A stretch of 64,000 nt of DNA from Peribacillus simplex (GTDB lineage: Bacteria > Bacillota > Bacilli > Bacillales > DSM-1321), in contig NZ_LNNH01000032.1 of the NCBI RefSeq assembly GCF_001542915.1, positions 106,938 through 170,937 on the forward strand, written 5' to 3'. Position 1 is the stretch's first letter. Each line of letters starts with the position of its first letter. A program made the translations under genes and the position numbers. Shown in pieces: positions 1-64,000 of the stretch. Below the pieces are notes generated by a model that was not told where the DNA came from, made no database searches, and saw only the letters and a list, made by a program, of their open reading frames with translations.

Positions 1-204
1 GATAATCTATGCTTCCTACGAGATCCAAGCCCAGCAAATCCAGAAAGGATGACCGTGATTCGTATGGCTAAAAATACAATGAAACCGATCCTATCGGATG
101 AATTTTTAGATGAAGTGGTTAAAGAAATCAATGAACAATTTGGCGGGCCCCTAAATGAAAATAAGCATCACCTCCAGCATCCGGACGATGAAGAAAGAAG
201 CTGA
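1..204 (+). CDS. 3' end of an unidentified protein (partial)
   Basis: The frame is open from the first base and ends at TGA 202-204, giving the last 67 residues of a protein that starts outside the window. The visible part is hydrophilic, with a basic stretch followed by an acidic C-terminus ending DDEERS and no membrane segment. A strong terminator follows 46 bases later, so this is the last gene of its transcript. I do not recognise the family. An internal ATG at 49 could start a 51-residue protein, but no good ribosome site precedes it. Confidence 0.55.
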   Translation, partial: DNLCFLRDPSPANPERMTVIRMAKNTMKPILSDEFLDEVVKEINEQFGGPLNENKHHLQHPDDEERS

Positions 205-250
205 ATTTCCCCTATCCTACTGGATGTTTCGTACTTATCCATAGCGCTAT

Positions 251-285
251 AAAAAAACTCCGGTAAATTCAACCGGAGTTTTTTT
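251..285 (+). terminator. Rho-independent terminator
   Basis: An inverted repeat built on ACTCCGGT / ACCGGAGT is flanked by A7 and T7. It follows the partial CDS and would work in both directions. Confidence 0.85.
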
Positions 286-635
286 GGCTGCCCTGCCTTT
301 CTTTGACGACTCGTCCAAACCGTTTTAGCTTATCCTCATAGAATGATAAAGTAGTCATCACCAAAAGCAGCAAGGATAATACTACGCGATCCTAAACCTT
401 GTTTAAGGGAAGCATGTTTTTTCCATTTCATGGCCATATAGGTGCGTTTAGCCTTAGAAGACCAGCCAGCGTATCGTCATTTCCCCGCCAAATTCCCATC
501 AAGCGCATACCTTAGTCCACTTTTTCACTCCTTCCGTCCCTGGGGCTTAATGTTTGGGTTGATGAAACCCAATGGGAAGACTTATTGACGTCCTTACTTT
601 TAGGGTTATCTTAATTTCAAAAGGAGGGATGAAAA
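286..635. other. Intergenic stretch, no gene seen
   Basis: No open frame with a ribosome site is visible on either strand over about 350 bases. The last 20 bases carry the strong AGGAGGG site of the small ORF at 636. Confidence 0.5.
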
Positions 636-806
636 ATGTATATGCATCATTCACCCAGAATGGGTATCATTCACACAGAATTGCCATATCTAGGGATGGC
701 CGCGCAAGTATACACCGGATTTTTAGAATTTCAAAAGGATGTTGAGACTGTGCAAGAAACTGAAAACAGACAGTCGCTTTCCGCTCCTATAGATAAGTTT
801 GAATGA
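636..806 (+). CDS. Small orphan protein, 56 aa
   Basis: ATG 636 lies 7 bases after a strong AAGGAGGG site and the frame runs 56 codons to TGA, followed by a terminator at 853. The product begins MYMHHSPRMG, is mixed polar, and has no clear signal peptide or membrane helix. An ATG at 629 in another frame lies too close to the ribosome site. The pairing of strong site, short frame and terminator supports a real monocistronic gene. I do not recognise the family. Confidence 0.5.
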   Translation: MYMHHSPRMGIIHTELPYLGMAAQVYTGFLEFQKDVETVQETENRQSLSAPIDKFE

Positions 807-852
807 TCTCATGGCATTAACTGCCCCCATCATTCTTCATAGATACGATCTG

Positions 853-877
853 AACCGACCTATTAAAGGCCGGTTTT
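853..877 (+). terminator. Terminator after the small ORF
   Basis: An AACCGACCT / AGGCCGGTT stem with one mismatch is followed by TTTTT. Confidence 0.7.
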
Positions 878-1072
878 TATTATTCAGCATACACACGCGT
901 CCCATCAAAAGATGTTTAATTACAGATAAGAATTCCACATAATAAAGTTGCCTGAGTGGAATAAATTTACTTTTTTACGAATCATGATATATTAATATAG
1001 TTTTTTAGCACTTAAAGCGTTCAATTAAAAAAGATTGGTTTGTATACATAACAATGGAAGGGCCTTTATCAA

Positions 1073-1234
1073 ATGGAAAAGACGCATCATTTGCCAAGGC
1101 ATGTCCAGTTTATGGCCTTGGTCGGACTGATTGGAACAGGGATCTTCAAGGGAAGTTCCGATTCATTGAATATGGCCGGTCCAAGTGTCGTGATAGCCTA
1201 TTTAGAAGCCCTGAATGAAATTCAGGGCTTCTAA
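1073..1234 (+). pseudogene. Amino-acid permease remnant with a large internal deletion
   Basis: The first 43 codons (MEKTHHLPRHVQFMALVGLI..., then GTGIFKGS and MAGPSVVIAYL) match the start of an AAT/APC-family amino-acid permease: the cytoplasmic RHVQF segment and the GTGIF loop of the first membrane helix. Right after AYL the frame runs into a perfect 13-bp inverted repeat (1204-1232) that encodes EALNEIQGF and stops. Permeases of this family have about 450 residues, so roughly 400 codons are missing. The simplest reading is a deletion joining helix 1-2 to the gene's own downstream hairpin. A GGAAGGG site precedes the ATG, so a 53-aa peptide could still be made. Confidence 0.75.
1204..1232. 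repeat. Perfect 13-bp inverted repeat (former terminator)
   Basis: AGAAGCCCTGAAT and its exact complement are separated by GAA. No T tract follows, so termination may be weak. It now forms the 3' end of the permease remnant. Confidence 0.7.
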
Positions 1235-1371
1235 ATATTATCCACTTATCCCCAAAAATTGAATTTTCCGATGGATTTTTCCTGATAACCTTATCTTTTT
1301 ATTATATTTTCACCATACATATGTTAAAATATCCAATGAACCAATCATCCTACAAATTTGAGGTGTATTTG

Positions 1372-2049
1372 TTGTCCATATCCAAAGCAAATCGTTTATC
1401 ACTTGTCGAACAGGTCGTTTCCCAAATCGAGACATTAATCGAATCCGGCGAATGGGAGATTGGAAGTCAGATTCCGCCTGAAATGGATTTGATCAAACAA
1501 TTCGATGTAAGCAGAAATACATTAAGAGAAGCGATACGATCTCTTGTTTATGCAGGACTTTTAATCACGCAACAAGGAAAAGGAACATTCGTCAAATCAG
1601 CAAGTGCCTTGGGCGCCGCATTTCAAAGAAGGATCCAACGATCAAGTTTATTTGAAACGTTAGAGGTGCGTCATGCCCTTGAAAGGCAAGGAGCCCAATT
1701 GGCCGCTGCTAGACGCGATCAAGAAGATATCGAAAAATTACGGCTGCACATAACAGCCTGCAGCAAAGCGGCAGAAGCCAAAGACCTCAAGGCATATGAG
1801 GAAGCGGATATACAGTTGCATAAAACGATCATGGCTTCCTCACATAATGGCTTATTGATTGACTTGTACGAACATATGGAGGATTCCTTGCATGATTCGA
1901 TCCATCAAATCGCTGGGATGAGTCCTGATGCGAATTTACACTTAAGCATCCATTGCAATCTAGTTGAAGCCATCATCGACCAGGATGTGGAGCGGGCAAT
2001 CGATTCGGTGAATGGATACATTGCACATTTCAAAAAATTCATAGACTAA
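1372..2049 (+). CDS. GntR-family transcriptional regulator, FCD (FadR) subfamily
   Basis: This is a DNA-binding regulator with an N-terminal winged helix-turn-helix (about residues 5-70, with the GntR hallmark around SRNTLREAIRSL and the wing GKGTF) and a C-terminal helical FCD ligand domain. An Asp and His in EADIQLH and a later His in HLSIH are in place for the FCD metal site. The frame is open from ATG 1321, but TTG 1372 is preferred because GAGGTG lies 6 bases before it and the family start (SLVEQVV...) follows. ATG 1321 sits in a likely -10 region. The MFS gene begins 15 bases downstream, so this regulator probably controls the pair by sensing the exported or imported solute. The ligand cannot be deduced. 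Confidence 0.85.
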   Translation: MSISKANRLSLVEQVVSQIETLIESGEWEIGSQIPPEMDLIKQFDVSRNTLREAIRSLVYAGLLITQQGKGTFVKSASALGAAFQRRIQRSSLFETLEVRHALERQGAQLAAARRDQEDIEKLRLHITACSKAAEAKDLKAYEEADIQLHKTIMASSHNGLLIDLYEHMEDSLHDSIHQIAGMSPDANLHLSIHCNLVEAIIDQDVERAIDSVNGYIAHFKKFID

Positions 2050-2064
2050 GTACGGAGGAATATT

Positions 2065-3291
2065 ATGGCCATGCAACAAGCGGTAAATCAGCTAGAACAA
2101 AACAAACTGAATAGTAATACCAAACTTGGACTGCTCATCATCGGAATTATCCTACTCGCAGCCAATCTAAGGGCTCCCCTTACATCAGTCGGTCCCCTTG
2201 TAACATCGATCCGCGATGCATTGGGAATCACCAATGCACTATCTGGTTCTTTAACGACTTTGCCTTTGCTCTCTTTCGCTTTATTATCTCCATTTGCACC
2301 TAGGATAGCCCGGCGTTTCGGGATGGAGCTCACCTTATTTGCATCTTTGATATTATTAACGGTCGGAATTGCAATACGCTCACTTGGCGGTGTCCCGACA
2401 TTGTTCATCGGAACGATTTTAATCGGGCTTGCCATCGCAATTGGCAATGTTTTGTTACCTAGCCTGATCAAGCATAACTTTGCAAGAAATATCGGTTTGA
2501 TGACCGGAGTTTATGCCGTTTCCATGAATTTATGCGGGGCCATGGCATCCGGCATCAGTATCCCCATTGCATCTTCATCGAGCATGGGTTGGGCTGGTGC
2601 CCTCGGATGCTGGGGCATCCTATCGCTCATCACCATTTTCTTCTGGATGCCGCAATTAAGACGGCCATTTAAAGGGGAAAGAAACGTACAAACCGTTAAC
2701 AAACAAAAAAACACGAATCTGTGGCGTTCAGGGTTAGCATGGCAAATTACGTTTTTCATGGGCTTACAATCCTTCATCTTCTATACAGTCATAACCTGGA
2801 TGCCTGAAATCCTCGAGCAAAAAGGGCTTAACGCCGATGAAGCCGGCTGGATGCTATCCATCATGCAGCTTGCCGTCATTCCCATCACCTTCATTGTGCC
2901 GATTTTAGCCGGGCGTCTCCAGAGCCAGCGTATATTGGTGGTCCCGCCTGCCGTCTTCCTTGTTGTGGGGATTTTCGGCATCCTATATGGAAGCGAGCTA
3001 TTGATCCCGGTATGCATGATGCTGATTGGGATTGGAGTCGGAACCATATTCAGCTTATCGATGATGTTTTTTAGTCTGCGCACACGAAGTACCCATGAAG
3101 CGACGGAATTGTCAGGTATGGCCCAATCATTCGGGTACCTCCTAGCTGCCGTTGGACCCGTGTTATTCGGCTGGCTGCATGACATGACACATAGCTGGAC
3201 CATTCCATTATTAATGCTAGTGATCATATCTGCCCTAATTTTCATCGTTGGAATGCGTGCAGGGAAAAATGAATATGTAACAGCTCATTAA
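2065..3291 (+). CDS. CynX/NimT-family MFS transporter
   Basis: This is a 408-residue integral membrane protein with about 12 hydrophobic segments. The first helix carries the AANLRAPLTSVGPL signature of the CynX/NimT branch (cyanate and 2-nitroimidazole transporters; B. subtilis YycB is a relative). The basic loop IARRFGMEL between helices 2 and 3 is the usual MFS turn. The start at ATG 2065 has GGAGG upstream. It is co-transcribed with the GntR regulator and followed by a terminator. Substrate unknown; an organic anion or small toxic metabolite would fit the family. Confidence 0.88.
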   Translation: MAMQQAVNQLEQNKLNSNTKLGLLIIGIILLAANLRAPLTSVGPLVTSIRDALGITNALSGSLTTLPLLSFALLSPFAPRIARRFGMELTLFASLILLTVGIAIRSLGGVPTLFIGTILIGLAIAIGNVLLPSLIKHNFARNIGLMTGVYAVSMNLCGAMASGISIPIASSSSMGWAGALGCWGILSLITIFFWMPQLRRPFKGERNVQTVNKQKNTNLWRSGLAWQITFFMGLQSFIFYTVITWMPEILEQKGLNADEAGWMLSIMQLAVIPITFIVPILAGRLQSQRILVVPPAVFLVVGIFGILYGSELLIPVCMMLIGIGVGTIFSLSMMFFSLRTRSTHEATELSGMAQSFGYLLAAVGPVLFGWLHDMTHSWTIPLLMLVIISALIFIVGMRAGKNEYVTAH

Positions 3292-3300
3292 CTACATGAA

Positions 3301-3334
3301 AAAATGATCCCAGTATAATATTGGGATCATTTTC
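3301..3334 (+). terminator. Terminator of the regulator-MFS operon
   Basis: AAAATGATCCCA pairs with TGGGATCATTTT across an 8-base loop, followed by CTTT. It is symmetric enough to stop transcription from either side. Confidence 0.85.
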
Positions 3335-3819
3335 TTTAGTTTGGTATTCACTGTGGCAAGATGCTTTCCACCAAAACTAAACTGAAGGATGGCCGTGTTC
3401 CTGTAGGGGCACACCTCTAGCTCGATCATTCATTTTTTCAGCTACCAAAGTAGTATCCTGAAAGAGTACCAGAAAGTCAGCAATTTTCGTTTGTGATTTT
3501 GATTTTGTGTTTTGTGTTAGGAAGTAGCTACAGGCATCCTCTAAATGGCCATGAATTTATGGTGGATTGTATTCGCCTTAAAACTTCTGTCAGCAAAGCA
3601 AGATGACTCATTAACCATCTTGAGTGAACAAAGTAATGATCTGAATGAACTGACGAGGTAGTCTATTCGTAGCATACTGTAATTTATAAACTTTTCATAT
3701 TTAGAGGCAGAAAGTAGAAGATCTTGGCTCATTGCGTTAACGAGGTAAGGCATCATGCTTGATTTTTTTGAATCACGTTTGGGAACGGACCGATTCAAAC
3801 ATGAAAAAATTTCACTAGG
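3335..3819. other. Gene-free stretch downstream of the Mga-like regulator
   Basis: About 480 bases hold only short frames on both strands. The longest (85 codons, minus, 3541-3798) has a TTG start and no ribosome site, and its product is unlike a folded protein. The segment could be a decayed gene, but I cannot name it. Confidence 0.4.
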
Positions 3820-5316
3820 TCAAACAATGTCATCTTCAAAAGGGTATAAGATATTGGGGTTTAAACCATACCTATCAATAAAATTCTTTCTGGTAAATAT
3901 CTTGATTTCTTTTAATTCGGAAGGTGTTGGAAATGATGACACTTTGTATATTGGAATGTGCTCTATATTAATCAATTGCCCTAAGTCAGTAGTTATTAAT
4001 ATATCGAATCCATTTTTTCTAAATAGTGAATCTATATCAGAAAAGTCCATTACATAGATATTCAGCCGGTTTCCAAAATGATGTTTTAAGACTTCACGAA
4101 TATAATCTTTCTCGACATATGAACGGCAAACTAAAGCCGCTTCGATAACCATCTGATTTTTTTTCCTTAATATAGAAGCTTGGACCAACATGAATATTTC
4201 CAAAATTTCGATATCTTCAAAATATATAGAGAACTTTCTCGAAATATCTTCTGCTATTTTTCCAATCATCCCAAATAGAGGGTTTTTTTCGAAATACGGA
4301 ACGAATTGCAAGATATTATTTATTCTCGTATCTGTCTTTAATATCAAATCAAAAGTGATTCCGCGAAGTGTTTGCGCAAATTGGTACATGAAGATGTCGT
4401 CCTGGGAAACATCCAAGCCAATTTCTTTTGATAAATTATCAAGAAAATGATTTAAAGGCCTGCCACTGTCCGAATTAAGCTTGGAACGTATGTACCGGAG
4501 TTCCTGTGTACGATTTAAAGACATTTCTTCACTCATTAAATATAAAGAAAAAAAGAATATTTCTTGAATTTGTGTCTCCCTATTCGGGATTTTTTCCATG
4601 AAGTTGAATAATTTCTTTGATATTTCAAACACTCTCGATCCTTCGTTTTCATCGATAACCGCTTGCGGGATGGTTACAAAGCAACTATGGGCTATGCGAA
4701 TGTTAGAGATATGAAGGATTATCGCCAATCTTTGGATTGCCCCCATATGTAAGGAGGTCCTATGCTCCTTCAAAAGCTTCAATACTTGTTCTTGAAACTC
4801 TTTAAGATCGAAGGATGTAATGAATTCATTTAAGTTCCCTGACATATACTCAACATACTGCATAATGAAGCGCCTGATCTTTTTTTCATCACCAACGATT
4901 TTATACGGACTATAAGTTAATTGAACTCCGGCACTTTTCACTACTTCTTCTATCTTCTCAAGCTGCCTGTACACTGTGGAACGGCTGATATGAACATGTT
5001 GTGTAATGTAATTTATGGTCACTCCATTATTAAGAAGAATTAATTCCAAGGTTTGAAAATAGGTATTTTCACTTTTAAGATGAAACCAAAGCTCTTCTAT
5101 GGTACCGTTTTTCGGTTTAATTAGTCTTACACCTTGAACTTCATTTTTTTCAATTTTCCATTCTGGCGGAAGTGTTGAACCAGTATGTAATAAATCCCTC
5201 CATAATGTACTTTTTGAATAACCTGTTTTTTTTGAGAGCTCGTTTAAACTGCACCAGGTATCTTCATAAAATAAATGATACATAAGTTCTGAATAACGAT
5301 CATTAAATCGATTCAT
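3820..5316 (-). CDS. Mga/AtxA-type helix-turn-helix regulator
   Basis: The protein has 498 residues. Two N-terminal helix-turn-helix segments are visible, one near residues 20-40 (SLNELSKKTGYSKSTLWRDL) and one about residues 90-115 (YITQHVHISRSTVYRQLEKI). A PRD-like helical region follows, then a C-terminal EIIB-like fold (AALVCRSYVEKDYIREVL, FDILITTDLG). This order is that of Mga and AtxA, regulators of surface and virulence genes whose PRDs can be phosphorylated by the PTS. The longer frame starts at 5370, but ATG 5316 has GGTGA 6 bases upstream and begins at the usual place. It stands alone next to the polysaccharide locus, which it may control. Confidence 0.82.
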   Translation of the reverse strand: MNRFNDRYSELMYHLFYEDTWCSLNELSKKTGYSKSTLWRDLLHTGSTLPPEWKIEKNEVQGVRLIKPKNGTIEELWFHLKSENTYFQTLELILLNNGVTINYITQHVHISRSTVYRQLEKIEEVVKSAGVQLTYSPYKIVGDEKKIRRFIMQYVEYMSGNLNEFITSFDLKEFQEQVLKLLKEHRTSLHMGAIQRLAIILHISNIRIAHSCFVTIPQAVIDENEGSRVFEISKKLFNFMEKIPNRETQIQEIFFFSLYLMSEEMSLNRTQELRYIRSKLNSDSGRPLNHFLDNLSKEIGLDVSQDDIFMYQFAQTLRGITFDLILKTDTRINNILQFVPYFEKNPLFGMIGKIAEDISRKFSIYFEDIEILEIFMLVQASILRKKNQMVIEAALVCRSYVEKDYIREVLKHHFGNRLNIYVMDFSDIDSLFRKNGFDILITTDLGQLINIEHIPIYKVSSFPTPSELKEIKIFTRKNFIDRYGLNPNILYPFEDDIV

Positions 5317-5371
5317 ACTATCACCTTTAACTTTACTAATTTTCATATCTACTAAACAAGCTTTCGACACA

Positions 5372-5385
5372 GGTACTTAAGTACC
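5372..5385. promoter_or_regulatory. 14-bp perfect palindrome upstream of the Mga-like gene
   Basis: GGTACTTAAGTACC lies about 55 bases before the chosen start. It could be an operator in the regulator's promoter. Confidence 0.35.
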
Positions 5386-5484
5386 AAAACTCCCTTCATC
5401 ATAAAAAAAATTAACATACTCACTACTTACAACCCAAATTTATCACATTTTCTACCTGATGTCGTTTCATATGCAACACATGAA

Positions 5485-5500
5485 ATTCAAATATTGAAAC
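5485..5500. promoter_or_regulatory. 16-bp dyad motif, copy 1
   Basis: ATTCAAATATTGAAAC fits the pattern RTTYMA-N4-TGAAAC seen also at 5705, 6302, 6326, 18951 and 19750. Candidate operator; the protein is unknown. Confidence 0.35.
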
Positions 5501-5704
5501 TTGACAAGTCTTTACCCGTTCATTAAAATTTCAAAAAAAACACTTAAGTTTACATTATCCTATTGGATTGTTCCCGCTTCATAGGACAAAGATCTCCTTG
5601 TTACATCAATAATGGCCTAGTATAAGCAAGTAAAGGAGCAGGTAATCAAGAAGATAGTTATCTTATCTTTCAAAAAATGAAATACACAACAAACAAGCAT
5701 TAGT

Positions 5705-5720
5705 ATTCCAAAATTGAAAC
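5705..5720. promoter_or_regulatory. 16-bp dyad motif, copy 2
   Basis: ATTCCAAAATTGAAAC differs from the 19750 copy (GTTCCAAAAATGAAAC) at two positions. Candidate operator. Confidence 0.35.
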
Positions 5721-5845
5721 AATGTATTTCATTTTAGACACAAGCCTATTACTTTAGCATCACTATTTTGAGGTCTCCACTTATTTACACAGTTACGGTC
5801 TTCACAAAATAAAAACACCGGTTTGCAGAAATGATAAAAGAAAAC

Positions 5846-5883
5846 GCAGATGGAGTTTCCCTAAAAAACACTACTCCATCTGC
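5846..5883. repeat. Inverted repeat, 11-bp arms
   Basis: GCAGATGGAGT and ACTCCATCTGC flank a 16-base loop. It lies downstream of the minus-strand small genes and may end that transcript, although no T tract follows. Confidence 0.5.
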
Positions 5884-6066
5884 AACTTCCTGGATATGCC
5901 ACATTTATGATCGTTGGAAAGACCGCTTTATCATGACACTTTCCTGATGCGTGATCAGTTCTCGAATTTCCGGAAAGAAAAAGACTGCGGAGGGTTATCT
6001 CCCATACAGTCTGGTCATAGCGGCGTTTCACCTCCATGGCTTTCTTACTGGAAAATACAACGCCCA

Positions 6067-6267
6067 TCAATATTCATAATGGACCAATCTCTTAGGGAGA
6101 ATCTTTACAGACTGCAGATCGACCTTTTGCAAATGAGATATAGGGGCTAATTCGAACTTTCCATGCTTACCGTCAAGTGAAAGAAGCTCGGCTGTTAAAT
6201 CATTTCCATAGATGTAAATAATTTTATATTGTCTTGATTTATAGATCACCTTATCACCAATCTTCAT
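6067..6267 (-). CDS. Small hypothetical protein, 66 aa
   Basis: The frame starts MKIGDKVIYKSRQYKIIYIYG and reads like a small all-beta domain, with alternating hydrophobic residues and a KOW/SH3-like opening, but no family is recognised. A weak GAGGG site lies before ATG 6267. The stop codon overlaps by one base (TGATG) the start of a further minus-strand frame down to 5861, whose product does not look like a protein. It lies downstream of the polysaccharide operon on the same strand, behind a hairpin at 6302-6341. Confidence 0.5.
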   Translation of the reverse strand: MKIGDKVIYKSRQYKIIYIYGNDLTAELLSLDGKHGKFELAPISHLQKVDLQSVKILPKRLVHYEY

Positions 6268-6301
6268 AAGCGCCCTCGTTTCTATTGCAGAATAAAACAG
6301 C

Positions 6302-6341
6302 CTTCCAAAAATGAAATGAGGCTCAATTCCATTTTTGGAAG
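6302..6341. promoter_or_regulatory. Pair of inverted 16-bp dyad motifs / hairpin
   Basis: CTTCCAAAAATGAAAT (6302-6317) and ATTCCATTTTTGGAAG (6326-6341) are inverted copies of the dyad found elsewhere in this region and together form a long stem. They could be a terminator between the two small minus-strand genes, an operator pair, or both. Confidence 0.5.
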
Positions 6342-6358
6342 GGGAAGATTAAAAATAT

Positions 6359-6532
6359 TCATGCGGAATCTTCATTATTTACTACAATGGAATGAAGTTC
6401 TATCGCTTTTATATTTTCCACTAACCTTTTTCTTGTACTTTCTATCTCTCTTCCATATAAACCCTTTTGTTTACTTGAAAGATACACCAATTTGTCAATA
6501 TCTCGATAAATCTTTTTAAACGTCATTCTCAT
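6359..6532 (-). CDS. Small helical protein, 57 aa, possibly Spo0E-like
   Basis: The product (MRMTFKKIYRDIDKLVYLSS..., then KGLYGREIESTRKRLVENI) is predicted to be two helices with a KGL turn. The helix-turn-helix length and hydrophobic spacing resemble Spo0E-family phosphatases of Spo0A~P, but the family's S-x-x-L-D signature is absent, so activity is doubtful. An AAAGGAGG site lies 11 bases before ATG 6532; the frame-start ATG 6541 is too close to it. It follows the last gene of the polysaccharide operon on the same strand. Confidence 0.45.
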   Translation of the reverse strand: MRMTFKKIYRDIDKLVYLSSKQKGLYGREIESTRKRLVENIKAIELHSIVVNNEDSA

Positions 6533-6623
6533 ATCCGGCATGCCTCCTTTTATTTGGTAAGGAAGGTTCTTTCCTGATTGTTCCGGTACTTTTATATCTG
6601 GATATATGGCTTAGTCCGAAATC

Positions 6624-7784
6624 TCATTGGGTCATTTTGGATGGTGCTGCAATTTCCTTTACAATCGCCGCTATACGATCCTGGTCTTCTTTTGTCATGG
6701 CGGAGCCGGATGGCAGGCAAAGACCTTGTTCAAATAACCTGCTTGAAACACCGATATCGTCCGCGGCGGTGAAAAATGCTGAACCTTTAAAGATAGGCTG
6801 TAAGTGCAAGGGTTTCCACAACGGTCTTGATTCTATATTTTCCGCTTCCAGTGCATGGATGATATCAATCGGCCGTGTACCGGTAACTTTTTCATCTATG
6901 ATTACTGCCGTAAGCCAGCGGTTCCCCCTCGTATCCTTCAACTCAGGCATGAATGCGATTCCTGGTATAGCTCCCAATGACTTTTGATACCGATCAAAAA
7001 CTCCTCTTCGTGCGCTGACACGATCGTCCAACACTTCCAATTGGGCCCGGCCGACTCCAGCTAATATGTTACTCAGGCGATAATTATAGCCTACCGAGCT
7101 ATGTTCATAGTGAATGGCCGGATCACGCGCCTGAGTGGATAGAAAAAGTGCTTTATCCAAATAATCTTCATTATCAGAAACGAGCATCCCACCTCCAGAT
7201 GCTGTAATGATCTTATTTCCGTTTAACGAATAAATTCCCATATCACCGAACGATCCCGTTTGTTTTCCCTTAAAAGTGCTTCCAAGCGATTCAGCTGCGT
7301 CCTCGATCAAGGCAACCTTATATTTCCTGCAAATGCTCTGAATTTCCTCCACCTTTGCACTTTGACCAAACAGATGGACTAAAATGACGGCTTTAGGAAT
7401 CCTGCGTTTCTTCTTGGCTGTATCCAATGCTATTTCCAATGCTTGAGGAGACATATTCCATGTATCGAATTCAGAATCAATGAAGACCGGTTCCGCTCCT
7501 TGGTAAACAATGGGATTCGCACTTGCTATGAAAGTAAAGGAAGAACAAAATACGGTATCTCCCCTGCTTACTCCCAATACTTTCAGGGCCAAATGGATTG
7601 CGGAGGTACCGGAGCTTACCGCCAATGCCCCATTAGTGCCGGCATATTGCGCAAAGCCTTCTTCCAAAGCCTTTACGTTCGGCCCTAGAGGTGCAATCCA
7701 ATTCGTCTCGAAGGCTTGTTCAACATAATATTGCTCATTCCCACTCATATGAGGCGGTGAAAGAAAAACTCTTTTTTGCACCAT
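6624..7784 (-). CDS. DegT/DnrJ/EryC1 sugar aminotransferase (EpsN/PglE-like)
   Basis: This is a PLP-dependent enzyme of 386 residues. By analogy with EpsN and PglE it would aminate the 4-keto sugar made by the upstream dehydratase. The PLP lysine sits in SLNGNKIITASGGG (about residue 190), and EDAAESLG supplies the cofactor-binding Asp. The substrate-loop SSGTSAIHLAL is near residue 60. ATG 7784 has AAGGAGGGG upstream and lies 12 bases after the acetyltransferase gene. It is the last of eight co-directional polysaccharide genes. Perosamine-type synthases are close relatives, but the neighbouring NeuD/PglD-type acetyltransferase and PglC-type transferase favour bacillosamine. Confidence 0.85.
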   Translation of the reverse strand: MVQKRVFLSPPHMSGNEQYYVEQAFETNWIAPLGPNVKALEEGFAQYAGTNGALAVSSGTSAIHLALKVLGVSRGDTVFCSSFTFIASANPIVYQGAEPVFIDSEFDTWNMSPQALEIALDTAKKKRRIPKAVILVHLFGQSAKVEEIQSICRKYKVALIEDAAESLGSTFKGKQTGSFGDMGIYSLNGNKIITASGGGMLVSDNEDYLDKALFLSTQARDPAIHYEHSSVGYNYRLSNILAGVGRAQLEVLDDRVSARRGVFDRYQKSLGAIPGIAFMPELKDTRGNRWLTAVIIDEKVTGTRPIDIIHALEAENIESRPLWKPLHLQPIFKGSAFFTAADDIGVSSRLFEQGLCLPSGSAMTKEDQDRIAAIVKEIAAPSKMTQ

Positions 7785-7796
7785 TCCATCCCCTCC

Positions 7797-8420
7797 TTAG
7801 TTAGTGATCCTTGCTGGTGAACCCACGGCAGTTAATTCATCTTGCATGTCTTCAATAACAGTCGAACCGGCACCAACCGTACACCATTCACCGATCTTGA
7901 TGCTTGGTATCACCGCGGCTCCCGCACCTAACAAGGTTCCAGTTCCTATCCTTACAGCCCCCGTAACCGTTGCATTTGGCGCTATATGAACAAAATCCTT
8001 TAGATGTGCATCATGTTCTATGACTGAGGAGGTGTTAAGGATAACCTGGTTCCCGACTTTTGCCCCTGCATTCAAAACGACATTGGGCATGATGACCGTT
8101 CCACTGCCAATCATGACATCTTGACCTATGACAGCTGTCGGGTGAATGACCGTCTCGTAATCCATTGGATCCAAATTCAGTTCGTTCACGAGTTTCATTC
8201 TTATATCGTTCTTGCCTATTGCAATAATTAACTTACATTCAAAATGGATGAACAAGTCCTTGAAGCTTGAGATCGGACCGAAATACAGTTCCCCCTTTTT
8301 TTTCAACACTTTAAATTCATCATCCAATATGGCCATGAGCCGATGTCCATCCAGAGCTCGGATGATGTCTTGGACTACTTTTGAATGTCCTCCTGCTCCG
8401 ATAATAACGATTTTCTTCAA
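7797..8420 (-). CDS. NeuD/PglD-family sugar O/N-acetyltransferase (EpsM-like)
   Basis: The protein has 207 residues. The N-terminal Rossmann-like segment starts KKIVIIGAGGHSK and binds the nucleotide sugar. From about residue 95 a left-handed beta-helix of hexapeptide repeats (IGSGTVIMPN, IGTGTLLGAGAAV) binds acetyl-CoA. The His of EHDAHLKDFVHIAPNA is the expected catalytic base. It would N-acetylate the 4-amino sugar made by the next gene's product. TTG 8420 is the start, with GAAGTGAT 7 bases upstream. It belongs to the same operon as its neighbours. Confidence 0.85.
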   Translation of the reverse strand: MKKIVIIGAGGHSKVVQDIIRALDGHRLMAILDDEFKVLKKKGELYFGPISSFKDLFIHFECKLIIAIGKNDIRMKLVNELNLDPMDYETVIHPTAVIGQDVMIGSGTVIMPNVVLNAGAKVGNQVILNTSSVIEHDAHLKDFVHIAPNATVTGAVRIGTGTLLGAGAAVIPSIKIGEWCTVGAGSTVIEDMQDELTAVGSPARITN

Positions 8421-8511
8421 TTCATATCACTTCTCATATCTTTAAAGTTTAGCGGTTCCTTAAGCGGAAAAACATTTAGGAACCCCGTGGTTGGTTTTTA
8501 GCATGAACCTT

Positions 8512-9096
8512 TCACCCAACGAACTTGCGGGTCGTGACATGACCCTCTTGCGTAATGGCCTCTTGTTTACATACCTTGATCAAAGTAAGATATATGATTT
8601 TCATATCCAACAAGAAGGATTGATTTTCGACGTACCAAACATCAAGCTCAAATTTTTTCTCCCATGATATCGCATTGCGGCCATTTACTTGGGCCCACCC
8701 TGTCATTCCTGGACGGACATCATGCCTCTTTGCTTGTTCTGGGGTATATAACGGGATATATTCCATCAATAGCGGCCTAGGCCCTACAAAACTGATATCT
8801 CCCTTGATGATATTTATTAATTGCGGTAGTTCGTCCAAACTTAGTCTCCTAAGAAATCTGCCAAAATTAGTCAACCTCTTTTCGTCGGAAATTAAATTCC
8901 CATCCTCGTCCTTTTCATCTGTCATCGTCCTGAATTTATATAGATCAAATGGAATGCCATTAAGACCTGGACGCTGCTGCTTAAATATTACGGGTGAGCC
9001 CAATTTTAAGCGGATAAGGATGAAGATGAGCAGCATGGGCAGCGAACACGAAAGGATCGCCAGACTAGATATCAATAACTCGAAAGACCTTTTCAT
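8512..9096 (-). CDS. Undecaprenyl-phosphate phosphosugar transferase (EpsL/PglC-like)
   Basis: This 194-residue protein is a minimal monotopic phosphoglycosyltransferase. A single N-terminal hydrophobic re-entrant helix (residues 5-30) is followed by the catalytic core: KFRTMT, the SLDELPQLINI motif, VGPRPLL, and RPGMTGWAQVNGR. It transfers the sugar-1-phosphate, here probably diacetylbacillosamine phosphate, to the lipid carrier on the inner membrane face and so starts a glycan. The short form without extra membrane helices is the PglC type rather than the WbaP type. It lies between the dehydratase and acetyltransferase genes of the operon. Confidence 0.88.
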   Translation of the reverse strand: MKRSFELLISSLAILSCSLPMLLIFILIRLKLGSPVIFKQQRPGLNGIPFDLYKFRTMTDEKDEDGNLISDEKRLTNFGRFLRRLSLDELPQLINIIKGDISFVGPRPLLMEYIPLYTPEQAKRHDVRPGMTGWAQVNGRNAISWEKKFELDVWYVENQSFLLDMKIIYLTLIKVCKQEAITQEGHVTTRKFVG

Positions 9097-9214
9097 TTTT
9101 TCCTCCCTATTTCTTCATGCCTAGCTAGGATATTGTTTAATAGGATACATAATGGTTACTTGCTGTAAGCCTACTTCTATTTATAGAAAGTCCATTCTCG
9201 GGTTCATGCATTCA

Positions 9215-11026
9215 TTACGATACGTGAATTTCATTGCCCACCCTATTATTTGCCAAACACAGCATTCTTTCTTTTAACGTTTCTTCGCTCATGACATCAT
9301 AAGTGCTGATAATATCCTGAATGGCATGCCAATTTACATCCCTTGGTTTCCCAATATGGATTTTCGGATAGACCTGCTCTTCATAGACTTCATCTGCTCC
9401 AAGCAGTTCTTCAAATAATTTTTCCCCAGGCCGGATTCCTGTAAAGGTTAGCCCAATGTCTTCAACCTTGTAACCGGAAAGTTGGATGAGTTTCTTAGCG
9501 AAATCGACGATTTTGACCGGTTCGCCCATATCCAGCACAAATACCTCTCCTCCTTTTGCCAAAACCCCTGCCTGAATGACCAATCTCGAAGCTTCTGGAA
9601 TGGTCATGAAATAACGTACCATTTCTGGGTGTGTGACGGTCAGAGGTCCGCCCTTTTTTATTTGCTTTTTAAAAAGGGGAATGACACTGCCATTGCTGCC
9701 AAGAACATTTCCAAATCGAACCGTTACGAATTTTGTATGACTTGATGAACTTTTGTATGAAATCATCATCTCGGCTATACATTTTGAAGCGCCCATGATG
9801 CTTGTCGGATTCACGGCCTTATCGGACGAAACCATGACAAAAGTGTTCACGCCACTCCCTTCCGCTGCATCCGCTACATTCCTCGTACCTAGGATGTTAT
9901 TTTTCAACGCTTCTTTAGGATTGGACTCCATAAGCGGGACATGTTTATGGGCAGCTGCATGATATACGATCTTGGGTCGATGGTGGTCCATTACTTCAAA
10001 CATCCTCCTTCGGTCCTGGATATCAGCAATTTCCGTGACAATCTCTATCTTGTCTTCATAAATCTCCAGCAATTCCATCTCAATCGCATAAATGCTGTTT
10101 TCACCATGTCCAAGCAAAACGATTTTAGCTGGGTTATATTTCATGATCTGCCGACATATTTCCGATCCAATCGAACCTCCTGCCCCTGTTACCAGTATCG
10201 TACTTTCAACGATCGTTTCTAATATCCCTTTATCGTCCAATTGAACGGGAGAACGCCCCAATAAATCCTCCATTTGTATATCTTGCAATTCATTTATCGG
10301 AACGTTCCCATGTACGATTTCTTCAAGACTTGGGACGATTTGGGTCTTTACGGTTGTCTTCGTGCATTCGGACAAAATGGTATTCATATCTTCTCTTTTC
10401 AAGGAAGGAATCGCAATGACGATATGCTCAATCTTATATTCCTCCACCACTTGTGAAATATCGTTTGTTGTTGCCACTACTGGTATATTGAAAATCTCCA
10501 AGCCCAGCTTCGTTTTATCATCATCAACAAATGCAACTGGCACTAATTTTATATGATTGGATTTCAACAATCTGCTCGTTATCATCGTCCCTGCTGATCC
10601 AGCGCCGACGATCAAGGTTCGTTTGTTATCGGATGGCCGCTTGATTTTAGGATTAAAGTATACCCGCCATGCCAGGCGGGAGTATCCGATCATGACCATA
10701 TAGAGGATCCCTGTAATAAAAAGCTCCCTCAAATAAAGATAATGGGTAAAGTACAGCTGGCAGATGGATGTACTGATCAGGGCAAATGCCATCGCCCTGA
10801 ACAAATGGAACATTTCACTGGCAGTGACGTATTCCCAAGCCTTTTTATACTGTTTCAAAAAAGCCGTATAGAAATAATGAAACAAAAGCAAAACTAGCCC
10901 ACCAATAAGTGCGAATGCTGGTATTTCATCAAGTGGATTCAATAACCAATAACTTAAAAAGACAGCTGTCACAACAATCATCGCGTCAAATAAGACTAAT
11001 GTGATAAGCCGGTTATAATATGTCAA
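9215..11026 (-). CDS. Membrane-bound UDP-sugar 4,6-dehydratase (EpsC/PglF/CapD-like)
   Basis: The protein has 603 residues. Four hydrophobic segments (about residues 5-110) precede a CoA-binding-like Rossmann domain (LIVGAGSAGTMI) and the C-terminal SDR domain with TGAGGSIGSEI. The active site has SSDKAVNP and MGASK, where Met replaces the usual Tyr, as in PglF and other membrane dehydratases of this family. It would convert UDP-GlcNAc to the 4-keto-6-deoxy sugar used by the aminotransferase. It follows the PHP phosphatase gene by 29 bases, within the operon. Confidence 0.9.
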   Translation of the reverse strand: MTYYNRLITLVLFDAMIVVTAVFLSYWLLNPLDEIPAFALIGGLVLLLFHYFYTAFLKQYKKAWEYVTASEMFHLFRAMAFALISTSICQLYFTHYLYLRELFITGILYMVMIGYSRLAWRVYFNPKIKRPSDNKRTLIVGAGSAGTMITSRLLKSNHIKLVPVAFVDDDKTKLGLEIFNIPVVATTNDISQVVEEYKIEHIVIAIPSLKREDMNTILSECTKTTVKTQIVPSLEEIVHGNVPINELQDIQMEDLLGRSPVQLDDKGILETIVESTILVTGAGGSIGSEICRQIMKYNPAKIVLLGHGENSIYAIEMELLEIYEDKIEIVTEIADIQDRRRMFEVMDHHRPKIVYHAAAHKHVPLMESNPKEALKNNILGTRNVADAAEGSGVNTFVMVSSDKAVNPTSIMGASKCIAEMMISYKSSSSHTKFVTVRFGNVLGSNGSVIPLFKKQIKKGGPLTVTHPEMVRYFMTIPEASRLVIQAGVLAKGGEVFVLDMGEPVKIVDFAKKLIQLSGYKVEDIGLTFTGIRPGEKLFEELLGADEVYEEQVYPKIHIGKPRDVNWHAIQDIISTYDVMSEETLKERMLCLANNRVGNEIHVS

Positions 11027-11055
11027 ATCTACTTCTCCTCATTAAATATTTTTAA

Positions 11056-11784
11056 TCAAAGAAACGATTCCTTGACTTTCATCCCATACAAAACATTTTC
11101 CGCATTTACATGAAAGGCATTCACCACTGCTTGTCCCATGTTCTTTTCAACCAACTTATATGCTTCCCTGATTTGAAAACCTCTGTTTCCTACATTGTGG
11201 GCATCCGATGCAATGAAATGAGTAAGACCCGAGTGAATTAAATATTTGGAAAATCTTCTTGTTCTCCATCCGAATTTACCTGTGATGCTCCCAGCAGTTA
11301 ATTGTGAATACGCCCCCTTCCAGATCAGTTCTTCTAAAAGGTGTGGATTTCTTATTATTTCTAAATTCCGCTCTGGGTGAGCAATGATTGGCGTGATTCT
11401 TTTCATTTGCAGATCATAGATCAATCGCTCCGTATATCTTGGCACATGGTTTGAAGGAAGTTCGAGAAGCATGTATTGCGAACCATTCAAGGCCATGACA
11501 CTATTATTATCGTAATCTTCCAGAAGCTCATCCGATATCCTAATTTCCTGCCCCGGCCATACTTTAAGCGGGATGTCGAGTTCATCTAGCACTCGATTTA
11601 ATTGCCATGTCTTGCGCTCGACCTTTTCTTTATCGTTATCATATTTCCCCTTATAGTAATGGGGAGTCGCAATGATGTCGGTAATTCCTTGTTCAACCGC
11701 TTTTCTCGCCATTTCGACACTTTCCTTAATATTTCCAGCGCCATCATCCAACTCTGGTAATATGTGACTATGAATATCAATCAT
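11056..11784 (-). CDS. PHP-family tyrosine-protein phosphatase (CpsB/YwqE-like)
   Basis: This 242-residue metal-dependent phosphatase opens with MIDIHSHILPELDDG, the PHP metal motif. Further ligands are in ATPHYYKGKY, HPERN and ASDAHN. It removes phosphate from the tyrosine-rich tail of the kinase encoded immediately upstream and thereby tunes polysaccharide synthesis. Its length is normal for the CpsB/YwqE family. It lies 41 bases after the kinase gene, in the usual modulator-kinase-phosphatase order. Confidence 0.9.
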   Translation of the reverse strand: MIDIHSHILPELDDGAGNIKESVEMARKAVEQGITDIIATPHYYKGKYDNDKEKVERKTWQLNRVLDELDIPLKVWPGQEIRISDELLEDYDNNSVMALNGSQYMLLELPSNHVPRYTERLIYDLQMKRITPIIAHPERNLEIIRNPHLLEELIWKGAYSQLTAGSITGKFGWRTRRFSKYLIHSGLTHFIASDAHNVGNRGFQIREAYKLVEKNMGQAVVNAFHVNAENVLYGMKVKESFL

Positions 11785-11825
11785 TGTTAGTTTCCTTCCT
11801 TAAACCCAACAAAAAGATGAATTTC

Positions 11826-12524
11826 TTATTTACCATAGTAATAATATTCGTCTGAGTACTTTTGTTTTTTCTTATTCAGGATTGCTCCTAAAAGCTTGGC
11901 GTCGGCTTTCTGAAGCAACTCCTTCGCTTTTTTTGCTTGCTGTATTTCCGTACTTCCGCTGCTAACCACCAAAACAACTCCATCTGTCATATTCGCCAGG
12001 ATTTGAGCATCTGTAACGGCATTGACCGGAGGCGTATCCAGAATAACCAAATCATAATTCATTTTTGCTTCTTCCAATAAATTCTCCATTCCATTCGACC
12101 CAAGCAATTCCGATGGGTTCGGAGGAATAGGGCCACTTGTCAACACATCCAAATTTGGGTAAATGGAAGATTGTATAGCTTCCTGCAATTGATTTTGCTT
12201 TGTTATGATATTCGTTAATCCCAAGAAGTTCTCCATGTTAAAGTTCGTATGGACACTGGGTTTCCTCAAATCTGCATCGATGATGAGGATGCGTTTTCCC
12301 TGCTGTGCAAAAACAGCTGCAACATTTATAGAAGTGGTTGATTTCCCTTCACCAGGATTTGCCGAAGTGAAAATCATCGACCTTATGTCTTTTTCCACTG
12401 CAGAAAATTGAAGATTCGTCCGGATTGTCCTATATTGCTCCACAACCGGAGATTTCGATTTCAACATGGAAATACTGCTTCTTTTTTTAGCCTCTGTCAT
12501 TTTATGCCGTTCGTTGCGTGTCAA
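11826..12524 (-). CDS. Tyrosine-protein kinase, BY-kinase cytoplasmic domain (CapB/YwqD-like)
   Basis: The kinase has 232 residues from TTG 12524. Walker A (SANPGEGKSTT) is near residue 55, Walker A' (ILIIDADLRKP) near 80 and Walker B (LVILDTPP) near 160. The C-terminal tyrosine cluster is KYSDEYYYYGK. It is activated by the membrane modulator encoded upstream and autophosphorylates. TTG 12524 is chosen because GAGGTG sits 6 bases before it; an earlier in-frame TTG at 12554 has no ribosome site. Confidence 0.9.
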   Translation of the reverse strand: MTRNERHKMTEAKKRSSISMLKSKSPVVEQYRTIRTNLQFSAVEKDIRSMIFTSANPGEGKSTTSINVAAVFAQQGKRILIIDADLRKPSVHTNFNMENFLGLTNIITKQNQLQEAIQSSIYPNLDVLTSGPIPPNPSELLGSNGMENLLEEAKMNYDLVILDTPPVNAVTDAQILANMTDGVVLVVSSGSTEIQQAKKAKELLQKADAKLLGAILNKKKQKYSDEYYYYGK

Positions 12525-12564
12525 GCTATTCACCTCTTGAGGTTGTGATTGCAATACAAATCCA

Positions 12565-13257
12565 TCATTTCCATTTCTTTTTGTTTTCCATTAAATTAAC
12601 GATGCCAAGCATCGGCATCTCTAGATGTTCTTCAATATCAGACTCAACCTTGATGGTATTGTCTAAAAATTCGATTAGGAATGTAACTACTAAACTGATA
12701 ACCACACCTGCAAAAAATGCTTGAATCATGTTGATGATCGGATTCGGTTTTATAGGTGCGGTATTATCTCCAACATTTCCTTTCGATAAGACATTGACAT
12801 TGTCCACATTCATAAGCGTTTTTATTTCCTCTTGGAATATGACCGTTATTGTATTGACGATATCTACAGCAAGTTTGGGATCGCTGGCTTCAACTTTTAT
12901 CGTAAACAATTGTGAATTACCCTTACTGACGATTTCGATTTGTTCCGATAACGCAGAATTTGAAATGTCAAGATTCAGTCGGTCTTTAACCTTTTCAAGC
13001 ATCATTGGACTTTTTATGATTTCGCTGTACGTTTCAATCAATTGAATATTAGTTTGAATCTCACCTACCTTGTAAAGGTCTGTATTATCTTTGGATTGAT
13101 TGACCAGGATTTGTGCAGATGCCTGGTATACAGGTGAAAGGATAAAAAGGCTAACGGCTCCTGTTATCACAGTTATTAGGGTTGTGATGATAAAAATGAG
13201 TGCTATGCGTTTTTTTACCATTTGAAAAAGATCTTTTATACTTAGTTTCTCCCTCAT
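12565..13257 (-). CDS. Wzz-type polysaccharide chain-length regulator / kinase modulator (CapA/YwqC-like)
   Basis: The protein has 230 residues and two membrane helices (about 18-40 and 178-198) flanking an extracellular domain, the Wzz topology. The proline-rich segment IKPNPIINM before the second helix is typical. The cytoplasmic tail ends with MPMLGIVN and the kinase-activating region. It partners the tyrosine kinase encoded 40 bases downstream. ATG 13257 has GGAGT upstream. Confidence 0.88.
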   Translation of the reverse strand: MREKLSIKDLFQMVKKRIALIFIITTLITVITGAVSLFILSPVYQASAQILVNQSKDNTDLYKVGEIQTNIQLIETYSEIIKSPMMLEKVKDRLNLDISNSALSEQIEIVSKGNSQLFTIKVEASDPKLAVDIVNTITVIFQEEIKTLMNVDNVNVLSKGNVGDNTAPIKPNPIINMIQAFFAGVVISLVVTFLIEFLDNTIKVESDIEEHLEMPMLGIVNLMENKKKWK

Positions 13258-13316
13258 TCAATCAACTCCAATCCTTCTAAAAATCTTTCCGTTTGTCTCA
13301 TTCATGTTCTTGATAT

Positions 13317-14672
13317 CTATAACTTTGAAATCTTTTCTGATATCAAGCCATTTTCCTCCATCACATTTTTGGAATCGAAAATCAATGGAGCATGTTCATG
13401 GATGCTTTTCCAGTCAAAACAGCTGTGCGGTGTTCCGATGACCACAATATCGGCGCTTCGAAGAATGGCAGCATCGTATTCCGCTACCGGTTGGATTTGT
13501 CCATTGATCATGATTTCTTTGGCATAAGGTTCAATGACGGTAAGGTTCCGGACCTTGTCTTGTAACCGTTCAAGCAAGCGAACGACCGGACTTTCCCTTA
13601 AATCACCGATGTCACTTTTATAAGCAACACCTAAAACCACAATATGTGAGTATTTCATGAGCTTGTCTTTGGCTGCAAGCAGTTCAAGGATGCGGGTGTA
13701 TGAATAGTGGAGCATTCCGTCGTTAATTTCCCCAGCCAGTTCAATCATTTTTGCTCGATGACCATGTTCTTTTGCTTTATATAGCAAGTAGTATGGATCG
13801 ACCGGTATACAATGTCCTCCCACGCCAATTCCAGGGGTGAATTTCATGAACCCGTATGGCTTTGAGGAAGCGGCATTAATCGTTTCCCATACGTCAATTT
13901 CCAACTCTTTGCATAGAACGGTCATTTCATTGACCAAAGCCATGTTGATCCACCGGAATGTGTTCTCAAAGATCTTGCTTAATTCGGCTACACGGATGCC
14001 ATTGACCCGATGAGCGGTTTTTCCGATAAACAGGCACGCTAAATCCGTACAGCTTTCCGTTATCCCACCGACAACCTTTGGCGTGTTACTTAAATTAAAG
14101 TTTTTATTTCCTGGATCGATTCTTTCCGGAGAATAAGCTGCAAAGACGTTTTCCCCAATTACATATCCTTTTTCAATTAATGGGGCACAAATATATTCTT
14201 CTGTTGTTCCTGGATATGTTGTACTTTCTAAAATGACCATTGTACCTTTCTTCACATGTTCAGCAATGACTTGCCCTACATCCTTGACAAATGAAATATC
14301 AGGTTCTTTCGTTTTATTGATAGGAGTCGGGACACAAATCAAAATAACATCCATCTCTCCCAGGAGGTCCATATTCGTTGTTGCTGAAAATCTTTTCTTT
14401 TTGATCAATCCTGTTAACTCCGCACTATCTACATCATTGATATAGTTAATTCCGTCATTTAGGTTCCCCACTTTTGTCTTGGAAACGTCGAAGCCAGTCA
14501 CATTATAGCCTTTGGACGCGTAATGGCAGGCCGTCGGAAGGCCGACATACCCCAATCCAATCACTCCAACTTTAGCCGTTTTATCCTCTATTTTTCTCCG
14601 CAGAACCTCATTTAATGAATAATGGACATTATCCATATGCCCGTCTACTTCTTGGATTACCTCTGTTATCAT
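13317..14672 (-). CDS. UDP-N-acetylhexosamine 6-dehydrogenase (WecC/WbpA family)
   Basis: This 451-residue enzyme oxidises C6 of a UDP-sugar to the uronic acid with two NAD+. The NAD site is VGVIGLGYVGLP (about residue 35), the catalytic Cys lies in GVGGHCIPVDPYYL (about 270), and the C-terminal domain ends with DSKNVM. STTYPGTTEEY, and the length, fit UDP-GlcNAc/ManNAc dehydrogenases better than UDP-glucose dehydrogenases, but the substrate is inferred. It has about 30 extra N-terminal residues before the Rossmann fold. GGAGGAGAGGG precedes ATG 14672. As first gene of the operon it defines the promoter region above it. Confidence 0.88.
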   Translation of the reverse strand: MITEVIQEVDGHMDNVHYSLNEVLRRKIEDKTAKVGVIGLGYVGLPTACHYASKGYNVTGFDVSKTKVGNLNDGINYINDVDSAELTGLIKKKRFSATTNMDLLGEMDVILICVPTPINKTKEPDISFVKDVGQVIAEHVKKGTMVILESTTYPGTTEEYICAPLIEKGYVIGENVFAAYSPERIDPGNKNFNLSNTPKVVGGITESCTDLACLFIGKTAHRVNGIRVAELSKIFENTFRWINMALVNEMTVLCKELEIDVWETINAASSKPYGFMKFTPGIGVGGHCIPVDPYYLLYKAKEHGHRAKMIELAGEINDGMLHYSYTRILELLAAKDKLMKYSHIVVLGVAYKSDIGDLRESPVVRLLERLQDKVRNLTVIEPYAKEIMINGQIQPVAEYDAAILRSADIVVIGTPHSCFDWKSIHEHAPLIFDSKNVMEENGLISEKISKL

Positions 14673-15113
14673 GGTTCCCTCTCCTCCATTTTTTCCTTTT
14701 TAATTTAAAACTGTAACGCCTGAGGAATCAGGACATTACACTCGAATGAATCATGCAGGAAAACTCACACTTTAGACCCACAACAAAGGAATGTACGTGT
14801 ACCCTATAAAAAATCAGGTTGTTATACTCACCAGTGACTCGATTGAGCATCCACTTTGTATGTTTTTCGGTAAACATTTTTCGTTCGCAGTAATAAGGTA
14901 ACATAATTATTTTCAATGGCAGTTTCAGTTTTCGAATGCGCCGTTCTATTTTTGATACGCCTTCAAGTCGAAACGGTTATTTTCATTTCCGTCCTGCCCC
15001 ACATTGATGATTGGCAGCAATTTATTAAAGCTTTGGTGTAAGTTTTCTACTTGATATAATTAAATCCGCTGCTGCAAGAACCAGTTAATTATGATGAAAT
15101 TTTTTTAAGGATA
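14673..15113 (-). promoter_or_regulatory. Upstream region of the polysaccharide operon
   Basis: About 440 bases with no supported gene. A 62-codon minus frame at 14728-14916 has no ribosome site. GTTCTATTTTTGATAC (14943-14958) and GTTTCAGTTTTCGAAT (14922-14937) are loose matches to the dyad motif of the surrounding gaps. The operon promoter should lie here, but I cannot point to a convincing -35/-10 pair. Confidence 0.4.
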
Positions 15114-15170
15114 GGAAATCCCCCGATTGTTTGGCCTTGGTCACAAGTGCCTGTTTTTTCGGGGGATTTC
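15114..15170 (-). terminator. Large hairpin after the lipoprotein gene
   Basis: GAAATCCCCCGA and TCGGGGGATTTC pair across a 32-base loop, just downstream of the lipoprotein stop. Confidence 0.6.
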
Positions 15171-15200
15171 TCCATTGTGCCTAGTTATTAACGTAAAGGA

Positions 15201-15743
15201 CTATTTCTTTTCAGAAGCTTTCGCAGTCATATCTGTCCATTTAAAAATCAGCCATTCCTGCTTTTCTTTAGTGTCCGTATTTTCATACTCCACCCTGAAA
15301 GGTCCCTTCCCTTCCAATACATAATATCCATTTCCTTTTACACTTTTTCCAGGTTCAAGTTTTGTCCCCAAATTATCCCCTGGATAGATCTTCAGCTTTT
15401 TATTGTCTTGATTCCATACCGACATTTCAAAAGCATCCACATGCCGTTCTTCTGCCGTTTTATTTGTTGCCTTCAGCTGTATCTGTAAAACCTGCTTGTC
15501 TTTCTTATCTGGATGTTTAAGCTTCAAAGCCTTTTCTATCTCTATGCTTACGCCAGATACGGTTTTCTCTTGCCCTGTTTCTTTTTTATCCGTTTCGTCG
15601 TTAGTGGAAGCATTCGTTTGCTTATGCATTTCTTTCTGTTCATCCCGGGCTTCCTTTTCTCCTGAAATGCAGCCTGTCAAAAATATGGTTAAAGTCAATA
15701 TACAAATCCAAATGCTTGGGAAGCTTCTCTTCAATCCCATCAA
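15201..15743 (-). CDS. Lipoprotein with a DUF4352-like domain
   Basis: The 180-residue protein has a type II signal peptide ending in the lipobox LTGC (Cys about residue 25). A Glu/Lys/Thr-rich linker (about 28-60) and an Ig-like beta domain follow. Segments such as LQIQLKATNKTAEERHVDAFEMSVWN and EPGKSVKGNGYYVLEGKGP resemble the DUF4352 (telomeric repeat-binding factor 2-like) surface domain. It is anchored outside the membrane; function unknown. It lies downstream of the adhesin gene on the same strand, separated by a hairpin, so it may be partly co-transcribed. Confidence 0.8.
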   Translation of the reverse strand: MMGLKRSFPSIWICILTLTIFLTGCISGEKEARDEQKEMHKQTNASTNDETDKKETGQEKTVSGVSIEIEKALKLKHPDKKDKQVLQIQLKATNKTAEERHVDAFEMSVWNQDNKKLKIYPGDNLGTKLEPGKSVKGNGYYVLEGKGPFRVEYENTDTKEKQEWLIFKWTDMTAKASEKK

Positions 15744-15802
15744 TTCACCCCTTTTAAAAAACGAAGAAATACCTGACCCATTAAGAAGGCTTTCAAGTAT
15801 GT

Positions 15803-15838
15803 AAGAAGGACCCAGCTCCTATAGGAGTGTCCTTCTTA
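15803..15838 (-). terminator. Hairpin after the adhesin gene
   Basis: AAGAAGGAC...GTCCTTCTT with an inner CTCCTATAGGAG stem lies just past the adhesin stop. Confidence 0.7.
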
Positions 15839-15847
15839 TTCCTTTGA

Positions 15848-18800
15848 TTATTCAACTATTGTTTTTGCGACTTCTCGTCCAACTACGAGAGGACCATTAT
15901 CAACTTCAATGACATCTCCGGCTTGCAGCCTCCGAGTCACCCCATTTTCATCCTCAATAAATCGGCTGTAAATACGGTAACTTCCATCCGGATTGATGAC
16001 TCCTGCTCCAGTTTGAGTAAGAGAAACTGTTCTCAGTGGCTTTCCGTTAACTATCAAACGGAGATTCTGGGTCCCTTCCGGTGCTATGCCCGTAACATAA
16101 TCTGCATTAGGGGCCACAGGATTCACCTGCAGTTTAACTGCTTCCTTGACTACCGTAATATTGGCTTGCAAGTTCGACGGAGTCCGTAGACCGTAATCAA
16201 CCGTAACGATATCGCCTGCTTGTAAGGTTATATTATTTCCATTCTCGTCCACCCCAACATATCTGCTGTAAATACTGAATGTTCCATCTTGATTGACAGG
16301 TGCCGTACGCAATGGTACACCATTTATCAGTAAGCGTACGACCGTTGCTCCTTCCGGCGCAGTTCCAGTTATCGTTTGGGCATCTGGATACACAGGATCA
16401 ATCTTTACAGGTTCACTAGGCATGAACTGCACGACTCTAACAGATGAGCTCTTGCTGACATTCCCTGCCGCGTCTGTCAGGGTGACTGATATGATCGTAT
16501 TGACAGGCTGATTGGGAATCGCAACCTTGAATTTTCCGTCTGGACCCACTACCCCCGTATAATTATTGGAATTAATGGTGACCGTGACATTTGCTTCGGG
16601 TTCACCGCTTCCTGTCACTTCTTTACTGTTTGTTGTCACTTCATCCAGTCTCGGTGCATTCGGAGCCGTTATATCCTTATCCAATAAATCTTTTGCTTTG
16701 TTCAGTAAATCTTGCAGGCGGTCTTTTTCGGCACCTCCCGGAAGCTTATTGACCGCTTCTTGGGCTGTATCAATCGCCCCTTGATTCGTTGTCTCTTTCA
16801 ATGTGTTGAACTTATCATCCGTGAACAGATCTTCGACTTTGTTCTTCGCATCGTTCAAGTCTTTTTCGACTTGTTCGTTCTTGTTCAATAAATCTTGGGC
16901 GTTATTCAGGAGCTCTTCCAAACGCTCTTTTTCCGGGCCGGCTGGCAATTTATCGACTGCTTCTTTCGCTTCGTCTATCGCTCCTTGATCCGTACTTCCT
17001 TTCAATGTGTCGAACTTATCATCCGTGAACAAATCTTCGACTTTGTTCTTCGCATCGTTCAAGTCTTTTTCGGCTTGTTCGTTCTTGTTCAATAAATCTT
17101 GGGCGTTATTCAGGAGCTCTTCCAGTCGCTCTTTTTCCGGGCCGGCTGGCAATTTATCGACTGCTTCTTTCGCTTCGTCTATCGCTCCTTGATTCGTACT
17201 TCCTTTCAATGTGTCGAACTTATCATCCGTGAACAGATCTTCGACTTTGTTCTTCGCATCGTTCAACTCTTTTTCGGCTTGTTCGTTCTTGTTCAATAAA
17301 TCTTTCGCTTTGTTCACTAAATCTTGTAATCGATTTTTTTCCGAACCGGCTGGTAATTTATTGACTGCATTTTGGGCTTCGTCAATCGCCGCTTGATTCG
17401 TCGAACCTTTCAATGTGTCGAACTTACCGTCGGTAAAGAGATTTTCCACTTTATTCTTCGCTTCAGCTAGTTCTCTATTTGCTTGACCTTCAACATCCTT
17501 TCCTAGTTCAATCTTGCTTGTTTTTCCAAATTCAATATTGAACACGGAGCCCAAGTTCCTTGAACCTCCAATAGCTGTGGCTGCGTCATAGCGATAATTA
17601 GCATCCCAAGTGAAATCCTTGCCGTCCCTACTCACATAGGTGTTAGGCGTTGGTGATTGCTTCGTCCATAGCTTGACCATACCCGTATCCATACTCATCG
17701 TTAGGTCGGTATAGTTATTATCAATGGCTTGACCTGTAAGTGAGGAAAGTATGACTTTCTCCGGCTTCTTAAAATTCATTTTCCCTACATTTACCACTTG
17801 TATAGCATGTCCATTTTCCGTACTCACTTGAAGCTCTGAGTTTTCATTGATCTCAGTTTCTCCATAAGCTAAAATCATTGGCGCTGTCTCTGTACCCGTT
17901 CTATTCATCTCGACTTCTGCACCTGATTCAATAATAAATGATTTCAGAATCCCTTTGCCTGTAACTCCCTTTAGTCCATCAAAGTTCACCTTTGCATTTT
18001 TTCCAATCGTGAAATCCCCATTACCCTCTGTTGGATAAAAGATCCCATACCCACTTTTGCCTGTTTTGATTTCTACATTAGCGTCAGGTGCAATCTTGAA
18101 TTGAGGAGTTTTTGAAATTGACCAAATGAGGGCATAGCCATTATTATGAAAAATTTTAGTATCACCTTCAATATCAATACTTCCAACTTCCGCCATCTCT
18201 TGGGCAGGTGATGACCCTGGCATTATGTCATTAGTAATACTAATCACATTAGTTCCTTTAAAAATTGCTTTCCCGTAACGGTTCCAAATCATTTGTGGTC
18301 CTAAATACGATACATTTTCGAATACTTGTTCGACATTTTTTGATGCATCGTCTATTGTAATGAATCCATAATAATTTTTTCCTTTAATTTTAAGGTCCTT
18401 TACAGTGACATTCCGCAATATATTACCCTTTCCATAGTAGAGCCCTCCTGTTGATCCATTCGCTCCTGTTTCCGATAATGTAAAGTTATTTCCTTCAATC
18501 AATATGTTTGATTTTTTCGCTTGAATGTTAATGGGACCGCTTATATCGATGTTTTGTCCAAGTATGATTGTCGTAATTCCATTATCAGCTTCCAGCGCAG
18601 CCTTTAATTGTGCGAAGTTGGTAACGACGGCTTCATTGGCCACCCTAGCTGTTGCCGCTTTACTATCTGATTGGGGTTCCTTTGTTTGTGTACGCGATTC
18701 CTGACCTTTGGCCTCAGACTCTTGTTCATTCATAACTTCCTTATTTGGTGTAGATGATTCCTCCGCAAATCCTACTGTTGGCATTACTAGTGAACTTGCT

Positions 18801-18856
18801 AACAAAAATGATGTGGTCATGACGTTAATAGGTTTTAACACTTTACTTTTTTTCAT
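15848..18856 (-). CDS. Secreted adhesin: pectate-lyase-like domain, four Cry1Ac D-VI-like repeats, Ig-like domains
   Basis: The protein has 1002 residues. ATG 18856 is chosen because AGGAGTG lies upstream and a signal peptide (MKKSKVLKPINV...VGFAEE) follows; the frame extends 24 codons further. After a low-complexity linker, residues about 75-420 read as a right-handed beta-helix of the pectate-lyase-like adhesive type. Residues about 465-740 are four 68-residue repeats (AKNKVEDLFTDDKFDTLKGS...) resembling the Cry1Ac protoxin D-VI domain. An Ig-like domain (TGSGEPEANVTVTI) and two beta-domains with a shared NG-PLRT motif end the protein. No LPXTG, SLH or LysM anchor is visible, so attachment is unclear. 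It probably acts in adhesion or biofilm matrix. Confidence 0.82.
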   Translation of the reverse strand: MKKSKVLKPINVMTTSFLLASSLVMPTVGFAEESSTPNKEVMNEQESEAKGQESRTQTKEPQSDSKAATARVANEAVVTNFAQLKAALEADNGITTIILGQNIDISGPINIQAKKSNILIEGNNFTLSETGANGSTGGLYYGKGNILRNVTVKDLKIKGKNYYGFITIDDASKNVEQVFENVSYLGPQMIWNRYGKAIFKGTNVISITNDIMPGSSPAQEMAEVGSIDIEGDTKIFHNNGYALIWSISKTPQFKIAPDANVEIKTGKSGYGIFYPTEGNGDFTIGKNAKVNFDGLKGVTGKGILKSFIIESGAEVEMNRTGTETAPMILAYGETEINENSELQVSTENGHAIQVVNVGKMNFKKPEKVILSSLTGQAIDNNYTDLTMSMDTGMVKLWTKQSPTPNTYVSRDGKDFTWDANYRYDAATAIGGSRNLGSVFNIEFGKTSKIELGKDVEGQANRELAEAKNKVENLFTDGKFDTLKGSTNQAAIDEAQNAVNKLPAGSEKNRLQDLVNKAKDLLNKNEQAEKELNDAKNKVEDLFTDDKFDTLKGSTNQGAIDEAKEAVDKLPAGPEKERLEELLNNAQDLLNKNEQAEKDLNDAKNKVEDLFTDDKFDTLKGSTDQGAIDEAKEAVDKLPAGPEKERLEELLNNAQDLLNKNEQVEKDLNDAKNKVEDLFTDDKFNTLKETTNQGAIDTAQEAVNKLPGGAEKDRLQDLLNKAKDLLDKDITAPNAPRLDEVTTNSKEVTGSGEPEANVTVTINSNNYTGVVGPDGKFKVAIPNQPVNTIISVTLTDAAGNVSKSSSVRVVQFMPSEPVKIDPVYPDAQTITGTAPEGATVVRLLINGVPLRTAPVNQDGTFSIYSRYVGVDENGNNITLQAGDIVTVDYGLRTPSNLQANITVVKEAVKLQVNPVAPNADYVTGIAPEGTQNLRLIVNGKPLRTVSLTQTGAGVINPDGSYRIYSRFIEDENGVTRRLQAGDVIEVDNGPLVVGREVAKTIVE
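16676..17492 (-). repeat. Four tandem 204-bp repeats within the adhesin gene
   Basis: Four in-frame units of 68 codons follow each other at a 204-base period. The second and third are nearly identical at DNA level, pointing to recent duplication or gene conversion. The outer copies have diverged more. Confidence 0.9.
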
Positions 18857-18929
18857 ATGGATTTTCACTCCTAAAATGGTAATTTTGGTAGATGACAAAT
18901 TTATAATACTATTTTTAGGCAAACACATC

Positions 18930-18966
18930 GTTCCAATAATGGTGAATAAAAATTCATTTTTGAAAC
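18930..18966. promoter_or_regulatory. Inverted pair of dyad motifs upstream of the adhesin gene
   Basis: GTTCCAATAATGGTGA (18930-18945) and AATTCATTTTTGAAAC (18951-18966) face each other about 75-110 bases before the adhesin start. The right one, read on the minus strand, is GTTTCAAAAATGAATT. The context CATCGTTCCAA is shared with the copy at 19750. Confidence 0.45.
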
Positions 18967-19058
18967 TGCATGTATGCGTAAAAACTTATATATAGTGATT
19001 TTGTTTTATATAAAGGTGAAAGATGAAAAATAGAAGGTCGAGGTTCCACTACTTCTGC

Positions 19059-19095
19059 AAAAAAAAGCACAGCTACATATTAAGTAGCTTGTGCT
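19059..19095 (-). terminator. Terminator of the small membrane protein gene
   Basis: Read on the minus strand, AGCACAAGCTAC / GTAGCTGTGCT pairs with one bulge and is followed by T8. Confidence 0.8.
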
Positions 19096-19254
19096 CATCA
19101 TTGGCATGAATTGTGTTCTATTACCTAAACACATTTGTATCTTAAGTTTGAAAAAAACATTGGCATATTGGATATTGAATGCATGTGTGAGCGAATCGAA
19201 CCTTACGTTTTCGCTATTTCCATTCCTTTATTTTTCCCTCCTCACCCATACCCT

Positions 19255-19458
19255 TTATTTCCTGTGGGCACTTATAAGGAAGCAGAGTGAAGTAACGATA
19301 ATGAGAGTAATTTTCAACGCATTAATTTCTTGTTTATTCAATAGTAGGTACATTAAAAATAGGACTAAAAAGGCTTGGATGAAATACATCCGATTTTTTA
19401 TAAGGAATGCCCCTGCTTGTGACATCCATAATAATAAAAAGGCAAATGGCTTCGACAT
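19255..19458 (-). CDS. Small two-helix membrane protein, 67 aa
   Basis: ATG 19458 lies 8 bases after AAAGGAGC, while the longer frame (to 19503) has no site. The product begins MSKPFAFLLLWMSQAGAFL. Two hydrophobic stretches (about residues 4-35 and 43-62) are separated by a short polar loop NKQEIN, giving a helical hairpin. A terminator at 19059 completes a monocistronic unit. No family is recognised. Confidence 0.6.
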   Translation of the reverse strand: MSKPFAFLLLWMSQAGAFLIKNRMYFIQAFLVLFLMYLLLNKQEINALKITLIIVTSLCFLISAHRK

Positions 19459-19575
19459 AATCTTGCTCCTTTTATTTGATGGCAACCATATACATACACG
19501 CATGAGTTGAATTTTGAATACTAACGAAACTTTACAACACTGATTGGCTGAAACTCACATGCTACATAGGAAAAA

Positions 19576-19620
19576 CTTAAACGGCCTGTCCCCAATAAAT
19601 CAAGGAACAGGCCGTTTAAG
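19576..19620 (-). terminator. Hairpin with 14-bp perfect arms
   Basis: CTTAAACGGCCTGT pairs with ACAGGCCGTTTAAG across 17 bases; on the minus strand a T5 follows. No obvious gene ends here, so its transcript is unclear. Confidence 0.55.
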
Positions 19621-19889
19621 TGTGTTGATCCAAGCCTCAAGGCCTTGAATCCATCCAGCACGAGGGTAATGCATCTTCTTTTAACAATGGGATTAGGGGA
19701 AGTGTTTCCGCACTTCTATTATAGTCTAATATATTTTGCCAAACCCATCGTTCCAAAAATGAAACGGTTTGATTTACATTTCAAATTCTGCTTATTTTTC
19801 TGCGCTGCTTTACTGGTGGATATCGACGTATCGTGTCACTTTAAATAAATAGAGTGAAATAGGAATGTATTTCCAGGTATGAAATGGCA
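19621..19889. other. Intergenic stretch carrying a dyad copy
   Basis: No supported gene. A 67-codon plus frame (19645-19848) has no ribosome site. The best dyad copy, at 19750-19765, lies here. Confidence 0.4.
19750..19765. promoter_or_regulatory. 16-bp dyad motif, best copy
   Basis: GTTCCAAAAATGAAAC is a near-palindrome (GTTCCA / TGAAAC around AAAA). The 14 bases before it resemble those before the 18930 copy, suggesting a duplicated promoter segment. Confidence 0.4.
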
Positions 19890-19925
19890 AAAAAAAAAGA
19901 TCGTAGAGAAAAACCCCTACAATCG
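19890..19925 (-). terminator. Terminator of yhbH
   Basis: On the minus strand GATTGTAGGGG / CTCTACGATC pairs imperfectly and is followed by T10. A further GGAAGGC/GCCTTCC stem sits at 19930-19949. Confidence 0.75.
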
Positions 19926-19958
19926 TAGAGGAAGGCGGAACGGCCTTCCCCTGTAACC

Positions 19959-21128
19959 TTATGCGAATTTCTTCTGTTCTTCGTCCTTAAAAAAGCTCTT
20001 CATCGCGTGGAAAACATCCGCCTTTTGCTTTAAGATGAAATATCTGAACTTTTCATTATCGATATTCTTATAGGCTGTCATTAATGTAGAATGGCGATTG
20101 TATTGATTGACTTCGCCATACCCGAACATATTGGAAAGCTTCATGAGTTCCTCCACAAGCTTGACGCATCTAACGTTGTCTGATGTGAGATTGTCACCAT
20201 CGGAAAAGTGAAATGGATAGATATTGAATTTCGCAGGGTCATACTTATGATCAATAAGTTCTAATGCTTTTCGATATACGGACGAACAAATCGTACCGCC
20301 GCTTTCCCCTTTTGAAAAGAAATCCTCTTCCGGAACGACTTTCGCTTCCGTATGATGGGCAATGAATTCGATTTCAACCGTTTCATATTTCGTTCTCAGG
20401 AATCGGTTCATCCAAAAGAAAAAGCTCCGCGCCATATACTTTTCCCATAGCCCCATACTTCCGGAAGTATCCATCATTGCCAGCACAACAGCTTTGGAAT
20501 CCGGCTTTTCGATTTCATTCCACGTCTTGAATTTAAAATCTTCCTTATAAATCGGATGAAAGCCCGGGTCGCCGCTTAACGCATTCCGTTTAAAAGCGGA
20601 TATCATCGTTTTCTTCTTATCGATATTCCCCATTAAGCCTGTCTTGCGGATGTCGTTGAATTCGATTTGTTCAAGCGTATGCTCCGCCTGCTCTTTTTTC
20701 TGGAGATTAGGCAGTTCCAGCTGACTGAACAGTGCTTCCTCCAATTCCATCATCGAGACCTCTGCTTCATAATAATCCTCGCCCGCCTTGTCACCTGCTC
20801 CTTGCCCTTTACCTGCTCCTGAGTCGGATGGGGAGCCGTCCCTTGCGATCACGTCTCCCACCTTACTATCTCCATCCCCTTGACCTACATGTTTGTTCTT
20901 ATCATAATTGTAACGGATCTTGTATTCATCCAAGGAGCGAATGGGAATCTTGATGACATCCCGGCCGTTTGACATGACGATACTTTCTTCGGAAATTAAA
21001 TCAGGTAAATTATTCTTGATCGCTTCCTGCACCTTTTCCTGATGACGCTGTTGATCATCATAGCCTTTTCGATGGAGGGACCAGTTTTCCTGTGAGATAA
21101 CATATTGTTGATTATTCTCTTCCGACAT
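19959..21128 (-). CDS. yhbH: Sporulation protein YhbH (DUF444 family)
   Basis: The 389-residue protein matches YhbH: an N-terminal [12 protein letters not shown] segment, a central Gly/Asp/Ser-rich linker (about 85-115), and a C-terminal von Willebrand A-like domain with [13 protein letters not shown] (MIDAS-type DxSxS) and [13 protein letters not shown]444 proteins work with the PrkA kinase in sporulation and stress and are usually encoded beside it, as here. GGGGGAAGAG precedes ATG 21128. In B. subtilis both genes are transcribed in the mother cell; a direct promoter is not evident to me. Confidence 0.93.
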
Positions 21129-21579
21129 TCTCTTCCCCCCTTAAAAATGTTTGCACGCTTTTCATCATTCCTTCATATACTAAATTAGTGTGAGAAAACC
21201 CAAAGCATCCCGGTTTTAATTTACAGAAAATAACAGTCGATAAAAACATACTAAAAGAAAAGAAATGTATTACTCTATCATATGCAGGGTTGCCGGATAA
21301 TTTACAACAAAATTCAATAATGGATGTTTGCCTACAATCTGGACAAGTCACGTCCTGCTTAATTAGGCGCTTTAAGCGTAAATTTGTGATTCAAGAGACT
21401 TCAGTTGGTTTATTTCATCGCTGAGGATATACGAAAGAGGAAAACGGAAGCAGCTTTACATATAAGGATAGAGCCTCCGAATCATTTAAGCAGCTAAAAG
21501 GCTCCACAACAAAAGGATGCTCCATTAACATCCTGGACCATCCTTTACCTTGGAAAAATTACGATCGTAGTGCTATGCG
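21129..21579. other. Gap between yhbH and a small gene
   Basis: About 450 bases. A 79-codon minus frame (21112-21351) overlaps yhbH and has no ribosome site; nothing else is seen. Confidence 0.4.
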
Positions 21580-21759
21580 TCAATCTTTATCTACCTCCAC
21601 CTCATGCTGAACCGTGCCAGGGCGTTTATCCCACTCTTTCAATTCTTCATTGGTCCTTTGATTTTCCATCTGCTTTCCAAGTTCTTTCATTTCTTCATAA
21701 TCCTTGGCCATTGAGCTGTTTTCCGGAACATGCTCTTTTTTCAGTTCTTCTTTACTCAT
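21580..21759 (-). CDS. Small hydrophilic protein, 59 aa
   Basis: The frame begins MSKEELKKEHVPENSSMAKD and ends VEVDKD. It is preceded by GAGGTGAT 7 bases before ATG 21759. Over half the residues are charged, with Glu/Lys-rich helices and no hydrophobic core, typical of small spore or stress proteins of bacilli. It sits between yhbH and a divergent small HMA-like gene. Family not recognised. Confidence 0.65.
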   Translation of the reverse strand: MSKEELKKEHVPENSSMAKDYEEMKELGKQMENQRTNEELKEWDKRPGTVQHEVEVDKD

Positions 21760-21876
21760 TTGACATCACCTCTACTTTATTGATACCCAATATTTCCAAA
21801 ATCAAAACGTAACATATCTAACATGAAGATGGGGTATAGATAAGACAGAATAGCAAATCCAAGGAGGTGCAAGTAT

Positions 21877-22086
21877 ATGCAAACAACTACACTTTATGTA
21901 AAAGAAGCGACATCCGAAGGCCCCATTTTGAATTTGGAATCGATCCTTTTGAAAACGGAAGGTGTGGAGCGTGCGATCATCGATGTCGATGATGGCGAAA
22001 TAAAAGTCGATCACAGTGAAGACACACTTTCATCAGACCAACTCGTCACTCTTATCGAACAATACGGCTTGAATGTAACTAAATGA
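21877..22086 (+). CDS. Heavy-metal-associated (HMA) fold protein lacking the CxxC motif
   Basis: The 69-residue protein has the beta-alpha-beta-beta-alpha-beta pattern of HMA/CopZ domains: TTLYVKEA, LNLESILLKTEGVERAIIDVDDGEIKVDHSEDTLSSDQLVTLIEQYGLNV. The metal-binding loop, normally MxCxxC, reads KEATSEGPIL with no Cys, so copper-type binding is not expected. AAGGAGGTG precedes ATG 21877 and a terminator follows. It lies between prkA and yhbH, pointing towards prkA. Confidence 0.75.
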   Translation: MQTTTLYVKEATSEGPILNLESILLKTEGVERAIIDVDDGEIKVDHSEDTLSSDQLVTLIEQYGLNVTK

Positions 22087-22112
22087 ATAGTTCTATGGAC
22101 TATGTCTTGAAC

Positions 22113-22149
22113 ATACTGGGCTAATCAATATGGGCCCAGTATTTTTTTT
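22113..22149 (+). terminator. Terminator of the HMA-like gene
   Basis: ATACTGGGC / GCCCAGTAT stem followed by T8. Confidence 0.88.
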
Positions 22150-22176
22150 GCAAGTTCTTCGCAAGAAAATGATTAA

Positions 22177-22202
22177 CCCCTACCCAATATTGAGGGTAGG
22201 GG
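22177..22202 (-). terminator. Hairpin after prkA
   Basis: CCCCTACCC / GGGTAGGGG stem lies 9 bases past the prkA stop. Its T tract is poor. Confidence 0.65.
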
Positions 22203-22211
22203 CAGGATTGA

Positions 22212-24107
22212 TTACCGATTTAACAGGCTGCCGACATAACGCAGTAAATCATTGGCTGAAGTCGAATTATACCCATGCTCATCGATAAGTCTGGTAATGA
22301 CTTCGTTCACCTTCTTCAATTGCCTTTCATCCGGTGTCTTCGTTGAAGTCGTGATTTTTACGACATCCTTTAGATCTGCGAATAGCTTTTTCTGAATGGC
22401 TTCTCGTAAGCGATCATGTGAATTATAATCGAATCGTTTTCCTTTCCGCGCATAGGCAGAAATACGGATCAATATTTCTTCTCGGAATGCTTTTTTGGCA
22501 TTCTCGGAGATACCGATTTGTTCTTCAATCGAGCGCATCAATTTTTCATCCGGGTTAATTTCTTCCCCCGTCAACGGATCGCGCAGCCTTGATTTATTGC
22601 AGTATGCCTCGACATTGTCCAAGTAGTTATCCATCAGGATCTTAGCCGACTCTTCATAGGAATAGACAAATGCTTTTTGCACTTCGTTTTTGGCAATTGC
22701 ATCATATTCTTTCCGGGCGAGTGAAATGAAATTCAAATAACGCTCCCGAAGTTCATTCGATATGGACGGATGCTGGTCAAGGCCTGCTTTCAATGACATA
22801 AGTACATCCAAGGCGTTAATGGACGGATTTTCCTTCCGGATGATCGTAGACGATATCCGGTTGATCACGTACCGAGGATCGATTCCGCTCATGCCCTCGT
22901 CCTGATATTCTTTTTTCAGCTCATTGATGTCAGCGGAATTGAAGCCCTCCACATTTTCCCCATCATACAGCCTCATTTTTTTCACTAAATCGATATCACC
23001 CTTTTTCGGATCCTTCAGGCGAGTCATGATGCTGAAGATCGCCGCCACCCTGAGTGTATGGGGGGCAATGTGAACATTGGAAACATCGCTCTCATGAATC
23101 ATTTTTTCGTAAATCTTTTCTTCCTCGGTAACCTTCAGATTATATGGAATCGGCATGACGATGATCCTGGAGTGCAGGGCTTCATTTTTCTTGTTGGAAA
23201 TGAACGCCTTATACTCCGTTTCATTCGTATGGGCCACAATGAGCTCATCCGCACTGATGAGTGCAAATCGTCCAGCCTTGAAATTCCCTTCCTGGGTCAA
23301 TGAAAGCAAATGCCATAAAAACTTTTCATCACATTTCAGCATCTCCTGAAACTCCATCATCCCTCTGTTCGCTTTGTTTAACTCGCCATCAAAACGATAA
23401 GCCCTCGGATCGGATTCAGATCCATATTCGGCAATGGTTGAAAAGTCGATCGAGCCCGTCAAATCAGCAATATCCTGTGACTTGGGATCGGATGGACTGA
23501 AAGTCCCAATCCCTACACGCTTATCCTCTGAAAGGAAGATACGTTCGACGATCACATCTTCAATCCGGTTTCCATACTCCGTTTCAAGCCTCATTACATT
23601 CAGCGGCGATAGGTTTCCTTCAATCCTAATGCCATATTCCTCATAAAAATCATTCCGTAAATATTGTGGGATGAGATGCAGCGGGTCTTCATGCATCGGG
23701 CATCCTTTTATTGCGTATATCGCACCTGTTTCTTTTAATGAATAATTTTCAAGCCCGCGCTTCAGCAAAGAAACGAGCGTGGACTTCCCTCCTGAAACGG
23801 GGCCCATGAGCAGCAAGATCCGTTTTCGCACATCCAGCCGCTTTGCTGCCGGATGAAAATATTCCTCGATGAGCCTTTCGAGTGAATCTTCGAGGCCAAA
23901 CAACTGACCGCTGAAAAAATTGTATTTCTTTGAACCATTTACTTCCTCTATCCCTGCATCTCTGATCATGTTGTATACTCGTGAATGAGCAGATTGAGCA
24001 ACTAATGGCGTTTCTTTCAATATGTCTAAGTACTCTGCGAAGGTGCCTTCCCACTTGAGCTTCTGTTCATCTTCTCTAAATTTTTCAATTTTCTTTAATA
24101 TATCCAT
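22212..24107 (-). CDS. prkA: PrkA-family serine protein kinase
   Basis: The 631-residue protein has an AAA-like ATPase domain first: LLLMGPVSGGKSTLVSLLKRG (P-loop near residue 105), followed by the PrkA-specific segments GCPMHEDPLHLIP and SPSDPKSQDIADLTGS. The C-terminal kinase-like region ends LRYVGSLLNR. It takes part in sporulation and stress signalling, and some work assigns it AAA protease activity. GGGGAGG precedes ATG 24107. A 10-bp inverted repeat at 24158-24181 lies in the promoter area. Together with yhbH it forms the classical pair, although two small genes now lie between them. Confidence 0.95.
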   Translation of the reverse strand: MDILKKIEKFREDEQKLKWEGTFAEYLDILKETPLVAQSAHSRVYNMIRDAGIEEVNGSKKYNFFSGQLFGLEDSLERLIEEYFHPAAKRLDVRKRILLLMGPVSGGKSTLVSLLKRGLENYSLKETGAIYAIKGCPMHEDPLHLIPQYLRNDFYEEYGIRIEGNLSPLNVMRLETEYGNRIEDVIVERIFLSEDKRVGIGTFSPSDPKSQDIADLTGSIDFSTIAEYGSESDPRAYRFDGELNKANRGMMEFQEMLKCDEKFLWHLLSLTQEGNFKAGRFALISADELIVAHTNETEYKAFISNKKNEALHSRIIVMPIPYNLKVTEEEKIYEKMIHESDVSNVHIAPHTLRVAAIFSIMTRLKDPKKGDIDLVKKMRLYDGENVEGFNSADINELKKEYQDEGMSGIDPRYVINRISSTIIRKENPSINALDVLMSLKAGLDQHPSISNELRERYLNFISLARKEYDAIAKNEVQKAFVYSYEESAKILMDNYLDNVEAYCNKSRLRDPLTGEEINPDEKLMRSIEEQIGISENAKKAFREEILIRISAYARKGKRFDYNSHDRLREAIQKKLFADLKDVVKITTSTKTPDERQLKKVNEVITRLIDEHGYNSTSANDLLRYVGSLLNR

Positions 24108-24157
24108 TTAAGGAACCTCCCCCTGTCACTTTCAGAGAATACTTAAATCTATGCTCC

Positions 24158-24181
24158 AAGTCTGACAAACATGTCAGACTT
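24158..24181. promoter_or_regulatory. Perfect 10-bp inverted repeat upstream of prkA
   Basis: AAGTCTGACA and TGTCAGACTT are separated by 4 bases, 51 bases before the prkA start. It could be an operator or an untranslated-leader hairpin. Confidence 0.5.
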
Positions 24182-24362
24182 TAAAAAGTCACAGGGCATG
24201 TTTCCGATGTCCCCTCACATTTTAATTAAAGGAAAAGGCTTGATCCTTGAACAATCGATGACAAATCCGCCCGCAAGAAAAATTGTGTGCACTCCTGCTA
24301 AAAATTAGGGTATACTAAGCCTATACTAAAGTGGGACAATTTGGGTAAAGGGAGGTCACAGC

Positions 24363-24452
24363 ATGGGCACAGTTATTATCGTTGCAGTAACTCTTACATT
24401 TTTAGCCGCTATCTTCACTGCTGGGTATGACGATAAACCAGGTGTGAAGTAA
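24363..24452 (+). CDS. Tiny single-helix membrane protein, 29 aa
   Basis: ATG 24363 follows AAGGGAGG at good spacing, and the frame (MGTVIIVAVTLTFLAAIF..., ending DDKPGVK) stops before a strong terminator at 24486. One hydrophobic helix of about 20 residues is followed by a short charged tail, as in small membrane regulators and cytochrome-oxidase accessory peptides. TATACTAAG and TATACT just upstream may be a -10. Function unknown. Confidence 0.7.
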   Translation: MGTVIIVAVTLTFLAAIFTAGYDDKPGVK

Positions 24453-24485
24453 AGGAATAACACCCTATTTTTTAATATTCCCAGC

Positions 24486-24524
24486 AAAGGGGCCTGATCA
24501 TTGGTGATCAGGCCCCTTTGTTTA
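24486..24524 (+). terminator. Strong terminator after the 29-aa gene
   Basis: A perfect 15-bp stem (AAAGGGGCCTGATCA and complement) with a 4-base loop, followed by GTTTATT. It also faces the end of the siderophore operon. Confidence 0.88.
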
Positions 24525-24611
24525 TTAAAGGATTTACGGCTATCTTTAAACAGACAAATTGTGGCAAAACAAAAAATCCCTTGAAAAAAACCAAGGGATT
24601 TTAAACTGCAA

Positions 24612-25619
24612 TTATTTTTTCAGCAATAAATACATGAAATAAGGGGCACCGATCAAGGCAACCATGATGCCTGCAGGAATTCCCTCTGGTTCGACTATAT
24701 TACGTCCTATTGTGTCGGCAAGGAGCAATAGCCATCCGCCGATCAATACAGCAATCGGAATGAACAATTGATTTCGAGGTCCGACCAAGGATTTCGCTAT
24801 ATGAGGTGCCATAAGTCCGATGAAGGCTATTCCGCCCGTAACGGAAACGGCAGCAGCAGCAAGTGCGACAGCTGTTATGAGCAAGACGACCCGTTCCTTT
24901 TCAATCGATACTCCCACTCCGATAGCGACCGGTTCGCTTAAACCAAGCAGATTCAACCGATTCGCTTTGTATAAAGTGAATGGAATGAGGACGATCAACC
25001 AAGGAAGGACTGCCCAAATGAACGGCCAATCCGCTCCCCAAATATTTCCGGCCAGCCACTTCACTATGAAATCGACCTTGGCCCGTTCCGCTGAAGATAT
25101 GAGAACGATCATCAAGCCAGAAAGCGCCATGGAAAAACCAACCCCGATCAATACGAGCCGAACCGGTTCAAGACCAACCCTTCGCCTATATGAAAGAAGA
25201 TAAATGATACAGGCTGTCAGCATCGCACCGATAAACCCGACTATTGGAACCATATAAACAAATGAACCTGCATCTATAGGGTAAAACAGAAAGAAAACGG
25301 CAATGGCTACACCTGCTCCGGAGTTAATCCCGATAATTCCTGGGTCGGCTAGATCATTACGGGTAATTCCCTGTAAAATCGCTCCTGATAGTGCGAGAGC
25401 CATTCCTGCCAATAGGGTGATGATGATCCGTGGCAACCGGACGGAAAATAAAATGAAATCCTCTTTAAAGGTCCCTTGTCCAAGAAGCGTCGGAATCAGC
25501 CGCCCTATGGAAAGATTCGAATAGCCTAAACACGTACCGATGATGATGGTAATGATGATGAGTGCGGTTAAGGCACCGATTAGCCAACGCTGTTTTTTGA
25601 TTAAAGCTGAAGAGATCAT
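24612..25619 (-). CDS. FecCD-family iron-siderophore ABC permease (second subunit)
   Basis: This 335-residue permease has about 9-10 hydrophobic helices. It carries the family motifs RLPRIIITLLAGMALALSGAILQGITRN (helix 2 region) and the coupling segment GLMAPHIAKSLVGP, which contacts the ATPase. It forms the membrane channel with the partner encoded just upstream. The start overlaps the partner's stop by 4 bases (ATGA), indicating translational coupling. Among B. subtilis systems it most resembles the YfiZ-YfhA hydroxamate importer. It is the last gene of the Fur-boxed operon. Confidence 0.92.
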   Translation of the reverse strand: MISSALIKKQRWLIGALTALIIITIIIGTCLGYSNLSIGRLIPTLLGQGTFKEDFILFSVRLPRIIITLLAGMALALSGAILQGITRNDLADPGIIGINSGAGVAIAVFFLFYPIDAGSFVYMVPIVGFIGAMLTACIIYLLSYRRRVGLEPVRLVLIGVGFSMALSGLMIVLISSAERAKVDFIVKWLAGNIWGADWPFIWAVLPWLIVLIPFTLYKANRLNLLGLSEPVAIGVGVSIEKERVVLLITAVALAAAAVSVTGGIAFIGLMAPHIAKSLVGPRNQLFIPIAVLIGGWLLLLADTIGRNIVEPEGIPAGIMVALIGAPYFMYLLLKK

Positions 25620-26626
25620 GAAAATGCTTTCCCTCCTTTTCGTACGATTAGGAGGAAGAAGGGCAAACCTATCAACGCAACAATCGCGACCACTGGTGTT
25701 TCATACGGAGAATTGATTGTACGGCCGATCGTATCGGCCAAAAGCATGAAAGCAGCTCCTAAAACGGCGGACATCGGGAGGATGAATCGATAATCCGTAC
25801 CTACGATGGCCCGGACCATGTGTGGAATCATCAACCCGATGAAAACCATATTTCCGACTAACGCAACCGCAGCACCGGCAAGCAGAATGACGACGACGAA
25901 AAGAACCGCTTTGATTTGTGCCGTCTTTTGACCTAACCCCACCGCCACTTCTTCACTGAGACTAAGGATGGTGAGCTGTCTGGAAAAAATGAAGGAGACC
26001 AGGATGCCTATTATGATAAACGGAACGATTACCTGAAGCTGCCCCCAAGATGTTCCAATATTCCCGCCGGCAGTCCACATCGATACATCTTTTGATATTT
26101 TGAAATAAATGCCGACCCCTTCCGCTACGGCAAATAGGAAGGCTGAGACCGCTGCACCGGCCAATACGATTCGTAATGGGGAGAAACCGCCCTTCTTCAT
26201 CGCAGCAATACCAAAAACCATGAGTGTCCCGACAGCGGCACCAATAAAGCATGCACCCATGATACCTAAGTTATTAGCTGATGGAACGAGTGCCAGCGTT
26301 ATCGCCAGGGCTGCATTTGCCCCTGCCGTCAATCCAAGCAGTCCGGGATCAGCAAGCGGATTCCTCGTAATTCCTTGCATGATGGCGCCTGAAACGGCAA
26401 GTGCCGAGCCGACGAAGATTGCCCCCACCTCACGAGGAAGGCGGATTTCCCGAATGATGGAAATCTTCTCACCGGTAGCATTCGATGTCAGGGCTTGCCA
26501 TACATCCTTGATGGTCGCATCCGCTGCACCAAATACCATCGCTATGATGAACATGCCGATAAAAGCAACGATCGCTATGATCAGTTTATATGTAAATGGG
26601 ATGAAACGTTGATTATCATTAGTCAT
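25616..26626 (-). CDS. FecCD-family iron-siderophore ABC permease (first subunit)
   Basis: The 336-residue protein has the same fold and motifs as its neighbour (IRLPREVGAIFVGSALAVSGAIMQGITRNP; GLMIPHMVRAIVGTD). The two subunits would form a heterodimer in the membrane. It starts 66 bases after the binding-protein gene. It belongs to the ATPase, binding protein, permease, permease operon. Confidence 0.92.
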   Translation of the reverse strand: MTNDNQRFIPFTYKLIIAIVAFIGMFIIAMVFGAADATIKDVWQALTSNATGEKISIIREIRLPREVGAIFVGSALAVSGAIMQGITRNPLADPGLLGLTAGANAALAITLALVPSANNLGIMGACFIGAAVGTLMVFGIAAMKKGGFSPLRIVLAGAAVSAFLFAVAEGVGIYFKISKDVSMWTAGGNIGTSWGQLQVIVPFIIIGILVSFIFSRQLTILSLSEEVAVGLGQKTAQIKAVLFVVVILLAGAAVALVGNMVFIGLMIPHMVRAIVGTDYRFILPMSAVLGAAFMLLADTIGRTINSPYETPVVAIVALIGLPFFLLIVRKGGKAFS

Positions 26627-26692
26627 CTGTCTCTCTCATCTCTTTTTTATAGAATAAAAGGAGAGGGTTCAGACTCCCTCTCCCTCGCTGTA

Positions 26693-27613
26693 TCATTTAC
26701 CAAGAAAGCTTTTTGAAAAGAAGTCCAATTGGTAATCTAATGTTATCGGATCATTGAAGTAGAATTTTTTTGCATCAGCTTCAAATAGTTTATTGTTTTT
26801 AACCGCAGGTATGTTTTTGAACGTATCAGTTTGTTGGAATGAATTATCTTGATCTTTGTTATTGCTCAAAATGACATAATCACCGGCATAGTCTTTCAGG
26901 ACTTCCAATGACAAGGCAAAATACCCATCCTTCAATGCCGTTTCTTTTACCTTTTCAGGCATGCCCAATTTCATTTCCTGATAAAGGATTTCCGTTCCAC
27001 GGCCCCAATTATCGCCGTATACATAGAACTGCTTGTCAAACTTTTCAAAGACGGAAACGGTGGCATCTTCACCAATTTTAGCCTTGATTTCATCACCAGT
27101 GGTTTTTGCCCGTTTTTTGAAATCATCCACCCATGCTTGAGCTTCTTTTTCTTTATTCAATAGCTTGCCAATTTCGACATGCTGTGTTAAATAGTCCACT
27201 TTTCCGTATGTATATGTTACGGTCGGAGCAATTTCTTTTAATTTATCGACATTTTTAATCGTGGATAAACCAATGATCAGATCGGGATTCAAATCGATGA
27301 TTTTCTCCAAATTATCGTCCGTTACTTCCTCGACGTCATCCAGCTTGAAATTCGGGTTCATTTTGGACCATGAATCAACCCCGACAAGGTTAACATCCAA
27401 AGCCAATACGCTACCTGCGAATGAAGATAGCACGACTACACGCTTAGGATTCGCAGGCACTTCGATGGGACCATTTTCAGATTGATAGGTGATGGTGCCC
27501 GATTTTTCCTTTTTCGTATCCGAGCTTTTCTCTTTTTCCGTTGACTCATTATTACCACAAGCACTAATAATTAACACTAACAGCAGGATAAACGGGATCA
27601 GAATCTTTTTCAT
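26693..27613 (-). CDS. Siderophore-binding lipoprotein of an ABC importer
   Basis: The 306-residue protein has a type II signal peptide with lipobox ISAC (Cys about 19), a Glu/Lys/Ser-rich linker, then the two-lobed FhuD/FepB-type fold: NPKRVVVLSSFAGSVLALDVNLVGVDSW, IIDLNPDLIIG, and GYFALSLEVLKDYAGDYVIL. It captures a ferric siderophore, most likely a hydroxamate or carboxylate by analogy with YfiY. AAGGAGA lies 11 bases before ATG 27613. The first 50 bases overlap the 3' end of the ATPase gene. Confidence 0.9.
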   Translation of the reverse strand: MKKILIPFILLLVLIISACGNNESTEKEKSSDTKKEKSGTITYQSENGPIEVPANPKRVVVLSSFAGSVLALDVNLVGVDSWSKMNPNFKLDDVEEVTDDNLEKIIDLNPDLIIGLSTIKNVDKLKEIAPTVTYTYGKVDYLTQHVEIGKLLNKEKEAQAWVDDFKKRAKTTGDEIKAKIGEDATVSVFEKFDKQFYVYGDNWGRGTEILYQEMKLGMPEKVKETALKDGYFALSLEVLKDYAGDYVILSNNKDQDNSFQQTDTFKNIPAVKNNKLFEADAKKFYFNDPITLDYQLDFFSKSFLGK

Positions 27614-28412
27614 TTGGTGTTGAATCTCCTTTTAATAAATTGTAGGTGCTGCACATTGGTTTGTTCGTTCGTTGATCTCGTCCGATTACCGCATCAATAT
27701 GGAATACATCCTTAAGCACTTCATGCGTGATGACCTCTTCACAATCTCCTGCTTTCACGACTTCCCCGTCTTTTAAGGCAATGATATAGTCGGCAAAGCG
27801 GGCCGCTTGGTTTAAATCATGAAGGACCATGACGATCGTACGTCCCTGTTCTACATTCAGCTTCTGTAAAAGCTCCAAAACTTCTAGTTGATGTGCCATG
27901 TCCAAATATGTGGTCGGCTCATCAAGAAAGATGATTTCCGTTTCCTGAGCCAATGCCATCGCAATCCAAACACGCTGCCGTTGACCTCCCGAGAGAGCAT
28001 CCACCGGACGGAACTTGAATTCCTTCGTACCAGTGACTTCAAGAGCCCAATCAATCACATCGTAATCTTTTTGGGTCAGCCGCCCGAATCCTTTTTGATA
28101 AGGGAAGCGGCCGTATGAGACAAGCTCTCCGACTGTCAATCCGCTTGCACTTTCGGGCGTTTGCGGAAGGATGGCCATTTTTCTTGCAAGGATCTTTGTG
28201 CTTTCTTTGGAGATATTCACACCATCCAATACAACCGTCCCTGCTTGATTGGGGATGATACGGGTGATCGCTTTCAAAAGTGTGGATTTTCCGCACCCAT
28301 TTGAACCGATGATCGTTGTGATTTTTTTATCTGGAATTTCCACACTGAGATCTTTTACAATTAAACGTTCACCATACCCAATGTTTAATTCCTCTGTATA
28401 TAGGCGAACCAT
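27564..28412 (-). CDS. Iron-siderophore ABC transporter ATPase (FhuC/YusV-like)
   Basis: The 282-residue ATPase has Walker A GSNGCGKSTLL (about residue 38), the signature LSGGQRQRVWIAMAL, Walker B EIIFLDEPTTYLD, and the switch His in VLHDLNQA. Its match to YusV-type iron ATPases is close (MVRLYTEELNIGYGERLIVKDL). ATG 28412 is chosen over the in-frame TTG 28427 because GGAGG lies 10 bases before it. The C-terminus is extended, so the gene runs 50 bases into the next one. It is the first gene of the operon, under the Fur box at 28459. Confidence 0.93.
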   Translation of the reverse strand: MVRLYTEELNIGYGERLIVKDLSVEIPDKKITTIIGSNGCGKSTLLKAITRIIPNQAGTVVLDGVNISKESTKILARKMAILPQTPESASGLTVGELVSYGRFPYQKGFGRLTQKDYDVIDWALEVTGTKEFKFRPVDALSGGQRQRVWIAMALAQETEIIFLDEPTTYLDMAHQLEVLELLQKLNVEQGRTIVMVLHDLNQAARFADYIIALKDGEVVKAGDCEEVITHEVLKDVFHIDAVIGRDQRTNKPMCSTYNLLKGDSTPNEKDSDPVYPAVSVNY

Positions 28413-28458
28413 TATTTCAACCTCCAATTACTGAAAAATAGGTAAGTAAAAACACGAG

Positions 28459-28473
28459 TGAAAATGATTATCA
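28459..28473. promoter_or_regulatory. Fur box upstream of the siderophore operon
   Basis: TGAAAATGATTATCA matches the 7-1-7 consensus TGATAAT-N-ATTATCA except at position 4. It lies 47 bases before the first start codon. Repression under iron sufficiency is expected. Confidence 0.88.
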
Positions 28474-28593
28474 TTATCCATTACTTAATTACTATAATTC
28501 TATCCAAATATATTGTCAATAGCATTTCATGGGTATTTAAGAAGAAAGTTAAAGAGGATGAATAAACTGAAATTCCTTTTACCAATTAACCGA

Positions 28594-28632
28594 AAAAAAA
28601 CAGAAAGATCCAGGAAAATTCCGGGATCTTTC
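28594..28632 (-). terminator. Terminator of the nitroreductase gene
   Basis: AGAAAGATCC / GGATCTTTCT stem; on the minus strand it is followed by T8. Confidence 0.85.
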
Positions 28633-28716
28633 TTGATTGAGTCACGCCATTTTCATTTAGCTAGATTACTAACTTATTGAAAAGGCAAAAAATACGCATT
28701 AGGTCTTAACGATCAC

Positions 28717-29466
28717 TTAATGTTTTTTGAATCCTTGCTTCTCCACGTAATCTTTCATATATAGTCGGCTTTTCTTTTCAAGCATACCGGCCATTTGTCC
28801 TGTCCAGGTATCTTTACGTTTCCCATTGGTCCTTTGCTCGTAATAATCGGAAATCGTTGCGTTGTAGCCGCCAAGCTGATTGATGAATTCCTGCTTATCC
28901 TCTTGATAGCCATTTTCATGATAAATATTGGACTGCGGCAATCGCGGCTTTTTATCAGACCAGTTCTTAGGATATCCGACAACAAGTGCAAATAAAGGAA
29001 TGACACGATGCGGTATATTCAATATATCGGATACCTCTTGAAGATGATTCCGGATGCCTCCGATATAGCAAATGCCAAGATCCATCGATTCAGCCGCCAA
29101 TGCTGCATTTTGAGCTGCCAGGGCAGCATCGATACAAGCGACCATGAATTTTTCGGTACTTTCAAGTGATTCGGTCACGTCCGTGCCTTCCATCTCTGAA
29201 ACGATATCCTGCCGATATAAATCGGCGCAAAAAACGAAAAGATGACCATTCTCTTCCACATAAGATTGCGGCCCGGCCAGTTCAGCAAGCTTGGCCTTCT
29301 TTTCCGCATCGGTTACACCGATGATGGAATACGCTTGTATGTAACTGGACGTGGATGCAGCCTGGGCGCACTCCACAATCGTATGAATTTGTTCCTCCGA
29401 CAAGGGCCTATCCTCAAAAGAACGAATGGAACGGTGATCTAGAATCTTCTCAATAATCGTATTCAT
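28717..29466 (-). CDS. NADPH-dependent FMN nitroreductase (NfsA/NfrA family)
   Basis: The 249-residue flavoenzyme starts MNTIIEKILDHRSIRSFEDRPL, with the HRSIR FMN-binding motif, and has AASTSSYIQAYSII and the loop GGIRNHLQEVSDIL. It reduces quinones, nitroaromatics or free flavin with NAD(P)H. ATG 29466 is preferred to the GTG at 29475 because the GGGGTGG ribosome site needs that spacing. It has its own terminator and stands next to trmL on the same strand. Confidence 0.9.
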   Translation of the reverse strand: MNTIIEKILDHRSIRSFEDRPLSEEQIHTIVECAQAASTSSYIQAYSIIGVTDAEKKAKLAELAGPQSYVEENGHLFVFCADLYRQDIVSEMEGTDVTESLESTEKFMVACIDAALAAQNAALAAESMDLGICYIGGIRNHLQEVSDILNIPHRVIPLFALVVGYPKNWSDKKPRLPQSNIYHENGYQEDKQEFINQLGGYNATISDYYEQRTNGKRKDTWTGQMAGMLEKKSRLYMKDYVEKQGFKKH

Positions 29467-29544
29467 TATTCCCACCCCTTATAAATATGTAAACAAACAT
29501 CCACCAGCGGAGCTGATATCCCCGATGATGGATGACGGTGACAT

Positions 29545-30033
29545 TCAGTCTTTTGTTTTCAGATCCAATTCACGGTAGTTCTGCTGCCTCAATGCTTCAT
29601 ATACCAAGATCGCCGCTGTATTCGATAAATTCAGGGACCGTACTTTATCGGTCATTGGAATCCGCAGGCAACGATCCATATTCTCCTGGATCAGGTCTTT
29701 TGGAAGCCCTGTCGTTTCACGGCCAAAAATGAAGAAAATTTCACTGTCCTGATCACTGTAATCAAAGCTTGAGTGCGGCTGTTCCCCGAATTTCGTCAAG
29801 TAATAAAATTCACCGCCGGCATTCTTTTCGAAAAACTCTTCTAATGAATCATAATAATGGATCTTCACATTCTCCCAATAATCCAGTCCTGCCCTTTTGA
29901 GCTGCTTGTCATCGGTAGAAAAACCGAGCGGACGAATGAGGTGCAAGGACGTATCAGTCCCTGCACATGTTCTTGCGATATTGCCTGTATTTGCTGGAAT
30001 CTGTGGTTGATATAAAACTACATGTATGGCCAC
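29545..30033 (-). CDS. trmL: tRNA (cytidine(34)-2'-O)-methyltransferase TrmL
   Basis: This SPOUT-fold methyltransferase has 162 residues, with knot motifs IFGRETTGLP and IPMTDKVRSLNLSNTAAILVYEALRQ that bind S-adenosylmethionine. It methylates the wobble ribose of tRNA-Leu isoacceptors. The start is GTG 30033, with GAGGTG upstream. In B. subtilis the orthologue (cspR) lies beside yhbB and yhbA/queG, and the same order is kept here. Confidence 0.95.
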   Translation of the reverse strand: MAIHVVLYQPQIPANTGNIARTCAGTDTSLHLIRPLGFSTDDKQLKRAGLDYWENVKIHYYDSLEEFFEKNAGGEFYYLTKFGEQPHSSFDYSDQDSEIFFIFGRETTGLPKDLIQENMDRCLRIPMTDKVRSLNLSNTAAILVYEALRQQNYRELDLKTKD

Positions 30034-30100
30034 TTCATTTTCACCTCTAGTTTAAACTTCACCTTAATTATACCATTAAACAAAAAAGACTAAAAATCAA

Positions 30101-30964
30101 TCAGCCTCCATCCAAAATCACAAAAAATTTATAAACGATGTTCGGTGTATATCTGGTCGAGTCCTCATACGTCCAATACCGATGACGGCTGTTCATCGTA
30201 TGGGCGTTAACGAGCGGCATCCCATCCTGATCCTTCGCCGTCACGATCAGGTTATGGTCGAACCGTCCGTCCCCTTCGAAATCAATACAAAGGATATCAC
30301 CTAAATTCAATTCCCGTGCCGACTCCACTTGCTTCGTCCTGATGACATTTCCCGCTTTTAGCAGATGATATAAAGCATTTGCCGTCGTCCATGTGTAACT
30401 CCAGCTTTTCCCCCTGATCCACCACCCCTTATTTTTGTTTGGGGCCCCCCACATCGGAATACCCCCCGCATGTAAGCATTGTGAAATGAAATTCGTACAG
30501 TCATCGGTGAATTTGTAATAATCGGGATTGAATTCATTCCACCAACGCTCGGCATATTGAACTGCCCTCATCCGCTCATACTTATAGGCAAGACGCTCGG
30601 CTCCCGCATCCCATTTTGGCTGTCCCCCTTCCGTTTCGAAAATCGGGACCAATTCACGTTCATCGACCAGATACCCATTTCGAAACCTGGCTTCCCTTTC
30701 TTCCATTTCTTCTTCGATATAAAATGAATCCTCCTGTTTCAATAAATATTGCAGATGCACTTGATAAGTCAGGACTGTATCACTGTCTTCCTTTTTCTTC
30801 GAATGAACTTTGCCTGCAGCGTTCACCCTGACAATTTCCGCCTCACGGCTCCTCATCAATTCCTTTTTCAAATGGTATTTCCGTTCACTGCGTTCCTGAT
30901 TATCGGAAGTATAAAACTCGATCCTTTCCTGTAGAAGCCGTTGCAATTGTTTCCTCAAGTTCAT
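30101..30964 (-). CDS. Amidase-domain protein (YhbB-like)
   Basis: The N-terminal half is a charged helical region (about 1-140). The C-terminal part is an Amidase_6 domain: RWWNEFNPDYYKFTDDCTNF with the presumed catalytic Cys, FDHNLIVTAK with the His, and VNAHTMNSRHR. No signal peptide is seen. ATG 30964 directly follows AAGGAGGG, so TTG 30958 two codons on is an equally likely or better start. The frame continues upstream without a site. Conserved position between trmL and queG as in B. subtilis. The peptide substrate is unknown. Confidence 0.82.
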   Translation of the reverse strand: MNLRKQLQRLLQERIEFYTSDNQERSERKYHLKKELMRSREAEIVRVNAAGKVHSKKKEDSDTVLTYQVHLQYLLKQEDSFYIEEEMEEREARFRNGYLVDERELVPIFETEGGQPKWDAGAERLAYKYERMRAVQYAERWWNEFNPDYYKFTDDCTNFISQCLHAGGIPMWGAPNKNKGWWIRGKSWSYTWTTANALYHLLKAGNVIRTKQVESARELNLGDILCIDFEGDGRFDHNLIVTAKDQDGMPLVNAHTMNSRHRYWTYEDSTRYTPNIVYKFFVILDGG

Positions 30965-31061
30965 GCCCTCCTTCTTACCTTCTATGCTAATGTGTATGTA
31001 TGAAGGCATGGACAAAAACACAACTTCGTAATTGTTAAGAACCCATTTTGTCAGCACCATC

Positions 31062-31097
31062 GAAAAAAAAGCCGCCCCCATAATGGAGCGGCTTCTT
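31062..31097 (-). terminator. Terminator after queG
   Basis: GAAGCCGCTCC / GGGGCGGCTT stem followed on the minus strand by T8. Confidence 0.85.
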
Positions 31098-31103
31098 CAT
31101 ATA

Positions 31104-32243
31104 TCATTGCGTTTCCAAAGTAAACTGCAGTCCCTTCTCGATTTCGTCCAGAACCTCTGCATCCATTTCCTTCATTCTCGCCTCTTCCAGTACGGAAACA
31201 GCCTCTTCGCGGCCAATTTTCCCCACTGCCCAAGCTGCCGTTCCCCGTATGACCGGACGCGGATCTTCCTTCAGGACCTTGATCAATAAGGGCAAAGCCG
31301 TTACATCCTTGAAGTGTGCCAAAGCTAATATCGCATTTCGTTGAATGGGTTTTTTACCGCGCCAAGAACCGGATACATGTCCATACGTCTCTTTGAAATC
31401 CCGATTAGAAATCGTCAGCAGCGGTTTCAACAGCGGCTTGGCCAATTCCGGGTCAGGTTCCATTTCTTCATGTAAATGAAAATCGATTCCTTTATTCTTT
31501 GGACAGACAGTCTGGCATGTGTCGCATCCATACAAACGATTGCCTATTTTCGTCCTGAATTCGTCCGGAAGGAACCCTTTTGTCTGGGTTAAAAAGGCAA
31601 TGCAGCGCTTGGCATTCAGTTGCCCTCCCTGAACGAGCGCACCTGTCGGACAAACATCAACACATTTATTGCATGTCCCGCATTGATCTTCCATCGGCTG
31701 ATCAGGCTCAAAGGGCAGATTGGTAATCAAGTCCCCCAAATATACATAAGACCCGAATTCCGGTGTAATGATCATGCTATTTTTCGCACTCCAGCCAACC
31801 CCGGCGCGCTCCGCCACCGCCCGATCGGATAATTCACCCGTATCAACCATCGATTTCGAGACTGCTCCGGGCGCTTTATCAGTAATGAAATCCTCCAGTA
31901 ACTGTAATTTTTTTCTCAGCACGGCATGATAATCCGTTCCCCAGGAAGCCCGGCAGAAAATCCCCCGCCGCTCACCTTTTTTACTTTGAGGAGCATTCTT
32001 CAATTTCGAAGGATAGGCCAGTGCAATCGAAATGATGGATTGCGGTTTATCGAATATCAATTCCGGCCTGACTCTTTTTTCGATATCCGGTTCCTCAAAC
32101 CCGGATTGATACCCCAACTCTTGTTGACGAATGAGCCGACTTTTCAACTCGGTAAAGGTGGTAGCCGATGCAAAACCGATTTTATCGATACCGATCTCTT
32201 TACTATATAAAATCACTTCTTGCTTGAAAGTATTCATATCCAT
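31104..32243 (-). CDS. queG: Epoxyqueuosine reductase QueG
   Basis: The 379-residue enzyme makes queuosine from epoxyqueuosine in tRNA, using cobalamin and two [4Fe-4S] clusters. The cluster motifs are CGTCNKCVDVCPTGA and CDTCQTVCPKNKG. The N-terminal cobalamin-binding part includes ERAGVGWSAKNSMIITPEFGSYVYLG. C-terminal HEAT-like repeats (about 300-379) bind tRNA. ATG 32243 has AGGTGA upstream. It is the orthologue of B. subtilis YhbA. Confidence 0.95.
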   Translation of the reverse strand: MDMNTFKQEVILYSKEIGIDKIGFASATTFTELKSRLIRQQELGYQSGFEEPDIEKRVRPELIFDKPQSIISIALAYPSKLKNAPQSKKGERRGIFCRASWGTDYHAVLRKKLQLLEDFITDKAPGAVSKSMVDTGELSDRAVAERAGVGWSAKNSMIITPEFGSYVYLGDLITNLPFEPDQPMEDQCGTCNKCVDVCPTGALVQGGQLNAKRCIAFLTQTKGFLPDEFRTKIGNRLYGCDTCQTVCPKNKGIDFHLHEEMEPDPELAKPLLKPLLTISNRDFKETYGHVSGSWRGKKPIQRNAILALAHFKDVTALPLLIKVLKEDPRPVIRGTAAWAVGKIGREEAVSVLEEARMKEMDAEVLDEIEKGLQFTLETQ

Positions 32244-32348
32244 GATTATCACCTACGTTCATTAAGTATTCCCGTCGAATCTTGCATTCATTTCAAACCA
32301 TTGCTATCTATGATAAACTAATTGCAATCATTTTTGGAGGTGAAACGC

Positions 32349-33017
32349 TTGGAAATTAACATATCCGCTGATCTGAGCAATAAAATCCCTGGATTCAAAG
32401 TAGGGATCATCACATATGACAATATCGAAGTAGGCCCCTCGCCACAAATGGTGAAAGGGAGACTGCAATTATTTCAGGAGGCTCTCTTCTTCGACCTTGA
32501 AGAAAAGGAATTGAGCGATTTTTCAGGCATTAAAGAGTGGCGAGCGATTTTCAAGGCGACAGGAACAAACCCATCACGTTATCGCCCTTCCGTGGAAGCC
32601 CTATATCGCCGCGTCAAAAAACAGAATTACTTGGCGCCCATCCATTCGGCTATCGATTTAAATACCTTTTTCTCCCTTTTATATGAGGTGCCGATCGGTA
32701 TTTATGATGCGGATAAATTGGCGGGAAAAATCTCGATTAAAATCGGCGAGAGTGCCGATGGCTATGTCGGTTTGAACGGCCGCTTGAATTCACTGGATAA
32801 TATGATCGCTTCAGCCGATCATGAAGGTCCATTCGGCAGTCCTTACGTTGATTCAGAGCGAACGAAAGTCACCGAGGAAACGAAAAGAGCCCTCCAAATC
32901 ATTTATTTACAACCTAAGACACCAATCGAGGAAGCCCGTCAACTAACGAAATCGCTGATGGACATGTTCCTTGAAATACATGGCGGTGAAGGAACTTACT
33001 CGATTATAGAAGGATAG
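32349..33017 (+). CDS. B3/B4 tRNA-synthetase-like domain protein
   Basis: The 222-residue protein carries the B3/B4 domain otherwise found in the beta subunit of phenylalanyl-tRNA synthetase: KATGTNPSRYRPSVEALYRRV, DLNTFFSLLYEVPIGIYDADKL, and the C-terminal LMDMFLEIHGG. Stand-alone forms may act on mischarged tRNA, but this is unproven. TTG 32349 is the start, with GGAGGTGA at good spacing; the frame begins nine codons earlier without a site. A terminator follows. Confidence 0.85.
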   Translation: MEINISADLSNKIPGFKVGIITYDNIEVGPSPQMVKGRLQLFQEALFFDLEEKELSDFSGIKEWRAIFKATGTNPSRYRPSVEALYRRVKKQNYLAPIHSAIDLNTFFSLLYEVPIGIYDADKLAGKISIKIGESADGYVGLNGRLNSLDNMIASADHEGPFGSPYVDSERTKVTEETKRALQIIYLQPKTPIEEARQLTKSLMDMFLEIHGGEGTYSIIEG

Positions 33018-33036
33018 CCAACATTCAACAGACATA

Positions 33037-33066
33037 ACCCCTGCCGATATCGGAAGGGGTCTTTTT
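33037..33066 (+). terminator. Terminator of the B3/B4 gene
   Basis: ACCCCTGCCGAT / ATCGGAAGGGGT with one mismatch, then CTTTTT. Confidence 0.88.
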
Positions 33067-33198
33067 GAGTCATTCAGAAAAGACTTTTAGACAGAAACCA
33101 TAAAAAAATCCCACTGTATACAGTAGAATTCTCATGATAATATTTAAACGCAAAGCTTCGTTCTCCAGGTAACGAAACCCTACGTTATGAGTATGTAT

Positions 33199-33272
33199 TG
33201 GAGCGGGTGAAGGGAATCGAACCCTCATCATCAGCTTGGAAGGCTGAGGTTTTACCACTAAACTACACCCGC
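33199..33272 (-). tRNA. tRNA-Gly (anticodon TCC)
   Basis: On the minus strand the acceptor GCGGGTG pairs with CACCCGC, followed by T and an encoded CCA. The anticodon loop is CTTCCAA, giving TCC, and the T arm contains GGTTCGATTCC. The length of 74 bases fits tRNA-Gly. Confidence 0.97.
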
Positions 33273-33406
33273 ATGTGTTTGTAGAACTTTGTCGAATCAC
33301 CAACAAAATCAATTATATAGTGTAATGCGAATAAATGCAATAGTTCTTTTTAAAATTATTAATATTTATGACAGGTACCGATCCTATATTCTTTGATTCT
33401 AGTAAA

Positions 33407-33449
33407 GATGATAAAAAGTCCCCTGAATCAGTGAACTTTTTCTATCATC
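33407..33449 (-). terminator. Terminator of the YbjN gene
   Basis: GATGATA-AAAAGT and ACTTTTT-TATCATC form a long stem with a bulge, downstream of the minus-strand gene. Confidence 0.75.
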
Positions 33450-33461
33450 CCCATTGAGAGC

Positions 33462-33875
33462 TTAAGACCAAATCACTTCCATTAGCCGCGGGTAAACCTG
33501 CTGCGCCGTTTCCAATAGCATGATTAACTTCCTGAACGCAAGATCCGGGATGAACTCACCTTCGATCGAGTATGAATAACGGATGGAAATGGTCCCGTTT
33601 TCTTCATACAGCTTTGAATACCTGAAGTTCGCATTATATTCATTTAACAAAGTATGTACAGCCTGCTTCTTATCGGGATTTTTCAACTCGGCGACATTAA
33701 AGCAAAATAAGTCGGCCACATTTTCATCTTGATTGAAGGCAAATACTAGCAGGACCTTCCAGCCATCCTTTAACTTTTGCTCCGCTCTAAAAAAGGTCGT
33801 GCCATCTTCATTCAGTTCATTCATATAGATTTTCTCACTAGTTAAAAAATCACGAAATTCAGCAACGTTTGACAT
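33462..33875 (-). CDS. YbjN-domain protein
   Basis: The 137-residue alpha/beta protein resembles YbjN, a fold related to type III secretion chaperones. It has alternating strands such as GWKVLLVFAFNQDENVADLFCF and ISIRYSYSIEGEF, with helix HTLLNEYNANFRYSKLYE. No catalytic motif is seen. AAAGGTGA precedes ATG 33875. Function unknown. Confidence 0.8.
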   Translation of the reverse strand: MSNVAEFRDFLTSEKIYMNELNEDGTTFFRAEQKLKDGWKVLLVFAFNQDENVADLFCFNVAELKNPDKKQAVHTLLNEYNANFRYSKLYEENGTISIRYSYSIEGEFIPDLAFRKLIMLLETAQQVYPRLMEVIWS

Positions 33876-33976
33876 GGTTCATCACCTTTCTGTATGTATG
33901 TACATTTTATACTGAAAATTGGCATTTTTACAGTCTTTTCTAAAAATCTAATCTAAAGGCTCATGCATGTTAAGCA

Positions 33977-34018
33977 AAACGGGCCTCTTTCGATTCGATA
34001 CCGAAAAAGGCCCGTTTT
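33977..34018 (-). terminator. Bidirectional terminator after the reductase gene
   Basis: AAAACGGGCCT / AGGCCCGTTTT stem flanked by A- and T-rich tracts. Confidence 0.85.
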
Positions 34019-34050
34019 CCTCAAGCTTAATCTGAAAACCGATAAAATTT

Positions 34051-35082
34051 TTATAGCTTAGCGAACATGGGCTCCGCGACTTTTACAAGCTGCTTACCGA
34101 GGTTCGTTCCTTTAAATAAGCCTAAAAATGCATCAGGCGTATTTTCAAATCCTTCAATAATCGTTTCCTCATACTTCAGTTTTCCTTCTTGAACCCATTT
34201 CCCTAATTCCGTCGCACCTTCTTTGAAGCGGGAAGCATAATTTCCGACGGTGAACCCTTTCATGGTGGCACTTGTTTTGATCATGGCCGATTGCAGACGA
34301 GGCCCTACATCTTTCCCTTCTGCATTATATGAAGAAATCGCCCCGCATAGCGGGATTCTGGCATTTGTATTCAATAGAGTGAACACGGCATCTGTGACTT
34401 CTCCGCCCACATTATCAAAATACACATCGACTCCATCAGGAACAGCTCGTTTTAAATCATCCACAAAACTATCTTTTTTATAATTAACGGCTCCATCGAA
34501 GCCTAGCTCATTCGTCAAGTACTCTAGTTTTTCATCCGATCCGGCGATGCCGACGACCTTCGCGCCTTTAATCTTGGCTATTTGTCCAACAGCCGAACCA
34601 ACGGCACCTGCCGCTCCGGAAACCACGACCGTTTCACCTTCTTTTGGATTACCGATATCAAGCAAACCGAAGTAAGCTGTCAACCCTGTCATTCCAAGAA
34701 TCCCCAAATAGGTTGTGACTGGAGCAACTTTTGGATCGATTACGCGGATTTCCTTTTCCGTGACGATTGTATATTCCGCCCAGTCGATATTGCCAACAAC
34801 CACATCTCCCTTTTTGAAGGAGTCCGATTTAGACTCCACCACTTCGGCCACGACGCCGCCAGTGATGGGCTTATTCAATTCAAATGGTGCAATATATGAT
34901 TTGGTATCTTGCATTCTTCCTCTCATATAGGGATCTACCGATAAATAAAGCGTCCGTACTAAAATCTCTTGGCCTTTTGGTGTGGGAACATCACTCTCCA
35001 CAAATTTAAAATCTTCTTTCGTGGGCATACCTTTTGGACGATTTGCCAGGGTGATTTTTTGTTGTTTGGATTGTGTCATCAT
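34051..35082 (-). CDS. Zinc-independent medium-chain NADP-dependent oxidoreductase (YfmJ/CurA type)
   Basis: The 343-residue enzyme has the GroES-like N-terminus (DYKFVE-type start, LYLSVDPYMRGRMQ at about 48) and a Rossmann fold with VVSGAAGAVGSAVGQIAK and FDNVGGEVTDAV. It belongs to the leukotriene B4 dehydrogenase/CurA group, which reduces double bonds of enones. No zinc ligands are seen. AAGGAGG precedes ATG 35082. It is monocistronic, with a bidirectional terminator after it. Confidence 0.92.
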   Translation of the reverse strand: MMTQSKQQKITLANRPKGMPTKEDFKFVESDVPTPKGQEILVRTLYLSVDPYMRGRMQDTKSYIAPFELNKPITGGVVAEVVESKSDSFKKGDVVVGNIDWAEYTIVTEKEIRVIDPKVAPVTTYLGILGMTGLTAYFGLLDIGNPKEGETVVVSGAAGAVGSAVGQIAKIKGAKVVGIAGSDEKLEYLTNELGFDGAVNYKKDSFVDDLKRAVPDGVDVYFDNVGGEVTDAVFTLLNTNARIPLCGAISSYNAEGKDVGPRLQSAMIKTSATMKGFTVGNYASRFKEGATELGKWVQEGKLKYEETIIEGFENTPDAFLGLFKGTNLGKQLVKVAEPMFAKL

Positions 35083-35421
35083 TCGTTCCTCCTTGATTTA
35101 TAAATACGTATTATCAAAAAAAGCGTATCACCGATAAAGTTCCTTAGTCAAAGGATATGACTTCCTAATGCTTCCATTCCAATTCACGTAAGCTCTTCCT
35201 GTTTTTTTGGTCTTACGTCCCTTTGGGGAAGAATATCGATACATCATCCGCAGCCCGTACCTTATTCGCTTTTGGTATCTCTCACATGTCCCTTACTATT
35301 TCCTTTTGCTGTGCCAGTCATTCGTACTAGTGATTCTGTATAGAAAATAGGCATCCACATTAGTTCATTTTCAACTATTTCACATAAAATATCATGACTT
35401 AATTTAAATGGAGGTTTAGAA
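35083..35421. other. Intergenic region between two divergent genes
   Basis: About 340 bases; the only thing seen is the possible SigK site near the coat gene. Confidence 0.4.
35366..35391 (+). promoter_or_regulatory. Possible sigma-K promoter of the coat gene
   Basis: CATAAAATA (35383-35391) matches the SigK -10 pattern CATANNNTA, and a C lies 16 bases upstream in TTCA where an AC-type -35 is expected. Its position, about 30 bases before the start codon, fits. Confidence 0.4.
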
Positions 35422-35781
35422 ATGAAAAATAATAACTCATGGCAACAGCCAAACTGGGGTCAATGTCCACCACAACATTGCCCGCCGCAATATTGTCCGC
35501 CCAACGTTAGTCCTACTCAATATGACCCGCCGCAGGTTTCACCAACAAAGCAATACGTTAATACAAACGTCTCGAACACGGTAATACCTGTAATCCATCC
35601 ATCTCATACCAAAACGGTGAACAAACATATCAACACGTATAAACATTATTTCCCGCATACTCAATCTGTAGTGAATGAGTGCTGCACGCAAAACCTCATT
35701 TGTGAAATGCCGCATAATCCTTGCCCTCCGCATCCTTGTCCGCCAAACTCTTGGCACTCCCCAATGCCCTATCGGTTCTGA
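35422..35781 (+). CDS. CotD-family spore coat protein
   Basis: The 119-residue protein is rich in Pro, Cys, His, Tyr and Asn, with CPPQHCPPQYCPP near the start and PCPPHPCPP near the end. The central HPSHTKTVNKHINTYKHYFPHTQSV is the CotD core. Such proteins are deposited on the inner coat late in sporulation. GGAGG precedes ATG 35422. It is monocistronic, with its own terminator. Confidence 0.9.
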   Translation: MKNNNSWQQPNWGQCPPQHCPPQYCPPNVSPTQYDPPQVSPTKQYVNTNVSNTVIPVIHPSHTKTVNKHINTYKHYFPHTQSVVNECCTQNLICEMPHNPCPPHPCPPNSWHSPMPYRF

Positions 35782-35786
35782 CCATT

Positions 35787-35811
35787 AAAAAGCCCCTATA
35801 AGGGGTTTTTC
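35787..35811 (+). terminator. Terminator of the coat gene
   Basis: AAAAAGCCCCT / AGGGGTTTTT with a 3-base loop. Confidence 0.9.
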
Positions 35812-36080
35812 TAATCCCTTCTTTTCCCTTACGACATCGAACTTCTGAAATACTGAACCGAAAAGATCAAGGGGAATGGTAGATGACTGTATAGTATCTT
35901 GTATAATCCTGACAATCGATATTTGTGGTGACATTTCCTTTTTCAAATATTATTGCATCCGTTATTTCGTTACTTTCAACCACTTACTGACTTCTTGCTT
36001 TCATACTGAATTCGTCGAACCAGGGGAGGTTTAGCATTAAACGATCGTCAATATACATATTTTCCTACAGCTGAAACATG
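35812..36080. other. Intergenic stretch, nothing seen
   Basis: About 270 bases without a frame supported by a ribosome site, or any clear structure. Confidence 0.4.
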
Positions 36081-36120
36081 AAAAAGGTCTCGGAAAGAAA
36101 ACCATTCCGAAACCTTTTTG
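36081..36120 (-). terminator. Terminator of the YhgE-type gene
   Basis: AAAAAGGTCTCGGAA pairs with TTCCGAAACCTTTTT with one mismatch; both sides are A/T-rich. Confidence 0.85.
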
Positions 36121-36143
36121 TTATCCCAATTTAACAACTTCCC

Positions 36144-37334
36144 TTACATGTTTGTTTGAGATTCTCCTTCTTTTTTAGGTCCCGGTTTTAGGGCAGAAGC
36201 CCATAAAACCGTAAGTCCGCCTATGCCAATGCCTACTAAAACAGCAGTAGGATGATTCCAGCTTAGCCCCTTGTCAAAGAAAAATAACTCACGCAATCCA
36301 TCAACCATGAAGCGCATCGGCAGCCAGGAATAGATCCAGTTAGTATAAAAAGAAGACATCAGCTCTGGGGCCATCGACAGTAGCGGGGCTCCAAAGAAGA
36401 GGATAATGACGAATAACGGCAATCCCTTCATCCCCAGCCAAGAAAGGGCAGCCGAAATCATTAAGAAGAAGCTGAAATAAGCAATGGATAGGAACCAAGC
36501 AATGCTAGTGAAATGGGGAATATGCATCCCCACTGCATCAGCCATCCACGTCAAACCAAAGCCTACCAAAATGGCGAGCACAGCACCTATGAGCACCTGT
36601 ACCAATTGATTCGCCAATTTTTCTCTCCGGTTTGCAAACGGAAGTTTATTCAGCATGATAGTAAGGAAAGCGGCACCAGCTATGCACGCCATCCAAAGCG
36701 GCTGGAATAGCGACACGGGCGCATTCCCATTGGCGCTATGTGTTCCTGTTTCATTTACATTGGTTACATTCTTTGTAATCGGTGTTACTAACGCAGCAGC
36801 TTGCTTTGTCGTTAGTGTACCTTCTTGTTTTTCGAATCCGGTTAGAATCTGGCTGCGGATATTGGTATTCATATTGTCCACGATTCCATTTAGCATTTGT
36901 CCCGCAAGAGTGGATGCCATCGTGTTCATTCCTTGGTTCACCAAAATTTGAATTTCAGGTGATGAAGGCTTTGGAGTCTGAAGAGATGCCTGCTTTTGAC
37001 TGAAGTCTTTTGGAATGACCAATGCCGCGTAATATTCCCGCTTGTCTAAACCTTGCTTAACTTCTTTATAGTTTTTTACGGTAACCCAATCCACAACGGG
37101 TTCTTCATCTGATTTAGGTTCAGCTGAAGTTTTAATCATGTCAGCCATTTTCTCACCCATATTTACCTTTGTTTGATCGGGAAGTGTCACTCCTTGATCT
37201 TCATTAACAAAAGCAATGGGCAGGTTTTTTGGTGTTGGATTCACCGACGGAATCAACGTCAGGCTAAATATAAGAACAACTGCCAATGCAATTATGGGTG
37301 CTAAAAACACCATTTTATTTTTTACCATTTTCAT
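36144..37334 (-). CDS. YhgE/Pip-like ABC-2 type membrane protein
   Basis: The 396-residue protein has one N-terminal helix (about 8-28), a large extracellular domain (to about 205), and five or six C-terminal helices. The segment NLPIAFVNEDQGVTL followed by YYAALVIPKDFS is the YhgE/Pip signature, and the C-terminal part matches the ABC-2 permease fold. No ATPase gene is adjacent. AAAGGAG precedes the start. The divergent TetR gene at 37545 is the likely regulator, as in the B. subtilis yhgD-yhgE pair. Probable export or surface function; substrate unknown. Confidence 0.85.
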   Translation of the reverse strand: MKMVKNKMVFLAPIIALAVVLIFSLTLIPSVNPTPKNLPIAFVNEDQGVTLPDQTKVNMGEKMADMIKTSAEPKSDEEPVVDWVTVKNYKEVKQGLDKREYYAALVIPKDFSQKQASLQTPKPSSPEIQILVNQGMNTMASTLAGQMLNGIVDNMNTNIRSQILTGFEKQEGTLTTKQAAALVTPITKNVTNVNETGTHSANGNAPVSLFQPLWMACIAGAAFLTIMLNKLPFANRREKLANQLVQVLIGAVLAILVGFGLTWMADAVGMHIPHFTSIAWFLSIAYFSFFLMISAALSWLGMKGLPLFVIILFFGAPLLSMAPELMSSFYTNWIYSWLPMRFMVDGLRELFFFDKGLSWNHPTAVLVGIGIGGLTVLWASALKPGPKKEGESQTNM

Positions 37335-37544
37335 AAATTTATCTCCTTTTCCCTTTCTTTAACCATCCAGCACTCCTTGTTCCAAAGTAATGCACACAGT
37401 GTTGTTTTATTATCACTATGTAAATTATAATTAAATAAGGGATTTACGCAATAAACAATATCGAAGCTTACGTCCATTACTTAACACAAAGTCATATATT
37501 GTTCATTATTATTGAAAAAAAGAATGAAAGTTGGTAGTTTGCCC

Positions 37545-38189
37545 ATGTCTGATCAAAAAACGGATAGACGCATAATCCGGACAAAAAGAATGATACGAGA
37601 CGCCCTCACACATTTAATGGAAGAAAAGGGATTTGAACGAATTACGGTCAGAGATTTAACGGAAAAGGCCGATATTAATCGCGGGACTTTTTATTTACAC
37701 TACCAGGATAAATACGATCTATTGAAAAAGAGCGAAGACGAAATCATTCAGGAAATGAAAGAATTTTTCAAAGAATTAAAACCAAAAATGCTCGTTGATT
37801 CCCAATTACTGAACGATCCGATACCTTTAGTGAAGTTATTTGAGTATATAAAAGAAAATGCCCAATTCATGAAATTAATTTTAGGTCCAAAAGGAGATCC
37901 TGCCTTTCAAGTGAGAATAAAACAATTTATGAGAACCAACTTTCTTGAAAAAGCGATGAAAAACCTGAATCATGAGTCACTCTTAGTTCCCATTGAGCAC
38001 CTGATGGCGTATGTCACTTCTGCCCATCTTGGTGTCATTCAATACTGGTTGGAAAACGGCATGCAGCAGCCCCCTCAAGAAATGGCCTCAACACTAATAA
38101 AGATATCGTACTTTGGTCCGGTATATGTGGCTGGTCTTAAGGAGGAATTAAAACCTCAGATTGACGGGGGCAGTGGCGAAGCAACTTAA
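37545..38189 (+). CDS. TetR/AcrR-family regulator (YhgD-like)
   Basis: The 214-residue protein has an N-terminal TetR helix-turn-helix: FERITVRDLTEKADINRGTFYLHYQDKYDLL (about residues 30-60). The C-terminal ligand domain has YIKENAQFMKLILG and the HLGVIQYWLENGM segment. ATG 37545 (MSDQKTDRR) is chosen because it matches the family start; the frame opens at 37512 and neither site has a strong ribosome sequence. It is divergent from the YhgE-type gene and probably represses it. Confidence 0.87.
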   Translation: MSDQKTDRRIIRTKRMIRDALTHLMEEKGFERITVRDLTEKADINRGTFYLHYQDKYDLLKKSEDEIIQEMKEFFKELKPKMLVDSQLLNDPIPLVKLFEYIKENAQFMKLILGPKGDPAFQVRIKQFMRTNFLEKAMKNLNHESLLVPIEHLMAYVTSAHLGVIQYWLENGMQQPPQEMASTLIKISYFGPVYVAGLKEELKPQIDGGSGEAT

Positions 38190-38223
38190 CCAGATTAATC
38201 TCCTATATTCAATCAAACAAAAG

Positions 38224-38256
38224 AGCGTGTTTTAAAACCCACTAAAACACGCTTTC
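38224..38256 (+). terminator. Terminator of the TetR gene
   Basis: AGCGTGTTTTA / TAAAACACGCT stem followed by TTTC. Confidence 0.8.
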
Positions 38257-38445
38257 AATACGATTGAATAAGAATGCTTTTCCCCCGTACAAGCTTATAT
38301 ATGAGACTACCTGACCATATTTCCTCCCTTTTTGTCTATACCTTCATGTTCATTCAACTTTTAGTCGATTTCTCCAGTAATAAAAAATTGACTTCCTTTC
38401 ATCACGAACCTAATATGGGTAAGTCAGCTTTATGGAAGGTGGTTA

Positions 38446-39327
38446 ATGATGAACGTTCAGGCCCTTTTGCAAATGAATACGATATTTATTAGCATCCTAA
38501 TTGAATCCCTTCCCTTCATTCTATTGGGGGTCCTTATCTCTGGAATCATTCAAATCTTTGTGTCGGAAGAGATGATTGCAAAGATCATACCGAAGAATCC
38601 GATTTTATCTGTTTTATCCGCAATAGGAGCAGGGATTTTCTTTCTTGCATGCGAGTGTGGGATCGTCCCGATTACCCGCCGCTTGATTGCTAAAGGCGTT
38701 CCTCTTTCAGCAGCGATCGCCTTTATGCTTTCTGCACCTATATTGAATCCGATTGTTCTGTTTTCAACCTATATCGCATTTGGAAATGATTGGATCATGG
38801 TTTTCTATCGTGGCGGCACTGCACTATTGGTTGTGCTACTCATTGCTTTCATCATTTCTTTCCAATTCAAGACCAATCAGCTAAAAACTGAACACATCGT
38901 GCATACACATCAGCATTCCCTTACTGTCAAAGGCAAGATTACAGGAATGTTCAAGCATTCGATCGAAGAGTTCTTCTCTGTAGGAAAGTATTTAATCATC
39001 GGTGCACTCTTGGCCGCTGCCATACAGACCTTTCTGAAAACATCCGTATTGCTTGATATCGGTCATGGAAATCTATCCGGGAATGTGGTCATGATGGCTT
39101 TGTCTTATGTGATGTCCCTCTGTTCTCAAGCAGACGCTTTTGTGGCAAGTTCTTTTAGAAGTACCTTCTCCCCTTCTTCTCTTGTTGCTTTTCTTGTGTT
39201 CGGGGCCATGTTCGATATTAAAAATACCATCATGCTTTTAGGTACCTTCAAAACAAAGTTCGTTTTATGTTTGTTGGCTTATATTTTCATCGGGGTACTA
39301 GGTTTAACCTTATTGTTTATTTCTTAA
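38446..39327 (+). CDS. Permease of the YraQ/YcgR (DUF318) family
   Basis: The 293-residue protein has about 8 helices. Conserved features are FFLACECGIVPITRRL with the paired Cys near residue 60, MLSAPILNPIVL, and a second half with SYVMSLCSQADAFVASSF, which repeats the first. The cytoplasmic loop about 145-160 has several His (HIVHTHQHS), suggesting metal contact. GGAAGGTGG precedes two adjacent ATGs. The partner gene at 39343 follows after 15 bases, the B. subtilis ycgR-ycgQ arrangement. Transport of a metal or metalloid is possible but unproven. Confidence 0.87.
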   Translation: MMNVQALLQMNTIFISILIESLPFILLGVLISGIIQIFVSEEMIAKIIPKNPILSVLSAIGAGIFFLACECGIVPITRRLIAKGVPLSAAIAFMLSAPILNPIVLFSTYIAFGNDWIMVFYRGGTALLVVLLIAFIISFQFKTNQLKTEHIVHTHQHSLTVKGKITGMFKHSIEEFFSVGKYLIIGALLAAAIQTFLKTSVLLDIGHGNLSGNVVMMALSYVMSLCSQADAFVASSFRSTFSPSSLVAFLVFGAMFDIKNTIMLLGTFKTKFVLCLLAYIFIGVLGLTLLFIS

Positions 39328-39342
39328 AGAGGGTGTTTTTAT

Positions 39343-40179
39343 ATGGGAAGATTATTCATATTACTTGGACTGACTTTTTTATTCATGCACTTACACGCCT
39401 CAGGGAATATATCGAAATACATTAATATGGAGTATTCTTATGTTTCACAGATCGCGATCTATATACTGGCCATTTTCACGATAATGGGGGCCTACTTATT
39501 TTTCAAAGAAGAGGATCAGGATCATTGTGATGATTGCCAGTGCGGCCATGATCACAACCAGGATAACAAGAAATGGAAAAAGGCCGTGACATATACCCTC
39601 TTTTCACTTCCCATCTTCACTGGACTCTTTTTGCCCGTTGCCACAATGGATTCCAATATCGTGGAAAAAAAGGGGTTCCACTTCCCTGTGTATGATGACT
39701 CGGATGAATATAGCCAGCATCAATTCCTGCAGCCAGACACCAGCCTTTATTACGGCAAGGATGACTATTTAACCTTAATGGATCAATCGCTCAAAAGCTT
39801 AGGCAAGCATGATAGCCTTCGGCTGACCGATCAAAACTACCTTACCGACTTGGAAGCGATCTATTACTCTCCGGGCAAGTTCACCGGTAAGAAAATTACG
39901 TTGACAGGATTTTCGTATCATTCAGATGATCTAGCCAAGAACCAGGTATTCCTGTTTCGCTTTGGGGTCATTCATTGTGTCGCTGACTCTGGGGTATTCG
40001 GCATGCTGATCGAATTTCCTGAAGGGATGGATCCTAAAAATGATGAGTGGTATTCCGTGACAGGTGAGGTGGAGACCATGTATTATCAACCTTTCAAGAA
40101 GACCATCCCCGTTCTTAAAGTATCATCACACAGCAAAGTGGCTGAACCCGATGACCCCTATGTATACAGACAATATTAA
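39343..40179 (+). CDS. TIGR03943-family membrane protein (YcgQ-like)
   Basis: The 278-residue protein has three helices: two near the N-terminus (about 3-20, 30-50) and one at about 82-105. Between them is a metal-ligand-rich loop HCDDCQCGHDHNQD. A C-terminal extracytoplasmic domain (about 125-278) contains FRFGVIHCVADSGVFGMLIEFP, a TIGR03943 hallmark. It always travels with the DUF318 permease, with which it probably forms a complex. GAGGGTG precedes ATG 39343. Confidence 0.88.
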   Translation: MGRLFILLGLTFLFMHLHASGNISKYINMEYSYVSQIAIYILAIFTIMGAYLFFKEEDQDHCDDCQCGHDHNQDNKKWKKAVTYTLFSLPIFTGLFLPVATMDSNIVEKKGFHFPVYDDSDEYSQHQFLQPDTSLYYGKDDYLTLMDQSLKSLGKHDSLRLTDQNYLTDLEAIYYSPGKFTGKKITLTGFSYHSDDLAKNQVFLFRFGVIHCVADSGVFGMLIEFPEGMDPKNDEWYSVTGEVETMYYQPFKKTIPVLKVSSHSKVAEPDDPYVYRQY

Positions 40180-40217
40180 GACAAATTCAAAGAGGGAAGG
40201 AGCATGCCCCTTCCCCC

Positions 40218-40268
40218 AAACTGGAGGCAAAACTCAACGGAAATCGAGTTTGCCTCCAGTTTTTTTAG
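40218..40268 (+). terminator. Terminator of the permease pair
   Basis: A long stem from AAACTGGAGGCAAA and its complement, with a T8 tract. Confidence 0.9.
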
Positions 40269-40433
40269 TTTTATAAAATCAAATAATTCCCTCCCGATGC
40301 ATGCGCTTAGCTTTACAGGGGCGTTCAGGGTGCCATCTGCGCTCGATGTCTTGTCTGGACACGCATTTGTTAGGCGGGAACACGGACACTCGTTCATTTC
40401 TAGCCAAGGTCACGTCTCTTGATCAAGCTCACA

Positions 40434-41174
40434 CTAATTCTTTTCAAGCTCATCCAGCCATTGCTTTGTCGCCGTGGCCATTTCCCTTTGCTGTTCAATA
40501 GCGGAAATCTTTGCTTCCTTATCTCCTTTTTGTTTTCCGTACATTCCAAACTGGGCGTGGTTCCCCCCCTTTATTTTATGCATGGTCGTTTCTTTTGAAA
40601 GCAAGTGTTCATTTTCTTTAATTTTTTCGACCGTTGACAGCCCGTCGTATTCAGCGTACAAGGAAAGGATCGGCATGTCGATGTCGGTAAAGTCACTTGA
40701 CTTACTAGGATAGGATCCGAGGAAGATAATCCCTTCCACCTCATCCTGATGCTTATAAGCGTAGGAAGCGGCCGCCACTCCTCCTAGAGAATGTCCCCCG
40801 ATATACCATTGTTTCATTTGCGGGAATAACTTTTTGGCATCCGCTGCCTTATTCACGTCCAATAGGGCAAAATGGAAGGCAACGTCCGCAATCAGAACCG
40901 TGTACCCTTTTGCTGCCAATTGTTTCGAATAATAGGCATAGGCTTCAGGCTCTACTTTAGCTCCTGGATATAGGACAATCCCAGTCCCATTGCTCTTCTT
41001 AGGTTCAATCACGACAAACCCGTCTTGAACCTTCCATTCCTTCTCGTTGACTAAAGCATGCAACTGCTTGGTTGGTTTATATGTTTGTTCAGACCAAATA
41101 TAGAACCCCCCAAAAGCAATCAATAAGACAGCAATCAGACTTATAAGACCATATTTTATTATTTTCTTCATCAT
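40434..41174 (-). CDS. Membrane-anchored alpha/beta hydrolase
   Basis: The 246-residue protein has an N-terminal helix (about 7-27) as anchor or uncleaved signal. The hydrolase core follows: nucleophile Ser in YIGGHSLGGVAAAS (about 130), the Asp in LSLYAEYDGLS, and the His in KGGNHAQFGMYG. The active site faces outward. AAGGTGAGG precedes the double ATG. Ester or amide substrates are unknown. It is monocistronic and convergent with the permease pair. Confidence 0.87.
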   Translation of the reverse strand: MMKKIIKYGLISLIAVLLIAFGGFYIWSEQTYKPTKQLHALVNEKEWKVQDGFVVIEPKKSNGTGIVLYPGAKVEPEAYAYYSKQLAAKGYTVLIADVAFHFALLDVNKAADAKKLFPQMKQWYIGGHSLGGVAAASYAYKHQDEVEGIIFLGSYPSKSSDFTDIDMPILSLYAEYDGLSTVEKIKENEHLLSKETTMHKIKGGNHAQFGMYGKQKGDKEAKISAIEQQREMATATKQWLDELEKN

Positions 41175-41308
41175 TACCTCACCTTAACCATTCATTTTAA
41201 CTACAATTCTAATCATACCCATCAGCGATTATAAATCAAGGAACATCCTCATTTCACAAAATGGATTATAGGCACCATGAAAAATGCCTAGGGCGGATTG
41301 TGACCGAT

Positions 41309-41339
41309 GGGAATATTCAAAAGGGAATTGGTTATATTA
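41309..41339 (+). promoter_or_regulatory. Possible sigma-G promoter of the germination operon
   Basis: GGAATA and TATATTA are 17 bases apart, resembling TGAATA/CATACTA. Ger operons are normally read by SigG in the forespore. Confidence 0.35.
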
Positions 41340-41367
41340 ACCTAAAAAGAATATAAGGGGAAACACC

Positions 41368-42840
41368 ATGAAGAGCGTAGAGAATTTATCGGATTCCCTA
41401 AAAATTAATATAGCTTCCATACAGAAATCCTTCCATTCGAATAAGGAATTGATCGTTCGAACGATTTCCCCACCTCTACTAGAAGTGAGGAAGGAAATTT
41501 GTATGGTTTATTTAGATACCATCGTGGATAAGGCTGCCATACAGGAGCATATTTTGCGCCCATTGTTGCATATGAACGTAATTTCTGCTGCTCATCCACT
41601 CAATGACATTACCAATACCATCGAAATATCCAATATCCATGTGATTAATACGAAGACTGAACTCATCAGTCACCTGACGAACGGAAAGACGATTGTCCTG
41701 ATTGACGGGATCGATCGATGCATATCCGCTGATACAGAAGACTGGAAGGACAGGGCATTTACTTTTCCACAGTCCCAGCGGGTCTTGAAAGGGCCACAAA
41801 TCGGGTTTACGGAACTTGCTAAAAATAATATCTCCTTAATAAAAAGAGGACTGAAAAATGAAGACCTCGTGATAGAGGAACAAACAATTGGAGAGGAAAC
41901 GAATACAAGCATCTCCCTTATGTATCTTGCGGATAAGGTCGATCAGGAAATATTGGAAACGCTCAGGAAAAGGGTACAATCGATCGAGCTTTCATCCATC
42001 TTGGATTCTTCCTATATAGAAGAAAGCATCAGCGGCGATCAGATAACATCTTTTCCCTTGGTATTCACCACGGAGCGTCCGGATGTTACCTCTGGTCATT
42101 TATTGGAGGGGAAGATTGCGATAATTTGTGACGGATCTCCAAACGTCCTCATCGTTCCTGCTCTATTTATTCAATTCTTGCAATCACCTGAAGACTATTA
42201 TGAAAAATCATTGTTCGAAATGACCCGATTGATAAGGATCTTTTCTTTCATCGTATCCATTTATTTAATCCCGTTATACATTGCCCTTACCTTGTTCCAC
42301 CAGGAGCTGATCCCAAGTGAACTATTAATCAATTTGGCGGCCCAGCGCCAAATCGTTCCTTTGCCTGTCGTGCTGGAAGTGATTGTGTTCATGTTATTAT
42401 TTCAAGTGGTTTTAGAGAGTTCGATACGCTTGCCCACGGGAATCACGTTGGCCTTTTCCATCATCGGAACATTGATATTAGGGCAATCTGCCGCTGATGC
42501 AGGATTGGTCCAGCTTGCTTCATTGGTCGTCGTTTCAGCTACATATGTATTGAATTTCGCTGTACCGATCCACCCCTTTGCCAATAGCGTTAAAATGATC
42601 CGGTTTATTTTCGTGTTTTTAGCAAGTATATTCGGCATATATGGAATCATGCTCGGCACATTTGTCCTGGTAAATCATTTATGCAGTTTAAACAGTTTTG
42701 GGGTGCCTTACTTATCCCCCATCGCTCCAGTGAAAACTGTCGATTTAAAAGACACATTTGTCCGGCTTCCATTAAAAAAAATCATCAACACGACAAAAAA
42801 ATACAGCAAAGATGACCTGATCAAAAATCATAAAAAATGA
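41368..42840 (+). CDS. Spore germination protein, GerA family (A subunit)
   Basis: The 490-residue protein has the large N-terminal cytoplasmic domain typical of GerAA (about 1-285; IVLIDGIDRC, SLMYLADKVDQEIL, FPLVFTTERPDV). Four to six membrane helices follow (about 288-455), with LPVVLEVIVFMLLFQVVLESSIRLP in between. It forms the germinant receptor with the C and B subunits encoded next. The start has AAGGGGAAACACC upstream. The C gene follows after 9 bases. Confidence 0.93.
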   Translation: MKSVENLSDSLKINIASIQKSFHSNKELIVRTISPPLLEVRKEICMVYLDTIVDKAAIQEHILRPLLHMNVISAAHPLNDITNTIEISNIHVINTKTELISHLTNGKTIVLIDGIDRCISADTEDWKDRAFTFPQSQRVLKGPQIGFTELAKNNISLIKRGLKNEDLVIEEQTIGEETNTSISLMYLADKVDQEILETLRKRVQSIELSSILDSSYIEESISGDQITSFPLVFTTERPDVTSGHLLEGKIAIICDGSPNVLIVPALFIQFLQSPEDYYEKSLFEMTRLIRIFSFIVSIYLIPLYIALTLFHQELIPSELLINLAAQRQIVPLPVVLEVIVFMLLFQVVLESSIRLPTGITLAFSIIGTLILGQSAADAGLVQLASLVVVSATYVLNFAVPIHPFANSVKMIRFIFVFLASIFGIYGIMLGTFVLVNHLCSLNSFGVPYLSPIAPVKTVDLKDTFVRLPLKKIINTTKKYSKDDLIKNHKK

Positions 42841-42849
42841 GGGAAATGA

Positions 42850-44019
42850 ATGAAATACCTCTATTTAATTTTTATCATTTTATCCGTTGCATCCATTTTC
42901 TTCTCTCAAGAGGACAAGCATGAATTGAATCAATCGTCTTTCTCATTTGCACTTGGGATTGACTATGAAAAAGAAGGCTATGTCGTGTCTTTACAACTCA
43001 TCAATCCAGGAGAGATTTCCGGTGAAAAACTATTGAATAACTCTCCTTACATCGTGTATAAGGCAAAAGGGAAAACGATAGATACCGCATTGGAAAAGAT
43101 ATCGATGAATACATCCAGGTATGTGGACTTAAAACAAGAGCAGATCATCGTGTTGGGGGAAGAATTGGCACGTAAAGGCAGAACGAAGGAAATAGTTGAA
43201 TATATCCTCCATTCCCCTGATATACCGGCCAATGCACTGATCATTACCACTAAAGGCAACAAGGCCAGTGAACTACTGGAGATTTTTTCACCTGTCGAAG
43301 GCTATTCAGCACTTGAAATTACGAATACACTGAATAAATTAGGAAAACATGTCCTGCAAAATGCGAGCGAAATAAAAGTGGATTTATTAGAAGAGGGAAA
43401 AGATAGTTCATTGCCTTATATCGTATTAAAGGGCGATCTCCAAAAAGGAATGAGCCGCGATAATCTCGATACGACAAACCCTGCCCACATTGTATTTGGC
43501 GGGTTTGGATTATTTAAAGATGAGTATCTGAAAAAGTACCTGGATTACAGGGATTCTTTATTTCTCCAATTGCTTAACGGAAAATCATCAGGATTCATAA
43601 TAGAATCAACTTGTCCGGAAGGTCCAGAAAAGTTCGCCTTCAAATTATTTAATGGTCATGTCAAGAACAGGGAATATAAGAGGGTCGAAAATAATTACCT
43701 TTTTCAATACACCCTTAATCTATCAGGAGACATACGTCAGTACAACTGCCATGGGAATCTGAAAGATCCCGACACGATCGAACAGCTCGAAAAGCAAATA
43801 AATAAAACGATACAGAAAAAAGAAAACAAGATCCTTTCCATTGCCCAAGGCTATGAAATAGATCCATTTGGCTTAGGTCATTTCATTAAAAATAAGAATC
43901 CCAAGTTATGGAACACCCTTGAAGAAGAGTGGTCAACAAGCATCAAGACTGCCCAAATAGAGATCCATTCTAATATCACCATACAGAATGTCGGAAATTA
44001 CAAGTCAAGAGGTGACTAA
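42850..44019 (+). CDS. Spore germination protein, Ger(x)C family (C subunit)
   Basis: The 389-residue protein shows the Ger(x)C fold: SFALGIDYEKEGYVVSLQLINPGE, TRYVDLKQEQIIVLGEELARKG, and the C-terminal VKNREYKRVENNYLFQYTL. In most relatives a lipobox Cys follows the signal (GCWDRREI). Here the equivalent place reads FFSQEDKHEL and no Cys lies in the first 40 residues, so lipid anchoring by the usual route seems lost. The hydrophobic N-terminus could stay as a membrane anchor. It follows the A gene by 9 bases; the B gene starts 1 base after its stop. Confidence 0.88.
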   Translation: MKYLYLIFIILSVASIFFSQEDKHELNQSSFSFALGIDYEKEGYVVSLQLINPGEISGEKLLNNSPYIVYKAKGKTIDTALEKISMNTSRYVDLKQEQIIVLGEELARKGRTKEIVEYILHSPDIPANALIITTKGNKASELLEIFSPVEGYSALEITNTLNKLGKHVLQNASEIKVDLLEEGKDSSLPYIVLKGDLQKGMSRDNLDTTNPAHIVFGGFGLFKDEYLKKYLDYRDSLFLQLLNGKSSGFIIESTCPEGPEKFAFKLFNGHVKNREYKRVENNYLFQYTLNLSGDIRQYNCHGNLKDPDTIEQLEKQINKTIQKKENKILSIAQGYEIDPFGLGHFIKNKNPKLWNTLEEEWSTSIKTAQIEIHSNITIQNVGNYKSRGD

Positions 44020-44020
44020 T

Positions 44021-45136
44021 ATGAGCGGAAAACCCATAGTTGGAATGATAGAAATGCAGTTCGTCATGCTGCTATTTCTCCTTGGAAGCGCCATTATTTT
44101 AGGACTGGGGCTTGATGCAGGTGAATATTCATGGCTGGCGAATGTACTGGCAGGCATTACCGGCCTGCTTTTATTCAATCTGTATGTTTATATCTGGAAT
44201 GAAAATCACCATCAGGGTCTTAATCCTATACTTACTGCTCAATTCGGCAAGCATCTTGGATTTATCATATCCGCTGTCTATGCGGTCTATTTTGCCTACA
44301 TAGCATCAAGGGTGTTAAATGATATCGTCCATTTCATCAATAGTACATTGTTGCACAATATGCACCCCTTCTTCATTAAATTCACCATATTCTTACTCAT
44401 TATTTATACGTATTCAAAAGGACTCGAGCCATTTGTACGGTCGGCTGTGATTTTCGGGTCGGTCACCCTTTTATTTCTCTTACTCATTCCTTTTTTCATT
44501 GTATTAAGCAGCAATTTTCACATTGATTATATCATGCCCTTCCATTCATTAGACGTTACGAAGATTGTTAAGACCGTCTTCCCTACACTAATTACCTTCC
44601 CTTATGGTGAATTGGTTGTTTCTTTAGCGTTGCTTCCTTTCTTGAAGGAAAAAAAATCATTGTCAAAAGGCGGCAGCATCGTCATTGTCATTTCAACCTT
44701 TTTACTATCCATTTTTTCTTTTCTAACGATCGGCGTATTACACCCTGATTTAGCTAAGTCTTATTCTTATCCGCTTGTTACGACCATAGAACATATTGGG
44801 TTGATCGGTTTTTTCCAGCGCTTGGATATATTGGCTGTCATCATTTTCATGATTGGCTGTTATTTTAAAATAACCGTATTCACATTTGCATCGATATTCG
44901 TTGCTAAAGATTGTATGAATAAATGGAAAGTGAATAATAATAGCCTTGTTTCCACGGTCTTCCTTGCCATTATCGCCTTCTCATATTTATATTCCGACAA
45001 TAACTCCCTCCATGTAAAAATCGGCCTTGAACTTGTACCATTCCTTTTGCATGTACCTCTTCAAATCATTGTGCCTCTATTGATTGTCATGATCACTTTT
45101 GTAAGAGGAAAATTCGCCAAGCTCCCCAGCAAATAA
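44021..45136 (+). CDS. Spore germination permease, GerB family (B subunit)
   Basis: The 371-residue protein has about 10 helices of the APC-type amino-acid transporter fold and is the germinant-binding subunit. The opening MIEMQFVMLLFLLGSAIILGLG and SYPLVTTIEHIGLIGFFQRLDIL are typical of GerB proteins. ATG 44021 is chosen for the AAGAGGTGAC site 6 bases upstream; the frame begins 11 codons earlier inside the C gene. Confidence 0.92.
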   Translation: MSGKPIVGMIEMQFVMLLFLLGSAIILGLGLDAGEYSWLANVLAGITGLLLFNLYVYIWNENHHQGLNPILTAQFGKHLGFIISAVYAVYFAYIASRVLNDIVHFINSTLLHNMHPFFIKFTIFLLIIYTYSKGLEPFVRSAVIFGSVTLLFLLLIPFFIVLSSNFHIDYIMPFHSLDVTKIVKTVFPTLITFPYGELVVSLALLPFLKEKKSLSKGGSIVIVISTFLLSIFSFLTIGVLHPDLAKSYSYPLVTTIEHIGLIGFFQRLDILAVIIFMIGCYFKITVFTFASIFVAKDCMNKWKVNNNSLVSTVFLAIIAFSYLYSDNNSLHVKIGLELVPFLLHVPLQIIVPLLIVMITFVRGKFAKLPSK

Positions 45137-45262
45137 ATAAACTGAATGATTGCAATAGTATGAAATAATATTTTATTCGGATTACCATGGTTTTTCCTTC
45201 CTATACCTTTATAATTATAAATGCTACATATTTATTTACCACATCAGGAGGAACTTTCCTAA

Positions 45263-46456
45263 ATGAACAATTCGAAAAACTCTATCATTCTTGCGGGAAC
45301 CATTGTCGGGACCTTATTCGCGAGCAGTTCAGCTTATGCCAGTACTTATCAAGTTAAATCAGGGGATACCCTTGATAAAATTTCCAAAGCCAATCAGACA
45401 ACCGTCCTGAAACTTAAAGCCGCCAACCACTTGACGGGAAGCCTCATTTATCCCGGGCAGGTCTTGAAGATCGATGGCCTTAACAAGACAACGAAGAAAA
45501 GTAGTGATACAACGAAGAAATACGTAGTTAAACTTGGGGATACTCTATCCACGATCGCCAAAAGACATAACCTTTCCCTTAATGCCTTGCTTAAATTAAA
45601 CCCCGCGATTTCCAATTCAGATCGCATTTATATTGGCCAAGCAATCCGTGTTTCCGGACAAGCCATTTCGACTGGCACGAATGCCAGCAAAAGCAATTCA
45701 AGCGACACTTATACAGTCAAACCTGGGGATACTCTTGGCCAAATTGCCAAAGCAAAAAATATGACACTCCAGCAATTAAAATCGGTAAATCGCTTGAGTG
45801 GATCACTGATATTCCCAGGACAAGTCTTGAAGATCACGACCACTGCCATTAACAATGGCAACAATGTAAATAAGCAGGCTGTCGAAAAACATGTGGTCAA
45901 GCTGGGGGATAGTTTATCTTCCATTGCCAAAAAATATAACCTATCGCTAAATGCCTTACTTAAGTTAAACCCTGCGATCACCAATTCGAATCGCATTAAA
46001 ATCGGCCAAACCATCAATGTTTCCGGAAAGACTGCATCCTCGGCAGCTAACAAACCTTCCATATCAACGACGAAATCCGCCAAGGCTAATCAAGTTTTGA
46101 CTACTGGTGCAAAATATATGGGGGCTAAATATGTGTACGGCGCGAGCACATCACGCACTGATGTTTTTGATTGTTCTTCATTCACATTAAAAGCATTTCA
46201 GGCTGCAGGCATCTCCTTGCCCCGCACTTCATTGGCCCAATCACGGGCAGGTGCATCCGTATCTTCGAACAACCTTCAAAAAGGCGATTTAGTGTTTTTT
46301 GATACAAATGGTGATGGCGTAATCAACCATGTTGGCATTTATGCCGGTAATGGACAAATGCTCAATGCTTCCACATCCAACGGCGTTTCTTATGCAAACA
46401 TCAATAGTTCCTACTGGGGACCCCGTTTCATAAAAGCGGTACGTGTATTAAACTAA
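45263..46456 (+). CDS. Secreted LysM / NlpC-P60 D,L-endopeptidase (LytF/CwlS type)
   Basis: The 397-residue peptidoglycan hydrolase has a signal peptide ending SSAYA (about residue 27) and four LysM modules (about 29-72, 86-130, 149-193, 208-252). The C-terminal NlpC/P60 domain has the catalytic Cys in VFDCSSF, the His in INHVGIYAG and the third residue in MLNASTS. LysM 1 resembles 3 and 2 resembles 4, so a two-module block was duplicated. It cleaves the D-Glu to diaminopimelate bond, aiding cell separation. TCAGGAGG precedes ATG 45263. Confidence 0.93.
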   Translation: MNNSKNSIILAGTIVGTLFASSSAYASTYQVKSGDTLDKISKANQTTVLKLKAANHLTGSLIYPGQVLKIDGLNKTTKKSSDTTKKYVVKLGDTLSTIAKRHNLSLNALLKLNPAISNSDRIYIGQAIRVSGQAISTGTNASKSNSSDTYTVKPGDTLGQIAKAKNMTLQQLKSVNRLSGSLIFPGQVLKITTTAINNGNNVNKQAVEKHVVKLGDSLSSIAKKYNLSLNALLKLNPAITNSNRIKIGQTINVSGKTASSAANKPSISTTKSAKANQVLTTGAKYMGAKYVYGASTSRTDVFDCSSFTLKAFQAAGISLPRTSLAQSRAGASVSSNNLQKGDLVFFDTNGDGVINHVGIYAGNGQMLNASTSNGVSYANINSSYWGPRFIKAVRVLN

Positions 46457-46484
46457 CCTATCAAGATACAACTCTATGAACCTA

Positions 46485-46530
46485 AAAAGGAAAGCGTTCT
46501 CGATTTTGGTCCGGGACGCTTTTCCTGTTT
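46485..46530 (+). terminator. Terminator of the endopeptidase gene
   Basis: AGGAAAGCGT / ACGCTTTTCCT stem with an inner mismatch, then GTTT. Confidence 0.8.
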
Positions 46531-46608
46531 CGCTTGATTTCTAATGTTAGCCCTTAAGTTAATTGTCGCTCAGACCTGCTTCCGAACTCAAGTTAAGGGC
46601 AGGCACAA

Positions 46609-47571
46609 CTACTGATTGATAATATAGCGAAAATTCTCCATGGATTGATCCTTCACCCTCCCCACACGTCTTCCATGATCATAAAAACTAAAAGGAAATT
46701 TAAAGATATGTCCAAAATCCCAACGATTCCTGCTATGGTCTTTTGTCCAATACCCGCACTCCGTTGGCAGCCATTCCGATCGCACCGCCTTTTGCAGCGG
46801 CAAATGATCAACGGGTGAGAATATCTTTATCGCATCCCCTATTTTGACATCCCGGCTGCCCCGAAGAGCTTTAACCAGTTTGAGCAAAGGCTGCAGACCT
46901 CTATTGAACAAGGAAACATGGCCAGCATCAAATAAAATGTTCAATGCATGAGAAAAAGTGATCATATGTCCTATTAAGTCATGGTGTGATTCCGCTCGAT
47001 ATATGATTGGAAATTGCGCCAATTCTTCCAGCACGAAATGGGAAAGGTCATTTGCGTTCTCAATCTTTGGCAGGCCATCTTCTTTTGTCATTTCGATTCT
47101 TTTGACTTCAGAAGCCGAAAAACCGATCCATGAGCGTCCTGGAATCGAGTTTTCGAATGATAGAATGAGATCTGCTATCCCAGAAAGGCCGACGCCAGAA
47201 ACGGCCCCGCTTTCTTTCAAGTCACGAAGTGCCAATATACTAATGGCGCCATAAATGACGTTATGTCCAACCCAGTGGAGTCGATCGATCGTTTTATCAA
47301 GTGATTGAAGAATATTGTGTTCAGCCTTTTCCATTTCCCATTCACCTATAGGATCAAATTGTTTCCTATCCGTACACTGGCTCTCGATCATTGATTTCAC
47401 CTGCGAAATTACAAGTTGAGCCAGATTTCCAGTCAGTTCATTATCCTTCACGAAAAAGTGACCAGCAATGGCCGCCGCACCAAAATGCGCTTGCCAAATG
47501 TCGCCCGTTTCCTGTTTACATTGGGAAATGATCGATAGCCCTTCCTTCAACATTCCATTATTCATTTTCAT
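46609..47571 (-). CDS. Unrecognised His-rich helical protein, 320 aa
   Basis: I do not recognise this family. The protein is soluble and looks all-helical, with no signal or membrane segment. Histidines are clustered in conserved-looking patches: HFGAAAIAGHFF (about 30), HWVGHNVIYGAISIL (about 98-112), ESHHDLIGHMITFSHALNILFDAGH (about 195-220), and a C-terminal HSRNRWDFGHIF. Such spacing suggests a metal site or enzymatic core. GGAAGGG precedes ATG 47571. It lies 216 bases downstream of the valine operon on the same strand and could belong to the transcript. Confidence 0.75.
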   Translation of the reverse strand: MKMNNGMLKEGLSIISQCKQETGDIWQAHFGAAAIAGHFFVKDNELTGNLAQLVISQVKSMIESQCTDRKQFDPIGEWEMEKAEHNILQSLDKTIDRLHWVGHNVIYGAISILALRDLKESGAVSGVGLSGIADLILSFENSIPGRSWIGFSASEVKRIEMTKEDGLPKIENANDLSHFVLEELAQFPIIYRAESHHDLIGHMITFSHALNILFDAGHVSLFNRGLQPLLKLVKALRGSRDVKIGDAIKIFSPVDHLPLQKAVRSEWLPTECGYWTKDHSRNRWDFGHIFKFPFSFYDHGRRVGRVKDQSMENFRYIINQ

Positions 47572-47721
47572 TTATCTTCCCTTCCATCCTTCCTATATAG
47601 TATGATGCAAAGAACCGTTTTCCAAGTAAAATGGTTTTGACGGACCATGGGAAAAAGCCGTCCATAGACAGCTTGTTGTTTTCAGAAAGGCATACTCATT
47701 TCCCCATACAATTCATGATTG

Positions 47722-47735
47722 CGTGCAATTGCACG
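47722..47735. promoter_or_regulatory. 14-bp perfect palindrome in the gap before the unknown gene
   Basis: CGTGCAATTGCACG lies about 150 bases before the 320-aa gene and 50 bases past the valine operon stop. A short CCGAG/CTCGG hairpin follows at 47747-47762. Operator or terminator element. Confidence 0.4.
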
Positions 47736-47787
47736 TATTGTAATTGCCGAGCATTACTCTCGGTAGTGATGATCAATGGCATGTATC

Positions 47788-48843
47788 TTACCCGTTTAGA
47801 ACTTGGTTAAAGAATTTATCCACCGTATCCCCCGTTACCTCTGAAACATGTTTGTATTCATACTTCGGCGAATGGTCTCGATCGATGAGGATGGATCGCA
47901 CACCTTCATAGAAGTCTCCATGCCGCAAAAAGTTCTTGGCTAGCAAAAGATCGGTTTCGAAGCATTGTTTCAATGTTTTATTTTTGCCGTCGGTCAATTG
48001 CTTTAACGTGATCTTCAATGAAAATGCGGATTTGGCAAGAAGCTGCTCTTTCGTTTTCGTGCAAAAATCGCTGCCCTCCCTGTCGAGCGACTCAAGGATC
48101 GCTTCAACTGTTACAAACCCAAAGTGTCGATCGATTTCTTTTTGAAAAGAAGCAAGCCTGCTCACTTGAGATGGCTGTGTTCGATATTCATCGATCAGCT
48201 GATCAAGCTTTTCATCAATTTTCCCCTCGGACCAATCCGTATGCTCCACTTTTTCATTAAAAAGCTGCATGGTGTCACTTTCCATAAATATGTCTGCACC
48301 GTTCATATAGAGTACATCGGGTGCTTGTATAACAGACGCAGTTAAAGCGAGATAACGCCCTAAGTGTCCAGGAGCTTTGTTTAAAAAATAAGCTCCTCCC
48401 ACATCAGGAAAAAAGCCAATATTCATTTCTGGCATGGCCCACTTCGTCCGCTCCGTTACAATCCGGTGACTCGCACCGTATGTCAGCCCGACGCCTCCCC
48501 CCATCACGATTCCATCTAAAAAAGCGATGATCGGCTTTGGAAATTGGTAGATGGACAGATCCGTCTCGTATTCCACCTCGAAAAAACCCTCCGCTTTTCG
48601 CATCGCTGACTCAGATGATCGTGCTTCATAGAGTGTCTTGATATCACCGCCCGCACAAAACCCTTTTGTGCCTGCGCCCTTTATGATAACGATCGATACG
48701 TTACGGTCTGTCTTCCATTTCATTAATTTTTCACCGATGGCGCGCACCATCTCATGAGATAATGAATTGAGCGCTTTCGGGCGGTTTAAAATAATCATTG
48801 CCACTCCATTTTGCTTAATGGAAAACACCACTTCGGCAGACAT
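47788..48843 (-). CDS. 3-hydroxyisobutyryl-CoA hydrolase
   Basis: The 351-residue protein of the crotonase superfamily has AGGDIKTLYEA and GGGVGLTYGASHRIV for the oxyanion hole, then AMPEMNIGFFPDVGGAYFL. The FFPDVGG segment and C-terminal extension set HIBCH apart from hydratases. It frees 3-hydroxyisobutyrate from its CoA ester in valine breakdown. ATG 48843 has AAAGGAG at good spacing; an in-frame GTG at 48852 is too close. It is the last gene of the five-gene operon. Confidence 0.92.
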   Translation of the reverse strand: MSAEVVFSIKQNGVAMIILNRPKALNSLSHEMVRAIGEKLMKWKTDRNVSIVIIKGAGTKGFCAGGDIKTLYEARSSESAMRKAEGFFEVEYETDLSIYQFPKPIIAFLDGIVMGGGVGLTYGASHRIVTERTKWAMPEMNIGFFPDVGGAYFLNKAPGHLGRYLALTASVIQAPDVLYMNGADIFMESDTMQLFNEKVEHTDWSEGKIDEKLDQLIDEYRTQPSQVSRLASFQKEIDRHFGFVTVEAILESLDREGSDFCTKTKEQLLAKSAFSLKITLKQLTDGKNKTLKQCFETDLLLAKNFLRHGDFYEGVRSILIDRDHSPKYEYKHVSEVTGDTVDKFFNQVLNG

Positions 48844-48858
48844 CCCATCCACTCCTTT

Positions 48859-49644
48859 TTAGAAATGTTTAAAGTCTGGTTGTCGTTTCTCGACGAATGC
48901 GTGAATTCCCTCTTTGGCATCAGCTGTCAGAAACAGTTCGGCAAACCGTTTTCGTTCCCGTTCCAACCCTTGCTCCATGCTGTCGTTGCCTCCTTGAACG
49001 ATACATTCCACAGCTCGCATCACACTGGTCATGCTTTTTCCTTCTACAAACGACGTTGCCATTGCTCTAGCCGTTTTTAACAATTCAGCTTCTTTTACAG
49101 CTACCTGGGCAATCCCACGTTCAACGGCTTCACCTGCAAAAAGGGAACGTCCCGTAAGGATAAGTTCCAATGCCGTTGCCGTATCCGTTATCTTGCGGAG
49201 CCGCTGTGTGCCGCCAAAAGTAGGGATAAGTCCAAGCTTTAATTCCGGCAGACCTAGCGTCGCTTGATCGGATAAGATCCTGAAGTGACAGCTCATCGCC
49301 AGCTCCAGCCCTCCGCCAAGTGCCGGCCCATTTATTGCAGCAATGACTGGCTTCTTAAGAGCTTCGATTTCATTACAAAGCGCCTGGCCCCCTTCAGCAA
49401 GCGCCAACCCTTGTTCCTGATCGCCCAATTTTGAGACGAATTCTTTTATGTCCGCCCCCGCCACAAAGAACCGGCCCGCTCCTGTCATGATGATGGCTCT
49501 TGTTTCTTCATCGCGCCCAAGCTCCTGCATTAAGGTTCGCAATTCAGCGATACAGGAAGAAGATAGTGCATTTGCGGGTGGATTGTTCAATGTGACCAAC
49601 GTAATGAAATTTTCTTTTTCGATCTTTGCATATTTGTAGTTCAA
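48859..49644 (-). CDS. Enoyl-CoA hydratase (methacrylyl-CoA hydration)
   Basis: The 261-residue crotonase has VAGADIKEF and GGGLELAMSCHFRI for the CoA oxyanion hole, and LPELKLGLIPTFGGTQRL with the first catalytic Glu. In this operon it would hydrate methacrylyl-CoA to 3-hydroxyisobutyryl-CoA. TTG 49644 is the start, with GGGAGGGG upstream. It ends 15 bases before the hydrolase gene. Confidence 0.92.
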   Translation of the reverse strand: MNYKYAKIEKENFITLVTLNNPPANALSSSCIAELRTLMQELGRDEETRAIIMTGAGRFFVAGADIKEFVSKLGDQEQGLALAEGGQALCNEIEALKKPVIAAINGPALGGGLELAMSCHFRILSDQATLGLPELKLGLIPTFGGTQRLRKITDTATALELILTGRSLFAGEAVERGIAQVAVKEAELLKTARAMATSFVEGKSMTSVMRAVECIVQGGNDSMEQGLERERKRFAELFLTADAKEGIHAFVEKRQPDFKHF

Positions 49645-49736
49645 AGTTTACCCCTCCCATGATCGCTGTTAAATAGGAAAGACCCCTCCATTGGTTTCTT
49701 TATGCCGCAAACAGGTCTTTTGTTGGTTAGTCAGAG

Positions 49737-51191
49737 TTAAAACCAGCGTTCGGTTACCACTTTTTTTCGTGTGTAAAATTGGACCCCATCTTTTCCGTTC
49801 GTTCCAAGATCTCCATAAAAGGAGGCTTTGTTCCCAGCGAAGGAGAAGAACGCCATCGGAGCTGGAACGTTGACATTCACACCGATCATTCCGGCATCAA
49901 TCTTGTCGCGAAACTGCTGGACGCTTTTGCCGCTCGCCGTATAGATGACAGCGCCGTTGGCAAATCTCGACTGATTGGTGAGTTTGATTCCTTCATCAAG
50001 GTCTTTGACTCGTACAACACTCAATACCGGAGCGAAAATTTCATCCTGCCATATTTTCATGTCCGGTTTCACATGATCGAAAATGGTAGCTCCGACATAA
50101 TATCCTTCCTCAACTTCCGGATTTCTCCCGTCAACCAGTAATGCAGCCCCTTCCTTTACTCCGCTATCAATATAATGGACCACTCGATTTTTGTGGACTT
50201 CACGGATCAGCGGACCAACAAAGTTATCTTCCGATTTGCCTTCTCCTGTTTTCAGTTTACGAGTTTCAGAAACGAGCAACTCCATGAATTCATCGGCGAT
50301 CTCATCGACCACCGCTACGACCGAGCAGGCCATGCAGCGTTCTCCACTGCTGCCGAACGCCGCTCCGATAATGCCTTGAACCGACTTTTCAAGATGGCAA
50401 TCCGCTAGGACAACGGCATGGTTTTTGGCACCAGCAAGTGCTTGAACACGTTTGCCGTTAGCTGTACCCGTTTGGTATACATGCTTGGCCACAGGCTCGG
50501 AACCGACGAATGATATCGCTTTGATGTCATCGCTTTCCAGTAAGCCGTTCACGACATCTTTTGCACCATGCACAAGGTTGAGGACACCCTTCGGGAAACC
50601 AGATTCATAGAAAAGCTCCACTAGTTTCTCGGCGAGGATTGGTGTTCTTTCTGAAGCTTTTAGGACAAACGTGTTGCCGCAGGCGATTGCGAGCGGAAAC
50701 ATCCAAAGCGGTACCATCATCGGGAAGTTGAAAGGGGTAATGCCCGCAACCACTCCCAATGGATAGCGCCAGATCGATCCATCGATCCCCTCAGCAATGC
50801 CAGGCAGGGATTCACCCATCATTAGAGTCGGAGCTGCAGTCGCAATCTCCACAACTTCAATTCCCCGCTGTACCTCACCGCGGGCATCTTTTAACGTTTT
50901 CCCATTTTCCATCGTTATGATTTCGGCCAATTGTTCTTTCTGCTCTTGAAGCAGATGAAGGTAATTGTATAGAAGTCTTGCCCGGTTCGGCACAGGTACC
51001 AATGACCAAGTTTGATACGTATGTTGAGCGGCCTGTACGGCTTGATCGACATCCCTTTTCACCGATAGAGGTACATAGGCAATTATTTTTCCGTTGGCTG
51101 GATTAATTACTTCTTCGACATCCGTACCGTTGGAATCCACCCATTCTCCGTTGATGTTGTTCTTCATTCTTTTTATATTCGTTGTAATCAT
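49737..51191 (-). CDS. mmsA: CoA-acylating methylmalonate-semialdehyde dehydrogenase
   Basis: The 484-residue aldehyde dehydrogenase has the catalytic Cys in [12 protein letters not shown] (about 283), NAD-binding [15 protein letters not shown] and FVGSEPVAK, and the family segment [14 protein letters not shown]. The usual general-base Glu of aldehyde dehydrogenases is replaced, as in all MmsA/IolA enzymes. It yields propionyl-CoA from methylmalonate semialdehyde. ATG 51191 matches the family start; the frame opens at GTG 51203. It lies between the ECH and MmsB genes, so valine rather than inositol is the likely pathway. Confidence 0.94.
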
Positions 51192-51209
51192 CTGCTCCCT
51201 CACCTCTCC

Positions 51210-52097
51210 TTAAAGAATCTTCGTCGCCTGCTCACTTATTTTTTTATAGAGGATGGACATGTCTTTATCACCATACCCGTTCTCCACTGCTTCTTCATAC
51301 AGATCAAAAAGGATTTTGCTTAGCGGCAGTTCCAGATCATTCTTTGCTGCAAGCCCAAGTGCGAAGCCGAGATCTTTTCTTAGCAGCTCTAAAGCAAAAC
51401 CGGGTTCGTAATTATCGTTTGCGATGAAGCTTTTGTAGTTTCGCTCGTAGATTCGGCTCTGTCCATAGCTTACGTTCAGCATCTCGAACAATCTTTCAAG
51501 ATCAAGATTGCTATTCTTTGCAAGGTGAAGAGCTTCACTTACCCCTGCCGTATAAAATCCGATCAAGAGATTGTTGATCAGCTTTGTATTCGTACCGCTG
51601 TCGATTTGATCATTCACATGAAAAATATTCTCGCCCATTGCGTCAAATAAAGGCCTGGCCTTATCGAAGACATTCTTTGAACCGCCTACCATGAAGGTGA
51701 GCGTCCGGTTTACCGCCCCTATCACGCCGCCACTGACGGGTGCCGCGAGAAAATCAACATCCTTTTTCTTGGCAGCCTCTTCGATGCGAATATTCAATTC
51801 AGGGGCCACCGTACTCGTATCGATCAGCATAACAGCGGAATCGACGAGATAAACGAGTCCTTTTTCTCCTAGGAAAACTTCTTCCACTGCCTGAGAGGAT
51901 GGAAGACTTGTAAGGATCACATCACATTGTTTCACCATAGTTTCAATCGATACGCCAATCGTTCCTCCTGATTGATGAAAGGACATTTCAGCTTCTTTGT
52001 TCAAATCCATTCCATACACTGTAAAATTGGAAAGTAGTAAACTTTGCGACATAGGCAGACCCATATTGCCCAATCCGATAAACCCGATTTTTTTCAA
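51210..52097 (-). CDS. mmsB: 3-hydroxyisobutyrate dehydrogenase
   Basis: The 295-residue protein has the NAD site GFIGLGNMGLPMS at the N-terminus, substrate loop APVSGGVIGA (about 118), and catalytic Lys in GTNTKLINNLLIG (about 171). It oxidises 3-hydroxyisobutyrate to methylmalonate semialdehyde for MmsA. TTG 52097 is the start, with GGAGTGA upstream. The gap to the MmsA gene is 18 bases. Confidence 0.93.
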   Translation of the reverse strand: MKKIGFIGLGNMGLPMSQSLLLSNFTVYGMDLNKEAEMSFHQSGGTIGVSIETMVKQCDVILTSLPSSQAVEEVFLGEKGLVYLVDSAVMLIDTSTVAPELNIRIEEAAKKKDVDFLAAPVSGGVIGAVNRTLTFMVGGSKNVFDKARPLFDAMGENIFHVNDQIDSGTNTKLINNLLIGFYTAGVSEALHLAKNSNLDLERLFEMLNVSYGQSRIYERNYKSFIANDNYEPGFALELLRKDLGFALGLAAKNDLELPLSKILFDLYEEAVENGYGDKDMSILYKKISEQATKIL

Positions 52098-52112
52098 TAG
52101 GCTTCACTCCGT

Positions 52113-53819
52113 TCACACCTTATATTTTTCTTGATCAGCCATTCTTTCTGCAATTTCACGTTTTTGTATAAATAGATTCCTAAAGAGGGGAACAGCAAGG
52201 CTGCGAACTTCTTCCAATAATACTTTTCTGCTTGCTTCACCCGATTCCGTTCCCGTTAAAATCAACACGGCCATCTCTTCAACTCTGCGATACCCCTCTT
52301 CACAGATAACGTTCGTCATATTCTCTTTCAGCCGCTCTTTTTCCATCCCGTTCTTTTGTATCGCTTTTTCCGTGCGAATGACCGATGATTCCATCACATG
52401 AATTTCCTTCACCATGTCTGCAAGCAAACGGGCATATTCTTGTTCCTGTTGAATGTTGATATTGGCATGTATCAATGCTTTCAAAGATTTGTGAAGAAGC
52501 ATGTTAGAAAACTGGATGTATTGCCGGTTTCGGTTCACCTCCTCATCAAATAAAGGGTTCAACCATGTGCCGCCGTTTTGAAACCCCTTTTTCATCAATA
52601 ATTTGGCAATGGTCAGACGGTTTATTTCATTCGTTCCTTCAAAAATCCGGCTAATCCGGGCATCCCGATATAATCGTTCCACTTCGTACTCTTGCATGTA
52701 GCCATAACCCCCATGAATTTGTAAAGCCTCATCCACGATTCGATCAAGGATCTCGGAGCAATGAACTTTATTGATCGCACATTCGGCTGCATAGTTTGCC
52801 AGTTTTCCCAATTGTTCATCGAGAGGTTCGTCCGTTTCGAATACGTTGTCCAAGCTATCAGCCGTTCTGTAGGCCGCACTTTCCGCTCCATAAATCGCAA
52901 TCGCCATATTCGCAATCTTTTCTTGTATCATCGAAAAACCGATGATCGTCCGGTTAAATTGTTTACGCTGTTTCGCGTAGTTAACGGCAAGCTCCAATGC
53001 TTGCTTGGATGCTCCGATGTTAGAAAAGGAGAGCTTCAATCGCGCCATGTTTAGAATATTCAATGCTACATGATGGCCTTGCCCGACTTTTCCCAGAACA
53101 TTCTGCGCCGGTACACTGACATCTTCCAAAATTAAAGTGGCTGTCGAAGACCCTTTTATCCCCATTTTCTTCTCTTCGGGACCGACGGAAACCCCTTTGA
53201 ACATTCTGTCTACAATGAATGCAGTCATGCTGTCATTTGTTTTGGCAAAGACAACATATACATCGGCTACTTGTGCGTTCGTGATCCACTGTTTTTCACC
53301 ATTTAATAGCCAGGCTGTCCCCTGCTCATTTAAGACCGCCGTCGTTTTGGCGTTAAGCGCGTCGGATCCCGCGTTATTTTCCGTTAAGGCATAAGCACCA
53401 ATCCATTCTCCTGATGCAAGTTTTGGCAAGTATTTTTGCTTTTGCTCTTCTGTCCCGTAATAAACGTACGGGAGGGTCCCTACACCTGCATGTATATTAA
53501 AGGAGACGCTGAAAGAACCGCCAAATCCCATCTTCTCGGCCACAAGCCCTGAAAGCTTTTTATTCAGGGACAATCCGCCATACGACTCTGGAACCTCTAC
53601 GCTGAGTAAGCCGAGCTCTCCCGCTTCTTGAAACAATTTTTTCACCTTGCCGTGATCATGCCGATCGATCGAATCCAGCAGGGGCATTATTTCGTTTTTG
53701 ACAAAGAGCTCTGTAGTCTTTGATATGAGATGATCTTCCTCATTAAAATCCTCTGGTGTAAATCCTGCCGTGTCCAGTTTATGAGGAAATAAAGGTTCGT
53801 TACATTGAAGTTCACCCAT
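52113..53819 (-). CDS. Acyl-CoA dehydrogenase with extended C-terminus (FadE/ACAD9 type)
   Basis: The 568-residue FAD enzyme has a standard core (about 1-390): YALTENNAGSDA, WITNAQVADVYVVFA, and the catalytic Glu in RIFEGTNEINR. An extra 180-residue helical domain follows, as in VLCAD, ACAD9 and B. subtilis FadE. The length suggests a longer-chain ancestry, but first position in this operon implies isobutyryl-CoA oxidation to methacrylyl-CoA. Substrate therefore uncertain. AAGGAGG precedes ATG 53819. Confidence 0.9.
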   Translation of the reverse strand: MGELQCNEPLFPHKLDTAGFTPEDFNEEDHLISKTTELFVKNEIMPLLDSIDRHDHGKVKKLFQEAGELGLLSVEVPESYGGLSLNKKLSGLVAEKMGFGGSFSVSFNIHAGVGTLPYVYYGTEEQKQKYLPKLASGEWIGAYALTENNAGSDALNAKTTAVLNEQGTAWLLNGEKQWITNAQVADVYVVFAKTNDSMTAFIVDRMFKGVSVGPEEKKMGIKGSSTATLILEDVSVPAQNVLGKVGQGHHVALNILNMARLKLSFSNIGASKQALELAVNYAKQRKQFNRTIIGFSMIQEKIANMAIAIYGAESAAYRTADSLDNVFETDEPLDEQLGKLANYAAECAINKVHCSEILDRIVDEALQIHGGYGYMQEYEVERLYRDARISRIFEGTNEINRLTIAKLLMKKGFQNGGTWLNPLFDEEVNRNRQYIQFSNMLLHKSLKALIHANINIQQEQEYARLLADMVKEIHVMESSVIRTEKAIQKNGMEKERLKENMTNVICEEGYRRVEEMAVLILTGTESGEASRKVLLEEVRSLAVPLFRNLFIQKREIAERMADQEKYKV

Positions 53820-53878
53820 TTCTTTCCTCCTTGTTTCAACTCATCGCCCTCTTCTCTCGGGCAGGCTTCCCAGTTTAT

Positions 53879-53892
53879 TGTAAGCCCTTTCA
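53879..53892. promoter_or_regulatory. cre-like site in the valine operon leader
   Basis: TGTAAGCCCTTTCA matches TGWAARCGYTWNCA at 13 of 14 positions; the mismatch is in the central CG, which is usually conserved. It lies between the terminator at 53943 and the first gene. Confidence 0.35.
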
Positions 53893-53942
53893 ACATTGCT
53901 CACATACACTACTTTTTCTGCACAGCTCCTGATGATGATCTT

Positions 53943-53980
53943 AAAATAAAAAAACAACTTCCATTAAAGAAGTTGTTAAG
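53943..53980 (-). terminator. Intrinsic terminator in the leader of the valine operon
   Basis: On the minus strand AACAACTTC / GAAGTTGTT with a 7-base loop is followed by TTTTTTTA. It lies 92 bases past the aptamer and 124 bases before the first gene, as expected for a transcriptional riboswitch expression platform. Confidence 0.85.
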
Positions 53981-54071
53981 TTCGAATTGATACGTAAACA
54001 AACATGTTTTCCCATGACAAACTAAAAACATGCAGATCAATCGCTCGCACTTAACACCCCCTATCCTCGTA

Positions 54072-54253
54072 GGTATAGATGTGTGCTGAAACAGGCAGGT
54101 CTCCTGGCTTATGATCATCACTCCCCGAACCTTCCCATCTTCATGTTTCTGAAGACAGTGGTTTATCCGGATCGCTCCCAAATACAGTTGCGGGACAGCG
54201 TCGGGCTCTAACCGACTTCCCTATTATGTAGATGAAAAAATATCAATCTACAC
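54072..54253 (-). ncRNA. Cobalamin (AdoCbl) riboswitch
   Basis: Read on the minus strand, the conserved elements appear in order: GAGCCCGACGCTGTCCCGC then AACTGTA, GGGAGCG, CCACTGTC, GGGAAGG, and the B12 box TAAGCCAGGAGACCTGCC. The outer helix is formed by GGTGTAGAT (54245-54253) and ATCTATACC (54072-54080). Downstream is an intrinsic terminator, then the five-gene valine catabolic operon. No cobalamin transport or synthesis gene is adjacent. With bound cobalamin the terminator would be expected to form. Confidence 0.93.
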
Positions 54254-54280
54254 CCGTTTCTACACGTATGAAGTTTTCCA

Positions 54281-54331
54281 ATCAAACATATCAAATATTT
54301 AGTAAATTTACAAATATTTGATATGCTTGAT
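54281..54331. promoter_or_regulatory. 51-bp near-perfect AT-rich palindrome upstream of the riboswitch
   Basis: Arms ATCAA-CATATCAAATATTT and its complement differ at one position and surround GTAAATTTAC, itself a palindrome. It lies about 30 bases before the aptamer, where the riboswitch promoter must be. Candidate operator or terminator of hisS. Confidence 0.55.
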
Positions 54332-54398
54332 TTAATCTATCATTTATAACGGCTTAAGATTCATCCGAATGCACTTAATCTTAATGCCTCGTCCCTCA

Positions 54399-55691
54399 TC
54401 AGCCTTCACTGAACGAAAAAGGCTCCATTCTTTCTTCACCAGAGAACATATCTTTAATTTTAATTTGATTATTTTTCACCTCGTTCTCTCCTATGATGAT
54501 GACATTACGAAATTTCTCTTTATTTGCTTTATCTAAGGCTTTACCGAGCCTTTTCTTTCCCATTTCATATTCCACCTTATATCCTTTATCCCTTAGGTGC
54601 CTTGCGACTAATAATGCTTGCTTTTCGGTATTTATCGGGATCACATAAAAATCCACATCAGGATTTTCCACGATATTTTCCTTCGAAGATAGTAAGGCCG
54701 TATAAATAACATCCAGACCTAATGAAATCCCCACCGTTGAAAAGCTTTCATTCGTCCCGATCAGTCCACCAATGGCATTGTCATACCTTCCGCCACTGCC
54801 AATACTTGATTTAATGGTTTTATCAGATAAAAATATCTCATAAATCGTACCAGTATATATCTCCAGCCCTCTTGCTAAAAATGGATTGAATGTACATTGC
54901 TTATCGACACCAAGGAATTCGAGATAAGATTCCAGCTCTTTTAATTCTGCTACTCCCTGCTTAATTTGTTGATTCCGTTCACTGAGAGGCTCGAAATAGC
55001 CCGAACTGGCATTATCCTCGGCGGTTATAAAGCGATTAATCGAATTGATGGTTGAAGGCAGCAGCCCTTGTTCCCTTAGCTCCACCGTAACAGCCTCCGA
55101 TCCGACTTTTTCAAGTTTATCAAGTATCAATATCACTTTATTGATCTTTTCATCTGTTGTTCCAAAAGCCTCAAGCATTCCAGCTAATAATTTTCGATTA
55201 TTATATTGGATGCTTACCTTTAAACCAAGCTTCCGGAATGCATCCAATGCCATCGTCATTAATTCCGCTTCAGCAACTTGAGATTCTATACCCACTATAT
55301 CGACGTCACATTGTGTAAATTCACGAAGCCTTCCCGTTTTTATCGGTCCATCCCTGAAAACTTTACCTATCTCATATCTTTTAAAAGGTCTCCTTATGCT
55401 TGGATTCATTGCAACTACTTTTGCAAAGGGAATAGTGAGGTCGTATCGCAGCGCCAAATCTCTTTCTCCCCTGTCTGTTAAGGTATACATTTCCTCTAAT
55501 ATTTCGGCACCCCCGCCATACTTGGAAGCTAGCAATTCCGTGTAATTTAATATCGGTGTTTCCAATGGCTTACATCCGTATTGGATAAAAACGTCTTCTA
55601 TTGTCCTTCTGATGCCTCTTCGTATCACTTCTGTATCCGGTAAATAATCTTGAGTGCCCTTTACGTTTTGGTAATCCATTTTTCTCATCAT
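54399..55691 (-). CDS. hisS: Histidine--tRNA ligase
   Basis: The 430-residue class II synthetase has motif 1 near the N-terminus, motif 2 in FKRYEIGKVFRDGPIKTGRLREFTQCDVDIVG (about 105-135), the histidine motif ARGLEIYTGTIYEIF (about 268), and motif 3 in SIGSGGRYDNAIGG. The anticodon-binding domain starts about residue 340. It differs from the canonical RGLDYYTGT enzyme and resembles the second HisRS of bacilli. TTGGAGG precedes ATG 55691. A leader with a short His-containing ORF and an attenuator-like hairpin lies just upstream. Confidence 0.92.
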   Translation of the reverse strand: MMRKMDYQNVKGTQDYLPDTEVIRRGIRRTIEDVFIQYGCKPLETPILNYTELLASKYGGGAEILEEMYTLTDRGERDLALRYDLTIPFAKVVAMNPSIRRPFKRYEIGKVFRDGPIKTGRLREFTQCDVDIVGIESQVAEAELMTMALDAFRKLGLKVSIQYNNRKLLAGMLEAFGTTDEKINKVILILDKLEKVGSEAVTVELREQGLLPSTINSINRFITAEDNASSGYFEPLSERNQQIKQGVAELKELESYLEFLGVDKQCTFNPFLARGLEIYTGTIYEIFLSDKTIKSSIGSGGRYDNAIGGLIGTNESFSTVGISLGLDVIYTALLSSKENIVENPDVDFYVIPINTEKQALLVARHLRDKGYKVEYEMGKKRLGKALDKANKEKFRNVIIIGENEVKNNQIKIKDMFSGEERMEPFSFSEG

Positions 55692-55712
55692 TCATTCCTC
55701 CAATTTTTATTA

Positions 55713-55764
55713 AAATAAAAAAACCGCACGAGATTTAAGTTTTATAACTTAATCCATGCGGTTT
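55713..55764 (-). terminator. Attenuator-type terminator in the hisS leader
   Basis: On the minus strand AAACCGCATGGATTAAGT pairs with ACTTAAATCTCGTGCGGTTT (one mismatched patch) followed by T7. It lies between the leader ORF and the hisS ribosome site, so it must be prevented for hisS to be read from upstream. Confidence 0.85.
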
Positions 55765-55815
55765 AATGATAAATAGCCTTCCTATATGCCGATTTTTAAA
55801 AATCGAATAGCAAGA

Positions 55816-55872
55816 CTACTTTATAGGATGATGTAATTGTGACAGGGAAATGCTCTTCTTAACGGACTGCAT
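55816..55872 (-). CDS. Candidate hisS leader peptide with adjacent His codons, 18 aa
   Basis: GAGGTGAACCC lies just before ATG 55872. The frame reads MQSVKKSISLSQLHHPIK and then stops, with CAT CAT codons directly before CCTATA. That CCTATA can pair with TATAGG at about 55780, while CCCATATGC at the leader start can pair with the same region (GCATATAGG), giving competing structures. The terminator follows 50 bases later. This is the layout of a translation-coupled attenuator. Bacilli usually control hisS by T-box RNAs, and no T-box sequence is seen here. Confidence 0.55.
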   Translation of the reverse strand: MQSVKKSISLSQLHHPIK

Positions 55873-56142
55873 ATGGGTTCACCTCAAATTTCCATTTAAT
55901 GTATCATACTGTAAGGGATATATCAATTCTTTTTTATTTCGTTAGTATCGTTGCCGCTGTCGGATGTCATTATTGCAAGTCCTATAGCAAAAGACTCGTC
56001 ACATCAAGCCATAACCCAACATCCAAATGGAGCAGCTGGATGCCTATCTGGATTACAGGTGCACATTGAATATGCCGAAACTCGTAACGAATAGCAAAAA
56101 TTCGAAGTTATATGGACTGTTTTAGGTTGTGCTATATACAAA
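55873..56142. other. Upstream region of the hisS leader
   Basis: About 270 bases; the transcript start for hisS should lie in 55880-55960. A plus-strand frame near 55945-56070 has no ribosome site and no recognisable product. Confidence 0.4.
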
Positions 56143-56172
56143 ATAGCCCCATCAAGGTTTTGATGAGGCTAT
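56143..56172 (-). terminator. Terminator of the VanY-type gene
   Basis: ATAGCCTCATCAA / TTGATGGGGCTAT stem on the minus strand with a short T tract. Confidence 0.8.
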
Positions 56173-56221
56173 CTGGATAGAAGTTTGTGCACTAGAAACA
56201 TATGACTTTAAGACGTTCTTT

Positions 56222-57334
56222 TTAGTTTTGGACGGCTTTCGTAGAATAATATTCTTCAAGGGTAATTTCGTGGCCCATGATGGTTTGGGCAATTGGTTTG
56301 CCTACATAACGAAGGTGCCATGGTTCATATTTATAACCAGTAACCGATTCCTTGCCTTTAGGGTATCGGATTATGAAGCCATGATCCGCGGCATGTGCCT
56401 GCAGCCATTTTGCTTCTTTAGTACCTCCAAAGCAATCCTCCGCCGCGCATTTACCATTTCCTCCTGTCACATCAATGGCAAGGCCCGTTTCATGCTCACT
56501 TGTTCCAGGTAATGCACTGTACGTAATTGCTTTGGCATACCCATCCCTTTTTACATAATAATCAAACAGGGCAACTTGTGTAGCATGTGATCTGTAAGCA
56601 GATACACCGAGAAGACTTATCCCCTGCCTCTTGGATTCCGCAAATAATTCACTAATGGCAACTGCTGCTTCACTGCGCATTTTTCTCTTTTCTGTCTTTT
56701 CTATGAAAGTGAACGGTATCGTCGTATACACTAAGTCTTTAGGAACATAGTTTTCTGGTAACTTATTTTTTTTATTGACTAGCACTGGTATGCTTTCAGG
56801 CTTTGCAACAACCTGAATGGCGTCAGATGAAGGATTTGATACCTTCACATATTTGCTGTTAACATAACCTGTTTGACCTTTTATGCTAACCTTTAGCCAT
56901 CCGTTTGCCTCTTTCCCGATAACTTTTAGCTTTGTGCCCTGACTAACGGTGGTTATGATTTTATTGGCAGTAGATGGACCTGTGCGGACATTCAGGTTTG
57001 CACTTGCTGTATATATTTTAGTTGCTGAAGAGTTTGATATTTTCACATATTGGCTGCTGACATAGCCTGTTTGACCTTTTAAGCTTACTTTTAGCCATCC
57101 GTTTGCCTCTTTTCCCATTACCGTTAGCTTTGTGCCTTGTTTTACGGTCGTTATGATTTTATTGGCAGTGGAAGGACCTGTGCGGACGTTCAGGTTTGCA
57201 CTTGCTGTATAGGTTACAGTGGCTGCTTTGGCTACACTTGGGGCTAACTCCTTAATGGTTGCCTGGTTAAAGCCAATTAAACCGACAAATAAAACAATGA
57301 AAGTAAGACATATTACTTTATTTCGTTTTGTCAT
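56222..57334 (-). CDS. Secreted D-alanyl-D-alanine carboxypeptidase (VanY/LdcB, M15B) with two SH3b domains
   Basis: The 370-residue protein has a signal peptide (to about residue 37), two nearly identical SH3b domains (about 40-100 and 105-170) beginning TASANLNVRTGPSTANKII, and an M15B peptidase domain. Zinc ligands are in SEHETGLAIDV and EPWHLRYVG. It trims the terminal D-Ala or D-amino acid from stem peptides. ATG 57334 is chosen because GAGGTG lies upstream; the frame begins three codons earlier. Monocistronic, with its own terminator. Confidence 0.93.
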   Translation of the reverse strand: MTKRNKVICLTFIVLFVGLIGFNQATIKELAPSVAKAATVTYTASANLNVRTGPSTANKIITTVKQGTKLTVMGKEANGWLKVSLKGQTGYVSSQYVKISNSSATKIYTASANLNVRTGPSTANKIITTVSQGTKLKVIGKEANGWLKVSIKGQTGYVNSKYVKVSNPSSDAIQVVAKPESIPVLVNKKNKLPENYVPKDLVYTTIPFTFIEKTEKRKMRSEAAVAISELFAESKRQGISLLGVSAYRSHATQVALFDYYVKRDGYAKAITYSALPGTSEHETGLAIDVTGGNGKCAAEDCFGGTKEAKWLQAHAADHGFIIRYPKGKESVTGYKYEPWHLRYVGKPIAQTIMGHEITLEEYYSTKAVQN

Positions 57335-57344
57335 ATAGAACACC

Positions 57345-57906
57345 TCAACATCAGGTTATATTTTTAAGCGAAAAATGTCACTGGTATATTGTACTATTTA
57401 ATTATGTTGGTTAATAAATACAATTTCCCGCATCATCGTCTGCCAACTAGAACATCAACCCTAAATATCATTCTATATAATCGCTCTATTCTGCCCATCA
57501 TTTCTGCCTGGCTGTTAACACCCATTATGGTCCATCCGTTACTTTGATATTCTTCGAGATCTCATGAAAAGTCATGGGATGGGATGCAGCTTATATGGTA
57601 TGGAGTTCTGTCTAAATCGTTACCTTACCCATTCTTTGTTACAAGCCGCTTTCTATATGGTAGCCCAAATGTGAGTCCACTCAGTTATATGCCAATGTGG
57701 TTATCCTTGTTCCTTACCCTTTCCCTTTATACCATAAGAAAAGGAGCTGATGATCAGCTCCCGAGATTGATATGGATCACTCTTTAGTTGAGAAGGTTAT
57801 CCTTCAATTAGTCATTACCTTCTAATTTTGCCCACGCGATCTTAGCTTCCATTTGGATGTAATTGATATTGGTCCAATCCTGTTTCTAGGTAGCTTACTT
57901 CGCAAT
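57345..57906. other. Gene-free stretch of about 560 bases
   Basis: A 67-codon plus frame (57584-57787) has no ribosome site. A perfect small palindrome, GGAGCTGATGATCAGCTCC, lies near 57743. Nothing else is supported. Confidence 0.45.
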
Positions 57907-57944
57907 GAGCTAATGAATGAAATGATCATTTCATTCATTAGCTC
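57907..57944. terminator. 38-bp perfect palindrome at the end of the epimerase gene
   Basis: GAGCTAATGAATGAAATGA is followed directly by its exact complement with no loop beyond the centre. It touches the epimerase stop codon. A cruciform or terminator hairpin would form, but no T tract follows. Confidence 0.65.
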
Positions 57945-58822
57945 TATATAAACTTTATACTATACTCAGACTGGAAAGTTTCTCCAACTCCAAGCCTATT
58001 CACGCCAAACTTCTCCTTCAAGTTCCCCGATGTATTATGCGTGTCCGCAATGCCATACCACGGTTCAATGCAAACAAACGGTGCCATAGTACCATCTGAA
58101 TCGACATGTTTTGACCAAATCCCTACAAAAGGAAAGTCATTGTGACTTACTTCGACGCCATGACCCGATTTATTGGATGTGAGTGTCGTGACATCCATAT
58201 TGCTGTATACAAGCGCATCATTTGCAAATAAGGACCTTGTGAGCGGTATCGTTTCAGTATTGTTAACAGCAGCTTTTTCGTGGATAAGAGAATCTTTTAA
58301 CTCGTATTCAAGCGGATTCTTGTTCTTAGCTGAGGTCAACTTAAGACTGTAGTCATGAAACGTTTCATTTTCTAAGAGCGGAATCTTAAATGCCGGATGC
58401 GCTCCAATGGAAAAATACATTTCTTCCTTATTTTTATTCTCTATCTTCCAACGAACGCTGAGTGAATCCTCTTTAAGTGAATAATGAATAGTGGATTTAA
58501 ATTCGTATGGATAAACATCGATGAAACGTCCAGCAGACTCAAACACAAAAGACGCGCTATCTGTTGTCAGCTTTTCGACCATGAACTCAACGTCTCGCAG
58601 AAAGCCATGCTGTGACATCTTGTAGGTCAGACCATCAAGGTGATACTGATCTTCCTTTAAACGCCCTACTATCGGAAATAGAACCGGAGACACGCGTCCC
58701 CAGTATGTGCTATCCCCTGTCCACATGTAGTTTAGTTCATTTTTCTTATGCTTCACTTCACGTACCTCTGCACCGTTGCTTACTATTCCTACCTCTAACC
58801 AATCATTTTCAATTACAATCAT
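57944..58822 (-). CDS. Aldose 1-epimerase family protein (LacX-like)
   Basis: The 292-residue protein has the galactose-mutarotase beta-sandwich with HGFLRDVEF, SIGAHPAFKIP (the catalytic His) and the C-terminal CIEPWYGIAD with the Glu base. The EPWYG motif places it in the LacX group. It interconverts sugar anomers and may serve the PTS-released sugars of the neighbouring operon. GAGAGGG precedes ATG 58822. A terminator at 58876 separates it from the PTS operon. Confidence 0.88.
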   Translation of the reverse strand: MIVIENDWLEVGIVSNGAEVREVKHKKNELNYMWTGDSTYWGRVSPVLFPIVGRLKEDQYHLDGLTYKMSQHGFLRDVEFMVEKLTTDSASFVFESAGRFIDVYPYEFKSTIHYSLKEDSLSVRWKIENKNKEEMYFSIGAHPAFKIPLLENETFHDYSLKLTSAKNKNPLEYELKDSLIHEKAAVNNTETIPLTRSLFANDALVYSNMDVTTLTSNKSGHGVEVSHNDFPFVGIWSKHVDSDGTMAPFVCIEPWYGIADTHNTSGNLKEKFGVNRLGVGETFQSEYSIKFI

Positions 58823-58875
58823 GTCTAATCCCTCTCATCTTTCTGGATTTCGTTCTATGTAATCCAAAGTGACTG

Positions 58876-58907
58876 GAAAACGCCATCCAAATGATGACGG
58901 CGTTTCC
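58876..58907 (-). terminator. Terminator of the PTS operon
   Basis: GGAAACGCCGTC pairs with GATGGCGTTTTCC imperfectly on the minus strand, about 160 bases after the nagB-like gene. Confidence 0.75.
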
Positions 58908-59067
58908 TCTAATTATGGTGCATACATTCATAGAAAATGATGCACTTTTTAAATCCGCTGCTGTCGAAAGTTGGAGAAGTACTTCATTATCTACTATTGT
59001 ATAAATTTATTCTTCCATATACAATTCTTCCCCCCTTATTTTAGGCTTTAGCTGTATAACGGGGGCA

Positions 59068-59790
59068 TTAGAGAATTTCAGCAGCTTCTTCATCAAGTAA
59101 TAAAAAAGAATTTTCGTGTTTTTTTAAAATGGTTCCAGGTAATGCTGTTGTAACTGACTTTTCAATTAGCTTTTTTACTATCTCTCTTTTTTTACTGCCA
59201 TTTACTTGGAGCATCACTAATTTAGCATCTAAAAATTGCCGGCAGCCTAATGTAATCCCTTTTGAGAGTTCTTTAGCTTCAGTGAAATACTTCTGACCTA
59301 CTGCCTTCGTAGTATTATCAAGGTCGACAACATGGCTAGACAATTCGAATGATATGCCTGGCTCGTTCAAGGCAAGGTGACCGTTCATGCCTAAGCCTAA
59401 AATACATACATTGATCGGACCATGCTCTTCTATATATTTATCTGTTTTTTTGCATTCTCCTTCTAAGTCTTCTGCTTTAGCATCGAAAAAATGAATATTT
59501 TCCTGATTAATATTCAAAACATCAAAAAATTCTGAATATAGATAATGCTGGCAACTTCCTTCGTCATGGCGATCCATACCTACCCATTCATCGAGCCCGA
59601 CAAATTTGCAATTAGAAAAATCAACTCTTTTATGTTTTGCTTCCTGAACTAAATAGCGCAATGTTCCAGTTGGCGTACTTCCAGCGGCAATACACAATAA
59701 TGCATCCGGTTTTTCGTTCACTGCTTTAATGATCATCTCTGCAGATTGCTTGGACATTTCACTATAATCTTTAAATACACAAACTTCCAT
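59068..59790 (-). CDS. nagB: Glucosamine-6-phosphate deaminase-family protein (NagB-like)
   Basis: The 240-residue isomerase-deaminase has AAGSTPTGTLRYL (phosphate loop, about 35-48), KFVGLDEWVG with the base Asp, and LGLGMNGHLALNEPG (about 130-145) with the ring-opening His. It converts an amino-sugar 6-phosphate to a ketose phosphate and ammonia; galactosamine-6-phosphate isomerases are the main alternative. Encoded as last gene of the PTS operon, it implies an amino-sugar disaccharide as substrate. No nagA or deacetylase gene is in the window. TAGGAGG precedes ATG 59790. Confidence 0.87.
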   Translation of the reverse strand: MEVCVFKDYSEMSKQSAEMIIKAVNEKPDALLCIAAGSTPTGTLRYLVQEAKHKRVDFSNCKFVGLDEWVGMDRHDEGSCQHYLYSEFFDVLNINQENIHFFDAKAEDLEGECKKTDKYIEEHGPINVCILGLGMNGHLALNEPGISFELSSHVVDLDNTTKAVGQKYFTEAKELSKGITLGCRQFLDAKLVMLQVNGSKKREIVKKLIEKSVTTALPGTILKKHENSFLLLDEEAAEIL

Positions 59791-59843
59791 TATTAATTTC
59801 CTCCTAAAGAATAATCATAGTTTCTGAACGGTCATATGCTCAC

Positions 59844-61184
59844 TTACGCTTTAGTTATTGATTCCCTTTGAAAGAATTGGGGAAGGAATTGTTTATGTGC
59901 TTCCAACATCTCATCCAATATTTGTTTGGCAACTGTGTCGGATGGCACGAGTGGATTGATCGTCATTGCCAGAAGAGCTGTTTGATAGTTTCCGGTAATG
60001 GCCGCTTCACACGCTATTCTTTCGAATGATTTAATTTGTTGAACAAGTCCTCTTACTTGTATTGGTAGGTCACCTACCGTTAGTGGAACAGGGCCATGCT
60101 TCGTAATAACACAGTTTATCTCAACAGCAGACTCATCGGGAATGCTCGATAAGGCACCATTATTTCGGACATTTACCGTTTGGATATCACGCTTATCCGT
60201 GTGAATGGAGTGAATCAGCTGGACAGCTGCCTCACTATAGTATGCACCTCCACGGCCCTCCAATTGTTTCGGTTTAACAGCTAAGCTCTCATCTTTATAT
60301 AACTCGAAAAGCTCGCTTTCAAGTTTTCGGACCACTTCTGCGCGTGTCCCCTCATGTTTAGCATCGTCCAGAAGTTGTCGAAGCATTTTATCCGTTTGAT
60401 AATAATATCGATGGTATCCACTTGGGACGACACCAAGTCTTTCGATGAAATCAGGTTCCCAAGAAAGCGCAGCTATATTTTTCGGGGTTATCCCATCCTT
60501 TTCCCTTCCCCCCAGCATACTCATCACTTCTTTGGTTACTTCTTCACCATCGACATAAGCATGAAGACCAAATACCATATGGTTCAGGCCTGCATATTCG
60601 ACATAGACTCTTTCAGAATCAACCTCTAACATTTTGGCAAGACCTTTAGTTGTACCGATCGGTCCGTTACAAAGTCCGACTACCTTCTTGATGTTGCTGT
60701 ATCGAAGAACGGCCTCCGTTACCATACCTGCAGGATTCGTGAAATTAATTAACCAGGCATCCGGACATAAACACTCCATTTCCTTACATATTTCTAAAAT
60801 TACTGGAATTGTACGCATTCCTTTGAATAAGCCGCCAGGACCATTTGTTTCTTGCCCGATCACACCATACTTTAATGGAATAGCCTCATCTTTCATGCGT
60901 GCGTCCAGCATCCCTACTCGCATTTGTGTCGTAACGAAATCGGCATCCTTTAACGCTTCTTTTCGATCTAATGTCAAATGGATTTCAATGGCTACACCCG
61001 CCTTTTCAACCATCCGTTTTGCTAAATTTCCGACAATTTCAAGCTTGGCTTTGCCTTCTTCTATATCTGCAAGCCAGATTTCGGTTACAGGCAATTCGTT
61101 ATGTCGCTTAATAAATCCTTCAATTAATTCGGGCGTGTAGCTAGAACCTCCACCGATTGTTGCAATTTTGATTCCTTGTTTCAT
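59844..61184 (-). CDS. 6-phospho-beta-glucosidase, glycoside hydrolase family 4
   Basis: The 446-residue enzyme begins with the NAD-binding IATIGGGSSYTPELI and has the GH4 metal and substrate motifs NFTNPAGM, GLCNGPIG and GLNHMVFG. GH4 enzymes hydrolyse by an oxidation-elimination route using NAD+ and Mn2+. It would cleave a 6-phosphorylated beta-disaccharide from the PTS; E. coli ChbF, acting on chitobiose-6-phosphate, is in this family. ATG 61184 overlaps the IIC stop by 4 bases. Confidence 0.92.
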   Translation of the reverse strand: MKQGIKIATIGGGSSYTPELIEGFIKRHNELPVTEIWLADIEEGKAKLEIVGNLAKRMVEKAGVAIEIHLTLDRKEALKDADFVTTQMRVGMLDARMKDEAIPLKYGVIGQETNGPGGLFKGMRTIPVILEICKEMECLCPDAWLINFTNPAGMVTEAVLRYSNIKKVVGLCNGPIGTTKGLAKMLEVDSERVYVEYAGLNHMVFGLHAYVDGEEVTKEVMSMLGGREKDGITPKNIAALSWEPDFIERLGVVPSGYHRYYYQTDKMLRQLLDDAKHEGTRAEVVRKLESELFELYKDESLAVKPKQLEGRGGAYYSEAAVQLIHSIHTDKRDIQTVNVRNNGALSSIPDESAVEINCVITKHGPVPLTVGDLPIQVRGLVQQIKSFERIACEAAITGNYQTALLAMTINPLVPSDTVAKQILDEMLEAHKQFLPQFFQRESITKA

Positions 61185-62530
61185 AAAGTCATCTCCACAT
61201 CACGATTGATTTTTTCGTTCATATCGCTTTCTTCTCTATATTTTTGCTTATCCCAAATCCTAAAAAAAGGATAATATATGACTAAAGCTATTAAAATATT
61301 CACAATCTGCATAACGGCTCCTGAAATTTTACCACCTGTAGCTAAGTACCCGCTGATGATAGGAGGAGTGGTCCAAGGTAACGCAATGCCTACAGGTCGT
61401 GCAACCAACCCTGTCTTCATGGCAAAATACGTAACAATAACCAATATGATCGGTGTCATGAAAAATGGAATGAATAGATACGGGTTCAACACGATTGGTA
61501 CACCGAAAATTACAGGCTCGCTTATATTGAATACACTTGCTGGTGCGGCAACCCTGCCCAATTCCTTCATTTGTTGACTTTTGCTTCTCCAAAGCATCAG
61601 CATGACAATGGAAAACAGTGCGCCGGTACCTCCTATACAAATAAATAACTCATAAAATTGCTGAGTGAAAATATTCGGAATTTCTTTACCTACCTGAAAT
61701 GCAGCTCGGTTCTCATCCATATTCTTAAGCCATATCGGAGTAGTGAAAGCACTTAAAATGGCATCGCCATGCAGTCCAACAGACCATAAAACACCAATTA
61801 CCGATACGATTACAATCATTCCAAGCAAAGTTCCCCCGACATACTGCATAGGGATGCCTATTATGATAGAAACGATATTATTCATGCTTTCAAAAGGCGT
61901 AACTTCAATTAATAATCTAAGTCCCCAGATGACTAAGATCGTTATCGTTCCAGGAATTAGTGCCGAAAATGACTTCCATACAGCAGGAGGAACACTATCA
62001 GGCATCTTGATAACAAAATCTTTTTCATAGAAGAAACGATAAATTTCTGTGGAAAGAATACTAATAACTATGGCAACAAATAATCCTTGGCTGCCCAACT
62101 GAGCTGTAGGAAGAACTCCTCCAACTTCCAAAGCCTTTTGTGACCCTTCTGGCGTAAACATAACATGCTGCGGTACAGTTAACGCGAAGCAGACCATCGA
62201 AAAGACTCCGGTCATTACTGCATCGATGGTTCCGTACTTTTCAGCCAAACGGTATGCTATGCCAAACGAGACCAATAATGCCATAATGTCGTAGGTAACG
62301 CTTACAGGATAGGTTAATTTTGTCTGCCAGTTGCCTCCAAACATGTTCTCCATAAATTCTGGATAACCCGAAATAGGCAAGTAGGCGAGAATCAAGAAAA
62401 AAGATCCAATGATTAATAGTGGCATGGCCATAATCAGACCGTCTCTTACTGAAGAAAGATGACGTTGATTGGATATTTTGGAAGCGACAGGAGTGATTTT
62501 TTCATCCATGAAATTGTAAACATTCCTCAT
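61181..62530 (-). CDS. PTS lactose/cellobiose-family transporter subunit IIC
   Basis: The 449-residue channel protein has about 10 helices and starts MRNVYNFMDEKITPVASKISNQRHL, the typical IIC cytoplasmic lead. LRDGLIMAMPLLIIGSFFLI, PVILGVLWSVGLHGD-type loop (VIGVLWSVGLHGDAILS) and FNISEPVIFGVPIVLNP are family motifs. ATG 62530 is chosen because GAGGGGAG lies 8 bases upstream; the longer frame starts at 62548. It imports a beta-linked disaccharide with IIB and IIA encoded upstream. Confidence 0.92.
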   Translation of the reverse strand: MRNVYNFMDEKITPVASKISNQRHLSSVRDGLIMAMPLLIIGSFFLILAYLPISGYPEFMENMFGGNWQTKLTYPVSVTYDIMALLVSFGIAYRLAEKYGTIDAVMTGVFSMVCFALTVPQHVMFTPEGSQKALEVGGVLPTAQLGSQGLFVAIVISILSTEIYRFFYEKDFVIKMPDSVPPAVWKSFSALIPGTITILVIWGLRLLIEVTPFESMNNIVSIIIGIPMQYVGGTLLGMIVIVSVIGVLWSVGLHGDAILSAFTTPIWLKNMDENRAAFQVGKEIPNIFTQQFYELFICIGGTGALFSIVMLMLWRSKSQQMKELGRVAAPASVFNISEPVIFGVPIVLNPYLFIPFFMTPIILVIVTYFAMKTGLVARPVGIALPWTTPPIISGYLATGGKISGAVMQIVNILIALVIYYPFFRIWDKQKYREESDMNEKINRDVEMTL

Positions 62531-62558
62531 ATATAGAACTCCCCTCATTCTTTTTTTA

Positions 62559-62864
62559 TTAGGTTACTACTAACCTTTCAGCTTGTTTCAACACTTCTTC
62601 TCCGTTACACATGGCGTAATGCATTTGATTAATCAACTCTACTGGAATACCAACTTTTTCTCCTTTGGCTTTGAATTTGGTTAACATATAGCGGATTTGG
62701 GGACCCACTAAAACAACATCATATTTCTCGAATTCCTTCTCCGCCTTTTCTATATCCAAGGCTATGATTTCATAGTCCTTTCCCTGAGCTGCAGCAGCAT
62801 CTTGCATTTTTTTTACGATGATACTGGTTGACATTCCAGCCGCACAAGATAATAAAATGTTCAT
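62559..62864 (-). CDS. PTS lactose/cellobiose-family subunit IIB
   Basis: The 101-residue protein has the phosphocysteine in ILLSCAAGMSTSIIVKKMQ (Cys 7) and the conserved DVVLVGPQIRYM. It receives phosphate from IIA and passes it to the sugar in IIC. GGGAGTGA precedes ATG 62864. The gap to IIC is 28 bases. Confidence 0.93.
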   Translation of the reverse strand: MNILLSCAAGMSTSIIVKKMQDAAAAQGKDYEIIALDIEKAEKEFEKYDVVLVGPQIRYMLTKFKAKGEKVGIPVELINQMHYAMCNGEEVLKQAERLVVT

Positions 62865-62889
62865 TTCAAGTCACTCCCAATTTTAATTT

Positions 62890-63213
62890 TTATCTTTCTT
62901 TCATTTCTTTCAATTCTTTGTAAAGATAAATAAATTCTTCCGCTAAGTCTTTTACTGTGATAGCATTCATTAAATGATCTTGAGCATGAATCAGAATTAG
63001 AGAAATTTCAGTATTATTCCCCCCTGCTTCGTTTTGTATGAGATTTGTTTGTATTCGATGAGCAAGTGTTAACTCTTCTTTCGCTTTTTGAAGACTCTTT
63101 TTTGCTTGTTCGATCTCACCCGACTTTGCAAATTGAAGCGCTTCCATCGAATGACTCCGTGAATTGCCACCATGCAGGATCATTTGAAAACTAATCGGTA
63201 AACTTGCTTCCAC
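62890..63213 (-). CDS. PTS lactose/cellobiose-family subunit IIA
   Basis: The 107-residue helical protein has the phospho-His in LILIHAQDHLMN (about residue 75) and the trimer motif GNSRSHSMEALQFAKSG. GTG 63213 is the start, with AAAGGTTGAG upstream. As first gene it follows the promoter with a cre site and a GGAACA dyad. Confidence 0.92.
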   Translation of the reverse strand: MEASLPISFQMILHGGNSRSHSMEALQFAKSGEIEQAKKSLQKAKEELTLAHRIQTNLIQNEAGGNNTEISLILIHAQDHLMNAITVKDLAEEFIYLYKELKEMKER

Positions 63214-63237
63214 ATTGACTCAACCTTTCTCTTTAAC

Positions 63238-63254
63238 GGAACATTTCTTGTTCC
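63238..63254. promoter_or_regulatory. 17-bp dyad in the leader of the PTS operon
   Basis: GGAACATTTCTTGTTCC has 6-bp perfect arms, 25 bases before the IIA start. Possible operator for a dedicated repressor not encoded in the window. Confidence 0.4.
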
Positions 63255-63285
63255 AAACTTGTTCTTCCATGTATCTACCCTACCA

Positions 63286-63299
63286 AGAAAACGTTTTCA
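63286..63299. promoter_or_regulatory. Catabolite-responsive element (cre)
   Basis: On the minus strand TGAAAACGTTTTCT fits TGWAARCGYTWNCW completely. It lies 73 bases before the IIA start, so CcpA repression of the PTS operon by glucose is expected. Confidence 0.88.
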
Positions 63300-63311
63300 T
63301 CCATACACAAA

Positions 63312-63337
63312 AAACTTCCGTTATAATACGGAAGTTT
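63312..63337 (-). terminator. Terminator upstream of the PTS promoter
   Basis: AAACTTCCGT / ACGGAAGTTT stem followed on the minus strand by T6. It would block read-through from the transposase side. Confidence 0.85.
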
Positions 63338-63349
63338 CAGTTTGTAGAC

Positions 63350-63387
63350 AAAAGGGGTTCGGAATTAAAAAATTCCGAACCCCTTTT
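63350..63387. repeat. Inverted repeat with 17-bp arms near the insertion-sequence end
   Basis: AAAAGGGGTTCGGAATT and its exact complement are separated by 4 bases. It may be a terminator or a structure at the end of the insertion sequence. Confidence 0.6.
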
Positions 63388-63446
63388 GAAATTCCTTTGA
63401 AATTTTGACCAAAGGTTACGAGATTTGGGCTCTTCGAGCCACTATG

Positions 63447-64000
63447 TTAAGCCGTTTTAGGACCTTGCCATGTCCAAGTGGCCATCTTCTTTAAATTCAT
63501 GGCAGCGAAAGTAAGCATCGCCTGCATCGACAATTTTTTAAGTCCCCTTAAAGTAGTCCAACGCATACCATGCTTTTCTTTTGCATCTGCGAATACACGC
63601 TCAATCGTTCTTTGCGTTTCGCATATATAGGTTTTACCTCTTGATCATGACGCAGATGATCTGCTTCTTCCACATATGCTTGCCAGATATGCCGTGTCAC
63701 TACTTTTTGATGGTCTTTGCTTTCAGTACACCGTGATAAAAATGAGCATGTTGCACAAATTTGTTTGGGCGATTTGTATTCGCGATAGCCCTCTTTATTT
63801 GTTGTTGAGTACTTTAAAGTTTCTCCCGAAGGGCAAAGGGAACAATCAAAGTGTTCATCGTAAACATAGTCATGTTTGCGAAAGAATCCTTCTTTTGTAA
63901 GAGGACGTGTATAGGGTAAAGCAGGTGTGATTTCTTTGTTAAATAGGTAGCTTGTAATCGCTGGTGTTTTATAAGCTGCATCTGCGGCAACTGCTTCTGG
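63447..64000 (-). pseudogene. IS1182-family transposase, 3' part, frameshifted
   Basis: The minus strand encodes PEAVAADAAYKTPAIT, YTRPLTKEGFFRKHDYVYDE, a zinc-finger-like CATCSFLSRC, and, in another frame, FADAKEKHGMRWTTLRGLKK then AMNLKKMATWTWQGPKTA, all typical of IS1182 transposases. The two parts are joined at about 63608, where an A seems lost in AAAGAACGATTGAG (expected AAAGAAACGATTGAG). The gene continues past the window. The frameshift would abolish a full-length product unless bypassed. Confidence 0.85.

Follow-up and report, generated by a model that had tools for sequence, protein, structure and literature searches.

In Firmicutes, aminoacyl-tRNA synthetase genes are usually controlled by T-boxes, which sense the charging of the tRNA. 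Leader peptides that sense an amino acid have, to our knowledge, rarely been described in these bacteria, one Bacillus example being rtpA with its Trp-codon leader peptide. With respect to histidine, Naville and Gautheret (2010) predicted that hisS* and hisZ of bacilli are preceded by a histidine leader peptide and assigned a T-box to hisS (PMC2965389). The class of histidine leaders that precede hisS* has thus already been predicted. The section of that paper devoted to the element describes a HisRS paralog, said to stem from a recent duplication, that is preceded by a short ORF containing a stretch of His codons, and gives no hairpin anatomy, spacing, antiterminator test or version with Gln codons. 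For his operons, Ashniev et al. (2022) presented candidate His attenuators in the B. cereus group, Peptostreptococcaceae and Erysipelotrichales (PMC9413887). According to the part of that work that deals with them, they precede biosynthesis operons and consist of a terminator, alternative antiterminator structures and a leader peptide in which three to five consecutive codons specify His. Tandem His codons and a terminator are also found in the enterobacterial his leader (RF00514), where the position of the ribosome is thought to set the folding (PMC9413887). Moreover, as described in the relevant parts of PMC6851288 and PMC9226507, the Bacillus tlrB and vmlR leaders involve a short uORF, pausing and a terminator; they sense antibiotics, not an amino acid, and vmlR has an antiterminator. 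The main text of PMC8632094 mentions neither hisS nor histidine, the table of PMC9437257 lists no second aminoacylating HisRS, and searches of the open-access literature on a HisRS paralog and on the rtp leader brought up nothing decisive among the papers listed.

The window (the whole stretch of 64,000 nucleotides of Peribacillus simplex DNA that was analysed) carries a leader of this kind on its minus strand, between a candidate D,D-carboxypeptidase gene (56222-57343, identity read from the frame) and a gene for a HisRS of 430 residues (54399-55691). Its features are as follows.

55898..55926, minus strand: promoter-like site, TTGATA-17-TACATT with TG ahead of the second hexamer (9/12 consensus matches)
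55879..55885, minus strand: Shine-Dalgarno sequence of the leader frame, GAGGTGA (read from the sequence and conserved in relatives)
55816..55872, minus strand: leader peptide frame, MQSVKKSISLSQLHHPIK*, 18 codons, with its ATG at 55872 and its TAG stop codon at the base of the hairpin
55828..55833, minus strand: adjacent His codons CAT CAT, probably the regulatory ones (72/79 aligned leaders have three in a row)
about 55771..55821, minus strand: conserved hairpin, UAGYCUUGCUAU...AUAGGAAGRCUA, with a G.G mismatch and the stop codon within its 5′ arm
55717..55764, minus strand: predicted intrinsic terminator, AAACCGCA...GUGCGGUUUUUUU (fold and covariation)
55697..55701, minus strand: Shine-Dalgarno sequence of the HisRS gene, GGAGG (read from the sequence)
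54399..55691, minus strand: accessory histidyl-tRNA synthetase gene hisS*, 430 aa (NF009085, 618 bits)

The earlier note had described a Shine-Dalgarno sequence, an ATG and an 18-codon frame with two adjacent CAT codons near its end, followed by a terminator ahead of the synthetase gene and lacking a T-box, and this layout is confirmed as real. In the window, the peptide ends in ...SQLHHPIK*, the two His codons being followed by Pro (CAT CAT CCT). The linker AUCAUU joins the hairpin to the terminator-like stem (55764-55721, AAACCGCA...GUGCGGUUU), which leads into seven T; GGAGG and the HisRS gene come next. The terminator is a prediction from fold and covariation and is absent from the list given by a simple consensus terminator scan. 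The minimum free energy of 55705-55905 is -47.7 kcal/mol (z -4.25), and none of 200 shuffles was equally stable. The promoter-like site at 55926-55898 is not significant alone, as five such sites occur in the 2.3-kb stretch versus 8.1 expected by shuffling. At gathering score, an Rfam search gave no T-box anywhere in the window and no other family at the leader, and no T-box is among the five Rfam matches up to E 10 within 55600-56000. The T-box covariance model RF00230 does not match the leader, yet it detects a T-box at the canonical hisS of the same genome; the His leader model RF00514 gave no match either. The sensor would be a reading frame, unlike in the T-box.

The earlier note took the gene for hisS. 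It does encode a HisRS (NCBIfam name histidine--tRNA ligase PRK12420, NF009085, cut-off 540 bits), but an accessory paralog: the P. simplex genome also holds a hisZ-like gene and a second, housekeeping HisRS, to which the accessory enzyme is 27% identical and whose gene has a T-box at its start (111 bits; L155:1927-2166, minus strand). Among solved structures, the accessory enzyme scores 217 bits with 6nhi, 191.6 bits with the eukaryotic cytoplasmic HisRS 4g84 and 126.6 bits with 1qe0, which we take to be the S. aureus HisRS. Since it is nearer to 6nhi and the eukaryotic cytoplasmic enzyme than to 1qe0, it fits poorly with a recent duplicate of the housekeeping gene, and the pattern of scores suggests a horizontal origin and perhaps a different sensitivity to inhibitors. 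The identity of 27% likewise sets the gene apart from the recent duplication referred to by Naville and Gautheret (PMC2965389). In other respects, the leader in the window, set side by side with their element through its description, is very probably the same element. What we claim as new, judged against the open-access literature, is the anatomy of the leader (its spacing and the stop codon at the base of the stem), the absent antiterminator and the Gln version.

How widely is the leader distributed? A covariance model built from the His leaders, codons included (R1), was run on 397 genomes of the order and identified 64 leaders, distributed over 63 of these genomes; 60 of the leaders immediately precede hisS* in the same orientation, at a distance of 24-389 nt. 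With presence called at E 1e-120, hisS* occurs in 61 of the 397 sampled genomes, P. simplex included, and 59 of the 61 have an R1 leader; one of the two that lack a match (L177) nevertheless has a frame with HHH. Within the genus, hisS* is present in 7 of 35 other genomes, one of which belongs to the same species. In a sample of the class (398 genomes, overlapping that of the order), five genomes match, namely P. simplex, G188 with a decayed hisS* and three more in which the leader precedes hisS*. Among 100 plasmid records, four carry HisRS relatives of 60-80% identity, and similarity to the leader was seen on one Planococcus plasmid. Although the prediction of Naville and Gautheret includes hisZ (PMC2965389), the hisZ of the P. 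simplex genome matches neither R1 nor an Rfam family. Weak matches of the genus at L123 and L125 look unrelated to the leader, and L124 is the antisense of a leader.

Four R1 matches are not located before an intact hisS* (L169, L170, L171 and L172). L170 lies, by reading, beside a decayed hisS* remnant with stops, intact copies being present in other species. At L169, a His leader (...VQLHHIN*) precedes what reads as a HAD-type gene in a genome without hisS* at E 1e-120. L171 and L172 are discussed below. As a separate observation, G417 has two hisS* copies (L178; compare L089 and L091 of Sutcliffiella horikoshii), and the match to the gene starts at residue 47, 389 nt past the leader; at L178 the early part of hisS* is in a separate frame.

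To analyze conservation, the best 80 of 317 relatives from named contigs were combined with the genome loci, giving 89 upstream regions, and removal of six repeats with identical leaders left 83 distinct leaders, with the window and its conspecific counted. The alignment of leaders from relatives that the earlier note had called for bears out its short frame and His codons, along with the hairpin: in 81 of the 83, a Shine-Dalgarno sequence is followed by a frame that has two or more His codons side by side and often ends in ...SQLHHHIK*. Among these 81, HHH is found in 75, CAT CAT CAT in 69 and GAGGTG as the Shine-Dalgarno sequence in 66. Such a frame was not found upstream of only two hisS* copies (L051 and L107). 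Upstream of L051 just the terminator end is left, with other sequence in place of the leader, which is kept at L050 on the same contig. The His codons are conserved while the first half of the peptide drifts. Using a single finder on 330-nt leaders, a Shine-Dalgarno-preceded HH frame was detected in 76/83 leaders versus 6/830 dinucleotide shuffles, and HHH in 70/83 versus 0/830; at canonical hisS or hisZ loci of the genus, the HH frame was found in none of 25 (24 genes, since L003 and L004 are one gene). The conservation of the His-codon frame is far from chance.

For codon and spacing counts, 79 distinct leaders were aligned. The His run comprises three codons in 72, two in five, four in one and five in one, amounting in total to 227 CAT and 8 CAC codons. 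The first stem base lies 15 nt from the first His codon in 70 leaders, 12 nt in eight and 13 nt in one. Moreover, the stop codon falls on the first stem base in 74 (65 TAG and 9 TAA), and the G.G mismatch of the hairpin is present in 76. The family therefore has the short, Shine-Dalgarno-preceded frame with a run of codons for the amino acid concerned that is expected of a leader-peptide attenuator, and the codons match the gene, His codons preceding HisRS and, as discussed below, Gln codons preceding the glnS operon. That a terminator separates frame and gene is predicted from the covarying stem and the T-tract.

In 54 leaders, 99.5% of the cells of both stems pair, and both partners have changed in 10 of the 17 pairs. 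None of 500 shuffles reaches any of the five covariation measures, and sliding the partner abolishes the signal. Six of the ten pairs in the hairpin are changed on both sides and four are invariant, and the terminator stem has four of seven pairs changed on both sides. In leaders with a TAA stop, the opposite arm GGCUA can become GGUUA, a compensatory change. The mutually exclusive pairings proposed in the earlier note, in which CCTATA or CCCATATGC pairs with GCATATAGG, do not share this conservation; the two conserved stems occupy separate stretches of the RNA and are both present in the fold. The CCTATA pairing arises only from the CCT ATA of P. simplex, since nearly all relatives have the third His codon there. 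Taken together, the interpretation given in the earlier note, an enterobacterial-type attenuator of a synthetase in a Gram-positive, is partly supported: a His leader-peptide layout without a T-box stands and is conserved, while the competing pairings named do not hold.

Collectively, these data point to a likely function, stated here with moderate confidence, as a ribosome-mediated attenuator of the accessory HisRS, in which stalling on the His codons would be expected to raise read-through into the gene. The codons, the spacing, the stems, the pairing with the gene and the swap from His to Gln codons, all seen in the sequence, support this. When charged His-tRNA is scarce, the ribosome would stall on the His codons. 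Judging from the geometry, with the first His codon 15 nt ahead of the hairpin, stalling there would not hinder hairpin formation, whereas on reaching the stop codon the ribosome would sit over the 5′ arm of the lower stem and block the hairpin. In this scenario, the formed hairpin would be the mark of starvation, and starvation would lead to read-through. Because the tests described below turned up no antiterminator helix in the main family, we propose, with low certainty, that the hairpin might act directly on the transcribing polymerase, by pausing or read-through, such that the terminator is spared. The conservation of the hairpin sequence, which is partly kept between the His and Gln versions, suggests either a pause or a direct effect on the polymerase. 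RNA polymerase is said to move ahead of the ribosome in B. subtilis (discussed in part of PMC9226507), and control by a leader peptide would then need a pause. In tlrB, pausing is described as bringing polymerase and ribosome into step (relevant part of PMC6851288), and in vmlR it is said to give the ribosome enough time to translate the uORF and to guard against leaky expression (same part of PMC9226507).

In a classical attenuator, stalling would instead favor an antiterminator helix that excludes the terminator; here this might be a short helix or a pseudoknot that escaped the folding tests. Antiterminators are reported for other Firmicutes his operons in the part of Ashniev et al. cited above (PMC9413887), and one divergent relative comes close. 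This locus (L177) encodes a HisRS that is 52% identical, and its frame ends in WVHHHRN in a leader at about 400-600. Between hairpin 1 and the terminator it has an extra stem that overlaps the terminator and is of the classical attenuator kind; the partial RNA folds into this antiterminator stem and the complete RNA into the terminator. Both folds are the same for both ribosome positions, so the switch is unproven by folding alone. In the main family, three tests revealed no antiterminator excluding the terminator of the his/trp type. First, the 79 leaders were folded up to the terminator loop in three states, without a ribosome and with an approximate footprint masking the RNA around either the stop codon or the first His codon, and no partner of the terminator 5′ arm exceeded a mean probability of 0.21; in the ribosome-free state, weak pairing of this arm with parts of the leader frame goes up to 0.21. 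Second, the duplex between linker and terminator arm in these leaders is no better than with permuted partners (1591 of 2000 permutations were as good). Third, scanning pairs of 12-nt windows in 46 diverse leaders gave the two known stems as the source of all the strongest pairs; the best 28 contain only two weak others (z -2.8 and -2.6), between the frame and the upper hairpin. The main family thus differs from the enterobacterial his leader, which folds into mutually exclusive stems, and from the his operon leaders. In the light of these tests we regard the classical mechanism as rather unlikely here. At the same time, the complete leader RNA of the window folds into the terminator for both masked ribosome positions, and with no antiterminator pairing the link between the position of the ribosome and termination is missing.

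Stalling could also affect translation or mRNA stability and leave termination aside, as in the leader-peptide control of some resistance genes. The Bacillus examples combine both levels, according to the parts of PMC6851288 and PMC9226507 concerned, but in this family the Shine-Dalgarno sequence of the HisRS gene lies, by its coordinates, outside both conserved stems and a terminator-like stem with a T-tract is conserved, which makes this alternative improbable.

Attenuation by a ribosome stalled at the leader codons is also supported by the codon swap that L171 and L172 show. These two loci have a like hairpin, linker and terminator, but the frames end in LQLQQQN* and IQQQQ*, and the downstream operon encodes a PUA/SAM methyltransferase and then GlnRS (TIGR00440, 725 bits). 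GlnRS was found in all 35 genomes searched in the taxonomic family of L171 and L172, and a Gln leader lies upstream in nine (L171, L172 and L209-L215). These are G244, G267, G194 (VHVQQQK*), G110 (RQQQQI*), G169 (QQQH..., with a later stop), G348 (VQFQLQR*) and the near-identical G288, G784 and G785 (VQFQRQS..., with a later stop), the last four having Gln codons that alternate with others. CAA and CAG are mixed. Thirteen other genomes of the family showed no Gln leader within about 2.2 kb upstream (in G796, beside a second, divergent glnS); 11 further genomes were covered only to about 1.5 kb, and the regions upstream in G219 and G792 were left out.

A model made from His leaders only, with the codons cut off (R3), was given seven of the nine Gln loci (L212 and L213 left out) and matched six, with 69.9, 56.6, 32.0, 29.2, 28.5 and 28.2 bits, compared with 21.2 bits for the best match outside; L211 was missed. 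R1 matches eight of the nine (again missing L211), six of these at 20-28 bits, and in the genome-wide search at E 0.05 it finds only the two strongest. The scaffold is thus common to His and Gln leaders, with firm support at two loci and weaker support at the others, and the leader codons correspond to the synthetase. With a codon-free model of His and four Gln leaders (R2; ten candidates scored per genome), the 397 genomes yielded at E 0.01 His and Gln leaders and one antisense match of a His leader. Two further weak R2 matches (E 0.004 and 0.01) look like chance, and in G348, outside the glnS region, R1 weakly matches an ordinary terminator. We did not find a Gln leader peptide before glnS in Bacillus in the accessible parts of the open-access literature, and a Shewanella paper, in the portion available, classes as a tRNA synthetase leader an RNA motif that is predicted upstream of glnS. 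It is tempting to generalize, though only tentatively, to a reprogrammable Bacillales scaffold, in which a ribosome-gated hairpin would act on RNA polymerase without an antiterminator and a change from His to Gln codons would retarget it from HisRS to the GlnRS operon.

The Gln version also bears on direct autoregulation, in which HisRS or tRNA-His would bind the hairpin and the His codons would be incidental. Such binding would account for a hairpin sequence conserved beyond pairing, including the G.G mismatch. Against it, a class I GlnRS operon has Gln codons and a related hairpin in front of it, the unpaired G.G recurs in the folds of five of the seven distinct Gln leaders, and the His runs are inexplicable by chance; we consider it very improbable. 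That the leader is a relic or hitch-hiking sequence without present function, as its position before the decayed hisS* (L170) in one genome and before an unrelated gene (L169) in another might indicate, is hardly credible given the selective conservation of codons, spacing and pairs.

Attenuation by the stalled ribosome would give one cell two HisRS genes with two different predicted sensors of tRNA-His charging, a T-box and a leader peptide. The accessory HisRS would then be a backup synthetase, made when the T-box-controlled housekeeping enzyme cannot keep tRNA-His charged. An attenuator that is widespread, conserved in sequence and naturally recoded from His to Gln would also allow a clean test of how a stalled ribosome can control termination in Firmicutes. 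Downstream of hisS* in the window, a cobalamin riboswitch (54077-54272, minus strand, 117.8 bits) is positioned between this gene and a putative valine/acyl-CoA degradation operon, in which reading of the frames suggests an acyl-CoA dehydrogenase and 3-hydroxyisobutyrate and methylmalonate-semialdehyde dehydrogenases; in the relative L034, a riboswitch is likewise downstream of hisS*.
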